A stretch of DNA of 45,231 nucleotides from Deltaproteobacteria bacterium (lineage in GTDB: Bacteria; Desulfobacterota; Syntrophia; Syntrophales; UBA8958): the NCBI GenBank assembly GCA_029561465.1, contig JAKQIZ010000021.1, positions 1 to 45,231 on the forward strand, in the 5' to 3' direction. Every line of letters starts with the position of its first letter. Positions within the stretch are counted from its first letter, which is position 1. The position numbers and the translations under genes were made by a program. Shown here one piece after another: positions 1 to 45,231 of the stretch. The notes beneath the pieces were generated by a model that saw only the letters and a program-made list of their open reading frames with translations, was not told where the DNA came from and made no database searches.

Positions 1-145
1 AAGTCCATATGCGGCGTTGCGCTTCATCCTTCGTCACTGCGACGTACGCACAAGTACGCCTCATTCCTCAGGATTCGCGCGCCTTGCCTCTGGAGCTTTT
101 TACTTCGTCGTCTCCATCATGACTTTTTACGAATTCATCAATCTT
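1..145. repeat. Probable dispersed intergenic repeat abutting paaK
   Basis: No gene is seen here. The stretch resembles, from memory, repeats found many times in syntrophic and related deltaproteobacterial genomes, read on the minus strand as a segment beginning TTGATGAATTCGTAAAAAGTC. The stop codon of the neighbouring phenylacetate-CoA ligase gene (138-140) lies inside this segment. No second copy is visible in the window, so the repeat status is inference. Confidence 0.35.
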
Positions 146-1433
146 TACGGTTGTCAATCACCCTTTTGGCCTTCCCCTCGGACTGGGGCAGGCTCTCCGG
201 CGTCACCAGATCCACCTTGGGGGTGATGAGGATGTCGCTTTTGAGCTCTTCAACGATGCGTTTCCGCAACTGTTCGAGATGCTTCAAATCGCCGTCGAAA
301 AACTGCCTTTCCACTTCCACCTTTACGGTCATGTGGTCGTTGAATCCCTCCCGATCCAGGATGATGAGGAAATTCTTTCCCACGCCGGGGATTTCCATGA
401 GCTTCTTTTCGATCTGGATGGGGAAGATGTTGACCCCCTTGAGGATCATCATGTCGTCCGTGCGACCCTTTATCCGTTCGATCCGCCGGTGGGTCCGCCC
501 GCAGGGGCAATCCCCGGGGATGATGCGGGTGAGGTCCTTGGTCCGGTAGCGGAGGATCGGCATGCCCTCCCGGCGGAGGGTGGTCAGCACCAACTCCCCC
601 TCCTCGCCGTCCGGGACGGGCTGGAGAGTCGCCGGATCAAGGATCTCCGCGATAAAGTTGTCTTCCCAGATGTGGAGGCCGTTCTGAACGGGACACTCGA
701 AGGCCACTCCGGGGCCGTTCATCTCCGAGAGGCCGTAGGAATTGTAGGCCTTGAAGCCGTAGAGGGCTTCGATCTTCTGGCGCATCTTTTCCGAATGGGG
801 CTCGGCGCCCACATAGGCGATGCGGATCTTGGTATCCTTTGGGTCCATCCGGAGTTCCTCGAACACCGTGGAGAGGTGGAGGGCGTAGCTGGGGATGATG
901 TGAATGACCGTCGTCTCGAAGTCCTTGAGGAGCTGGATCTGACGCTTGCTGTTTCCGGCCCCGGCGGGGATGACGAGGGCCCCGATCCGCTCCGCGCCGT
1001 AATGGAAGCCCAGACCGCCGGTAAACAGGCCGTAGGTCATCATGTTCTGGAAGACGTCGCTCTTACGCATCCCCGACATGTACATGCATCGGGCCAGCAG
1101 ATTGGTCCATTCGCTCAGGTCCCCCGCGGTATGGAAGATTACCGTCGCCCGTCCCGTCGTCCCCGAAGAGGAATGCATGCGCACCAGTTCGTCCCTGGGA
1201 ACCGCCACGAATCCGTATGGCCAGTGCGCCCGGAGATCGTCCTTGGTGGTGGGTGGTATTTTCGTCAGATCGGCGCGAGAGCGGACGTTTTCCGGCGCCA
1301 GGCCGATCTTCTTGAAAAGCTCGCCGTAATAGAAGGATTTGGCCGCCCATGCGAGGGTGTGCCGCAGATTCTCCAGTTGCAGCACCGCCAAATTGTCCCT
1401 GCTGATCGTCTCGATATCTTTTTCCCAGTACAT
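138..1433 (-). CDS. paaK: Phenylacetate-CoA ligase family protein (AMP-forming)
   Basis: Cytoplasmic adenylate-forming enzyme that would activate an aromatic (phenylacetate-like) acid to its CoA thioester with ATP. The 431-residue length is normal for PaaK. Visible motifs are the P-loop SSGTTGRAT near residue 88, NSYGLSEMNGPG near 232, the YRTKDLT segment near 320 and the C-terminal ligase domain from about 345 (KGRTDDMMILKGVN). The start is supported by GGGAGG six bases before ATG. It stands alone, divergent from a lipoprotein gene, with no paa or indolepyruvate oxidoreductase genes beside it, so the true substrate (phenylacetate, indoleacetate, benzoate-like) cannot be fixed from sequence. 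Family assignment is firm. Confidence 0.9.
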   Translation of the reverse strand: MYWEKDIETISRDNLAVLQLENLRHTLAWAAKSFYYGELFKKIGLAPENVRSRADLTKIPPTTKDDLRAHWPYGFVAVPRDELVRMHSSSGTTGRATVIFHTAGDLSEWTNLLARCMYMSGMRKSDVFQNMMTYGLFTGGLGFHYGAERIGALVIPAGAGNSKRQIQLLKDFETTVIHIIPSYALHLSTVFEELRMDPKDTKIRIAYVGAEPHSEKMRQKIEALYGFKAYNSYGLSEMNGPGVAFECPVQNGLHIWEDNFIAEILDPATLQPVPDGEEGELVLTTLRREGMPILRYRTKDLTRIIPGDCPCGRTHRRIERIKGRTDDMMILKGVNIFPIQIEKKLMEIPGVGKNFLIILDREGFNDHMTVKVEVERQFFDGDLKHLEQLRKRIVEELKSDILITPKVDLVTPESLPQSEGKAKRVIDNRKD

Positions 1434-1576
1434 CGTTTGCCTCCCCGTCCCGGCGCCTTCCGAACCTGCTGCGCACCGCTGGTTTCAGGCGCTGGTGGCC
1501 GTAATTTTTATGTACTTTCTCCCTACCCCGTGTGGAAAATTTTATCAAGGCAATATTGACGATGTCGATCCTTGCC

Positions 1577-1605
1577 TTGACATCACGGTGGCTTTCCCAT
1601 ATCCT
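1577..1605 (+). promoter_or_regulatory. Sigma70-type promoter for the lipoprotein gene
   Basis: TTGACA at 1577-1582 is followed, after exactly 17 bases, by TATCCT at 1600-1605. The start codon is at 1663, preceded by an AGGAGGG ribosome site. The perfect -35 box and ideal spacing make this a credible promoter. Confidence 0.6.
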
Positions 1606-1662
1606 TCCTCGTGCCTCGGCGTTCATGGGGGCGTCAATACAAATTCTTCAGGAGGGTGGCTT

Positions 1663-2304
1663 ATGTCGAAAGAAATGCGCGGGATGGTGATGATGTTGCT
1701 GGTGCTGTCGGTGTCGTTCATGTTCTTCGTCGGATGCGCGAAACCGCCGACCCAGGAGATGGGGAGCGCGGAAAAAGCGCTTACGGAGGCGAAGGCGAAA
1801 GAGGCCGATCTGTATGCCGCCGATCTCTTCAAAAAGGCGGAGGACGCCTTGAAAAAGGCCAAGGACTACGTTGCCCAGAAGAGTTACAAGGAGGCGAAGG
1901 CGGCGGCGGAAGAGGCGGCCCAGACGGCGGGGCAGGCCCTGGCGGCCATCGAGGGGAACAAGGCCAAGATGAAACAGGAAGCCACGCAGATGATAGAAGA
2001 AGCGGAGAAGTCCCTGGCGGAGATCAAGGCGTTGACCGCAGCGGCGATCAAAAAGAAGCTCCCGATCAACCGGGAGGAGCTGCAGGGGATGATCGGCAAG
2101 GCCGAAGTGGATCTGGTCGGCGTCAAGAATACGCTTCAGGAGCAGAAGATCCGTCCGGCCTATGATCAGGTCAAGGCCATCCTGGCGCAGCTCAAGGGCA
2201 AGATCGGGGAAATCGCCACCCAACTCGGACTGCCCGCCCCTGGCGCGGCGGCGGCCCCCGGTGCGGCTCCGGCGGTACCGGCAGCCCCGGCAGCGAAAAA
2301 ATAG
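1663..2304 (+). CDS. DUF4398-like alanine/lysine-rich lipoprotein
   Basis: A 213-residue predicted lipoprotein. Residues 1-24 form a signal peptide with a hydrophobic core ending in the lipobox-like FVGC, so Cys24 would be lipidated. The rest is a long, heptad-like Ala/Lys/Glu helix region (about 30-185), ending in an Ala-Pro-rich tail. This resembles DUF4398-type envelope lipoproteins, which are thought to reside in the periplasm or outer membrane; their function is unknown. The start at 1663 is chosen over upstream in-frame starts because it follows AGGAGGG and gives the signal peptide at the N terminus. It is monocistronic. A structural or peptidoglycan-associated role is only a guess. Confidence 0.75.
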   Translation: MSKEMRGMVMMLLVLSVSFMFFVGCAKPPTQEMGSAEKALTEAKAKEADLYAADLFKKAEDALKKAKDYVAQKSYKEAKAAAEEAAQTAGQALAAIEGNKAKMKQEATQMIEEAEKSLAEIKALTAAAIKKKLPINREELQGMIGKAEVDLVGVKNTLQEQKIRPAYDQVKAILAQLKGKIGEIATQLGLPAPGAAAAPGAAPAVPAAPAAKK

Positions 2305-2521
2305 CGGGTTTTTCAAGCGGGCATCGAAATTGAATTTGGATTGAATTTGGTTCCGTAAGTGTTTTTCCTCCCGTTGCCGGGAGGGCCGGGCCGGGGCGGG
2401 CGTGACCGCTTGTCGATGCCGAACAAAGGCCGCCTCCGTTCCGGCCCTCCCCGAAGGGGCCGGCGCCGACTCCGGGGGACGGAACCGGAAAGATGAACCT
2501 TGCCGTCTTCAGCCTGCCCTT

Positions 2522-2583
2522 CCATGCCGTCACGGGGGAACGGCGCTCCGGTTTGCCGCCACCATCACCCCGTGACGGCATGG
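2522..2583 (+). other. Long hairpin upstream of mobA
   Basis: The region 2305-2651 has no convincing gene. It contains a perfect 16-base inverted repeat, CCATGCCGTCACGGGG at 2522-2537 and its complement at 2568-2583, with a 30-base loop that can itself pair (CGGC/GCCG). No T-run follows, so it is not a typical terminator. It lies 68 bases before the mobA start and could be a leader structure. Molybdenum cofactor (Moco) riboswitches are known upstream of molybdopterin genes, but I do not recognise that consensus here. Confidence 0.5.
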
Positions 2584-2651
2584 CGATGGCGATATGCGTG
2601 GCCGCGGCTCAGACCATAACCCAGACGGCTTTATTCACCAGGGACCAACGT

Positions 2652-3239
2652 ATGACTGGCATCATTCTCTCCGGGGGCAAGAATACCCGGATGGGCAGTA
2701 ACAAGGCCTTTCTGAAGGTGGACGGCGAGCGGCTCATCGACCGCGCCGTCCGGATCTTCCGGGAAGTCTGCAATGAAATCATCCTGGTCACCAATGAACC
2801 CCAACTGTATCTCGATCAGGACGTCGCCATCGTGACGGACCTGGAAAAGGGCAAGGGACCGCTCATGGGGATCTATACCGGCCTTTTCTGGGCCGCCTCC
2901 GAGACCGCGTTCGTTGCCGCCTGCGACATGCCCTTCCTCAGCGCCCCGTTCATCCGCTATCTCCGGGATCAGAGCGGCGGTGATGTGGATATCGTCGTCC
3001 CCGAAACCGCCGACGGCCTCCAGCCCCTCCACGCCGTCTATTCCCGGCGCTGCCTGCCGGCGATCAAGGCCCGCCTGGACCGGGACCGTCTGAAAGTCAC
3101 GGAGTTCTACCGGGGGATGAAGGTCCGGACCGTCTCCGCGGAAACCATCCGGAGGTTCGACCCCCACGGCCGGATGTTCCTCAACGTCAATACCGTCGAA
3201 GAGTTCGCCAATCTCCGCCAAAGTGAACAGCCCTCATAG
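2652..3239 (+). CDS. mobA: Molybdenum cofactor guanylyltransferase MobA
   Basis: Transfers GMP from GTP to molybdopterin cofactor, making the bis-MGD form used by formate dehydrogenases and related enzymes. The 195-residue protein opens with the nucleotidyltransferase signature IILSGGKNTRMGSNKAFL (residues 3-20, with the invariant Lys). The metal-binding motif ACDMPF sits near residue 95, and a C-terminal LNVNTVEEF segment is typical of MobA. The start at 2652 places the GG-x-RMG loop at the N terminus, as in the family; the longer upstream frame has low-complexity sequence. The Shine-Dalgarno site is weak. It fits functionally with fdhD and the MOSC gene further right in the window. Confidence 0.9.
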   Translation: MTGIILSGGKNTRMGSNKAFLKVDGERLIDRAVRIFREVCNEIILVTNEPQLYLDQDVAIVTDLEKGKGPLMGIYTGLFWAASETAFVAACDMPFLSAPFIRYLRDQSGGDVDIVVPETADGLQPLHAVYSRRCLPAIKARLDRDRLKVTEFYRGMKVRTVSAETIRRFDPHGRMFLNVNTVEEFANLRQSEQPS

Positions 3240-3552
3240 ACGCCACTCCGGCGCCCCGGCGTACCGGGCGGTGTGGCTCCCGGGTCGTTTTCGATACCGG
3301 GGGCTTTCGATCCTTTAAAGCCGCACCGTCGGGGCCGGTTCGGGGCGATCGATGCAGCTTAGGGCCGGACCGCCCGTCTGCCGTTTTCACATGGAAAATG
3401 CATTCCTACCATGGAAAGGGACACCGTCCTGGTCGTTTCAGCCATTCTTTTCCGGGCGGCGAACTTCCGTGCCAACGTCAAAATCTGTTAGACTTTGAGC
3501 GATGACTGTGTTAGTAAGCCCGGCATTATTATAAAAGGAGGAATGTTTAACA
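3240..3552. other. Intergenic region before the OFA transporter
   Basis: I see no gene, strong hairpin or clear -35/-10 pair. Base composition becomes AT-richer over the last 70 bases, ending in AAAGGAGG at 3535-3542, the ribosome site of the transporter. Confidence 0.5.
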
Positions 3553-4884
3553 ATGGCAGAACAGAAAACCTTCAACAGGTGGCTGGTCGTGGTCGGCGCG
3601 ATGCTGATCCAGGTCAGCCTCGGCGCCGTCTATATCTACAGCGTCTTCAAGCCCGCTCTGAGCGCGAAATTTCCCACTTGGAGCCCCACCGACCTCGCCC
3701 TTCCCTCACAGCTTATCTTGGCCTTTTTCGCCATCGGCGTCATCTTCGCCGGCAAGATCCAGGACAAGATCGGCCCCCGGACGGTGGCCACGGTGGGCGG
3801 CGCCATGCTGGGCGTCGGCCTCATCATCGCCTCCTTCGCTTCGGACCTCATGATGTTCACCATCGCCTTCAGCGTCATCGGCGGTCTGGGGATCGGCGCG
3901 GCTTATGTGTGTCCCATCGCCACCTGTGTGAAATGGTTTCCCGACAAGCGCGGGATGATCACCGGTCTCGCCGTGGCCGGCTTCGGCGCCGGCGCCCTGG
4001 TCTTCACCCCCATCGCCAAGGCCTTCATCGCCTCTTCCGGCATCATGTCCACCTTCATGTATCTGGGCATCATCTTCCTCGTAGCCGTCGTGGCGGGCGC
4101 CCAGCTCATGGTCGTACCCCCGGCGGGTTACAAGCCTGAAGGCTGGAATCCCCCGGCCCCGGCCGCCAACGCCGGCGGCGCCAAGGCGGCGGGCGGCGAC
4201 TTCACCACCATGGAGATGCTCAAGACCCCGCAGTTCTACTTCCTCTGGATCACCTATTTCGCCGGTTGTATGGCGGGCCTCATGATCATCATGAACATCA
4301 CCAACATGTGGCAGTCCCCCTCCATGATCGAACTTGCTAAGACCATGCCCACGGTCACCAAAGACGCCTTCAGCACCGTCGCGAATCAGGGCGCCACGGC
4401 CGTCATGGTCGTGGCCATCCTAAATGCCGCAGGACGTCTGGTCTGGGGACAGGTTTCCGACGTCATCGGCCGCAAGATGACCCTCATCATCATCTTCGCC
4501 TATGCCGGGGTGATCATGCTGCTCCTCAACACCTTCACCTCCTACATGATGTTCCTCGTGGGTGTCTGCTCCGTCGGTTTCTGCTTCGGCGGTTTCCTGG
4601 GCCTCTATCCGGCCGTGACGGCGGACTACTTCGGTACGAAGAACGTGGGGGCCAACTACGGCCTCATGTTTGCCGCCTACGGCGTCGGCGGTCTCATCGG
4701 TCCCTGGCTGGCCCCGAAGCTCATGACCATCGTGGGGCAGATCCCCTACGAGGCCATGGACAAGGGCGCCCTGATTATCAAACAGTTCGCCGCGGGGAAC
4801 TACGTGACTTCCTTCATGATCTCCGGTGTCATGTGCCTGGCCTCCATCGGCATTGTCTGGATGCTCAAGCCGCCGACGAAGTGA
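3553..4884 (+). CDS. OFA-family major facilitator (oxalate/formate antiporter-like)
   Basis: A 443-residue inner-membrane transporter with about 12 hydrophobic helices. The N terminus has the OFA-type stretch LGAVYIYSVFKPAL (about 22-35). The first cytoplasmic loop region has the MFS-like GKIQDKIGPR (73-82), and the second half repeats it as GQVSDVIGRK (around 299). A small Ala/Gly-rich loop (about 200-215) separates the halves. OFA members exchange oxalate/formate or carry monocarboxylates; the substrate here is not deducible. Formate or another organic anion would suit the formate dehydrogenase maturation genes nearby. An intrinsic terminator follows at 5038-5075. Confidence 0.85.
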   Translation: MAEQKTFNRWLVVVGAMLIQVSLGAVYIYSVFKPALSAKFPTWSPTDLALPSQLILAFFAIGVIFAGKIQDKIGPRTVATVGGAMLGVGLIIASFASDLMMFTIAFSVIGGLGIGAAYVCPIATCVKWFPDKRGMITGLAVAGFGAGALVFTPIAKAFIASSGIMSTFMYLGIIFLVAVVAGAQLMVVPPAGYKPEGWNPPAPAANAGGAKAAGGDFTTMEMLKTPQFYFLWITYFAGCMAGLMIIMNITNMWQSPSMIELAKTMPTVTKDAFSTVANQGATAVMVVAILNAAGRLVWGQVSDVIGRKMTLIIIFAYAGVIMLLLNTFTSYMMFLVGVCSVGFCFGGFLGLYPAVTADYFGTKNVGANYGLMFAAYGVGGLIGPWLAPKLMTIVGQIPYEAMDKGALIIKQFAAGNYVTSFMISGVMCLASIGIVWMLKPPTK

Positions 4885-4930
4885 GGGCGTAACGGCGTAC
4901 AAGCGGTTTAACCGTATTTGACGGATATTC

Positions 4931-4980
4931 CCCCGCCGCCCCCCCCTCCCCGGCATGGGGACGGAAGGAGTGGGGGGGCT
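4931..4980 (+). other. C-run/G-run inverted repeat
   Basis: Downstream of the transporter, a run of eight C followed by TCCCC is mirrored by GGGGA and a run of seven G about 35 bases on, able to fold into a GC-rich hairpin. There is no T-run. It may assist mRNA 3'-end formation together with the terminator at 5038. Confidence 0.35.
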
Positions 4981-5037
4981 GAAGAGGGCCGACGCCTTGC
5001 CGGTCCCGGGCAGTTGACGATAGAATAGACGCATCGG

Positions 5038-5075
5038 AAGGGCCGTCCCGACGGAAACGGGACGGCCCTTTTTTT
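5038..5075 (+). terminator. Intrinsic terminator of the OFA transporter gene
   Basis: The arms AAGGGCCGTCCC (5038-5049) and GGGACGGCCCTT (5059-5070) are perfectly complementary, with a 9-base loop, and are followed by an unbroken T-run to 5075. Confidence 0.9.
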
Positions 5076-5079
5076 CAGG

Positions 5080-5222
5080 GGCGTGGTGGCGAGGAGGGCT
5101 ACCGAGAATCAGCCGGTCGCATCCGCCGGGGCCGCTGCGGGTACGGCGGCCTTCCGGCGCCGGGGGCGGCGTCTCCGGCTCCTTTTCTTTGTATGGTTGC
5201 TTCCCCGGCCGGGGCATCGGCA
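5080..5222 (-). pseudogene. Duplicated 3' end of pcnB (fragment)
   Basis: Positions 5080-5189 match 17581-17690 at about 107 of 110 bases by eye. The source contains the last 26 codons of pcnB, its stop and 29 bases beyond. On the minus strand the fragment still encodes the Arg-rich tail ending DATG-stop. Similarity continues, weaker and with a one-base frame loss, to about 5222, where it abuts the 3' end of fdhD (stop at 5233). There is no start or nucleotidyltransferase domain, so it is a non-functional remnant. How it was copied is unknown; no flanking insertion sequence is visible. Confidence 0.85.
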
Positions 5223-5232
5223 TCGGAACATA

Positions 5233-6048
5233 TCAAATATCACCTTCTATCAAACGGTTTTTGCCAGAATATACATAGCCGGAACCGTTTCGCACATACC
5301 CCAGCAGGGTAACCCCATATTTAGCGGCAAGGTTGACCGCCGCCGCCGTGGGCGTGGAGCGGGAGACGAGTACGGGGACGCCGAGCCGGATGACCTTGGT
5401 TATGATCTCGGAAGAAACCCGCCCGCTGACAAAAAACACACTGTCCCTCACCAGTTGCATTTTATCGTTCGTGAGGAGGATGCCGGTGATCTTATCGAAA
5501 CAGTTATGTCGGCCGATATCCTCAATGAAGACGCCAAAGGAGTGATGATGAAATAAGACGCTGTGGACCCCGCCCACCCTCCGGTAAACCACGGACTGCC
5601 GCTCGAATCTCTTCATGGAAAGTAGGATGTGGGAGAGTGAGTACCTCCTCTGGCAGTCGATGGTTTGATACTTTTCGTTTTTTATGGGATTGATGTAGGT
5701 GAAGCACTTACCGCATCCCGAAGTTACACTGCGCAGACTTTCCGACTTTTCGACGGATTTGCCGGGAACCAGTTCGATTATTACCGCGAAGAGACGGTCA
5801 TTGTAGGTCAGGGAGGCCACATCGGCCATTGTGTCGATCACACCCTCACTGTAGAGGAATCCCACCGCCAGTTCTGGTGCGAATTGGTTGAGGCAGAGAA
5901 GGGAAGCGTATTCAGTGCCGTTGATGAATATTTTCAGTGATATTTCACCGATGACGCTCTTTTCCATGTCCGCCAGCCGCACGACCCCGCCGGTGCTATT
6001 GATCTCCTGGACGGGGAATGTTTCGTATAGCCTTTCGTCCACACTCAT
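5233..6048 (-). CDS. fdhD: Formate dehydrogenase sulfurtransferase FdhD
   Basis: FdhD passes sulfur from a cysteine desulfurase to the molybdenum or tungsten bis-MGD cofactor of formate dehydrogenase. The 271-residue protein shows AVGFLYSEGVI near residue 62, the mobile-loop cysteines as SGCGKCF (CxxC, about 111-117), the HHHSFGVFIEDIGRHN segment near 167 and the C-terminal VSRSTPTAAAV near 228, all FdhD hallmarks. Its ATG overlaps the cysE stop (TGATG), so it is the last gene of the sulfur train. Its sulfur donor could be the cysteine desulfurase encoded upstream. No formate dehydrogenase structural gene is in the window. Confidence 0.92.
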   Translation of the reverse strand: MSVDERLYETFPVQEINSTGGVVRLADMEKSVIGEISLKIFINGTEYASLLCLNQFAPELAVGFLYSEGVIDTMADVASLTYNDRLFAVIIELVPGKSVEKSESLRSVTSGCGKCFTYINPIKNEKYQTIDCQRRYSLSHILLSMKRFERQSVVYRRVGGVHSVLFHHHSFGVFIEDIGRHNCFDKITGILLTNDKMQLVRDSVFFVSGRVSSEIITKVIRLGVPVLVSRSTPTAAAVNLAAKYGVTLLGYVRNGSGYVYSGKNRLIEGDI

Positions 6049-7004
6049 CAGATCCCTGCTCCATGTTCATAAAGCTCCTGATGGGTCTGGGCTTGAGAGA
6101 TGTGACTGTAGGGCGGGACGCTCTCCACCAGCCAGACGTTGCCGCCGATGACTGATCCGCGACCAATGGTGACCCGACCGAGGATCGTCGCTCCGGAGTA
6201 GATGATCACTTCGTCCTCCACTACGGGATGCCTTTCGACGCCTTTGATCGGTTTCCCCTCCGCATCCAGTTTGAAGCTTTTCGCTCCCAGCGTCACCCCC
6301 TGGTAGATCCGGACCCGGTCGCCGATAATGCATGTTTCGCCGATTACGACCCCGGTGCCGTGGTCGATGAAAAAATACCGGCCGATCGTCGCCCCCGGGT
6401 GGATATCGATCCCCGTGATGCCGTGGGCGTATTCCGTGATCATCCGGGAGATGAGGGGAACCTCCAGAAGCCGCAGTTCATGGGCCAGGCGGTAATTGGT
6501 GATCGCCTGCAACCCGGGGTAGCAGAAGATCACCTCATCGGGGCTGGCAGCCGCCGGGTCGCCCTCGAAGGCCGCCTGAACATCCGTGGCCAGGAGGCGC
6601 TGGATGGCTGGCAGCCGGGCAAAGAAGCGATTGACGATTTCAGCGGAACGCTCGTCGCAAAAAGGTAAGCAACCGTTTTCCCGGTCTTCCCGGCAGGAAA
6701 AGCAACGCCCCCGTTTTATCTGCTCTTCCAGAACCGGACGGATGCGGTCCAGCGTCGCGCCGACGTGAAAGTGGACGCTGCTGGCCTTGAGACCGGAGAA
6801 TCCGAAATACCCGGGAAAAAGGACGGAGCGTAAGGCCTCGACGATCTCGATGATTATGTCCCGGGAGGGGAGGGGCTGTTCACGCTGATCCCGGCGCAGG
6901 GCCCCGGAAAATCCGTTGTTGGCAACGCATAGGGCATCCACGACCTCCGCCAGGTTTATTTCCTCTCCTGTCTTTGCCGGCAGTACATCATGATCAAATT
7001 TCAT
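6048..7004 (-). CDS. cysE: Serine O-acetyltransferase
   Basis: Makes O-acetylserine from serine and acetyl-CoA, the substrate of the cysteine synthase encoded at 16617. The 318-residue protein has an N-terminal helical domain (about 1-190) and a C-terminal left-handed beta-helix of hexapeptide repeats. The active-site region reads DIHPGATIG, then [18 protein letters not shown] (about 200-232), with the conserved His of DHGTG. It is longer than E. coli CysE and resembles the EpsC/SrpH-type enzymes. Its start overlaps the MOSC stop by four bases (ATGA), and its end overlaps fdhD, showing a tight cotranscribed unit. Confidence 0.92.
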
Positions 7005-7462
7005 GATGATCCTTCCACCTCCCGGATAACCTCGATCCTATCACCGGCAAAAATGGTGCCGCCTTTGACCACACGAGCAAAGACCCCCTCTTTGGGCATG
7101 ATGCAAGTCCCCACCTGGGCAAAGATGGCGCAGCCCTTGTGGCAGGCCTTACCGATCTGGGTGATCTCCAGGATGACCTCGGCGCCGGCCTGTAGTTGCG
7201 TTCCCGGCGGCAGGTAGTGCAGCGCCAAACCCGAGACGGTGAGATTCTCGGCAAAGTCTCCTGACCCCACCTCAATGCCAAGCTTCTTCATCTTTTCGAT
7301 GCTGCTAACAGCAAGGAGGCTCACCTGACGGTTGATGCCCCCCTCGGCATGGGCGTCGCCGGCGAGCCCGAAATCCGTGATGAATACCCCCGCCGGCACC
7401 ACCGTTTTGCGCGTCCCCTTCCGGTCACTCCGGCAAACCGCGATCACCATACCTTCCGTCAT
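7001..7462 (-). CDS. MOSC domain protein
   Basis: A 153-residue stand-alone MOSC domain, a fold related to the C-terminal part of molybdenum cofactor sulfurases and proposed to bind or carry sulfur or the cofactor. Visible family features are [10 protein letters not shown] (about 32-41), the NRQVSLLA strand, [12 protein letters not shown] (about 68-79) and the conserved cysteine in GKACHKGC (about 106-113). It sits between ycaO and cysE-fdhD, overlapping cysE by four bases. A role in Moco sulfuration or cofactor handling for formate dehydrogenase is likely from context but unproven. Confidence 0.85.
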
Positions 7463-7619
7463 TGCATCTCCTCATTAACCGTCATGCCCGTTCCGGGCGC
7501 AACGAAAGATGAAAATATCCGGCTAGTTGTGGACATTTTCCTATAAATTCAATTAAATATATTTATTATCCGTGTCATGCCCCGATCGAGAGGAACGGGA
7601 TCAGCCGTTGCCACGGGAC
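7463..7619 (-). other. ycaO-MOSC spacer, largest gap within the sulfur train
   Basis: The 157-base spacer has a GC-rich part with a small CCCG/CGGG hairpin just after the ycaO stop, and then an AT-rich stretch (7535-7575) that could hold an internal promoter for MOSC-cysE-fdhD. I could not identify a clear -35/-10 pair. This is the only place where the 11-gene train could plausibly be split, besides the 69-base nadA-ycaO gap. Confidence 0.3.
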
Positions 7620-8831
7620 CTATCCCTCCAGGAACCTCTCCGCCCTCTTTCCGGCCCTCGTTGTATCGAAGCAGTATGTTTCCAGACCCGGGACGATCAT
7701 CCGCACCGTGGGCATGCCGATGTCTTCTCTTTGCAGATCGATGGCAATTACCCGCTCCAGACCGGCGGCCGAAAGCCTGGCGATCATTTCCTCGACATCC
7801 TCCCGGATGTCGTCGCTATAACCCCGATCAAGCTCGCTTAGACCTTTCCGGCGGTAGGCGTAAAAGCGGGGATCATCCTCGTATCCCTCTCCCTGGAGAT
7901 ACAGCGGGCTCGTATCGCACAGGCCGGAAAGCCCGAATTTCTGGAGAAATAGCGCCCTGGTCGTGGCGATCTCCAGCAGGGCCCGCACCAAGGCAACGCG
8001 GGGATCCAGATGGGCACCGAAACCGTCGATGGGAACCATCTCCCGGTACATCAGATCACGGGAGAAGGCGGCGATGACGGGAACGTCGATATCGGTAGTA
8101 AGATCCTTCGTCACGATTTCGATATCCGCCTTTTCAAACCGTTCCAGGACATCGATAATGAATTCATTCCCCGGTTCATTCTCCATAAACAGGGCATCAT
8201 TATAGGCATGGGTGTATTTGGCGATGCTCCAGGCGTCTCTTTCGATAAGCTCCGCCAAACCGTGAATGACCGCTTCTTCATAGGTGTTCCCCGCCGCGAT
8301 CCCGTTGGTGTGGGTGTTGAACAGAAACGTGCCGTGCTGCGGGAAGGGATGATAAACGGCGCAGGCGGGCACGAGGATCTCCTTGTCGCTTGCCAGGTCA
8401 TGCCCCCATACCCATGATATTTCCTTTTCGTGGCTGTAATCGCCGCTCCGGGAGAGAATCATCTCCCGGGGATCAAGAATGTTGAACTTCTTTCCCAGGG
8501 CGGAAAAACTGCCCCACAGTAATTTTCCGCCGTATTCCTCCCGATATTCCGAGCAGTAGCGTTCTATGGCCTCCATGGTGATCGACACCTGGGCCTGAAT
8601 GGGGGAAACGCCCTTGCCGGTGTGGCTGGTCTTCGAGCCGTCCGGCCTCATCCGGTCGCAGGTGAAAACGGAAATGCCGATCCGGTCCACCTCCGTGGCG
8701 TTTCGAAAAGACAGCATTCCCGCCGTATCCTTGACCTTTTCAACGAAGCAAAGGGTCGAATCCGGTGTCCGGGAGCGATGCGTTTCCAGGATATACACCT
8801 TGGGGCATGATTTGAGGGGTATCTTCGCCAT
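7620..8831 (-). CDS. Stand-alone YcaO-domain protein
   Basis: YcaO enzymes use ATP to activate peptide-backbone amides, giving azolines, thioamides or amidines. This 403-residue protein is essentially one YcaO domain. The ATP/Mg-binding glutamates are visible in SITMEAIERYCSEY (about 83-96) and AELIERDAW (about 191-199), with ARALLEIATTRA near 284. It lacks the C-terminal TPR region of E. coli YcaO, and no TfuA partner, dehydrogenase or obvious precursor peptide lies nearby. It resembles forms often labelled as methanogenesis-marker YcaO, but this genome type has no methyl-CoM reductase. Its place among sulfur-transfer genes suggests a sulfur-dependent reaction. Family is firm, substrate unknown. 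Confidence 0.85.
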   Translation of the reverse strand: MAKIPLKSCPKVYILETHRSRTPDSTLCFVEKVKDTAGMLSFRNATEVDRIGISVFTCDRMRPDGSKTSHTGKGVSPIQAQVSITMEAIERYCSEYREEYGGKLLWGSFSALGKKFNILDPREMILSRSGDYSHEKEISWVWGHDLASDKEILVPACAVYHPFPQHGTFLFNTHTNGIAAGNTYEEAVIHGLAELIERDAWSIAKYTHAYNDALFMENEPGNEFIIDVLERFEKADIEIVTKDLTTDIDVPVIAAFSRDLMYREMVPIDGFGAHLDPRVALVRALLEIATTRALFLQKFGLSGLCDTSPLYLQGEGYEDDPRFYAYRRKGLSELDRGYSDDIREDVEEMIARLSAAGLERVIAIDLQREDIGMPTVRMIVPGLETYCFDTTRAGKRAERFLEG

Positions 8832-8900
8832 ATCGTCTTTCTCCTTTATATGAAAAAGTTCTCAGTATTTGAACACTTACATCACGGAATAGTATGGGCG

Positions 8901-9809
8901 TCACTCACTGAAGTCGAGCATCCGTTGGATGCCGGCCCGGGCCTTCTCGGCAACCTCCGGAGGCACGACAATTTCATGTCCCATGTCCTCCAGCGCCCAG
9001 AGAATCTTTTCCTGCTGGATCAGCTTCATGTTCATACAGAGGGCAAACCTGGAGGCGGGGTAAAAGATCTTGCCGGGATTCTCCTTCCGCAAACGGTGGA
9101 GGATGCCCCGCTCCGTGGCCACGATGATCTCCCGGGCGGTGCTTTCCCTAACGTAACGACACATCCCTTCGGTAGAGGTGACGCAGTCGGCGAGCTGCCG
9201 CAATTCCGGGGGACACTCGGGATGGGCGATCACTACCGCCTCCGGGTGCAGCACCTTTTCTTCCCGGACATTCTCCGGCAGGATGCGGGCATGGGTGGGG
9301 CAGAAGCCCGGCCAGACGATGAAGGAGCGTCCCGTCTGGGCGGATACGTAATCGGCCAGGTACTTGTCGGGAACGAAGATGATCTCTGCCGCTTCCCGGA
9401 GGCCCTCCCGGACCATCCGGACGGCGTTGGCGGAGGTGCAGCACAGGTCGCACTCCGCCTTGACGGCGGCGGAGGTGTTGACGTAGCAGAGGACCTTGGC
9501 CCCGGGGTGCTCCGCCTTCAGGGCCCGGAGCTGGTCGGCATCGATCATGTCCGCCATGAGGCAACCCGCCGCCTTTTCCGGCAGGAGGACCGTCTTTTCA
9601 GGAGACAGGATCTTGGCCGTCTCCGCCATGAAATGGACGCCGCAAAAAACGATGACCTCCGCGTCCGTCTTGGACGCCTGGATGCTCAAGCCCAGGGAAT
9701 CGCCCACGAAGTCGGCGATGTCCTGCACCGCGGGGATCTGGTAGTTGTGGGCGAGAATGACGGCATTCCTTTCCTTCTTCAGTTGCTGTATCCTCTCGGC
9801 TATGCTCAT
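8901..9809 (-). CDS. nadA: Quinolinate synthase NadA
   Basis: Condenses iminoaspartate with dihydroxyacetone phosphate to quinolinate in NAD synthesis, using a [4Fe-4S] cluster. The 302-residue protein has the short NadA form. Three cluster cysteines are at the expected places: Cys83 (AAGCLMADM), Cys170 (PGFCPTH) and Cys258 (ALCMNMK), plus AHNYQ (20-24). No nadB or nadC is adjacent. Its position after iscS-iscU-mnmA may reflect its need for an Fe-S cluster. Spacing to mnmA is 27 bases. Confidence 0.94.
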   Translation of the reverse strand: MSIAERIQQLKKERNAVILAHNYQIPAVQDIADFVGDSLGLSIQASKTDAEVIVFCGVHFMAETAKILSPEKTVLLPEKAAGCLMADMIDADQLRALKAEHPGAKVLCYVNTSAAVKAECDLCCTSANAVRMVREGLREAAEIIFVPDKYLADYVSAQTGRSFIVWPGFCPTHARILPENVREEKVLHPEAVVIAHPECPPELRQLADCVTSTEGMCRYVRESTAREIIVATERGILHRLRKENPGKIFYPASRFALCMNMKLIQQEKILWALEDMGHEIVVPPEVAEKARAGIQRMLDFSE

Positions 9810-9836
9810 TGGTCGCTCCTTATCCTTCCTTATCTA

Positions 9837-10901
9837 TTAGCTGATAGCCCCGCGAATTATCCCCCCGCCGACAACGAGATCGCCGTCATATACGACCACC
9901 GATTGCCCCGGGGTGACGGCCTCCTGGGGGGTATCGAAGTGGATGGCGGCCCTTTCCTTTTTCCAGGCGATGCGGCAGGGCGCCGCCCGGTGGGCGTAGC
10001 GGATCTTGGCCGTCGCCCGGTCGGGCGGCCGTTCCACGAGGAGATTGAGATGCTCCGCGATGAGGCCCATTGCCCGGACCTCTTCCTTTTCCCCGACGAG
10101 CAGGCGGTTGCCGGGGACATCCAGGGCCAGGACGTAAAGGGGAACCCGGTGGCTGATCCCCAGGCCGCCCCGCTGGCCGACGGTATAGAACGGCAGCCCC
10201 CGATGGCGTCCGATAACCCGGCCGGTCCGGTCCACGATGTCACCGGCCGAAAAGCCTTCCGGCCGCCGGCGGTGCAGAAAAGAGGCCAGACCGTCGGCCG
10301 GGATAAAACAGATGTCCTGGCTGTCCGGTTTTTCCGCAATGGGCAGCCCGGCCCACCCGGCGAGTTTTCGCACCTCCGCCTTGCTGTACTCCGCCAGGGG
10401 GAAAAGGACCCGACGAAGCTCCTCCTTTCCCATGGCGTAGAGAAAATAGGTCTGATCCTTTTTTTCGTCCCGGGGTTTGCGCAGGAGGGAGTAAGTAGCG
10501 GTGTGCTCCACCCGGGCATAGTGACCCGTGGCCAGGCAATCGAAACCCAGGGCGCGTACCTTGTGCAGGAGGCTTCCAAACTTCAGGGAACGGTTGCACT
10601 CCACGCAGGGGTTGGGGGTTCGCCCCTGGAGGTAGGCACTGACGAAGGGTTGGATGACCATGCTGTCCAGTTCGTCTGCAAAATCGAGGACATAGTGAGG
10701 AATTGCCAGCTTTTGGCAGACCCGGCGGGCATCCTCAATCTCCTGGGGACCGCAGCATTTGCCGCGTTCCCCCTCCGCAACGGGAATGCCCAGGCACATG
10801 GTGACGCCGACAACGTCGTAACCCTGCTCCTTCAGAAGCCAGGCGGCGGTGGAGGAATCCACGCCGCCGCTCAGGGCCAGGGCGACCTTTTTGCTCATCA
10901 C
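9837..10901 (-). CDS. mnmA: tRNA-specific 2-thiouridylase MnmA
   Basis: Installs the 2-thio group on U34 of Glu, Gln and Lys tRNAs, taking sulfur that originates from a cysteine desulfurase. The 354-residue protein has the PP-loop ALSGGVDSS (9-17), the two catalytic cysteines Cys99 (NPCVEC) and Cys198 (SQDICF), and the C-terminal beta-barrel. Its start overlaps the iscU stop by four bases. The arrangement iscS-iscU-mnmA is common in bacteria. Confidence 0.95.
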   Translation of the reverse strand: MMSKKVALALSGGVDSSTAAWLLKEQGYDVVGVTMCLGIPVAEGERGKCCGPQEIEDARRVCQKLAIPHYVLDFADELDSMVIQPFVSAYLQGRTPNPCVECNRSLKFGSLLHKVRALGFDCLATGHYARVEHTATYSLLRKPRDEKKDQTYFLYAMGKEELRRVLFPLAEYSKAEVRKLAGWAGLPIAEKPDSQDICFIPADGLASFLHRRRPEGFSAGDIVDRTGRVIGRHRGLPFYTVGQRGGLGISHRVPLYVLALDVPGNRLLVGEKEEVRAMGLIAEHLNLLVERPPDRATAKIRYAHRAAPCRIAWKKERAAIHFDTPQEAVTPGQSVVVYDGDLVVGGGIIRGAIS

Positions 10902-11281
10902 CCCTCCCGCCGTCTCTTCAGGTAATCGTCGATAGCCGCCTGGAGGGCATCCTCAGCCAATACGGAACAATGCATCTTGATCGGGGGAAGCCCTCCCAGG
11001 GCCTCCGCCACCGCCCGGTTGGAGATTTTCAGGGCCTCGGTGACGGTTTTGCCCTTGACGAGTTCCGTCACCATGGAAGAGGTGGCAATCGCCGCCCCGC
11101 AACCGAAGGTCTTGAATTTGGCATCGGTGATGATGTCGTTTTCCACCCGCAGATAGAGATTCATGATATCGCCGCAAACGGAGTTTCCCACCTTGCCGAC
11201 GCCGTCGGCGTTTTCAATCACACCCACGTTGCGCGGATTGGCGAAATGATCCATTACCTTTTCACTGTATTGACTACCCAT
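10898..11281 (-). CDS. iscU: Fe-S cluster scaffold IscU/NifU N-domain
   Basis: Scaffold on which [2Fe-2S] and [4Fe-4S] clusters are assembled before transfer. The 127-residue protein has all three ligand cysteines, Cys36 (SVCGD, with the Asp that labilises the cluster), Cys61 (FGCGAA) and Cys105 (KMHCSVL). The start at 11281 is chosen because it gives the family N terminus (YSEKVMDHF); the open frame extends further upstream only as a shadow of the desulfurase gene. It lies 10 bases after the desulfurase. Confidence 0.95.
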   Translation of the reverse strand: MGSQYSEKVMDHFANPRNVGVIENADGVGKVGNSVCGDIMNLYLRVENDIITDAKFKTFGCGAAIATSSMVTELVKGKTVTEALKISNRAVAEALGGLPPIKMHCSVLAEDALQAAIDDYLKRRREG

Positions 11282-11291
11282 GATAACCTCA

Positions 11292-12467
11292 CTATTTGTT
11301 TTGCTGATTGTATAGCGGCGACATGGCGCGCAGTCGCTGTACCACCGGGGGCAACACCGCCAGGAGGCGGTCGATGTCCGCCGCCGTTGTCGGCCGGCCC
11401 AGACTGAAGCGGAGGGAACCGTGAGCCAGTTCATGGGGCAGGCCGAGGGCCATGAGGACGTGGGACGGCTCCAGGCTCGCCGAGGAACAAGCCGAGCCGG
11501 TGGAACAGGCGATGCCCAGCATGTCGAGACTGAGGAGCAGTCCCTCCCCCTCCACATGGGCCACGGAGATATTGACGTTGTTGGGCAGGCGCCGGGTGGA
11601 ATGACCGTTGAGCTTTACCGCTTCGATGCCTTCCCGGAGGCCCGTGATCAGGCGGTCCCGCAGCGCGGTCAGTTCCCGCACCTCCGTTTCCATACCTTCC
11701 GAGGCCAGCTCCACGGCCTTGGCGAAGCCCACGATGCCCGGCACGTTATGCGTCGAGGCCCGGCGCCGGTTCTCCTGCTCCCCGCCGTGCATGAACGGGG
11801 TGAGGCGGGTTCCTTTTTTCACGAACAGGATCCCCACGCCCTTGGGGCCGTAGAGCTTATGCGCCGAGGCGCTGAGGAGATCCACATGGAGCTCCCCGAC
11901 GGTAAAAGGCAGGTGCCCCAGGGTTTGAACGGCGTCGGTGTGAAAATACACCCCCCGCTCCCGGGCGATCCTGCCGATTTCCTCTATGGGTTGAATCGTT
12001 CCGATCTCGTTGTTGGCATGCATGACCGAGATAAGGATTGTTTTTCCGGTAATCGTCTTCCGGACGTCGTCGGGATCGACCAGGCCATCTCCATCCACGG
12101 GCAGGATCGTAATCTCGAAACCCTCCTTCTCCAGGAAATGGCAGGGCTCCAGGACGGCGTGATGCTCGATGGGGGAGGTAATGATATGATTCCCCTTGCC
12201 CTGCCGGGCGTAGGCCACCCCTTTGACGGCCGTGTTGTTGCTCTCCGTCCCGCCGCTGGTGAAGACGATCTCTCCGGGCGCCGCCCCCAGAAAGGAGGCA
12301 ATCCGTTCCCGAGCCTCCTCCACCGCCCCTTTGTTCTCCTGGCCGAAGGCGTGCATACTCGCCGGATTCCCGAACCGGTCGGAAAAGAACGGCAACATGG
12401 CCGCCACCACCTCGGAGGCGCAGGGGGTGGTCGCCGCATAATCCAGATATATCCTTTCCATCTTCAC
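11292..12467 (-). CDS. iscS: Cysteine desulfurase (NifS/IscS class)
   Basis: PLP enzyme that removes sulfur from cysteine as an enzyme persulfide for Fe-S, tRNA and Moco delivery. The 391-residue protein begins IYLDYAATTP, has SGGTESNN near 71, the PLP lysine in SASAHKLYGP near 205, and the catalytic cysteine in the loop TGSACSSAS near 328. Its start overlaps the metW stop by four bases. Given mnmA, iscU, fdhD and possibly ycaO in the same train, it is probably a hub donor. Group I (NifS/IscS-like) is suggested by the long cysteine loop. Confidence 0.94.
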   Translation of the reverse strand: MKMERIYLDYAATTPCASEVVAAMLPFFSDRFGNPASMHAFGQENKGAVEEARERIASFLGAAPGEIVFTSGGTESNNTAVKGVAYARQGKGNHIITSPIEHHAVLEPCHFLEKEGFEITILPVDGDGLVDPDDVRKTITGKTILISVMHANNEIGTIQPIEEIGRIARERGVYFHTDAVQTLGHLPFTVGELHVDLLSASAHKLYGPKGVGILFVKKGTRLTPFMHGGEQENRRRASTHNVPGIVGFAKAVELASEGMETEVRELTALRDRLITGLREGIEAVKLNGHSTRRLPNNVNISVAHVEGEGLLLSLDMLGIACSTGSACSSASLEPSHVLMALGLPHELAHGSLRFSLGRPTTAADIDRLLAVLPPVVQRLRAMSPLYNQQNK

Positions 12468-13084
12468 TTACCTTCCTTTCTTTTCGCTAGGACAAAGACG
12501 GCGTTCAGGGCAAAGAGATTGGGCCAGAAGGTGACGGGGCCGTTTGCTCCGATAAAGTGGGAAGTCAAAACATGGAGCCCCTTGTCCAGGCAGAAGATCC
12601 GGAAATCCCTGATGCTGAGGAACCGGACATTCGGCGTGTCGTACCACAGGTAAGGCAGCGAGGCTGTAACCGGGGAGCGCCCCCCCAGGCCGAGCATGAT
12701 CCGGGCGCGGAAGTACGCGAAATTTGGGAAACCCACGATTACCCGCTTGCCCACCCGCAGGGACTCGGCAATGACGAAATCCACCTTACGCACCTCCTGG
12801 AGACACTGATTGAGGATCACGTCGTCAAAGGCGCCGTCGGGATACTCCGTCAAACCCGTTTCAATGTCCCCCTGAAAGACGCTGAGCCCTTTTTTCACGC
12901 ATTCGTAAACCGACCGACCGTCCATCTCTATGCCCTGGACCCGGGCATGTTTGCCTCGGACCAGATGGGAGAGCAACTCCCCGGTGCCGCAACCGAGATC
13001 GAGGACCCGGGATTCCGGGGGGATGGCCTCGTATATCACCCGGTGGTCGGCACGTTCCGGCGTATCGTTCCGCTCCATATTCAT
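12464..13084 (-). CDS. metW: Methionine biosynthesis protein MetW
   Basis: SAM-methyltransferase-fold protein that accompanies MetX homoserine acyltransferases; it is thought to be needed for full MetX activity. The 206-residue protein has the SAM-site motif RVLDLGCGTGELL (about 27-39) and the MetW-type ending VLAKRKEGK. The start at 13084 is an ATGA overlap with the metX stop, fitting translational coupling; the longer frame would run into metX. Confidence 0.92.
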   Translation of the reverse strand: MNMERNDTPERADHRVIYEAIPPESRVLDLGCGTGELLSHLVRGKHARVQGIEMDGRSVYECVKKGLSVFQGDIETGLTEYPDGAFDDVILNQCLQEVRKVDFVIAESLRVGKRVIVGFPNFAYFRARIMLGLGGRSPVTASLPYLWYDTPNVRFLSIRDFRIFCLDKGLHVLTSHFIGANGPVTFWPNLFALNAVFVLAKRKEGK

Positions 13085-14274
13085 GCAAATCCCCCGACAG
13101 TCGTGCCGCGTCCCGGCCAACTATGATAACCCTGCTGGGTCACCCGTAAGAAGTTGCGGATCAGTTCCGTCTGCTCCGCCGTCTCCACGAGGAAGGCGTC
13201 GTGGCCGTAGGTGGATTTCAGCTCACAGTAAGCGACGTCAACCTGCCTGCCCTTCAACTCCCGGACGATCTCCTGGGACTGATAGGAGGGATAAAGCCAA
13301 TCCGACGAAAAGGAGATGACGAGGAAACGGGTGGCGATCAGTTTGTCTTGGCGGATCAGCCTTCCCGCGGACAGATCGAGGTAGTCCATCGCCTTGGTGA
13401 TGTAGAGATAGGAATTGGCATCGAAGCGCTTGACGAAGTTCGCCCCCCGGTAACGCAGATAGCCCTCCACCTCGAAATCGGCGTCGAAATTGAAACTGAA
13501 GACGCCGTTCTTCAACCGGCGGGAGAATTTTTCCTCCATGGAGCGATCGCTCATGAAGGTGATATGTCCGATCATCCGCGCCACGGCAAGTCCCTTTTCC
13601 GGTTGCCCGTGATCATAGTAATCGCCCTTCCGCCAGGCGGGATCAGCCATGATGGACTGACGCACCACCTCGTTGAAGGCGATCTGCTGGGGTGAATGCT
13701 TCAGGGCCGTGGCGATGGGGATGGCCGCCCGCACCCGTTCCGGGTAGGAGGCCGCCCACTGGAGGACCTGCATTCCCCCCATGGAGCCGCCGGCGACGCA
13801 GAGCAGCCTGTCGATGCCCAGATGATCGATGAGCCGGCGCTGGGTGTTTACCATGTCGGCGATGGTAATGAACGGGAATCCCAGGGCGTAGGGACGGCCC
13901 GTGGTTGGATTGATCGCAGCCGGCCCGGTGGAACCCTTGCAGCCGCCGATGATATTGGAGCAGATGACGAAGTATTTGTTCGTGTCGAACCCTTTGCCCG
14001 GGCCGATCATCTCCTCCCACCAGCCCGTGGCGCCGTCCTCCCCATGCACCCCGGCGGCATGGGCGTCCCCCGACAGGGCATGGAGGATGAGGATCGCATT
14101 TGACCGCCGGGCATCGAGGCGTCCATAGGTCTCATAGGCCAGGGTGATGGGACCGAGCCTTTCCCCGCATTCCAGGACTAGCTCGTTCGGGGGATGGGCG
14201 AAGGTATAATACTTCGTTTCCACCGTGCCAATGTCGTTTTGAAAATTATTCTTCTTTAAAGCCGTCGATACCAT
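13081..14274 (-). CDS. metX: Homoserine O-acetyltransferase MetX
   Basis: Alpha/beta-hydrolase that acetylates (or succinylates) homoserine, making the substrate for the sulfhydrylase encoded divergently. The 397-residue protein shows the nucleophile elbow GGSMGGMQ near residue 150 and, at the C-terminal end, the triad Asp in SSDWLYP and His in YGHDAFLV. The start at 14274 is chosen because residues before it do not resemble the family and overlap a terminator hairpin. The ribosome site is weak, so a start at the downstream GTG near VETKYY is possible. The intrinsic terminator 17 bases upstream implies attenuation control. Confidence 0.92.
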   Translation of the reverse strand: MVSTALKKNNFQNDIGTVETKYYTFAHPPNELVLECGERLGPITLAYETYGRLDARRSNAILILHALSGDAHAAGVHGEDGATGWWEEMIGPGKGFDTNKYFVICSNIIGGCKGSTGPAAINPTTGRPYALGFPFITIADMVNTQRRLIDHLGIDRLLCVAGGSMGGMQVLQWAASYPERVRAAIPIATALKHSPQQIAFNEVVRQSIMADPAWRKGDYYDHGQPEKGLAVARMIGHITFMSDRSMEEKFSRRLKNGVFSFNFDADFEVEGYLRYRGANFVKRFDANSYLYITKAMDYLDLSAGRLIRQDKLIATRFLVISFSSDWLYPSYQSQEIVRELKGRQVDVAYCELKSTYGHDAFLVETAEQTELIRNFLRVTQQGYHSWPGRGTTVGGFA

Positions 14275-14290
14275 TGCCAATCCAGTTAAT

Positions 14291-14332
14291 AAAAGAAAAC
14301 CCACTAACACGCCCTTGCTTGGTCTTAGTGGG
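14291..14332 (-). terminator. Intrinsic terminator immediately upstream of metX
   Basis: Read on the minus strand, CCCACTAA and TTAGTGGG form a perfect 8-base stem with a 17-base loop, followed by TTTTCTTTT. It ends only about 16 bases before the metX ATG. It can end rrf2 transcripts, or act as an attenuator. The loop sequence AGACCAA (minus strand of 14319-14325) is exactly complementary to TTGGTCT further upstream (14388-14394), giving a possible competing structure. Confidence 0.75.
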
Positions 14333-14477
14333 TCTCGGTTCCATTCGTGGGCAACTATCAACTCATTGCCGGCCCTCTTTACTCCCCAGACCAACCGTCC
14401 TGCGGGGACAACGGCGCATTATCATATGGAAAACGCTCATTTTCGATCTCTTTGCCCGGTTATATCCTTACCCATGG
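14333..14477 (-). promoter_or_regulatory. Possible regulatory leader of metX
   Basis: The 203-base rrf2-metX gap holds several stems on the minus strand, including GTCC/GGAC near 14395-14415 and GGCAA/TTGCC near 14350-14372, ahead of the terminator. A TGGAACCGAG stretch faintly resembles a T-box core, but the full T-box and S-box consensus is absent. Class unknown. Confidence 0.35.
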
Positions 14478-14915
14478 CTAAATAAACATGCCCGTATCGG
14501 GAACCTTGGTGCGCTGCCTTTGCACCAGATTTTCCAGGGTGATACCCATGAGGATCTCACCGACCTTCTGGGATGCCTCTCCCCAAACCTCCCGGGATAT
14601 GCAGACCTCCGCCCGGTCGCAGCAGGAGGGGTTCTCCACGCAATCCACGAAGCAGATCGGACCTTCGAGGGTTCTCACCACATCCATGAGATTGATGCTT
14701 TGCGGCGGCCGGGAGAGGTAGTAGCCGCCCTTCGCCCCCCGGACCGTGGTAATCAGGCCCGCGGATTTCAGTGGCGGCACGAGATGCCAGAGATATTTCT
14801 CCGAGATCCCCTGGCGCTGGGCGATATCCTTCAAGAAGATCGGCCCTTCGCCATAATGGGAGGCCAGATCGAACATGAACCGAACGCCGTATCTGCCCCG
14901 GGTAGAAAGCCTCAT
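14478..14915 (-). CDS. Rrf2-family transcriptional regulator (IscR/CymR-like)
   Basis: A 145-residue winged-helix regulator. The N terminus MRLSTRGRYGVRFMFDLA and the recognition helix region ISEKYLWHLVPPLKSAG are typical of Rrf2 proteins, as is RGAKGGYYLSRPP (about 59-71). A cysteine-rich segment from about 88 (CFVDC, SCC, EVC) could hold an Fe-S cluster as in IscR, or sense thiols. As first gene of the methionine/cysteine/Fe-S train and divergent from metY-cysK, it is the obvious candidate to control both directions in response to sulfur or Fe-S status. Palindromes at its promoter support autoregulation. Confidence 0.9.
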   Translation of the reverse strand: MRLSTRGRYGVRFMFDLASHYGEGPIFLKDIAQRQGISEKYLWHLVPPLKSAGLITTVRGAKGGYYLSRPPQSINLMDVVRTLEGPICFVDCVENPSCCDRAEVCISREVWGEASQKVGEILMGITLENLVQRQRTKVPDTGMFI

Positions 14916-14925
14916 TTTTCTACAT

Positions 14926-14946
14926 TCTCCATAGTTTTAGTGGAGA
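14926..14946. promoter_or_regulatory. Palindromic operator candidate at the rrf2 promoter
   Basis: TCTCCA (14926-14931) and TGGAGA (14941-14946) are perfect inverted arms around nine AT-rich bases. The palindrome covers the end of the rrf2 -10 box and the transcription start zone, and one arm also provides the GGAG ribosome site. The size (21 bases) suits an Rrf2 dimer, so autorepression is likely. Confidence 0.55.
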
Positions 14947-14972
14947 TTAAGGTATTAGCAATAATTTGTCAA
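14944..14972 (-). promoter_or_regulatory. Promoter of the rrf2-met-isc train
   Basis: On the minus strand, TTGACA (plus 14967-14972) is followed after exactly 17 bases by TAATCT (plus 14944-14949), near the sigma70 consensus. Confidence 0.75.
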
Positions 14973-14984
14973 GGAATTTTTTTC

Positions 14985-15042
14985 TTGACAAAGTGATCGA
15001 CATCTAATATCTACCAAACCGATAGAATTTCTGGTATATAAT
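14985..15042 (+). promoter_or_regulatory. metY promoter region with palindrome
   Basis: TTGACA at 14985-14990 lies back-to-back with the minus-strand -35 box, within the inverted repeat TTGTCAAG/CTTGACAA. Its -10 at 17 bases (TATCTA, 15008-15013) is poor. Further on, TGGTATATAAT (15033-15042) gives a perfect TATAAT (15037-15042) and an extended -10 (TG-G-TATATA). An imperfect palindrome TACCA (15012-15016) / TGGTA (15032-15036) overlaps the second promoter and may be an Rrf2 site. Confidence 0.5.
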
Positions 15043-15079
15043 AATTATGAAACATTTATCAATACTTGCGTTGTCAAAA

Positions 15080-15264
15080 TGGGGACAGGACCTCCAACCT
15101 GCCGGAAACATCCCCGCCATGCCGATGGTCATGTGTTGTTCCATGCGTAATGCCGGCCGGGGGCGGATAGGAGGTCCGGGCATGTAATTGCCTGACTGGA
15201 TAACCTCACGCAATCAAAAACCCGCCTCCGGGAGACATCAGTCGCAGGATGGCGGGTTTTTTTA
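15080..15264 (+). promoter_or_regulatory. Riboswitch-like leader of metY with terminator
   Basis: A closing stem GGACCTCC (15088-15095) / GGAGGTCC (15170-15177) encloses a structured 74-base region. Downstream is an intrinsic terminator, AACCCGCC (15219-15226) / GGCGGGTT (15251-15258) plus seven T. GGAGG (15170-15174) and GGG (15178-15180) can instead pair with CCTCC (15225-15229) and CCC (15221-15223) of the terminator arm. The closing stem and this antiterminator are therefore mutually exclusive, the usual layout of a ligand-OFF riboswitch. I do not recognise the S-box or other SAM riboswitch consensus, so the class is open. Confidence 0.6.
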
Positions 15265-15290
15265 TTCAATCAAATACAGGAGGTAATTAA

Positions 15291-16589
<1,299 letters not shown>

Positions 16590-16616
16590 GGAAAGGGAGC
16601 CGAAAGGAGCGCACCA

Positions 16617-17540
16617 ATGAAGATATTTGCCGACATTACCAAGACCGTGGGGGGAACGCCCCTGGTGGAGCTGCGGCGCCTGTCCGCCGGGGCCAGGGCG
16701 CGGATCGTCGTCAAGGTGGAATCCTTCAACCCCCTGTCCAGCGTAAAGGACAGGATCGGCGTCGCCATGATCGACGCCGCGGAAAAAAGCGGTCTGCTCC
16801 AGTCGGGATCGGTCCTGATCGAGCCGACGAGCGGCAATACGGGGATCGCCTTGGCCTTTGTGGCCTCCGCCCGGGGTTACCGTCTGATCCTTACCATGCC
16901 GGACACCATGAGTCTGGAACGGCGGCAGCTCTTGGAGATCTTCGGCGCGGAACTGGTCCTGACGCCGGGCGGGGAAGGGATGAGCGGGGCGGTGTGCAAG
17001 GCGGAGGAGTTGGCGGGGGCGATTCCCGGCGCGGTCATGCTTCAGCAGTTCCAGAACCCGGCCAATCCAGAGATCCATCGGAAAACGACGGCGGAAGAGA
17101 TCTGGAACGATACGGACGGCGGGGTGGATATCCTCGTCGCCGGCGTAGGCACGGGGGGGACGATTACGGGGATTGCCGAGGTCATCAAAGAGCGCAAGAA
17201 GGGTTTCCAGGCCATTGCCGTGGAGCCGGAAAGCTCCCCCGTCCTTTCCGGCGGCAAGCCGGGACCCCATAAGATCCAGGGTATCGGCGCCGGATTCATC
17301 CCCCGGGTACTCAATCGGGGGATCATCGATGAGATTGTAAAGGTCCGCAATGAAAATGCCGGCGCCATCGCCCGGCGCCTGGCCAGGGAGGAGGGGATGC
17401 TGGTAGGCATTTCCGGCGGCGCCGCCTTGTGGGCCGCCCTGGAGGTGGCGAAACGGCAGGAGAATCAGGGTAAACTCATGGTGGTCATTCTTCCCGATAC
17501 GGGGGAACGGTATCTTTCCACCTGGTTGTTCAAGGAGTGA
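16617..17540 (+). CDS. cysK: Cysteine synthase (O-acetylserine sulfhydrylase)
   Basis: Makes cysteine from O-acetylserine (product of CysE at 6048) and sulfide. The 307-residue PLP enzyme has the lysine motif SSVKDRIG (about 41-48), the substrate loop PTSGNTGIA (64-72), the phosphate-binding GTGGTITG near 178 and SGGAALWA near 264. An AAAGGAG site precedes the start, and it follows metY by 27 bases, so the two are cotranscribed. The end converges on pcnB with a 69-base gap and no clear terminator. Confidence 0.94.
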
Positions 17541-17609
17541 GATTCCGGGACGACGGATGAAAAATCGGAAGCAGGAACCCGGCGTGGTGGCGAGGAGTGC
17601 TACCGGGAA

Positions 17610-18998
17610 TCAGCCGGTCGCATCCGCCGAGGCCGCTGCGGGTACGGCGGCCTTCCGGCGCCGGGGGCGGCGTCTCCGGCTCCTTTTCTTCCGGGCGTCT
17701 GCTTCCGGCGCCGGGGTGTCGGCATCCGCCGTCCCGGTGATTTTTTCCGGTGGAACGCCGGCCAGGAAGGCATCCCACCATTCACGGGCAGCCTGTCCTT
17801 CCCCCTGGACTGCCGTCGTCATACGCAGGTACTCCAGGGCCTCCGCGAATTCCTGCCGGCCGGACAAGGCCGTGGGGCGCCGCGGCGGCCGGCGGCGGAG
17901 CACCTGCTGCATGGCTAGGATGCGTCGCAGATGATCGCCGATCCGGGCCGGGACGGTTACGGTGTTGCCCAGTTCCATCAGGGCGGCGCCGCAGGCGCTG
18001 TCCAGGGCCTGCTGGAAGGGGATTCCTTCCCGGTGGCCCGCCAGGGCCGCTTCTTCCAGGGAGGGACCGAAGAGGGCTGCCAGGAGGAATGACGGCGTGG
18101 GGGGCATCTCGCTTTGCCGCCGCTGGTCCAGGTAATCGAGATTGGCCCGCAGCCGGCGCCGGTAAACCTCGTCGTCGGCAAGCCGGCGGTCAACTCCCGG
18201 TAATAGTGCCGCCAGGAGGCCGCTTTCCTCCAGCAGACCGAGGACCCGGCCCGCCGAGCCCAGCAGGAAGAGCTTTTGGACCTCTTCATAAAGCCGGGCG
18301 GGGGACGACCGGGAAATGGTGGGGGCGAGGCGACGAATCACCTCCCAGGCGGCTGGTTCGAGAGCGAAGTCGTGGGAGGCGGCGAAACGAACCGCCCGGA
18401 GCATGCGCACCGGGTCTTCCGTGAACCGGACCGCCGGATCGCCGATGGGCCGGATGATCCGATCCCGGAGATCACGCAGACCGGTGGAATAATCGATGAC
18501 GGTGAAATCGGCGATGTTGTAGGCCAGGGCGTTGATGGTGAAATCCCGGCGGAGGGCGTCCTCCTCCGGCGTGCCGAAGACGTTGTCCCGGAGGACCACG
18601 CCGTTGTCGTCCTTGAGGTGCCGGGGGTGGCCGGCGACGGCGCCTTTCCCCTCCCCGGTCCCCGGCCTCCCTTCCTCTTCGCTATCTTCGGCGGGGCCGT
18701 CGGCGCGGAAGGTGGAGACTTCCAGGATCTCCTCCTTGAAGTGGAGGTGGGCCAGCCGGAAGCGGCGGCCGATGAGGCGGCAGTTCCGGAAGAGCCGCTT
18801 GATCTGGCCGGGGGTGGCATTGGTGGCGATGTCGAAATCCTTGGGGGTCCGTTTCAAGAGCAGGTCGCGGACGCACCCCCCGACGAGATAGGCGATGAAG
18901 CCTTCGTCACGGAGCCGGTAGAGGGTGCGCAGGGCATAGGGGTTGATCTGCTTCCGGGAGATGTTGTGCTCTTTCCTGGGGATGATCCGTGGCGCCAT
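17610..18998 (-). CDS. pcnB: Poly(A) polymerase / tRNA nucleotidyltransferase family (PcnB-like)
   Basis: Adds A residues to RNA 3' ends, or repairs tRNA CCA ends; the class II nucleotidyltransferase fold makes the two hard to separate. Near the N terminus is the signature YLVGGCVRDLL and KDFDIATNATP with the metal-binding Asp pair; RRDFTINALAYN and the helical RNA-binding region follow. The C terminus is a long Arg/Lys-rich tail (about the last 35 residues) ending DATG, as in PcnB-type proteins. The ATG at 18998 is preferred over 19010 because GGAG sits six bases ahead of it. The last 26 codons are duplicated at 5080-5189. Confidence 0.85.
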   Translation of the reverse strand: MAPRIIPRKEHNISRKQINPYALRTLYRLRDEGFIAYLVGGCVRDLLLKRTPKDFDIATNATPGQIKRLFRNCRLIGRRFRLAHLHFKEEILEVSTFRADGPAEDSEEEGRPGTGEGKGAVAGHPRHLKDDNGVVLRDNVFGTPEEDALRRDFTINALAYNIADFTVIDYSTGLRDLRDRIIRPIGDPAVRFTEDPVRMLRAVRFAASHDFALEPAAWEVIRRLAPTISRSSPARLYEEVQKLFLLGSAGRVLGLLEESGLLAALLPGVDRRLADDEVYRRRLRANLDYLDQRRQSEMPPTPSFLLAALFGPSLEEAALAGHREGIPFQQALDSACGAALMELGNTVTVPARIGDHLRRILAMQQVLRRRPPRRPTALSGRQEFAEALEYLRMTTAVQGEGQAAREWWDAFLAGVPPEKITGTADADTPAPEADARKKRSRRRRPRRRKAAVPAAASADATG

Positions 18999-19135
18999 GA
19001 TCCGCTCCATAGCACAATCAGGGCTAAAAGGACAACGTTCCTCTTGATGTTTTAGGGTAAAAGTGTTAGCCGGAACGGGTCTCCATTCCAGTTAATGGCT
19101 CCTTGAACCGGGAGGTTTCCTATCCGAAACGCTCA

Positions 19136-19151
19136 TGACGGTATGCCGTCA
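19136..19151. other. Short hairpin between pcnB and the nuclease gene
   Basis: TGACGG (19136-19141) and CCGTCA (19146-19151) flank a four-base loop in the 284-base divergent gap. No convincing promoter boxes were found around it; it may be an operator. Confidence 0.3.
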
Positions 19152-19282
19152 CAAAGGGGGGTGAACCTTATCGGTCTTTGCAGGGGTCGAAAAAGGATTT
19201 TCATGGCTTACCTGGCACCAATCCCCGTCCGTCGTCTGCCGGTCCCCGCCGTCAACCGTCGGGGCGTTCCTCCGGAGGGGGC

Positions 19283-20545
19283 ATGATCCGGTTCATTCAC
19301 GCCGCCGACGTGCATCTGGACAGCCCCCTGGTGGGCCTGGAGCAATACGGCGACACGCCGGTCGAAGAGATCCGCGGGGCCACCCGGAGGGCCTGCGAAA
19401 ATCTCGTCGCTCTGGCCATCAAGGAAAACGCCTCCTTTGTCATCCTCGCCGGCGACCTCTATGACGGGGACTGGAAGGATTACAACACGGGGATCTTTCT
19501 TGCCCGCCAGATGGCCCGCCTGAAGGGGGCGGGCATCCGGGTCTTCATCGCCGCCGGGAACCACGACGCGGCCAGCCAGATAACCAAATCACTGCAACTG
19601 CCCGATAACGTTTACGTCTTTTCCCATCGAAAAGCGGAGAGCATCCCCCTGCCGGAGTTGAATGTGGTCCTCCACGGCCGGGGATTCGCCGAACGAATCG
19701 TCTCCGACGACGTAACCCGGAAATTTCCCCCGGCCCGGCCCGGAATGTTCAACATTGGGGTTCTCCATACCAGCCTGACCGGCCGGGAGGGCCATGACGT
19801 CTATGCCCCCTGCACCCCCGACGGACTGCGCGGCCGGGGCTACCAGTACTGGGCCCTGGGGCATGCGCACCGCCACGAGGTCGTGGCCCGCGATCCGTGG
19901 ATCGTTTATCCCGGCAGTCTTCAGGGACGCCACATCCGGGAGACGGGGGCCAAGGGGTGTGTCGTCGTCCGGGTCGAGGACGGGGAGGTGCGGGAGGTGC
20001 GTCACGAGCCGGTGGACATCCTGCGCTGGTCCCCGGTGGAGGTTGACGCCACCGGGACGGCGGGCCCCCGGGAAGTGATCGAACGGGCCCAGCGGGCCCT
20101 GGCGCAAGAGTGGGACCGGCACGGCGGCCTGCCGGTGATCGCCAGGCTGCTCATCGCCGGTGAAACCCCCGCCCACGCCTCTTTCCGCGCCCACCCCGAG
20201 CACTGGGAGGCGGAGTTCCGGGCCGCCGCCCAAGAGCAAGGCCACGGGCGGCTCTGGCTGGAAAAGATCCGGTTCGACACCCGGCCGCCCGCGGCGGCGG
20301 CGGGGTGGGAAGGCGACGAGGCGGTGGCGGCGATCCTGAAGGAGCTGCGCCTTCTGGCGGCAGATCCAATGCAAGCGACCGGTTTAATTGAGGAGATTAG
20401 TCAGTTGCACCAGAAGCTGCCGCCGGATTTGCTTCCGGGGCCGGGGGGCGGTGACCCTGGCGATGCGCGGCGGCTGGCGGACATCCTTGCCGAGGCCCGG
20501 GATCTACTGGAATCGCGCCTCCTCCGGGGAGGAGGGCCGGCATGA
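19283..20545 (+). CDS. SbcD/YhaO-type metallophosphoesterase
   Basis: DNA repair exonuclease subunit of the Mre11/SbcD group. The 420-residue protein has the calcineurin-like signature DVHLDSP (9-15), GDLYDG (about 51-56), GNHDAAS (about 86-92) and GHAHRHEV (about 186-193), all metal ligands. The start at 19283 follows GGAGGGG and gives the family N terminus MIRFIHAADVH. It overlaps the next gene by four bases (ATGA), so the pair surely acts together, as YhaO with YhaN or SbcD with SbcC. Confidence 0.9.
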   Translation: MIRFIHAADVHLDSPLVGLEQYGDTPVEEIRGATRRACENLVALAIKENASFVILAGDLYDGDWKDYNTGIFLARQMARLKGAGIRVFIAAGNHDAASQITKSLQLPDNVYVFSHRKAESIPLPELNVVLHGRGFAERIVSDDVTRKFPPARPGMFNIGVLHTSLTGREGHDVYAPCTPDGLRGRGYQYWALGHAHRHEVVARDPWIVYPGSLQGRHIRETGAKGCVVVRVEDGEVREVRHEPVDILRWSPVEVDATGTAGPREVIERAQRALAQEWDRHGGLPVIARLLIAGETPAHASFRAHPEHWEAEFRAAAQEQGHGRLWLEKIRFDTRPPAAAAGWEGDEAVAAILKELRLLAADPMQATGLIEEISQLHQKLPPDLLPGPGGGDPGDARRLADILAEARDLLESRLLRGGGPA

Positions 20546-23500
20546 GGATCATGACTCTCCACCTGAAGGCCTACGGCCCCTTCACGGACGCCCGCTTGGA
20601 CTTTGCCGGGGATCTTCCCGGCCTCCACGTCGTCCACGGGGCCAACGAGGCGGGGAAAAGCTCCGCCCTCCGCGCCCTGACGGACTTCCTCTACGGCATC
20701 CCCGAACGGACCCGCGACGGTTTTCTCCACGGCAACGACCAGTTGCGGATCGGCGGGACACTGCGCCTGGCGGACGGCCGGGAGGGTTCCTTCGTCCGCC
20801 GCAAGGGCAGAAAGAACACCCTGCTGACGCCCGATGAAGGCGGGGCGGTGGACGACCGGGAACTGGCGCTGTTTCTGTCCGGGGTGAGCCGGGAGATGTT
20901 TGCCACCATGTTCGGCATCGATCACGAGGAACTCGTCCGGGGCGGAAACGAGCTCCTGACCCAGCGGGGCCGGGTGGGCGAAGCGCTGCTGGCGGCGGCC
21001 ATCGGGTCCGAGAAGTTCCGCGCCCTCCTCAAGGAGTTGGAGGAAGCGGCCGCGGAACTCTTCCTCCCCCGGGCCTCGAAACCGCGCATCAACGCCGGAC
21101 TGGCGGAATTCAAGGCCTTGCGGGACCGGGCGCGCCGGGAATCCCTGCCGGCCCGGGAATGGGACCGGCACTGGACGCGGCGTCGGGAACTGGTCGCGGA
21201 GGTACGGCGGATCGATGGAGAGATCGGGGCGCGGCAGGGGGAGCGCCAGCGCCTGCTGCGGATAGGGCGGGTGCTGAAGGGACTGGCCGAAAGGCGGGAA
21301 CTCATCGCCCGGCTGGCGGCCATGGGCGAGGTCCACATCCTGGCGGCGGATTTCCCGTCCCGGCGGGCCGCGGTCTTGCGGGATTGGGAGCATGCCCGGG
21401 AGGCGGTGGCCAGGGCCGGAGACCGGCTGGCGAATCTGCGGGCGGTCTGCGCCAAGTTACCGCCGCCGTCGTCGCTCCTTGCCGAGGCGGTCCTGGTGGA
21501 TGAACTGCAACAGGACCTGGGGAGCCATCTCAAGGCCCTCCGGGACCGGCCGGATCTGGAGGGCCGCCTGCGGCAGATGCGGAACGACGCCCGGCGCCTC
21601 ATGGAAACCATCGGCATCGAACCCCGGCTAGAATCGGTGGGGGAGATCATCCCCCAGGTCGAAAGGAACCGCGCCCTGGTCACGGAACTGGCCCGCCGTC
21701 ATGAGGCGGTCCTGACCTCCCTGAAAAAGGCGGAAAAAACGCTGGAAAGAAGACGGCGGGATCAGGAGGAGACGGAACGGGAGCTGCGGGGCCTTCCCGA
21801 AGGGGGAGATCCCGCCGCGCTGCGGGAGGCCGTACGCGTCGCCCGGAAGGAGGGAGATCCGGACGGCGAGCTGTTCAAGGCGCGAAAGGCTCTCCAGGAG
21901 GCGGAGGGGAAGGCGCAGCGCACCCTCGCCGGTCTCGGGCGGTGGCGGGGGGATATGGAAGCGGCCCTCATCCTGTCGGTGCCGGCCAGGGAAAGCATCG
22001 AGCGTTGCGAAGGGGAGTGGCGGCGCCTCGAAGAGCGGCGCCGGGAAATAGAGCGGGCGGCGGGGGAAAACGCCGCGGAAACACTGGCGGTGCGGAAGAA
22101 ACTCACGGGTTTTGCCCTGGCCGGCATGGTGCCCACGGAGCAGGATCTGGAGGTGGCCCGCCGCCGCCGGGAGGAGGGTTGGCGGCTGATCCGCGGACTT
22201 CTGGCCGGCGACGCCCGTAACGAAGATGGGGAGCGCCGCTTCCATGCCGATCTGCCGCCGCCGGAGGCCTACGAAGACGCCGTCACCGCCGCCGACGACA
22301 TCGCCGACCGCCTACGCCGGGAGGCGCAGCGCGTCCATGTCCTGGCGGATCTCCGGGCGGCGGACGATTCCCTGGCGGAGCGGCGGCGGCAACTGGAACG
22401 GGAAACGGCGGAACTTGTAGCGCAGGAGAAAAAACGGGACGACGACTGGCACGCCCTCTGGGCCCCCGGCGGCATCGAGCCGCTCTCGCCCCGGGAGATG
22501 GCCGCCTGGCTGTCGTCTTTTCACGCCCTCCGGGAAGAGATCCTCCGGGCGCAGGCCGCCCGGGAAGAACTCCTTGCCCTGGAGGCCCGGCACGCATCCA
22601 CCTGCGCCAGTCTCCGGGAGGCCTTGCGGCCCTTGCGGCCCGAACCGCACCGGAAATCGGAACTCTTCCGGGACCTCCGGGAGGAGGCGGAACACCATCT
22701 GGAGGTCCGGACCGAGCGGAACCGCCGCCGGGGGGAGATGAGGCGGCAGATGGACAGGCAGGCCGGACAGGTCCGGGAGGCGGCGGGGGAAAAGGAAACC
22801 GCCCGCGCGGAACTGCGGGACTGGCAGGAGCGATGGCGGGCCGCCATGACCGGACTGGGTCTGTCGCTGGACACCCCGCCCGCCCCGGCGCTGTCCGTTC
22901 TGGATCAGTACACCGCCCTGTTCGGCCAGACCAAACAGATTGCCGACATGGACCGGCGTATCTGGGCTATCAACGAAGAGGCCAGGCGGTTCACCGAGAA
23001 AGTGGCGGAATTCGTCCGGCGCCGGGTTCCGGAATACGCCGCCTGCCCGCCCGAGGAGGTGGTCCGGCGTTTGAAGCAGGAGGTGGACGGGGCGCGACTC
23101 CGGGAGAAAGAGAGACAGAACGGGGCCAAACGGGTTCGGGAGGCGGAGGAGGAGCTGCGGGCGGCGGCGACGGACTTTCGGGTGAAGGAGCAACGGGTCG
23201 CGGACCTGTTGAAGGAGGCCCGGTGCCGGGAGACGTCGGAATTCGAGGCCGCGGAGGCCCGCTCGGTGGCCTGCCAGGGCTGCCGGGAGCGCCTCGCCGC
23301 GGTGGAACGTTTTCTCCTGGAAAACGGCGACGGCCTGCCGGTTACCGTGCTGGAAGCGGAGGCCGCCGCCGTGTCTCCCGATGAACTGCCGGCGGTCCTG
23401 ACCGAGGTGAACGGGCGGCTTGAGGAACTCCAGTCCCGGCGCCAGGAGCTGAATACCGAAATCGGAGAAGAAAACGCGGAGCTGCGGCGCATGGACGGAT

Positions 23501-24048
23501 CTTCCGCCGCCGCGGAAGCGGAGGAGCAGGTCCAGGCCGCGCTGGCCTCCCTGCGCGGCGACGTGGCCCGGTACACCCGGATCCGGGCGGCTTTCCACCT
23601 CCTGAAAAACGCCATGAACCGCTACCGGGAGAAGAATCAGGCGCCGTTGCTCCTCCGGGCCGGGGAGCTTTTCGGCCGGATAACCGCCGGGGCCTTCCCG
23701 CGCCTGATGACCGACATCGGTCCCGAGGACGAGCCGGTGCTCATGGGGGTACGGAGCGACGGCGCCCGCCTGGGCGTGGAAGGCATGAGCTCCGGAACCC
23801 GGGACCAGCTCTACCTGGCCCTGCGCCTGGCCACGGCGGAGACCTATTTCCAGGGGGAACCGCTGCCCTTCATCGTGGATGACGTCCTGGTGAACTTCGA
23901 CGAGGAACGGACGGCCGCCACCCTCCGGGTCCTCCGGGAAATGGGCCGGCACACCCAGGTGATCCTCTTCACCCACCACCGCCATCTGGCCGCGCTGGCC
24001 GAGGAGCTGGCCCAGGCGGGGGCGGGGGTGGCTGTCCGTAAGCTCTGA
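20542..24048 (+). CDS. SbcC/YhaN-type SMC-like ATPase
   Basis: Large coiled-coil ATPase partner of the upstream nuclease. The 1168-residue protein has an N-terminal AAA domain with Walker A GANEAGKSS (about 33-41), long Arg/Glu/Ala-rich coiled coils (about 180-480 and 560-1030), and a C-terminal ABC half with signature GMSSGTRDQLYLAL near 1082 and Walker B PFIVDDVLVNFD near 1111. No CxxC zinc hook was seen mid-coil, which favours the YhaN class over SbcC/Rad50. Walker B carries Asp-Asp rather than Asp-Glu. It likely processes DNA ends in repair. Confidence 0.88.
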   Translation: MRIMTLHLKAYGPFTDARLDFAGDLPGLHVVHGANEAGKSSALRALTDFLYGIPERTRDGFLHGNDQLRIGGTLRLADGREGSFVRRKGRKNTLLTPDEGGAVDDRELALFLSGVSREMFATMFGIDHEELVRGGNELLTQRGRVGEALLAAAIGSEKFRALLKELEEAAAELFLPRASKPRINAGLAEFKALRDRARRESLPAREWDRHWTRRRELVAEVRRIDGEIGARQGERQRLLRIGRVLKGLAERRELIARLAAMGEVHILAADFPSRRAAVLRDWEHAREAVARAGDRLANLRAVCAKLPPPSSLLAEAVLVDELQQDLGSHLKALRDRPDLEGRLRQMRNDARRLMETIGIEPRLESVGEIIPQVERNRALVTELARRHEAVLTSLKKAEKTLERRRRDQEETERELRGLPEGGDPAALREAVRVARKEGDPDGELFKARKALQEAEGKAQRTLAGLGRWRGDMEAALILSVPARESIERCEGEWRRLEERRREIERAAGENAAETLAVRKKLTGFALAGMVPTEQDLEVARRRREEGWRLIRGLLAGDARNEDGERRFHADLPPPEAYEDAVTAADDIADRLRREAQRVHVLADLRAADDSLAERRRQLERETAELVAQEKKRDDDWHALWAPGGIEPLSPREMAAWLSSFHALREEILRAQAAREELLALEARHASTCASLREALRPLRPEPHRKSELFRDLREEAEHHLEVRTERNRRRGEMRRQMDRQAGQVREAAGEKETARAELRDWQERWRAAMTGLGLSLDTPPAPALSVLDQYTALFGQTKQIADMDRRIWAINEEARRFTEKVAEFVRRRVPEYAACPPEEVVRRLKQEVDGARLREKERQNGAKRVREAEEELRAAATDFRVKEQRVADLLKEARCRETSEFEAAEARSVACQGCRERLAAVERFLLENGDGLPVTVLEAEAAAVSPDELPAVLTEVNGRLEELQSRRQELNTEIGEENAELRRMDGSSAAAEAEEQVQAALASLRGDVARYTRIRAAFHLLKNAMNRYREKNQAPLLLRAGELFGRITAGAFPRLMTDIGPEDEPVLMGVRSDGARLGVEGMSSGTRDQLYLALRLATAETYFQGEPLPFIVDDVLVNFDEERTAATLRVLREMGRHTQVILFTHHRHLAALAEELAQAGAGVAVRKL

Positions 24049-24104
24049 AATTATTCCGAGGTCGGGGGAATGACGGCGCTTTCATCCCGAGGCCGTTTTC
24101 AAAT

Positions 24105-24119
24105 TATGTAAATTACATA
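24105..24119. other. AT-rich 15-base palindrome
   Basis: TATGTAA-A-TTACATA is a perfect 7-base inverted repeat in the AT-rich gap (24049-24227) where base composition drops. It could be a regulator site; the only gene near is the small membrane protein, transcribed toward it. Confidence 0.25.
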
Positions 24120-24227
24120 GCTCTTAACTATATGAAATCATTGAGCGAAAACGGATATTGCGGGTACGCGCGGGTTTCGAGGTTTTTTCGGTTAATAAAT
24201 AACAATATCAATAAGATATTCTTCAAG

Positions 24228-24419
24228 TCATTCGTCTCTTCGCGTTGCATAAGTTAGAGAATATAGACCGAAAATGATAATATTGTAGCCGATGAATGCA
24301 ATTGCGATTCGAGTAATGCCGAGGGGATATTGAGGGGCAATTATCCTTACAATCGCTACTCCCGATAAAGCGATACAAGTCCCGATGATCCACCACCAAT
24401 GACGTTTTGTCTTGAACAT
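24228..24419 (-). CDS. Small two-helix membrane protein, unknown
   Basis: A 63-residue open frame with two hydrophobic segments (about 9-27 and 36-56), charged ends (MFKTKRHWWW and YATRRDE) and normal residue use for an inner-membrane peptide. I do not recognise a family. No good ribosome site is visible, which lowers confidence. It lies downstream of the decarboxylase beta gene on the same strand, beyond its terminator. Confidence 0.4.
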   Translation of the reverse strand: MFKTKRHWWWIIGTCIALSGVAIVRIIAPQYPLGITRIAIAFIGYNIIIFGLYSLTYATRRDE

Positions 24420-24486
24420 GATTTTAGCGATATAAGAAAATCCGGTAGAGAAACGCGGGTCTGCTCACGCCGCCGACTCTTTGTTT

Positions 24487-24522
24487 AAAGAAAAACGGGG
24501 GAGGACACGAACGTCTCTCCCC
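24487..24522 (-). terminator. Intrinsic terminator of the decarboxylase beta operon
   Basis: On the minus strand GGGGAG (plus 24517-24522) pairs with CTCCCC (plus 24498-24503), followed by C, G and a T-rich run (TTTTTCTTT). It lies about 70 bases past the beta-subunit stop. Confidence 0.65.
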
Positions 24523-24591
24523 TCTGATTTTCTATTCCGGTTTATTAAAAGACAAATATTAATACTTTTACATCTTTGTACCGTGAGTCTT

Positions 24592-25938
24592 CTATCCAAG
24601 TATTCCTATGAAGACACCACCGGCGATTGCCGCACCGATAGCACCCGCGACATTTGGTCCCATGGCGTGCATCAGCAAAATGTTCTTTGGGTTCTCTTTC
24701 TGACCCATTACCTGAACGACCCGAGCGGACATGGGGACGGCAGAGACACCGGCCCCTCCGATCATCGGATTGATTTTTACCTTCAGGAAGAGGTTCATAA
24801 ACTTGGCGAGAAGCACGCCTGCCCCGGCTGCGGAGGCAAATGAGATAACGCCCAGGACGAGAATCAGAAGCGTCTTGGGTTGCAGAAAATTCTGCGCCGG
24901 CATTGACGCACCGATGGCAAGGGTCAGAAAAATGGTGATGAGATCGACAAAGGTCGTTTGCGCGGTTTTTCTCAGTCGTTCCGTAACGCCACATTCCTTG
25001 AAGAGGTTTCCTACCATGAAACATCCCATCAGGGCGGCGGAGGTGGGTACGATCAGAATGACTATAATCGCTGTGATCAAGGGAAAGACTATCTTTTCCA
25101 CCTTCGAAACCTTTCTGAGTGACGGTTTCATGAATATTCCCCGTTCCTTCTTCGTGGTCAGGAGCCGTATTACGGGAGGAATGATGATGGGAACCAGTGC
25201 CATGTAAGAATAACAAGCGACAGCGGTAGCCCCGATGATATGTGGAGCGAGCACGGAGCTGACATAGATGGTTGTAGGTCCTTCAGCTCCCCCAATGATC
25301 CCGATGGAAGCCGCTTCCGGAAGGGTGAATCCAACGAAAAGCGCCATGAAGAATGCCAGGTAGACACCGAATTGCGCCGCGGCCCCCAGGAGCAGTGTTT
25401 TTGGATTGGCAAGCATGGGGCCGAAATCGGTTAGAGCGCCCAGGCACAGGAACATCAAGGGAGGCAGAATCTGCCACATCACACCGTACTGAAAGATTCG
25501 GGAAAGAAGCCCTACAGGACGTGAAGGATACACTGCCTGGTCGGTCTGCTCCATCGTAAAGATGGAGGCCACCACTTGCCCTTTTTCAACATGCTGTCCT
25601 TTTTCAACAATCAATTCGCCGACCCGTCCGAAGACGGGGGCGACGACCTCGCCCGAATCAAGCTTGCATATGACGCTACCCTTATCGAATCCTTTCCCCT
25701 CCTGTGTTGATATCTCCATTACCGTGCCAGCCTGAGGAGCCTTCAGCCTCATTTCGTAGTCCATCATTCCCCCGAGGGGCAGGTTGACCAGAATCATCCC
25801 GAATCCGATGGGAACCAGCAACAGGGGTTCCATATCCTTGGCGATTGCCAGATATATTAGTATCAGTGCTATTACAATCATCAGCGCGTTTCCCCAGTAA
25901 AACAGCGGGAACCCTGTCTCCATTAATCCAAAAAGCAC
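24592..25938 (-). CDS. Na+-pump decarboxylase beta subunit with inserted barrel-sandwich domain
   Basis: Membrane carboxybiotin decarboxylase subunit (OadB/GcdB/MmdB family), which couples decarboxylation to Na+ export. The 448-residue protein aligns with OadB at IAKDMEPLLLVPIGFG (31-46), LTDFGPMLANPKTLLLGAAAQFG (169-191), GIIGGAEGPT (213-222) and NPMIGGAGVSAVPM near the C terminus. Two features are odd. The loop after helix 2 is replaced by a lipoyl/biotinyl-like barrel-sandwich (about 65-130) that lacks an MKM lysine. Also, the Na+-site Asp of GGADGP is Glu219. The GTG start at 25938 follows AAGGAGG by seven bases. Alpha and biotin-carrier subunits are encoded at 39007 and 37427. Confidence 0.88.
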   Translation of the reverse strand: MLFGLMETGFPLFYWGNALMIVIALILIYLAIAKDMEPLLLVPIGFGMILVNLPLGGMMDYEMRLKAPQAGTVMEISTQEGKGFDKGSVICKLDSGEVVAPVFGRVGELIVEKGQHVEKGQVVASIFTMEQTDQAVYPSRPVGLLSRIFQYGVMWQILPPLMFLCLGALTDFGPMLANPKTLLLGAAAQFGVYLAFFMALFVGFTLPEAASIGIIGGAEGPTTIYVSSVLAPHIIGATAVACYSYMALVPIIIPPVIRLLTTKKERGIFMKPSLRKVSKVEKIVFPLITAIIVILIVPTSAALMGCFMVGNLFKECGVTERLRKTAQTTFVDLITIFLTLAIGASMPAQNFLQPKTLLILVLGVISFASAAGAGVLLAKFMNLFLKVKINPMIGGAGVSAVPMSARVVQVMGQKENPKNILLMHAMGPNVAGAIGAAIAGGVFIGILG

Positions 25939-25968
25939 GTCCGTTCCTCCTTAAAAATTTAACAGTAA

Positions 25969-26103
25969 CTACTTTTTGCCACCGAAAAATTTCTCGGTGA
26001 TTACTCGTGTCAACTCTACCGTTATCATGAGCAGAATCAGGATGCCAAACACCAAGCCGAATCCACCCACCGCCGTTTTTATCGACAAGTCCCAGTCAAT
26101 CAT
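25969..26103 (-). CDS. OadG/MmdD-like small decarboxylase subunit
   Basis: A 44-residue frame beginning MIDWDLSIKTAVGGFGLVF, with one transmembrane helix (about 12-30) and a charged C-terminal tail ending FFGGKK. This matches the single-span gamma (OadG) or delta subunits, which assemble Na+-pump decarboxylases and whose genes commonly sit beside the beta gene. It ends 30 bases before the beta GTG start. An in-frame ATG seven codons upstream (26124) is an alternative start. Assignment rests on topology and position. Confidence 0.65.
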   Translation of the reverse strand: MIDWDLSIKTAVGGFGLVFGILILLMITVELTRVITEKFFGGKK

Positions 26104-26229
26104 ATCAACACAAACCCCTTTCATCCGGGCACGCCGGAACCATCAATAACCGATCGGCCTTGATCCTGCTTTGCCGAACCTTACCGCCGACCTTGACAAA
26201 TTAATAAGAAGCCGCTTCCGACGGGGTGA

Positions 26230-26258
26230 TATATAGAGGCGTAATTTTCTCAAGTCAA
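26230..26258 (-). promoter_or_regulatory. Promoter of the decarboxylase gamma-beta operon
   Basis: On the minus strand, TTGACT (plus 26253-26258) and TATATA (plus 26230-26235) are separated by exactly 17 bases, about 130 bases before the small-subunit start. The rest of the divergent gap 26104-26466 holds GTTGCACAAC (26303-26312), a possible regulator half-palindrome, and an AAGGAG site for the next gene. Confidence 0.6.
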
Positions 26259-26466
26259 GGGATAATCCTCATCTATAATGTCTTAACGCCGAGCAATTAT
26301 TTGTTGCACAACGATCATTTTCTGTTGTAGGGAGTAAACATATCATGCCGCCATGTTTTACCGGAAGGATGAGCAGAGATTAAGCATCTTTTCATGGAAC
26401 GGCTTTTGTGTGCGGCAGCGATACGGAATTTTTAGGGAGTGAATAGAGTTCAAGGAGAAATATACG

Positions 26467-27291
26467 ATGTCTGATAAAGTGGAAACAAGGAATGTAAAAA
26501 ATAATGCATCAAAAAAAGGGAATAAGGATTTATTATTTCTGAAGAGTGATGGGATTGCCACGATTCGTTTGAATCGCCCCGGGAAAAAGAACTCTTTTAC
26601 GATGGACATGATTGATCAATGGGTCGAAGCCTTAGAGAAATCAAGAAAAGATGCTGACGTCAAGGTTATCGTCGTGACGGGAACCGGTGATTCTTTTTGC
26701 AGCGGCGCTGACCTAGCCGGACTGCGGGATGCCGAGAATTGTGCAATCGATCACAAGAACATGCTTTGGGAGCAGATCCACAGAGTGGCCCTCATTATGG
26801 AGGATATCGATAAACCCATCATTGCCGCGGTAAATGGGATCGCCGTAGGAGCCGGCATGGACATGGCCCTGATGTGCGATTTGCGATTTGTTGCCGATAC
26901 CGCTCGTTTTTCCGAGGGGTATATACGCATTGGAGTTGTTCCCGGTGATGGGGGGTGCTATTTCCTGCCCAGACTCGTTGGGGTTGCAAAAGCTCTCGAA
27001 TTGTTCTGGACGGGCGATTTCATTGACGCCCGGGAAGCTTTACGCATCGGTATGGTCAATAGGGTGTATCCGGCGGATAAATTAATGGAAGAGACCTATG
27101 ATTTTGCCCGCAAGATAGCCGACAGTCCCGAACTCGCTATCCGGACCACCAAGAGGGCAACCTATCAGAGCAGCCGCGTTGAACTTCGCACTGCCTTAGA
27201 CCTGATATCATCTCATGTGGGGGTTATTCGCACGTTGAAAGATCATCACGAGGCAGTAAATAAAATGATGGCCAAACTGTCGAGCAAATAG
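26467..27291 (+). CDS. Crotonase-superfamily protein (enoyl-CoA hydratase/isomerase-like)
   Basis: A 274-residue CoA-binding crotonase-fold protein with oxyanion-hole segments FCSGADLAGL (about 77-86) and AVNGIAVGAGMDMALMCD (about 118-135). Compared with rat enoyl-CoA hydratase, Glu144 corresponds to Asp in GAGMD, and Glu164 to Tyr in FSEGYIRIG. Plain hydratase activity is therefore doubtful; an isomerase, hydrolase or ring-cleaving role is possible. A basic, Asn/Lys-rich N-terminal extension of about 20 residues precedes the fold. AAGGAG lies nine bases before ATG. It is followed by an intron remnant, then thioesterase and hydrolase genes. Confidence 0.8.
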   Translation: MSDKVETRNVKNNASKKGNKDLLFLKSDGIATIRLNRPGKKNSFTMDMIDQWVEALEKSRKDADVKVIVVTGTGDSFCSGADLAGLRDAENCAIDHKNMLWEQIHRVALIMEDIDKPIIAAVNGIAVGAGMDMALMCDLRFVADTARFSEGYIRIGVVPGDGGCYFLPRLVGVAKALELFWTGDFIDAREALRIGMVNRVYPADKLMEETYDFARKIADSPELAIRTTKRATYQSSRVELRTALDLISSHVGVIRTLKDHHEAVNKMMAKLSSK

Positions 27292-27303
27292 CGGGCTCTG
27301 AGA

Positions 27304-27588
27304 CATAACTGCACGATCGACTGGGTGCTGTTTAACGTGGAGCGCTGGTTGAAAGCGCCATTGCGAGCGAGTGATGGTGATCTTACTCTGCGGGATAAGG
27401 GGGCACTTCCGGGTGGAGTGGTCAGTTCGTTACCGGATGCCGTTGATCGATGGGTATGGCGGGCGATGCCTTAAGCACCGTTTTGTCGCTATACGGATGA
27501 TAAGTCGCTTCTGAAAATCCCCCGGTCTGCTCAGCCCTATATTCTTCATTCCCGAGGCTTCGTGGATCTGGCGGCCATTGAGGAATAA
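27304..27588 (+). pseudogene. Decayed group II intron reverse transcriptase fragment
   Basis: One frame reads DWVLFNVERWLKAPLRASDGDL and then GALPGGVVSS, matching the RT motif W-LKAP, the GTPQGGVxSPLL region and (shortened) DRWVWRAMP. After one in-frame stop (27472-27474) the same frame continues FCRYTDDKSLL, the counterpart of the RYADD catalytic box. An internal deletion and the stop show it is dead. The rest of the intron (RNA domains, maturase, N-terminal RT) is not seen, so only a short relic persists in the 337-base gap. Confidence 0.75.
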
Positions 27589-27628
27589 TCAAAGATCATG
27601 GGATCGGTATCGGTATGAGTGATCGGGG

Positions 27629-28108
27629 GTGACATTGAAAACACTTGAGTTGGCGTTTGAAAAGATAAGAGATATCATTAATGAATCTCCCTTCTATCGG
27701 CATCTGGGAATCAAACTGGTCGAATTATCCGCAAGGGGCAGTGAGGTGGCCATGGAGATACGGGAGAGTCTCAAAAGCGTTTACGGGCGAGCGCACGGGG
27801 GGGCGATTGCTTCCCTGGCTGATTCGGCCTGCAGTCTGTCGCTCGTGACGGTCATCAAAGAGAACGAAACCTTCGCCACCCAGAGCCTCGAGGTGTATTA
27901 TCTTGCGCAGGTGGAAGGTGGGATGTTGAAAGCAAAAGGATGGGTCGTACATAAAGGGCGCCACTCGGCCGTTCTCGAAGCCGATATATTCGATGAGGCG
28001 GGGAGAAAGGTCGCCCATGCCCATACCGTTCATGTGATACGGGCCTTGCGTGGAGAAGAGGGGGACACGTTCATTGATAAAATAAGAAAATCGGGAGGAA
28101 TAAAATGA
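27629..28108 (+). CDS. PaaI-like hot-dog thioesterase
   Basis: Hydrolyses or guards acyl-CoA thioesters in the cytoplasm. The 159-residue protein has the hot-dog helix motif YGRAHGGAIASLADSAC (about 51-67), where the His-Gly-Gly and Asp positions are typical of PaaI proteins, and an ATQSLEVYYL strand near 88. The start is uncertain: GTG at 27629 has no ribosome site, while TTG at 27635 follows GGGGGTGA closely. The stop overlaps the next ATG by four bases. It may release CoA from dead-end aromatic or alicyclic intermediates. Confidence 0.8.
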   Translation: MTLKTLELAFEKIRDIINESPFYRHLGIKLVELSARGSEVAMEIRESLKSVYGRAHGGAIASLADSACSLSLVTVIKENETFATQSLEVYYLAQVEGGMLKAKGWVVHKGRHSAVLEADIFDEAGRKVAHAHTVHVIRALRGEEGDTFIDKIRKSGGIK

Positions 28109-28683
28109 ATCCATGCATTATTGTTATTGACATGCTCGAAGACAGTTTTTCGGAAGGGCATCGTAATCCCGTGACGCCTTTTGCGAAAGCGATAGTCCCC
28201 AATATCAATCGCCTGACGGATATCGCCCGGAGCAAGAACATTCCCGTTATTTTTTCTATGGATAGTTTTATGCGTGGGGATTTTATCTTCAAAGGAAAGA
28301 TGAGAGAACACTCCATTCGGGGAACCAAAGGCGCCGAGCTATACCATGGTCTGTCCCATACTGAGGAAGATATTTACAGCTACAAGCGCCGATTCAGCAC
28401 ATTTTTCAAAACGGACGTCGATCAGACCCTGCGCCTGTTCGGTGTGGATACCGTTGTTCTTACCGGCATCAACTCGCACTGGTGCGTGTTGAGCTCCGCT
28501 TTTGATGCCCTGTCCAACGACTTTCGAACCTATATTCTCGAGGATTGCAGCGCCAGTTACAGTGAGGAAATTCACCGGGCGGCGATGAACATGTATCGGA
28601 GCAATCCACTTTATCCCCTCTTCAAAATCATGACGCTGGAAGAATTCCTGAAGGAACTGAATGAGACGCAAGCAGCACGTTGA
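28105..28683 (+). CDS. Isochorismatase-fold cysteine hydrolase
   Basis: A 192-residue alpha/beta hydrolase of the isochorismatase/nicotinamidase superfamily. The Asp-Lys-Cys triad is intact: Asp9 in VIDMLEDSF, Lys94 in YKRRFSTFF and Cys127 in SHWCVLSS. Substrates in this family include nicotinamide, carbamoyl-sarcosine and ureido compounds; none can be chosen here. It is translationally coupled to the thioesterase (ATGA overlap) and converges with the CoA ligase gene after 18 bases. Confidence 0.8.
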   Translation: MNPCIIVIDMLEDSFSEGHRNPVTPFAKAIVPNINRLTDIARSKNIPVIFSMDSFMRGDFIFKGKMREHSIRGTKGAELYHGLSHTEEDIYSYKRRFSTFFKTDVDQTLRLFGVDTVVLTGINSHWCVLSSAFDALSNDFRTYILEDCSASYSEEIHRAAMNMYRSNPLYPLFKIMTLEEFLKELNETQAAR

Positions 28684-28701
28684 ACTCTATATGCGGTGGT
28701 T

Positions 28702-30822
28702 TCAGCTCCGGCGGCAGGACAGGAGGGCATCTGCCACAACCGCGCCTTCTTGATAAACCATAAGGGGATTAACATCGATCTCCCCGATTTCTTCTCGCAG
28801 GTCCGTGATCAGTGCCGAGAGAGAGACCAAGGCGCTGACGAGGGCTCCTTTATCGGCGGATGGCTTGCCGCGCAAGCCGTCAAGGATATTTGCGCCGCGA
28901 ATCTCTGCGACCATCTCTTCCGCATCTTCTTCCAGAATCGGAGCCATTCTCACACTGATGTCTTTCATGGCTTCCACCCAGATTCCCCCCAGACCGAAAA
29001 TAATTTTATGAAAACATGGCTCGTCCAAGGAACATCCGACGATAACTTCGGCAACCGGTTCCGAAAGCATCTCTTCGATCAAGACGCCGCGCAGAGTTCC
29101 TCTCGACTCGATTGCCGTTGCCACCGTCTCAAAGGCCTTCTTAAGCGCTTTTTCACTGCTGATGCCTAAACAGACGGCTTTTGCTTCCGTCTTGTGAAGG
29201 ACATCCGGGGAGATGCCTTTCGCAACTACCGGAAATCCCAGTGCCAGCGCTGTAGCTATGGCATCGTCAAGATTTCGTACGAGCTTTCCTCTTGGAGTGG
29301 AAAAGCCGTAAAGCGCCAGGATGGCTTTTGAAGATGCCTCATCCAATCGCCCCTCGCATTGTTCAATGATTTTTAACGCGCCACTTTTCGCATCTCGCGG
29401 GGGCTGCTTATATGATAATTCCATCGCCAGGCGCCGGCGATGTTTACCGATAACAGCCAATGCCCGTGCAGCTTCGAGGCAAGACTCAACGTCGTGATAG
29501 GTGATGACGCCGCCATTTCTCATTTCCTCGCTCGGCTTCGCTACCACTTTATTCCCCAGCCAACATGCGAGTACGGGTTTTTCGGGCCCGTCTTTCAAAC
29601 CCGTGAGCATCAACTTCGGTGCGATCTTTTGCAGATACATGGTGGTCATCAAGATAATGATCTGATCAAAATTATCCTCACGGACGAACCTTTTCATGGC
29701 CTCCGTAATGACATCGAAAGATTTTAGCGGCCCTTTGATGATGTCCAAGGGATTATGGGGGGGATGAAAATTCGTGATGTTGGTTATGTCCTGCTCAAAG
29801 GCCGGGCCCACCGGTGCAATGGACAGTCCGGTTCCGCGCATCTGATCCGCAGCCAAACCGGCGGCGCCCCCGGAGCAGCAGAAAATTCCCAGGCGGCCTC
29901 CCCGGGCCGGAGGCAGGGCGCGCAACGCAAGCGCCGATGTAATCAAAGCATCCAAACGATCAACACGAACGATTCCGTGGGCGCGACAGAGGGCATCAAA
30001 AGTTTCATCCGATCCCGTCAATGACCCGGTGTGAGAAACGGCCGCCCGCCTTCCTTCCGCGGTTCTTCCCACCTTATAAAGGACAACGGCTTTACCGTTG
30101 GAATGGGCTTGATCTACGCCTTGCAGGAATTTTTCCGGATTACGCAGTGCCTCAACGAATCCCGTTATCACTTTTGTGTTTTTATCCTGAGCAAAATACT
30201 CCATAAAATCAGCCATTCCGAGATCAGCCTCATTGCCGGATGATAAAAGATAGGAGTAGCCCAATCCCAATCCCATCGCGCGGTCCCATATGGATCCCAA
30301 CATGGCGCCGCTCTGTGAGATCAGTGCCACATCTCCCGGCAAAAGATCTCCCTGTTCTCTCTCGAGGGTTGCGCACCAGCTCAGTATTACGGGAGAGATA
30401 AGATTGATGAGACCGAGGCAATTCGGCCCGATCAGTCGCATGCCGTACCGGCGGGATCTGCGCAGCAGTTCCTCCTGTTCCGCAAGTCCTTCCGGTCCCG
30501 TCTCGGCATAACCGGATGTATTGATGATGGCAAACGAACAGCCCAGTTGCCCCAATTCTTCAATGGCGGCGGGTACTAACTTTTTCCCCACGACGATGAC
30601 GGCAACGTCGGGAACTTCCGGAAGATCGGCTATCCGCCGGTAACAGGGGATTCCCTGTACGGTGTCGCGGTTGGGATTAACAGGGTATATGCGAGCGGTG
30701 CTTTTGTGGCGTAGCATGAACATCAGACTGCGTCCATTGATTAAGAGGGGGTTGTCACCGGCCCCTACGATAGTTACCCGCCGAGGATAAAATAGCCTTT
30801 GTAAGTCATGTCCATTTTCCAT
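28702..30822 (-). CDS. ADP-forming acyl-CoA synthetase (acetate-CoA ligase type)
   Basis: NDP-forming ligase that interconverts acyl-CoA plus ADP and phosphate with acid plus ATP; fermentative anaerobes use it to make ATP. The 706-residue protein is a single-chain fusion: CoA-binding domain (about 8-130), ligase domains with the phosphohistidine motif VSHTGSLTG (about 267-275), and a C-terminal ATP-grasp domain (about 490-700; VVAKGISPDVLHKTEA and GGIWVEAMKDISVR). It is divergent from the sigma54 activator gene. Substrate is unknown; acetyl-CoA or an aryl/alicyclic acyl-CoA would fit the neighbourhood. Confidence 0.85.
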   Translation of the reverse strand: MENGHDLQRLFYPRRVTIVGAGDNPLLINGRSLMFMLRHKSTARIYPVNPNRDTVQGIPCYRRIADLPEVPDVAVIVVGKKLVPAAIEELGQLGCSFAIINTSGYAETGPEGLAEQEELLRRSRRYGMRLIGPNCLGLINLISPVILSWCATLEREQGDLLPGDVALISQSGAMLGSIWDRAMGLGLGYSYLLSSGNEADLGMADFMEYFAQDKNTKVITGFVEALRNPEKFLQGVDQAHSNGKAVVLYKVGRTAEGRRAAVSHTGSLTGSDETFDALCRAHGIVRVDRLDALITSALALRALPPARGGRLGIFCCSGGAAGLAADQMRGTGLSIAPVGPAFEQDITNITNFHPPHNPLDIIKGPLKSFDVITEAMKRFVREDNFDQIIILMTTMYLQKIAPKLMLTGLKDGPEKPVLACWLGNKVVAKPSEEMRNGGVITYHDVESCLEAARALAVIGKHRRRLAMELSYKQPPRDAKSGALKIIEQCEGRLDEASSKAILALYGFSTPRGKLVRNLDDAIATALALGFPVVAKGISPDVLHKTEAKAVCLGISSEKALKKAFETVATAIESRGTLRGVLIEEMLSEPVAEVIVGCSLDEPCFHKIIFGLGGIWVEAMKDISVRMAPILEEDAEEMVAEIRGANILDGLRGKPSADKGALVSALVSLSALITDLREEIGEIDVNPLMVYQEGAVVADALLSCRRS

Positions 30823-31004
30823 TTTGATTTACATCCTTTATTTTCTTGGTGGCAGCAAGTTACATATAAACGATACGGATTGCAACGCGAAAAATGCGGA
30901 CCATTATTTATTCCTTGACAAATGTGATAATGGTTGTAGAAACTAACCTCCCGATAGTCCTAAGGAAAGCTGCTCTCTCCTTCAGAGGTGTTGGAAGGTT
31001 TGTC

Positions 31005-32405
31005 ATGAAAGAAGATTCGAAACCCAAATGGTTGTCGTATATTAGCGATACTTTGCTTGACGCCTTTGTCGACAATCATTACGAATGCCCGATAGTGATT
31101 GATAAAGACGGCATCGTTCGCTTCATGAGCCGACACAATGTGGGACTTTATGGTATGACTCCGGAGCAGGCGATTGGAAAACACATCGTCGAGGTCAATA
31201 AAAACAGTGGCATGCATGAAACCTTGATAACAGGGAAGGTAGAAATCGGTGCAACGTACCAGCTTGGAGGCCGTCAGCAGATCGTGGCAAGGATTCCGTT
31301 GCGGGACGAGAACAATAAAATCATCGGTGTCCTCGGTAAAAGGATATTCAACAAAGTCGATACGATCAAAGACCTCTATAAAAAAGTGAATATACTGGAA
31401 GGGCAGTTAAAGTATTATCGTAAAGAAGCTACGAACCAGAATATTTATGCCTATGATAAACTTGTGGCGGGTAAGTCGCAACTTATCCAGGAGACGATGA
31501 ACAACGCCCTACAGGCGGCAAAGAGCGATGCGACCGTCCTGGTGACGGGAGAATCCGGGACCGGCAAAGAAGCCTGTGCCATTTTTATTCATAAAGCAAG
31601 CAAGCGAACCGACGGTTCTTTTATCAAGGTCAATTGCGCGGCCATTCCCGCCGAGTTGATTGAAAGCGAGCTTTTTGGGTATGAGGGTGGGGCATTCACC
31701 GGAGCTAAACAGGGTGGTAAACCCGGGAAATTTGAACTCGCACACAAAGGCACCATATTGCTCGACGAAATCGGCGATATGCCGCTGAATATGCAGGCAA
31801 AACTTTTACGCGTATTGCAGGACAAGGAAATTGAGCGAGTCGGTGGCACAAAGCCCATGAAAGTTGATTTTCGTCTTATTGCCTCGACGAACAAAGATTT
31901 GCAGGAAATGATTAAAAAGGGTACTTTCCGGACGGATTTGTTTTATCGACTGAACATATTTACAATCAATACTCCGAGCTTGCGGTCAATCCCCGAAGAC
32001 ATCCCTGAAATCGCCTCGTTTCTGATGAATGAATTGAGTCAGAAAGATAATATGCCGGCCAAACTTATTACGGATGCAGCCATGATTGCTCTGCAGCGAT
32101 ATCCTTGGCCGGGAAACGTAAGGGAATTGAGAAATGTTATCGAGCGGGCCTTGATTATTACCGAAGGGCCTGAAATCCAGTTGCAGCACCTTCCCACGCG
32201 GATCAAAGAGTTGGGCAAGAAATCAAGCAACGGCAATAGAAAATACATCGGTCCTTTACGGGATATCGTCGCTGAAACGGAAAGAAAAGTTATTGTTGAT
32301 GCGATCCGGTCCGTTGAAGGAAACAAACAGAGAGCAGCAAAAATTCTCGGAGTGCACAGAACGGTTCTATATCAAAAAATCAAAAGATATAACATCCCGT
32401 TGTAA
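31005..32405 (+). CDS. PAS-containing sigma54-dependent transcriptional activator
   Basis: A 466-residue activator. It has an N-terminal PAS-like sensor (about 20-120, with VIDKDGIVRFMS and GMTPEQAIGKH), a short coiled linker, a AAA+ domain with Walker A GESGTGKEA, the sigma54 contact loop GAFTGA, Walker B GTILLDEIGD, and a C-terminal Fis-type helix-turn-helix (NKQRAAKILGVHRTVLYQKI). The start at 31005 follows GGAAGG by six bases; the frame extends upstream but without family sequence. It directly precedes a -24/-12 promoter and probably turns on the catabolic cluster in response to a small-molecule or CoA-ester signal. Confidence 0.9.
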   Translation: MKEDSKPKWLSYISDTLLDAFVDNHYECPIVIDKDGIVRFMSRHNVGLYGMTPEQAIGKHIVEVNKNSGMHETLITGKVEIGATYQLGGRQQIVARIPLRDENNKIIGVLGKRIFNKVDTIKDLYKKVNILEGQLKYYRKEATNQNIYAYDKLVAGKSQLIQETMNNALQAAKSDATVLVTGESGTGKEACAIFIHKASKRTDGSFIKVNCAAIPAELIESELFGYEGGAFTGAKQGGKPGKFELAHKGTILLDEIGDMPLNMQAKLLRVLQDKEIERVGGTKPMKVDFRLIASTNKDLQEMIKKGTFRTDLFYRLNIFTINTPSLRSIPEDIPEIASFLMNELSQKDNMPAKLITDAAMIALQRYPWPGNVRELRNVIERALIITEGPEIQLQHLPTRIKELGKKSSNGNRKYIGPLRDIVAETERKVIVDAIRSVEGNKQRAAKILGVHRTVLYQKIKRYNIPL

Positions 32406-32424
32406 TGTATGGTTATCACTACAT
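32405..32424. promoter_or_regulatory. Possible activator-binding palindrome
   Basis: ATGTA (32405-32409) and TACAT (32420-32424) are inverted arms about 165 bases upstream of the -24/-12 promoter, a usual distance for a sigma54 enhancer site. Arms are short, so support is weak. Confidence 0.3.
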
Positions 32425-32587
32425 GAGGCGAAAACAAGACGCGTCTGTAAAGGCCGTCACAAAAGCATTCTCCGTCTTTTGTGTATCTTTATAACTACAA
32501 AACCTAGCGGCGTCCCATCTTTTTTAGCACAAGCCGTTTAAAGCAAATACATCAATGATTTTGATGACAAGTGCTGTAATTGCAAGT

Positions 32588-32603
32588 TGGCTTGTCTTTT
32601 GCA
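32588..32603 (+). promoter_or_regulatory. Sigma54 (-24/-12) promoter of the catabolic cluster
   Basis: TGGCTTGTCTTTTGCA has GG (32589-32590) and GC (32601-32602) separated by exactly 10 bases and a TTGCA -12 element, a close match to TGGCAC-N5-TTGCA. It lies 168 bases before the first dehydrogenase, directly after a sigma54 activator gene. The rest of the 364-base gap (32406-32769) is AT-rich and holds no gene. Confidence 0.75.
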
Positions 32604-32769
32604 CTATCCCTCTTGAGTACATATCTAACTGCAATATAGTCTAAATTTGACCTTTTTTCAGTTTTAGCAGCGGGATTTCTCAACGAGGATTTCGGTCCGG
32701 TTCGGTATAATCACTTCCTAACTGCACGATATTGAGTCCATTAATGTGAACTATTGAAAGGAGAAAGAG

Positions 32770-33933
32770 ATGGATTTTGAGTTAACTACTGAGCAGACGA
32801 TGTTTAAAGACATGGCTAAGGAGTTTGCCATCCGCGAGGTTCAGCCTTACGTGAAACAGTGGGACCGAGACTGCCGGACGCCCCCCGAGATATACCAGAA
32901 GATGGGGGAGCTCGGTTTTCTGGGAATCAACGCGCCCGAAGAATATGGCGGTCTCGCTCTCGGTTGGATGACCGTCGGTATAGTCACGGAGGAGATGGCC
33001 TATTATGATCTGCAGCTTGCTATGAGTATGTTCTCGAGAGTCTCTCTGGGAATGCTGCCTCTCATCCAGAGTGGTTCGGACGAACAGAGGCAGAAATACC
33101 TGCCGGGCCTGATCCAGGGGATAAAGACCCACTGCTTCGGGACCGTGGAGCCGAACGCGGGATCCGACGCCACGGCCATTGAGACAACCGCGGTCGTGGA
33201 CGGCGACGATTACGTCATCAATGGAAACAAGACCTGGATCACCAATGCCTGTCATTCCGATTTCGCCATGGTCGTCTGCCAGACGGACAAGACGAAAGGA
33301 ACCCGGGGTCTGGTAGTCATGTGTGTGGATTGGGGTACTCCGGGTTTCACCCGCGCCCCGATCGAGAACAAGATGGCCTTCCGTCACCACGACCACGGGC
33401 AGCTCTTCTTCCGGGATTGCCGAGTACCGAAAGACAGTCAACTGGGCGGGTTCGGAATTCATTACGGAATGCGGGCGGCCTTCTCCAATGTGGAGCACAC
33501 CCGCTACGGCATCGCCTGCGCCGCCGCCGGAGCGATCAAGGCCTGCTTGGATCTCACGGTCAACTACTGCAAGGACCGCATTCAGTTCAAACGCCCCATC
33601 GCCAGCTTCCAGATGGTCCAGGACAAGATCGCCGACATGGTCATCGCCCATGAAGCGTCCCAGTTGCTGGCTTACAAGCTTGGGTTTCAGAAGGACAAGA
33701 AAGTGGATGTGACGAAGATGTCATCGGTTGCCAAATACCACAACATGCTGATGCTCAAGAAATGCGCCTCTGACGCCGTGGAGCTGCACGGCGCCTACGG
33801 ACTCAGCGACGAATACCCCGTAGAGAGGATCTATCGTGACTGCATGGCCCCGTACATTTACGGAGGCACGGCCCATGTCCACAAGCTGGTCCTCGGGCGT
33901 CTCGAAACGGGGATCAGTGCGGTAGCGAAATAA
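32770..33933 (+). CDS. Acyl-CoA dehydrogenase-like flavoprotein lacking the catalytic Glu
   Basis: A 387-residue protein of the acyl-CoA dehydrogenase fold, closest in motif to glutaryl-CoA dehydrogenases (RYGIACAAAGA, CFGTVEPNAGSD, GGTAHVHKLVLGR). Two key positions differ. The base that is Glu in the -Y-E-G-T- motif is Gly365 (YGGTAH), and the alternative Glu site of isovaleryl-CoA dehydrogenases is Thr. The Arg that binds the distal carboxylate of glutaryl-CoA corresponds to Gln82. FAD-binding segments look intact. It is first in the operon, followed by fixC, so it may reduce ETF or FixC; classical alpha-proton abstraction seems impossible. AAGGAG lies ahead of ATG. Confidence 0.88.
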   Translation: MDFELTTEQTMFKDMAKEFAIREVQPYVKQWDRDCRTPPEIYQKMGELGFLGINAPEEYGGLALGWMTVGIVTEEMAYYDLQLAMSMFSRVSLGMLPLIQSGSDEQRQKYLPGLIQGIKTHCFGTVEPNAGSDATAIETTAVVDGDDYVINGNKTWITNACHSDFAMVVCQTDKTKGTRGLVVMCVDWGTPGFTRAPIENKMAFRHHDHGQLFFRDCRVPKDSQLGGFGIHYGMRAAFSNVEHTRYGIACAAAGAIKACLDLTVNYCKDRIQFKRPIASFQMVQDKIADMVIAHEASQLLAYKLGFQKDKKVDVTKMSSVAKYHNMLMLKKCASDAVELHGAYGLSDEYPVERIYRDCMAPYIYGGTAHVHKLVLGRLETGISAVAK

Positions 33934-33970
33934 ATTTCTGCAACGGCTTCTTCAGAAAGCAGGTTTGAAA

Positions 33971-35257
33971 ATGGATATATTTGATGCGATAATTGTGGGT
34001 GCCGGTCCTGCCGGCTGCGCTGCCGCCTATACGATGGCCAAGGCGGGCCTGAATATCCTGGTTCTGGAGCGCGGCCAATATGTGGGAGCTAAAAATATGT
34101 GGGGCGGGGCTTTCTTCGGTCCCGTCATGAACGAGCTATTTCCGGGTTTCTGGAAGGAAGCACCCGTTGAACGATTCCTCAAACGCCATGTCATTTCTTT
34201 CATGACGAAAGAGGATTGTCTGTCGATTGACTTCAAGTCTTCCCCCGGCGATTTTGACGAAGCGCCCGGTTTCGTTATCATGCGCGCCAAGTTTGACCGG
34301 TGGATGGGGTCGAAGGTGGAGGAAGCGGGAGCGATTATCGCGACCGGTCTGGAAGTAACCGATTTTATCTTCGAGGGAAACAGGATCACGGGCGTCAAGG
34401 TCGGCGATGAGGACTTTCTGGCCAACGTGGTGGTCCTTGCGGACGGCGTCAACTCGCTGCTGGCAACGAAAGCCAAACTGCGTGGTGATTTCAAGGCCGT
34501 CGATCTTAAGCAGGGGGTCAAGGAAGTCATCCGGCTGCCGCGAGAGGTGATCGAAGACCGTTTTGGCGTCAGCGGAAATGAAGGGGTCGTGATGGAATTT
34601 GTGGGCTCCTGTACGCACGGGCTTCCCGGGGGCGGGTTCATTTATACGAATCAGGAGAGTCTTTCGGTGGGCGTCGTGGTACAATTGAGCGCCCTGCTCG
34701 AGAACAAGGTGAAGGCCTCCGATCTCATCGATGAGTTCAAGGAACATCCCGCCGTACGGCCCCTGTGGCGCAACGGGGAGTTGCTGGAATATTCGGCCCA
34801 TCTCATTCCTGTTTCCGGTATTAATATGATGCCGAAGCTATACGCCGACGGTATCCTTGTCGCGGGTGACTCGGCGGCGATGGTACTGGGAACAGGCCTT
34901 ATCCTCGAGGGCGCCAACTTTGCAATGGCCGCGGGGATTGCCGCGGGAGAAACCGTTATCAAGGCCAAAGAAAAGGGTGATTTCACGTCGTCATCGTTGA
35001 ACGACTACGAGCAACGGCTCAAGAGTAATTTCGTCATCAAGGATCTGGAAACCTTTCGCCGCGCCCCCCATTTTCTGGAGAATCCACGGATCTATAATGC
35101 CTATCCGGAGCTTGCGTGCGGTTTGATGGGAAGTATCTTCCACAGCGACGGCAAGCCGAGGAGGAATACGTTGGAGGTCGTCATGGAATCGATGAAGGGC
35201 AAAGTCAGTCTCTGGCAGATTGCTGCGGATGCCATGAAAGCGAGGAAGGCACTGTGA
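33971..35257 (+). CDS. fixC: FixC/ETF-quinone oxidoreductase-like flavoprotein
   Basis: FAD protein that carries electrons from ETF to the quinone pool or into a FixABCX complex. The 428-residue protein has the FAD dinucleotide-binding motif IIVGAGPAGCAAAY (about 6-19), the GAKNMWGGAFFGP region typical of FixC, a VVLADGVNS segment near 156 and the C-terminal FAD motif LVAGDSAAMV near 296. The ATG at 33971 is preferred to the TTG two codons upstream. The next gene, fixX, starts inside its stop codon (GTGA), so the two are coupled. Confidence 0.9.
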   Translation: MDIFDAIIVGAGPAGCAAAYTMAKAGLNILVLERGQYVGAKNMWGGAFFGPVMNELFPGFWKEAPVERFLKRHVISFMTKEDCLSIDFKSSPGDFDEAPGFVIMRAKFDRWMGSKVEEAGAIIATGLEVTDFIFEGNRITGVKVGDEDFLANVVVLADGVNSLLATKAKLRGDFKAVDLKQGVKEVIRLPREVIEDRFGVSGNEGVVMEFVGSCTHGLPGGGFIYTNQESLSVGVVVQLSALLENKVKASDLIDEFKEHPAVRPLWRNGELLEYSAHLIPVSGINMMPKLYADGILVAGDSAAMVLGTGLILEGANFAMAAGIAAGETVIKAKEKGDFTSSSLNDYEQRLKSNFVIKDLETFRRAPHFLENPRIYNAYPELACGLMGSIFHSDGKPRRNTLEVVMESMKGKVSLWQIAADAMKARKAL

Positions 35258-35526
35258 AAATAGAAGAAAAATTAGCGCGTAATAAATTTGATATCGACCG
35301 CGAGGTACACATCCAGGTGGACGAGGAAAAATGCAAAGCATGTGAATCCAAGGTCTGCCTGTATGCCTGTCCTGCGGAGTGTTATGTCCTGCGGGCGGAA
35401 GGTCATGTGACCTTCTCTTACGAAGGATGTCTGGAATGCGGAAGCTGCCGATTCTCCTGCGACAAGGGCACCATTGCCTGGGTCAATCCCCGCGGAGGAT
35501 TCGGAGTATGTTATCAATACGGTTAA
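35254..35526 (+). CDS. fixX: Ferredoxin-like protein FixX
   Basis: Small Fe-S partner of FixC. The 90-residue protein carries the cysteine pattern CKACESKVCLYACP (about 28-41) and CLECGSCRFSC (about 58-68), like FixX and the Fe-S domain of ETF-quinone oxidoreductase. The GTG start overlaps the fixC stop and is preceded by AGGAAGG; the longer frame upstream is a shadow of fixC. It is followed at 11 bases by etfB. Confidence 0.9.
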   Translation: MKIEEKLARNKFDIDREVHIQVDEEKCKACESKVCLYACPAECYVLRAEGHVTFSYEGCLECGSCRFSCDKGTIAWVNPRGGFGVCYQYG

Positions 35527-35536
35527 AGGAGGAAAA

Positions 35537-36334
35537 ATGGATATCATTGTCTGTATCAAGCCGGTTCTTGATCCCGAACTTCCACCGCTCAAGTTTGCAG
35601 TAGACGGTAAGAAGAACCAGGTGATTCCCCCGGAGGGGATGCCATTTTTGATGAGTCCCTATGATGCTCTGGCGGTGGAAGCTGCCCTTAGGGTCAAGGA
35701 AGCCAAGGGAGGAAAGGTGACGGTTCTTACCTTGGGGACGAAGTATACCGAAGAAGTAATGCGTAAAGCCATAGCCATGGGAGCCGATGAAGGTTTTATT
35801 CTCACGGATCCCGCCTTTGAGGATTCAGACGGATTTGCCACGGCATACATCTTAACCCAGGCGATCAAGAAAATCGGATCGTTTGACATGATCCTCTGCG
35901 GCCGGCAGGCGGCAGATTGGGATGTGGGGATGGTGGGATCCGCGATGGCCGAATACCTGGGGATACCAGTAGTGATCCGGGCCAAGTCCATTGAGGTCCT
36001 GGACGGCAAAATCAAGGTGGAGCGGGTCGTCATGAATGGCTCCGAGGTCTTCGAGGTGGCGCTTCCCGCTCTTGTGACCATGAGCAATGAGATGGGTCAG
36101 GCCCGCATTCCCGCCGGTCGGGGCATCATTATGGCGGCCAAAAAGCAGTTCCAGAAATGGGGCGCCGCCGATTTAGGTGCGGAGGCTTCAAAAACAGGCG
36201 CCGCTGCCGCCCGTAACAACCTCATTAAACTATTTATCCCGTCCTATCAGAGGACCTGTGAATATGTTACGGGTAAGGACCCGGCCGAAGCTGCCGCTCT
36301 GCTGGCGGAAAAAATTCTTGCGATTAAACCTTGA
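35537..36334 (+). CDS. etfB: Electron transfer flavoprotein beta subunit
   Basis: With EtfA it accepts electrons from acyl-CoA dehydrogenases. The 265-residue protein starts DIIVCIKPVLDPE, with MSPYDALAVEAALRVKE near 43, the AMP/FAD site region CGRQAADWDVGMVG near 124 and VTMSNEMGQAR near 180. The start at 35537 follows AAAGGAGG; an upstream in-frame extension belongs to the fixX region. As etfB and etfA lie next to fixC and fixX, the set may form a FixABCX-like bifurcating complex, or serve the two dehydrogenases of the cluster; sequence reading alone does not decide. Confidence 0.92.
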   Translation: MDIIVCIKPVLDPELPPLKFAVDGKKNQVIPPEGMPFLMSPYDALAVEAALRVKEAKGGKVTVLTLGTKYTEEVMRKAIAMGADEGFILTDPAFEDSDGFATAYILTQAIKKIGSFDMILCGRQAADWDVGMVGSAMAEYLGIPVVIRAKSIEVLDGKIKVERVVMNGSEVFEVALPALVTMSNEMGQARIPAGRGIIMAAKKQFQKWGAADLGAEASKTGAAAARNNLIKLFIPSYQRTCEYVTGKDPAEAAALLAEKILAIKP

Positions 36335-36346
36335 GAGGAATGAACA

Positions 36347-37345
36347 ATGGCTGATAGTAAAGCAATACTTGTTGTTGGAGAAACGGAGAAGGGCAAGATG
36401 GCTTCCATCACCCGGGAACTTCTCGGCGGCGCCAGAGTGTTGGCGGATCAGTCGGGTGGGGATGTTTGCCTGCTACTGCTCGGTGAAATCGCTGCGGCGC
36501 TTGCCTCCGAAGGTATTTCCCTTGGGGCGGATAAGGTATATGTGGCTACCAATGCCGCATACAATGAATTCAGCAGCGATGCCTACACGGAGCTGGTGAG
36601 CGGCCTGTGTGCAAAGATAGCGCCGGCCCTTTGTCTGATGGGACAGACGGATCTGGGCTGCGAAGTTGCTCCCCGCGTGGCGGCGAGGCTTGGGGCGGCC
36701 CTGGCCATGGATTGCGTTGAGGTAGTATTTGATGCGGAAAACGGGCGCTTCCAGCAGACCCGGCCGGCATTTGGCGGGAAGGCCCTTTCGGTGCTTGCAT
36801 CGACAAAGGGACTGCTTCAGATCAACACCGTCCGCGCGAAGTCTATGCAGGCGGCGGCGCTTCAGGATGGACGCAAGGGAGAAACGGTAACCATTGCGGA
36901 AGCTCCGGCCCCCGGCGTCATCAAAGTGAAGCTTCTCGAAGCGAAGAAGACGGAAGCGGAGGGCATTAAACTCGAAGACGCCAAGGTGATTGTATCCGGC
37001 GGTGGCGGTTTGGGCGGTACGGAAGGTTTCGCAATGATCAAGGAATTGGCGGACCTGCTCGGTGGTGTGGTTGGAGCGACCCGGGTTCCCGTAGACGAAA
37101 ACTGGGTGCCTCTGAGTATGGAAATAGGTCAAACCGGAAAGATCGTGAGTCCGGAACTATACATCGCCATCGGAATCTCCGGTGCGGCGCAGCACGTTAC
37201 CGGTTGCATCAGCTCCAAGAAGATCGTGACCATCAACCGTGATCCTGACGCCAACATGTTCAAAATATCCGATCTCGGACTCGTCGCGGATTACAAGGCC
37301 GTCGTCCCCATATTGATCGAAAAGTTGAAGGCGATGAACACATAG
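36347..37345 (+). CDS. etfA: Electron transfer flavoprotein alpha subunit
   Basis: Carries the main FAD of ETF. The 332-residue protein has the C-terminal FAD domain with VSGGGGLGGTEGF (about 216-228), GATRVPVDENWVP near 243, IGQTGKIVSPELYIAIGISGAAQH near 260 and INRDPDANMF near 294. It follows etfB by 12 bases and precedes the free biotin carrier. It is the usual partner of the EtfB above. Confidence 0.93.
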   Translation: MADSKAILVVGETEKGKMASITRELLGGARVLADQSGGDVCLLLLGEIAAALASEGISLGADKVYVATNAAYNEFSSDAYTELVSGLCAKIAPALCLMGQTDLGCEVAPRVAARLGAALAMDCVEVVFDAENGRFQQTRPAFGGKALSVLASTKGLLQINTVRAKSMQAAALQDGRKGETVTIAEAPAPGVIKVKLLEAKKTEAEGIKLEDAKVIVSGGGGLGGTEGFAMIKELADLLGGVVGATRVPVDENWVPLSMEIGQTGKIVSPELYIAIGISGAAQHVTGCISSKKIVTINRDPDANMFKISDLGLVADYKAVVPILIEKLKAMNT

Positions 37346-37426
37346 GAAAGCCGGACTGGCTGAGGTTTTTCGTGAGGAGTCCGAGCAACTTTAATAAACG
37401 GATTATTTTTTAAAGGAGGTAGCGTT

Positions 37427-37642
37427 GTGAGTGAAGAAATATTAGCACCGATGGCAGGCAAAATTATAAAAATTCTTGTAAAAGTAGGTGATAAGGTTGC
37501 GGAAGATGACATTCTTCTGACGCTCGATGCAATGAAAATGGAAAATCCGATGGTAGCCCCCGTGGACGGGGTGGTCAAAGAAATCAGAGTCAAAGAGAAT
37601 GACGAGGTCGAACCGGACGACGTCATGATCGTCCTCGATTAA
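37427..37642 (+). CDS. Free biotin carrier protein
   Basis: A 71-residue biotinyl domain without the usual Ala/Pro linker. The biotinylation motif DAMKMEN lies mid-protein (about 34-40), between two barrel-sandwich halves (APMAGKI and APVDGVV). It would carry carboxybiotin from the carboxyltransferase (39007) to the membrane beta subunit (25938). The GTG start follows AAAGGAGG by seven bases. The stand-alone, minimal form fits a multisubunit decarboxylase such as methylmalonyl-CoA or glutaconyl-CoA decarboxylase. Confidence 0.9.
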   Translation: MSEEILAPMAGKIIKILVKVGDKVAEDDILLTLDAMKMENPMVAPVDGVVKEIRVKENDEVEPDDVMIVLD

Positions 37643-37850
37643 GGGGCAAGAGGCCCCGGGAGCGGCCTTAACCACCTTAATAGCTGCTCAGGGGACGGAG
37701 TCGATTTTGGACGCGGAAGGCCACTTCCGATCTGATTGTTTTAATAAAGATGACAAACCGTGGAGCGGTTGATCTCGGGTCATTTAAATTGTCATAGAGC
37801 GGTGTTATCGTTAACAGCGATTTAATAAAACAAGGAGGAGGTAACAGTGT
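37643..37850 (+). other. Spacer with GGGGC/GCCCC hairpin
   Basis: Right after the carrier stop, GGGGC-AAGAG-GCCCC can fold. There is no T-run, so read-through is likely. The rest holds no gene and no clear promoter; AAGGAGGAGG near the end serves the next gene. Confidence 0.35.
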
Positions 37851-38948
37851 ATGGCAGAAAAAAAACGTTATGGCATGTTAGAGATGGACGATGAACAGAA
37901 GAAACATTTTGATAAACTAATTGTTAAAAAGAATTTCACGAAGTTGGATCCTGAACTGAATGCGATGATTATGGGCGCAAGGAAAGGGATGCCCCCGATC
38001 ATTGATATTCACACCCATCCCTACACAAAAACCGGCTGGCGAAGCCTGGGAAAATTCCGGGTGCATCTGGAGAAATACCTTTACGGCAAAAAGGATATCA
38101 CGCCGGAACAAATATCGGCTTCTCTGCCATCGGAAGAAGAGTGGGTAAAGACCTTCCAGGAACTCGGCGTGAAAGTCCTGCCCTGCGGATGGGCGGCGCA
38201 GACGACGATGGGAGACGATCCTCTCTACGCCGATAATACAAATGACGAGATTGCGGCCATGCGCGACAAGTGGCCGGATACCGTCATCTCCGGATGGGGC
38301 TCCGTTGATCCCTGGCAGGGTTATAAAGCGATCAAAGAGGCGGAACGCTGCTGCAAGGAACTTAAACTCGTCGGGTTAAAATTCCAGCAGGTGGGGCAGG
38401 CCTTCCACGTTAACGACAGACAGTTCTATCCACTCTGGGATGCCTGCCAGGAACTGGGCATGCCCATCCAGCTTCATACCGGCTTTACCGGGCTCGGAAG
38501 CGGGGCGCCGGGTGCCCTGGGGACAAAAATCAAATACACGATGCAGCTCATCCCTGATATTGACGATATCTCCGCGGATTTCCCGAATTTGAAGATCATC
38601 ATGCTGCACTGCTCCGACGGCCGGGATGAAGATGCCGTGCTGCTGTGCCGTCACAAGGGCAACATCTTCCGCGAGCTTTCGGGTATTTGGCCGAATTACC
38701 TGCCGGAGAACGCCCCCAAGACAGTCTATGAGGCGAACCGCCGTCAGAAGGACAAATACATGTTCGGCTCCGAGTTCAACCTCTTCCCCCTGGACGGGAT
38801 CCTCTACCAGCACATGCAGTTCGGATGGCGTGAAGGTGTCCTCGAATCCATGTTCTGGAAGAATACCGTCAGAATTCTGGGTCCGGAGCTGGAGCGAGCG
38901 GGCGTCGACCTGAAACAGTGGAAAGTCGGCAACCTGGAAGAAGTATAA
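37851..38948 (+). CDS. Amidohydrolase-2 family metal enzyme (possible decarboxylase or hydrolase)
   Basis: A 365-residue TIM-barrel protein of the amidohydrolase-2/ACMSD-like family, whose members decarboxylate aromatic acids or hydrolyse lactones and similar bonds. Metal ligands are His54 and His56 (DIHTHP), His209 (QLHTGF) and His253 (MLHCSDGRDE). The usual Asp at the end of strand 8 (FGSD) is Glu308 (FGSEFN). About 45 N-terminal residues precede the barrel. Lying between the biotin carrier and the carboxyltransferase, it presumably acts on a pathway intermediate; its reaction is unknown. AGGAGGAGG precedes ATG by about ten bases. Confidence 0.75.
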   Translation: MAEKKRYGMLEMDDEQKKHFDKLIVKKNFTKLDPELNAMIMGARKGMPPIIDIHTHPYTKTGWRSLGKFRVHLEKYLYGKKDITPEQISASLPSEEEWVKTFQELGVKVLPCGWAAQTTMGDDPLYADNTNDEIAAMRDKWPDTVISGWGSVDPWQGYKAIKEAERCCKELKLVGLKFQQVGQAFHVNDRQFYPLWDACQELGMPIQLHTGFTGLGSGAPGALGTKIKYTMQLIPDIDDISADFPNLKIIMLHCSDGRDEDAVLLCRHKGNIFRELSGIWPNYLPENAPKTVYEANRRQKDKYMFGSEFNLFPLDGILYQHMQFGWREGVLESMFWKNTVRILGPELERAGVDLKQWKVGNLEEV

Positions 38949-38960
38949 TTAATAATCAAG

Positions 38961-38983
38961 TGGGGAGCTGCATAAGCTCCCCA
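38961..38983 (+). other. Intercistronic hairpin
   Basis: TGGGGAGCT and AGCTCCCCA form a perfect 9-base stem with a 5-base loop between the amidohydrolase and carboxyltransferase genes. No T-run follows, so mRNA processing or stabilisation is likelier than termination. Confidence 0.6.
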
Positions 38984-39006
38984 CAAAATTGAAAAGTGAG
39001 AAACTC

Positions 39007-40548
39007 ATGGGTGTTAAGGAATTGATAGAAGATCTGGAGCGGATCGAGAAACAGGTGCAGGCCGGGGGCGGGCAAAAAGCGACGGACGATCAGCATAAAA
39101 AAGGGCGGTTGACGGCCCGGGAGCGAATCGATCTTTTCTTCGACAAGGGAACATTTGTTGAAACCAATATGTATTCTCAACACCAGTGCCATGACTTTGG
39201 GATGGAGAAGAAACGTCCTTACGGGGACGGGGTCATCACCGGATACGGGAATGTCCAGGGCCGACCGGTTTTTGTTTACGCCATGGATTTTACGGTATTG
39301 GGGGGAAGCATTGGTTTGAGCAATGCCTCCAAGATCGCGCAAGCCCAGAAGCTGGCTGCAAAGACCAGAGTGCCGATGATAGGTTTAGTAGATACCTCCG
39401 GGGCAAGAATCCAGGAAGGGAGCGGGACATACAGCCTTCTTTTTTATGAGCATGTCCGGAGTTCCGGCGTTGTTCCCCAGATATCCTGCATCTTGGGAAC
39501 ATGTGCCGGCGGTGGCTGTTATTCGCCTGCCCTGACTGATTTTATTTTCATGGTTGATAAAACCAGTGAAATGTACATCACCGGGCCGCGAGTCATCAAG
39601 GAAGTCTGCCATGAAGATATTACGGGCTATGAGCTTGGCGGCCCGAAGGTGCATAGTCAGATATCGGGGGTCGCCGATTTTGTGTCGAAAAGCGAGCAGG
39701 CATGCCTTGATGATGTCAAGAAACTTCTGAGTTTTCTGCCCTCAAGCTGCGATGAAAAGCCGCCCATCGTCGAGACGGGCGACGATCCAAACCGGATCTG
39801 CGAAGATCTCGCCACAATCGTTCCCGATGCGCCAAGGGCGCCCTTCGATATGAAGCGCGTCATCCGCTCGATTGCCGATCAAGGCGATTTCTTTGAAGTA
39901 AAGCCGCGGTTTGCACGTAATATGATTACGGGATTCTTGCGCATCGGCGGTTATCCCATCGGCGTGGTGGCGAATCAATCCATGGTCATGGCTGGTGCCA
40001 TTGACAGTGATGCCTCGGATAAGGCGGGCCGGTTCTATCGTTTCTGCGATTGTTTTAATATCCCCATCCTGACAATAGCCGATGTCCCCGGCTACCTGCC
40101 CGGGGTGAAGGAAGAGTATAAAGGGATTATCCGGCATGGTGCGAAAATGCTATACGGATATATCGAGGCGGAAGTTCCTAAGCTTCTCGTTGTTGTTAGG
40201 AAGGCTTATGGCGGCTCTTGGGCGGCCATGGGATCCAAAACGATGGGGGCCGATTTTTCCTACGCATGGCCCACTGCGGAGATGGCTATTATGGGCGCTG
40301 AAGGCGCCGTCGAAATTTTATACCGGAAGGAACTGCAGGCCGCGGAAGACAGGAGCGCGGTCAAGCAGGAGAAAATTGAGGAGTATCGCAACAAATTTAA
40401 TTCCCCCTATCTCTACGGTGGCAAGATGGTTATCGATTTTCTCATCAGACCCCAGGATACGAGGGCGCACCTTTACCGTGCGCTGAAATTGCTCTGGAAT
40501 AAGCCACAGGAAAAGATTCCCAGAAAGCATGGAAATGTCCCTCTGTAG
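39007..40548 (+). CDS. Biotin-dependent acyl-CoA carboxyltransferase (decarboxylase alpha subunit)
   Basis: Transfers the carboxyl group between an acyl-CoA and biotin. The 513-residue protein has the two crotonase-like halves of the carboxyltransferase family: KGRLTARERIDLFFD near 33, GLVDTSGARIQEG near 120, GTCAGGGCYSPALTDF near 155, then the second half with DVPGYLPG near 361 and KAYGGSWAAMGSK near 393. It is of the propionyl-CoA carboxylase beta / methylmalonyl-CoA decarboxylase alpha type. With the free biotin carrier nearby and the membrane beta subunit at 25938, the decarboxylating direction is favoured. ATG at 39007 is preferred over a TTG six codons upstream. Confidence 0.9.
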   Translation: MGVKELIEDLERIEKQVQAGGGQKATDDQHKKGRLTARERIDLFFDKGTFVETNMYSQHQCHDFGMEKKRPYGDGVITGYGNVQGRPVFVYAMDFTVLGGSIGLSNASKIAQAQKLAAKTRVPMIGLVDTSGARIQEGSGTYSLLFYEHVRSSGVVPQISCILGTCAGGGCYSPALTDFIFMVDKTSEMYITGPRVIKEVCHEDITGYELGGPKVHSQISGVADFVSKSEQACLDDVKKLLSFLPSSCDEKPPIVETGDDPNRICEDLATIVPDAPRAPFDMKRVIRSIADQGDFFEVKPRFARNMITGFLRIGGYPIGVVANQSMVMAGAIDSDASDKAGRFYRFCDCFNIPILTIADVPGYLPGVKEEYKGIIRHGAKMLYGYIEAEVPKLLVVVRKAYGGSWAAMGSKTMGADFSYAWPTAEMAIMGAEGAVEILYRKELQAAEDRSAVKQEKIEEYRNKFNSPYLYGGKMVIDFLIRPQDTRAHLYRALKLLWNKPQEKIPRKHGNVPL

Positions 40549-40577
40549 AGAAACTATCTAAAAAAGGAGAGTATGCA

Positions 40578-40988
40578 ATGATTAAAGGAATAGACCATAT
40601 CGGAATTGCAGTGAAGAGCATCGACGAGACGCTGGGTTTTATGAAGGATGCATTCGGCGCCGAGGAAGTAAAGCGGATCGACTATCCTCAGCTACAGCAG
40701 GTATCTTCCTCCGTAAAGATCAAAGATACGACATTCGAGTTGATGCAGCCCACCGGACCTGATGGCGCTATCGCACAGTTCATGAAGAACTCCCCCACTG
40801 GCGGTTTTCATCACATCTCCGTTCTTTGCGATGATCTGGAGAAACTGGTTGGGGAACTGGAAGGAAAAGGGCTCAAGATCATCGGAAAGATGTACGACGG
40901 ACCTGACCGGGTGGCCTTCATTCACCCCAAGAGCGGCAAGGGCCTGTTGATTGAATTGACGGATACGGGGACTTACGGAAAGAAGTAA
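40578..40988 (+). CDS. Methylmalonyl-CoA epimerase-like VOC protein
   Basis: A 136-residue vicinal-oxygen-chelate protein. Metal ligands are recognisable as His7 (IDHIGIAV), His79 (GFHHISV) and Glu126 (LLIEL), with Glu54 (TTFELMQP) in the fold. The similarity is to methylmalonyl-CoA epimerase, which interconverts 2-carboxyacyl-CoA stereoisomers. Next to a carboxyltransferase it probably presents the right epimer of a malonyl-type CoA ester for decarboxylation. The exact substrate is unknown. AAAAGGAG precedes ATG. Confidence 0.82.
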   Translation: MIKGIDHIGIAVKSIDETLGFMKDAFGAEEVKRIDYPQLQQVSSSVKIKDTTFELMQPTGPDGAIAQFMKNSPTGGFHHISVLCDDLEKLVGELEGKGLKIIGKMYDGPDRVAFIHPKSGKGLLIELTDTGTYGKK

Positions 40989-41035
40989 AACAATTCTATG
41001 CCGACAAAAGTGATTATAATTGAGGAGATAGACAT

Positions 41036-41788
41036 ATGAAATTGAAAGATAAGGCAGCGATTGTGACAGGTGCGGGACAGGGGATCGGGAGGGCTATTGC
41101 CCTTGAGCTGGCTGGCGAAGGAGCTAAGGTTTGCGTAGCCGATTTGAATCCCGAAACGGCAAAAAAAACAGCCGCGGAGATCAAGGCGATGGGTATGCAA
41201 GCCATTGCAGTTACGGCTGATATTACGGATCTGTCCCAGTGTGAAAAGATGGTGCAAGCTACCATTGCCGAATTCGGCTGCGTTGATGTCATTGTAAACA
41301 ATGTGGGTTGGGACAAGATGGAGCCTTTCATCAAAAGCGAACCTACTACTTGGGATAAGGTGATTGCCATCAATTTGAGGGGCCCGATTAACTGCTTCAA
41401 GGCGGTTCTTCCCGTAATGATCGAACGCAAGTATGGCAGGATCGTCAGCATCGCATCCGATGCCGGTCGTGTGGGATCAAGCGGTGAGGCTGTCTATTCC
41501 GGTGCAAAAGGAGGAATCATTGCCTTTTCGAAAACGGTAGCGCGAGAGGTGGCGCGTTATGGTATTACGATCAACTGTGTTTCTCCCGGACCGACCGACA
41601 CCCCGCTATTCGCTGCCGTTGCCGGCGACAATCCCGCCATTGCCGAAGGCCTCAAAAAGGCTATCCCCCTGCGACGCTTGGCCCAGCCCGAAGACATTGC
41701 CGGAGCAGTGGCCTTTTTTGCTTCTGACAAGGCGAGCTATGTGACCGGGCAGGTTCTGAGTGTGAGCGGTGGTCTTAATATGGTTTAA
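41036..41788 (+). CDS. Short-chain dehydrogenase, BadH-like (2-hydroxycyclohexanecarboxyl-CoA dehydrogenase)
   Basis: A 250-residue NAD(P)-dependent SDR. It has the cofactor motif TGAGQGIG (11-18), NNVGWD near 88 and triad Ser141, Tyr154 and Lys158 (YSGAK). Segments such as ASDAGRVGSSGEAVY, VSPGPTDTPLF and TGQVLSVSGGLNM closely recall, from memory, Rhodopseudomonas BadH, which oxidises 2-hydroxycyclohexanecarboxyl-CoA. Together with a neighbouring dehydrogenase and ligase this suggests alicyclic acid metabolism; oxidation of another 3-hydroxyacyl-CoA is also possible. GAGGAG lies ahead of ATG. Confidence 0.85.
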   Translation: MKLKDKAAIVTGAGQGIGRAIALELAGEGAKVCVADLNPETAKKTAAEIKAMGMQAIAVTADITDLSQCEKMVQATIAEFGCVDVIVNNVGWDKMEPFIKSEPTTWDKVIAINLRGPINCFKAVLPVMIERKYGRIVSIASDAGRVGSSGEAVYSGAKGGIIAFSKTVAREVARYGITINCVSPGPTDTPLFAAVAGDNPAIAEGLKKAIPLRRLAQPEDIAGAVAFFASDKASYVTGQVLSVSGGLNMV

Positions 41789-41833
41789 TGCCCGTAATGA
41801 AAATCTGAATGGAGAATAAAAAGGAGAGTTATA

Positions 41834-43003
41834 ATGGATTTTGAATTTAATGAGGAACAAGTTGCTCTGCGCGATATGGTGAGAAGATTTACGGAGAAGG
41901 AAGTCGCACCCTATTATACGCAATGGGACCGCGAGAAGAAATATCCAAAGCATATCAACAAGAAGATAGGCGAACTGGGCCTCATCGGCATGACCGTTCC
42001 TCCGGAAAAGGGAGGTATGGGCGCCCCATATGTTACGGAAGGGATGGTCTGCGAGGAGGTATCGCGGGGCGATTGCAGTATAACCATGTCAACCTTCGTG
42101 GTGGGCCATCTGGATGCGGAGATTCTCGCCCAGGGAAACGAGACCCTGAGAAAGGATTTCCTGCAACCTTTCCTCGCGGGCGATAAGATTCCCGCCTTTG
42201 CCATCACGGAACCAGGTTCCGGCACCGACGCCGTGGCGATGAAGGCGACGGCGATCAAAAAGGGGGCAAAATACATCCTGAACGGTGAGAAGGCCGGCAT
42301 TACGGCAATGATGGACGCGGACTTTGCCGTTGTCTTTGCCAAGTCTGATCCGGCCGCCGCCGGTGCCAAGGGCGTCAGTTGCTTCGTGGTGCCGACGGAC
42401 TATCCGGGCGTGACATTGCAATCCTATGAGGATATGGGCGTACGCTCGGTCGCCAGAGGCTCCATCTTCATGGAAGATGTGGAAATTCCTGATTATTATC
42501 TGATCGGCAAGGAAGGCAGGGGATTTGCAATGGGTATGGAGGGATTCGATATCAGTCGTATCCTGCTTGCCCTGGAAGCGATTGCCCCCGCCATGGTTTC
42601 CCTTGAAGAGACGATAGAGTATGCTAAACAGCGCAATACTTTCGGCCGGCCCATCGCTACCTTTGAAGGTGTTTCGTTTCCCATTGTAGAGCATATTAGC
42701 ATCCTGGAAGCCGTGCGACTTCTCTGTTATAAGGGGCTTTGGATGCGGGATCAGGGAAAATCAAGCACGAAGATCGCGGGAATGGTTAAATGGATGGCGC
42801 CGAGATTTTCCACCAACGCAATTCGAGACTGCCTCGTCATGCACGGTCATCCGGGGTACACAAACGAGTTTCCTTTTGAGCAGCGGCTAAGGGATGTTCT
42901 GGCCATCGAAATTGCCGATGGGACGTCCCAGGTTTCGAAATTGGTCGCGCTTCGGGAACTATTCGGAAGAGAATATTTGCCTTATACTTATAGAAATAAA
43001 TAG
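41834..43003 (+). CDS. Acyl-CoA dehydrogenase with Asp as putative base (alicyclic type)
   Basis: A 389-residue FAD enzyme oxidising an acyl-CoA and passing electrons to ETF. It has FAITEPGSGTDAVAM near 121, the C-terminal NEFPFEQRLRDVLAIEIADGTS segment, and Asp362 in the -A-D-G-T- motif, where most family members have Glu. Asp instead of Glu is, as I recall, reported for cyclohexane- and cyclohexene-carboxyl-CoA dehydrogenases. Next to the BadH-like gene and an AliA-sized ligase it may oxidise cyclohexanecarboxyl-CoA. AAAGGAGAG precedes ATG. Confidence 0.88.
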   Translation: MDFEFNEEQVALRDMVRRFTEKEVAPYYTQWDREKKYPKHINKKIGELGLIGMTVPPEKGGMGAPYVTEGMVCEEVSRGDCSITMSTFVVGHLDAEILAQGNETLRKDFLQPFLAGDKIPAFAITEPGSGTDAVAMKATAIKKGAKYILNGEKAGITAMMDADFAVVFAKSDPAAAGAKGVSCFVVPTDYPGVTLQSYEDMGVRSVARGSIFMEDVEIPDYYLIGKEGRGFAMGMEGFDISRILLALEAIAPAMVSLEETIEYAKQRNTFGRPIATFEGVSFPIVEHISILEAVRLLCYKGLWMRDQGKSSTKIAGMVKWMAPRFSTNAIRDCLVMHGHPGYTNEFPFEQRLRDVLAIEIADGTSQVSKLVALRELFGREYLPYTYRNK

Positions 43004-43164
43004 TTTCGTTTGGGAGTCCGAGAAGACGTCGCACAAAATATAAATAAGGAGGGAGGTGTTAGAGGTAGTTCAAGGTCAAAACTGGTGATCAAATGTTTTT
43101 TGTTTCATGGCGGGGAGTGAATCCATACCAAATCATTTCTCGAAAAAAAAAAGGAGGAAAAGAA

Positions 43165-44811
43165 ATGGGTAAGGGAGTAGATTATTCAATTTTAAAAGAG
43201 CTCTGGGAAAAGAATTATACCATCACTACCCAACTATATCGTAATTTGCAGAAATGGCCGGATAAACCGGCGATCATCGATCCATTGAAAAGAACCATGA
43301 CTTTCAGACAGTGGGATGAAGAGGCAAATCAGTTCGCCCATGCCCTTCTCGATGCGGGATGTACGACTTTTGATACCGTCATGGGCGATCTTTATAACTG
43401 CTGTGAGTGGTTTACTCTGTACATGGGCGCAGCCAAGGCAAGATGCATATTTGCCTCCCAGAATTTCATGCTTCCTGAAGGCCAGGTCTCCAGACTCATG
43501 GATGATAGTGAGGTGAAGGTTTTCGTATATGACGCAGGCATGAAGAATATGGTGGTGAATGCCGTTGCATTATGCAAGACCAAACCCCGAGTCTGTGTGA
43601 TGGTGGGTGCGGGCGAAGTTCCGGCGGGCCATGTGAGTTATGAGAAGTTCATCGAAGGGAAACCTAAGACGGCGCCGGCGACTGAAAAGGATGTCAAGAT
43701 GTTTGATCCGGTACTTCTTCTTTACACTTCCGGGACGACGGGATTACCCAAGGGATTCACATTGAGTCAAGCCTGTATCTTTTTCGACTGCATGATGAAT
43801 GCCGGATTGCATAAGATAGACTCTCAGTGCGTCAGCCTGGCGACGAATCCGCTTTTCCATCGGGGCGGGAATACAACGGGCCCCGTTTGCCTGCTCCACT
43901 GCGGCGGCTCCGTCGTCATAATGAAGGCATTTGATGACAATCTGGCTCTCGATTACATCGAAAAGTACAAAGTCTCACATATGGTGAGCGCTCCCGTTAT
44001 CTATGAGAGAATGTGCCAGACCCAGGAGAAGCAACCTCGAGATGTCAGTAGCCTCCGGGCGCTCATTTCCATGGGCTCGCCGCTGGACAAGGAATCATGC
44101 CTCAGGTGCATGAAGATCCTCTGTCCGGGTGTTTACAACGGCTACGGAACGGCGGACCAGCATTGGGTCACCATGCTGAAACCGTGGGAATTACCGGAAA
44201 GGGCGGGAACCATCGGCCTTGCCATCACCGAAGACCTGATCAAACTCGTCAGAATCGATCTCGGGCGCCGTGGCGACCCCAACAATCCAGCCGACGATTG
44301 CCCAAAGGACGGCAAGACTGAAGGCGAAATCGCCCTCCAAACCATGCACGGCTGTTATGGCTATATCAACAGACCGGAAGATGAAGCCAAGGGCCTTTTG
44401 TACCGGGGTTGGCAGCTTCCGGGTGACACGGCCATCTGGGATAAAGATGGTTACATTACCATTTGCGGCAGGGTAGACGACATGATCATCACCGGCGCCG
44501 AAAACGTCCACCCGGTTATTGTAGAGGACGCGCTGAAGGACCATCCGGGTGTCGCCGATGTATTTGTAACAGGAGCGCCCAGCAAGGAATGGGGCGAAAC
44601 AATTGTCGCCTACGTGGCTTTGAAGGATCCTAATGTTACGGAAAAGGATCTTGAAGAGTTCTGTAAAAATAGCCCGAGACTCGCCAGATACCAGCGGCCG
44701 AGATATTACAAGTTCGTTGATATCAAGGAACTGCCGTTCAATCCCGCGGGAAAGAAACTGCACTATCTGATCAAGGAGCGGGCGAAGAAGGATTTCGTTG
44801 ACCTTGCATAG
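43165..44811 (+). CDS. AMP-forming acyl-CoA ligase (AliA-like in size and context)
   Basis: Activates a carboxylic acid to its CoA thioester in the cytoplasm. The 548-residue protein has the P-loop LYTSGTTGLPKG (about 189-200), NGYGTADQH near 327, the GDTAIWDKDGYITICGR hinge near 424-440 and the catalytic lysine region FNPAGKKL near 525. The start at 43165 is preferred because AAGGAGG lies seven bases before it; the frame is open further upstream without family sequence. Length and neighbours match cyclohexanecarboxylate-CoA ligase, but acid specificity cannot be read. Confidence 0.88.
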   Translation: MGKGVDYSILKELWEKNYTITTQLYRNLQKWPDKPAIIDPLKRTMTFRQWDEEANQFAHALLDAGCTTFDTVMGDLYNCCEWFTLYMGAAKARCIFASQNFMLPEGQVSRLMDDSEVKVFVYDAGMKNMVVNAVALCKTKPRVCVMVGAGEVPAGHVSYEKFIEGKPKTAPATEKDVKMFDPVLLLYTSGTTGLPKGFTLSQACIFFDCMMNAGLHKIDSQCVSLATNPLFHRGGNTTGPVCLLHCGGSVVIMKAFDDNLALDYIEKYKVSHMVSAPVIYERMCQTQEKQPRDVSSLRALISMGSPLDKESCLRCMKILCPGVYNGYGTADQHWVTMLKPWELPERAGTIGLAITEDLIKLVRIDLGRRGDPNNPADDCPKDGKTEGEIALQTMHGCYGYINRPEDEAKGLLYRGWQLPGDTAIWDKDGYITICGRVDDMIITGAENVHPVIVEDALKDHPGVADVFVTGAPSKEWGETIVAYVALKDPNVTEKDLEEFCKNSPRLARYQRPRYYKFVDIKELPFNPAGKKLHYLIKERAKKDFVDLA

Positions 44812-44836
44812 ACACGGTTGAGAGAAAAGGAAAGCG

Positions 44837-44868
44837 GCAGTCTCCCGGTTTCTGAACCGGGAGACTGC
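44837..44868 (+). other. Perfect 14-base-pair intercistronic hairpin
   Basis: GCAGTCTCCCGGTT (44837-44850) and its exact complement (44855-44868) flank the loop TCTG between the two ligase genes. It lacks a T-run, so it is not a standard terminator; it may limit expression of the next gene or protect the upstream mRNA. Confidence 0.7.
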
Positions 44869-44906
44869 TCAACGCAACACATCAAAATGAATCAGGGGAA
44901 GAGCAA

Positions 44907-45231
44907 ATGGCAATAGAGAGTAATGTTACAAAAGAGCAGATCGAATACTACACGCAACTAGGTTTCTGGGATAAATGGACATTTTGTGATTACGTGAAAA
45001 GATGGGCGGCGGCGTTTCCGAACAAAGAGGCCCTGGTCGACAACCGAACCAGGTTAACCTGGTCGCAATATAAAACCATGATGGACAGGTTGGCCTTGAA
45101 CTTTCTCGAACTCGGGATCAAGCGGGATGATCTGGTCGTCACGCAAATCCCCAATTGCGTCGAGGCTATCATCACGGAAATGGCCCTGGCGCGGATCGGC
45201 GCCTGCGTTGTTCCCCTGGCCATGCAATGGC
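44907..45231 (+). CDS. Second AMP-forming acyl-CoA ligase, N-terminal part
   Basis: The open frame runs from ATG at 44907 (after AGGGGAAGAG) to the window edge, giving 108 residues and no stop. The start MAIESNVTKEQIEYYTQLGFWDKWT, then FPNKEALVDN, RLTWSQYK and the IPNCVEA-EMALARIGACVVPL region match the N-terminal domain of EntE/dihydroxybenzoate-AMP-ligase-like enzymes. The ATP motifs lie outside the window. It appears to be in the same operon as the ligase just upstream, which is therefore duplicated in function. Confidence 0.8.
   Translation, partial: MAIESNVTKEQIEYYTQLGFWDKWTFCDYVKRWAAAFPNKEALVDNRTRLTWSQYKTMMDRLALNFLELGIKRDDLVVTQIPNCVEAIITEMALARIGACVVPLAMQW

Follow-up and report, generated by a model that had tools for sequence, protein, structure and literature searches.

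The acyl-CoA dehydrogenase P0001 (ACAD1), encoded in the window (the whole analyzed stretch of 45,231 nucleotides), is devoid of its catalytic base, and this loss is real and conserved. We consider it rather probable that the clade to which the protein belongs lost the catalytic Glu and acts on 2-carboxyacyl-CoA (substituted malonyl-CoA) esters, the loss of CO2 replacing the base. The observations behind this reading are that the base is absent, that the known alternative sites hold no carboxylate, that the loss is conserved, and that the Glu-less proteins group in one clade, together with the gene context and the type of the neighboring mutases; from these we infer which reaction takes place, on which substrate, and where the electrons go. 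Since the clade without Glu is often found near genes making or handling carboxylated substrates, CO2 loss probably does the job of the Glu. The gene and its diagnostic codons are located as follows:

32770..33933, + strand: Glu-less acyl-CoA dehydrogenase (ACAD1, P0001), an intact 387-aa ORF with ATG start and the Pfam ACAD N, M, and C domains
33862..33864, + strand: codon of Gly365, at the catalytic Glu site (alignments to PDB entries and relatives)
33145..33147, + strand: codon of Val126, at the Thr site of the FAD motif; Val is common in Glu-less focal proteins
33499..33501, + strand: codon of Thr244, at the alternative base site of isovaleryl-/long-chain dehydrogenases (alignment)
33019..33021, + strand: codon of Ala84, aligned with the Arg of glutaryl-CoA dehydrogenases (alignment)

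Both its Pfam domains and its fold (Foldseek) place P0001 in the acyl-CoA dehydrogenase superfamily. A second AlphaFold2 model (mean pLDDT 93.7, pTM 0.92) was used for fold comparison only, the first one being poor in the active-site segment and set aside. All 50 Foldseek matches listed are dehydrogenases or complexes containing one, with TMq values of 0.94 for the top match 4l1f, 0.95 for 3mpi, and 0.94 for human glutaryl-CoA dehydrogenase (1siq). On sequence level, 3mpi is the third-best PDB match, the NCBIfam model of best E-value is acryloyl-CoA reductase (317.5 bits compared with a cut-off of 640), and the nearest named relative, 89% identical, originates from a Syntrophaceae metagenome bin (L017).

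Near its C-terminal part, RIYRDCMAPYIYGGTAHVHKL (translation of ORF 32770-33933), P0001 carries the motif IYGGT. The initial annotation had proposed that Gly365 replaces the invariant Glu, and this was borne out: in a phmmer search against the PDB, the Glu of 5ol2, 4l1f, 3mpi, and short-chain dehydrogenases aligns with Gly365, and Gly is present in all nine close-family rows. The predicted Thr at the Glu site of isovaleryl-CoA dehydrogenases (IVD) was likewise confirmed as Thr244, with ORFs having Ala in the motif and Glu at 244 as positive control, leaving P0001 without a catalytic Glu in the YEG motif as well as at the IVD/LCAD site. The Foldseek matches listed also include 1egd, by its title the T255E/E376G mutant of human medium-chain dehydrogenase, whose mutated sites correspond to Thr244 and Gly365 of P0001 (offset 11, from the 1egc alignment). 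The FAD motif reads VEPNAGSD compared with the usual TEPNAGSD, Val126 standing for Thr; the TEPNAGSD-type motif is given as FAD-binding in PMC11659651. Of the earlier statement that FAD-binding parts and genetic position look functional, the second half holds with fixC-fixX-etfB-etfA downstream, but the FAD motif deviates somewhat from the standard form. The Arg that we take to bind the glutarate carboxylate in glutaryl-CoA dehydrogenase had been placed at Gln82; the Arg of 3mpi aligns with Ala84, so that the position was off by two, yet its absence from P0001 stands.

The close family, compiled from kin genomes, comprises nine aligned members including P0001, all with Gly at 365 and Tyr or Phe before it; LGG, MGG, or PGG is found in a more distant subclade of Glu-less proteins. 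For a broader view we used a census of 108 dehydrogenase loci (103 rows of a best-match listing and five loci of an earlier search, at most four dehydrogenase candidates being scored per genome), in which the best-scoring dehydrogenase ORF of each fetched stretch was defined as the focal protein. Eighteen census rows were picked first, many for matches running to the C terminus, and 80 others were added by rank. The focal protein is without Glu in at least 22 loci and with Glu in at least 86, these counts and those derived from them being lower bounds and not exhaustive. Gly-Gly-Thr occurs in 22 of the 22 Glu-less focal proteins, and Gly also in three later members (L183, L184, and L188), which came from targeted searches and stand outside the Fisher tests. 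Val126 is present in 21 of the 22 (the exception L088 having Ala) compared with none of the 86 Glu-containing focal proteins. Phylogenetically, the 22 form one clade (SH-aLRT 98), as do the 25 Glu-less sequences including P0001 and the three later members when the diagnostic columns are left out (SH-aLRT 99). A sequencing error restoring Glu, named in the initial annotation as a refutation, was rejected, since Gly is found in all close-family rows and further Glu-less relatives, 25 of 25 Glu-less proteins seen. Loss of the catalytic base cripples ordinary acyl-CoA dehydrogenases, and by that measure P0001 might be catalytically inactive or have a structural or regulatory role. We regard this as highly improbable in view of a clade conserved across many families with Gly in every member seen, and of an Etf/FixC module beside seven of nine close-family genes.

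The Glu-less clade sits in a larger group (SH-aLRT 96) with Glu-containing clades. This group also hosts the family of the Desulfococcus-type glutaryl-CoA dehydrogenase (3mpi, NF045552), including proteins which pass the curated model (cut-off 470 bits), i.e., L142 with 502 and L130 with 657 bits. P0001 differs from this type by reaching 305.9 bits and by having neither the Glu nor the Arg. In column 84, Arg is present in seven of seven rows of the neighboring Glu-containing clades (L142 and L130 being two of these rows), and Ala, Gly, or Thr in 20 of 20 Glu-less rows.

A replacement base was sought at the sites used by other dehydrogenases. Within 145 dehydrogenase ORFs of the 108 census stretches, the Glu site hosts Glu in 113, Gly in 23, Ala in three, and Asp in two cases, the remaining four being motif-less fragments. 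Glu at 244 accompanies the Ala-type motif in three of three ORFs, compared with none of the 23 Gly-type ORFs. Isovaleryl- and long-chain dehydrogenases follow the same pattern, with no motif Glu (GAG type) but Glu at the site that is Thr244 in P0001. The structure 7p98, which we take to be cyclohex-1-ene-1-carboxyl-CoA (Ch1CoA) dehydrogenase with Asp91 as its base, is likewise Glu-less (motif IYTGT). The place of its Asp91, however, is taken by Leu93 in P0001 (row set against P0001 by eye). An alternative base at the IVD/LCAD site or at the Asp91 site was thus rejected on alignment. A scan for Asp or Glu residues that Glu-less proteins conserve but Glu-containing ones rarely have returned, at the level of the whole clade, Glu138 and Asp347, and at the level of the close family, Asp80, Asp208, and Glu338. 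The alignment check for another carboxylate, suggested in the initial annotation, hence gave a divided answer: none at the known alternative sites, but Glu138 and Asp347 enriched in the clade.

These residues bear on the possibility that P0001 is an ordinary alpha,beta-dehydrogenase whose alpha proton is taken by another acid (Asp80, Glu138, or Asp347) or by a water network. The invariance of Asp80 in the close family and the clade-wide enrichment of the other two fit this explanation, as does Ch1CoA dehydrogenase, which presumably swapped its C1 base for an Asp elsewhere. However, Ser takes the place of Asp80 throughout the second subclade (13 members in the census), Asp80 is present too in the Glu-containing relative L047, Asp or Glu at 242 is common among ordinary dehydrogenases, and the known alternative sites hold Thr244 and Leu93. 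Positions 138 and 347 are not known to lie near C2. Together with the visible compensation in Ala-type and its lack in Gly-type dehydrogenases, this makes proton removal by another acid or by a water network unlikely.

The gene context of P0001 in the window comprises the following features:

30894..32405, + strand: sigma-54 dependent activator, named by eye; a 60% identical homologue lies upstream of the dehydrogenase in L032
32588..32603, + strand: possible -24/-12 promoter with one mismatch
33965..35257, + strand: FixC-like flavoprotein, adjoining the dehydrogenase
35254..35526, + strand: FixX-like ferredoxin, name and start by eye inside ORF 35116-35526
35537..36334, + strand: EtfB, start by eye inside ORF 35474-36334
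36347..37345, + strand: EtfA (profile search)
37851..38948, + strand: amidohydrolase (PF04909); a 75% identical homologue follows etfA in L032
38989..40548, + strand: biotin-dependent carboxyltransferase subunit of the PccB/MmdA type (TIGR01117, 681 bits, cut-off 999)
40578..40988, + strand: methylmalonyl-CoA epimerase homologue (93 compared with a curated cut-off of 115)
41036..41788, + strand: short-chain dehydrogenase
41834..43003, + strand: second acyl-CoA dehydrogenase, whose motif IADGT has Asp in place of the Glu (TIGR03207, 353 bits, cut-off 575)
43093..44811, + strand: acyl-CoA ligase (profile search)

Matches resembling the -24/-12 promoter showed no excess over chance in the window. 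The best PDB match of the carboxyltransferase subunit is propionyl-CoA carboxylase beta. Solved epimerases have Glu at two sites, one of which is Gln in the epimerase homologue; we assume the replaced Glu to be catalytic in methylmalonyl-CoA epimerase. For the second dehydrogenase, the best NCBIfam match is the cyclohexanecarboxyl-CoA dehydrogenase model, below its cut-off; a GDG motif is reported for such enzymes (PMC8360864). Further upstream, positions 24592-25938 on the reverse strand encode a sodium-pump decarboxylase beta subunit (TIGR01109), and a biotinyl/lipoyl-type-looking stretch without the usual MKM was noticed by eye.

Extension of the neighborhood analysis toward the other loci showed fixC adjoining the dehydrogenase in seven of nine close-family loci; of the other two, L031 is cut by the contig end, and the 1.6 kb left in L036 contain no fixC. 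At 412-1691 of L033, fixC is split over two ORFs, by a frame disruption or an assembly fault. Within 6 kb, fixC is found at nine of 22 Glu-less compared with one of 86 Glu-containing loci. A carboxyltransferase, mutase, B12, MeaB, or epimerase-like gene lies within 300 bp at 13 of 22 Glu-less vs. 10 of 86 Glu-containing loci (p 1e-5) and within 6 kb at 17 of 22 vs. 31 of 86 (p 6e-4), and an epimerase-like gene within 300 bp at three of 22 vs. none of 86 (p 0.008; L188 is a further case), whereby these p-values from Fisher tests on census loci overstate the significance because the loci are related. None of the counted genes was found within 6 kb in five of the 22 Glu-less loci, each of which is truncated by a contig end at a distance of 6 kb or less on one side or both.

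The individual loci vary in their composition. B12-dependent mutases together with their B12 subunits are encoded in L033 (mutase large subunit), L088, L035 (B12 subunit by eye), and L077. Locus L035 additionally hosts MmgE/PrpD, CoA transferase, TRAP transporter, and enoyl-CoA hydratase genes, and an epimerase homologue precedes its dehydrogenase at a distance of 69 bp. In L077, homologues of PrpD, DctP, and the epimerase are encoded, and one further ORF resembles a CoA transferase (by eye). In L038, MeaB is 3 bp apart from the dehydrogenase and accompanied by a CobA-like gene (by eye), and in L184 a B12 subunit is encoded ~90 bp upstream of the dehydrogenase. An epimerase homologue directly precedes the dehydrogenase in L035, L074, L077, and L188. 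The same position is taken by a carboxyltransferase in L075, L078, L080-L085, L087, and L183. In six of these loci the dehydrogenase is followed by an acyl-CoA ligase, and some of the compact pairs are preceded by a regulator-like ORF (by eye).

At 11 Glu-less loci a carboxyltransferase is encoded within 6 kb, each time of the PccB/MmdA kind (44-49% identical to that of the window, or the window's own), although several Glu-containing loci have this kind too. Moreover, a carboxyltransferase lies within 300 bp at nine of 86 Glu-containing loci, several of the glutaryl-CoA dehydrogenase type, beside which it may decarboxylate glutaconyl-CoA. Because Glu-containing dehydrogenases have such neighbors too, a carboxyltransferase neighbor alone does not prove a malonyl-type substrate. 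By analogy to the glutaryl-to-glutaconyl route, P0001 might instead oxidize a dicarboxylic or vinylogous substrate with an acidic C2 proton, its product then being decarboxylated by the carboxyltransferase. The clade indeed groups with glutaryl-CoA dehydrogenases, several of which adjoin carboxyltransferases and OadB, and L032 as well as the window (there on the opposite strand) encode OadB homologues upstream. Still, we judge this route to be quite unlikely: the glutarate Arg is absent, the loci with mutase and epimerase genes would be left unexplained, and the uniform carboxyltransferase kind near the Glu-less genes, shared as it is with several Glu-containing loci, also speaks against it.

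In respect to the mutases, proximity alone was rejected as support, a large subunit within 6 kb being not enriched (two of 22 Glu-less vs. 18 of 86 Glu-containing loci); only the mutase type discriminates. Among the matches listed, a mutase lies within 10 kb of two of nine close-family members compared with seven of ~154 other dehydrogenases (Pfam positions, by eye). We take Tyr/Arg vs. Phe/Gln at two typing sites as marker of the mutase substrate type, consistent with the letters of solved mutases: human methylmalonyl-CoA mutase has Tyr and Arg (solved-structure letters), and 2-hydroxyisobutyryl-CoA mutase, acting on a monocarboxylic ester, has Ile/Gln. Typing of ORFs of more than 300 codons anywhere in the fetched stretches revealed the methylmalonyl-type Tyr/Arg in the mutases of four of four Glu-less loci (L033, L035, L077 twice, and L088), those of L035 and L077 being located 6-9 kb from the Glu-less gene, compared with one of 19 Glu-containing loci. 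The latter (17 census loci plus L189 and L190; L139, with a mutase match in the census, was left out) comprise 13 with Phe/Gln, five with other residues, and L142 with Tyr/Arg. The counts do not include a Phe/Gln mutase that neighbors another dehydrogenase ~20 kb away from the Glu-less gene of L035. The genome of the window (92% complete) has no PF01642 mutase match on the window contig; its sole full-length mutase is encoded on another contig and has Leu/Thr at the two typing sites.

A precedent for base-free catalysis is IaaF, the benzylmalonyl-CoA dehydrogenase of Aromatoleum aromaticum, described with GGG in place of YEG (PMC8360864). For this enzyme, oxidative decarboxylation was measured, and loss of CO2 at C2 instead of proton abstraction was proposed in 2021 (PMC8360864). 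The same source describes IaaF as fed by the B12 mutase IaaGH, its genes as part of indoleacetate operons, ETF as not used in vitro, and a methylmalonyl-CoA epimerase as acting on benzylmalonyl-CoA in an assay (PMC8360864). P0001 resembles IaaF in having Gly at the catalytic Glu site, and the mutase genes near some of its relatives (L033, L035, L077, and L088) are reminiscent of IaaGH. In contrast, P0001 has YGG (FGG, LGG, MGG, or PGG elsewhere in the clade) where IaaF, compared by its description only, has GGG. Moreover, no indoleacetate operon was recognized around P0001, the window contig is devoid of the mutase genes found in the IaaF operon, and Etf and FixCX genes neighbor that of P0001 while IaaF did not use ETF in vitro. 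P0001 probably works like IaaF; most likely it is a decarboxylating dehydrogenase akin to IaaF but belonging to a lineage of its own. A kinship search for IaaF yielded three more clade members and no recognizable IaaF. The idea of CO2 loss in place of a base, already put forward in the initial annotation, is therefore the best-supported reading in the light of the IaaF precedent and the neighboring genes, with the reservations that carboxyltransferases also accompany Glu-containing enzymes and that the mechanism had already been proposed for IaaF. The clade itself may be new: a literature search covering few subscription journals returned neither the clade nor its Val126 marker nor the links to carboxyltransferases and methylmalonyl-type mutases.

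Under decarboxylation in place of a base, the alpha-carboxylate of the substrate would sit in the space left by the absent Glu side chain. CO2 would depart from C2 and a hydride would be transferred from C3 to FAD, giving enoyl-CoA, CO2, and FADH2, and the operon structure suggests that EtfBA and FixCX would serve as dedicated electron acceptors. In the window operon, the PccB-like subunit may generate the malonyl-type ester by carboxylation or transcarboxylation, perhaps assisted by the epimerase homologue, and in some relatives this ester may be provided by a B12 mutase. Ethyl- or alkylmalonyl-CoA from the carboxyltransferase, or methylmalonyl-CoA converted to acryloyl-CoA, are our guesses for the substrate. 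More tentatively, and with considerable doubt, the clade could represent a general, IaaF-independent decarboxylating class, in which carboxyltransferase-dehydrogenase-ligase operons, perhaps including that of the window, carboxylate C2 and subsequently lose the same CO2 on oxidation. Such a transient carboxylation would render dehydrogenation more favorable and deliver electrons at lower potential, a device suited to syntrophic anaerobes. If CO2 loss does replace the base, base-free decarboxylating dehydrogenation would be the chemistry of a broad anaerobic clade rather than a lone oddity of auxin breakdown, drawing its substrates from either B12 mutases or biotin carboxyltransferases and offering one more route by which carboxylation can be coupled to a difficult oxidation. 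It would also explain Glu-less dehydrogenases that match acryloyl- or glutaryl-CoA models best in NCBIfam, yet with scores far short of the cut-offs.

The Glu is absent from further enzymes. Sulfinopropionyl-CoA desulfinase is described with AGG, and the pimeloyl-CoA dehydrogenases PimC/PimD with YGG as in P0001 (PMC8360864). The latter models are reached by P0001 with 109.8 (TIGR03203, cut-off 653) and 85.4 bits (TIGR03204, cut-off 624). The desulfinase precedent leads to a leaving group other than carboxylate (desulfinase-like or another elimination), and the acryloyl-CoA reductase model as best NCBIfam match to an enoyl-CoA reductase fed by EtfAB and FixCX. Both are very unlikely in our estimation; P0001 scores 199.5 bits with the 3-sulfinopropanoyl-CoA desulfinase model (NF042439, cut-off 600), no sulfur genes were noticed in passing in the neighborhoods, and the gene context favors a 2-carboxyacyl-CoA.

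Two minor observations concern other unusual motifs. A dehydrogenase with the GGG motif described for IaaF (YGGGT) and without Glu at 244 is encoded at 14006-15235 of L074, beside TRAP-like transporter genes. As it falls outside the P0001 clade in the tree, on a long branch of unsure place, it hints that the Glu was lost more than once. In L079 and L086, a PEG-motif dehydrogenase is found near an epimerase homologue, another dehydrogenase, and short-chain dehydrogenase and thiolase-like genes.
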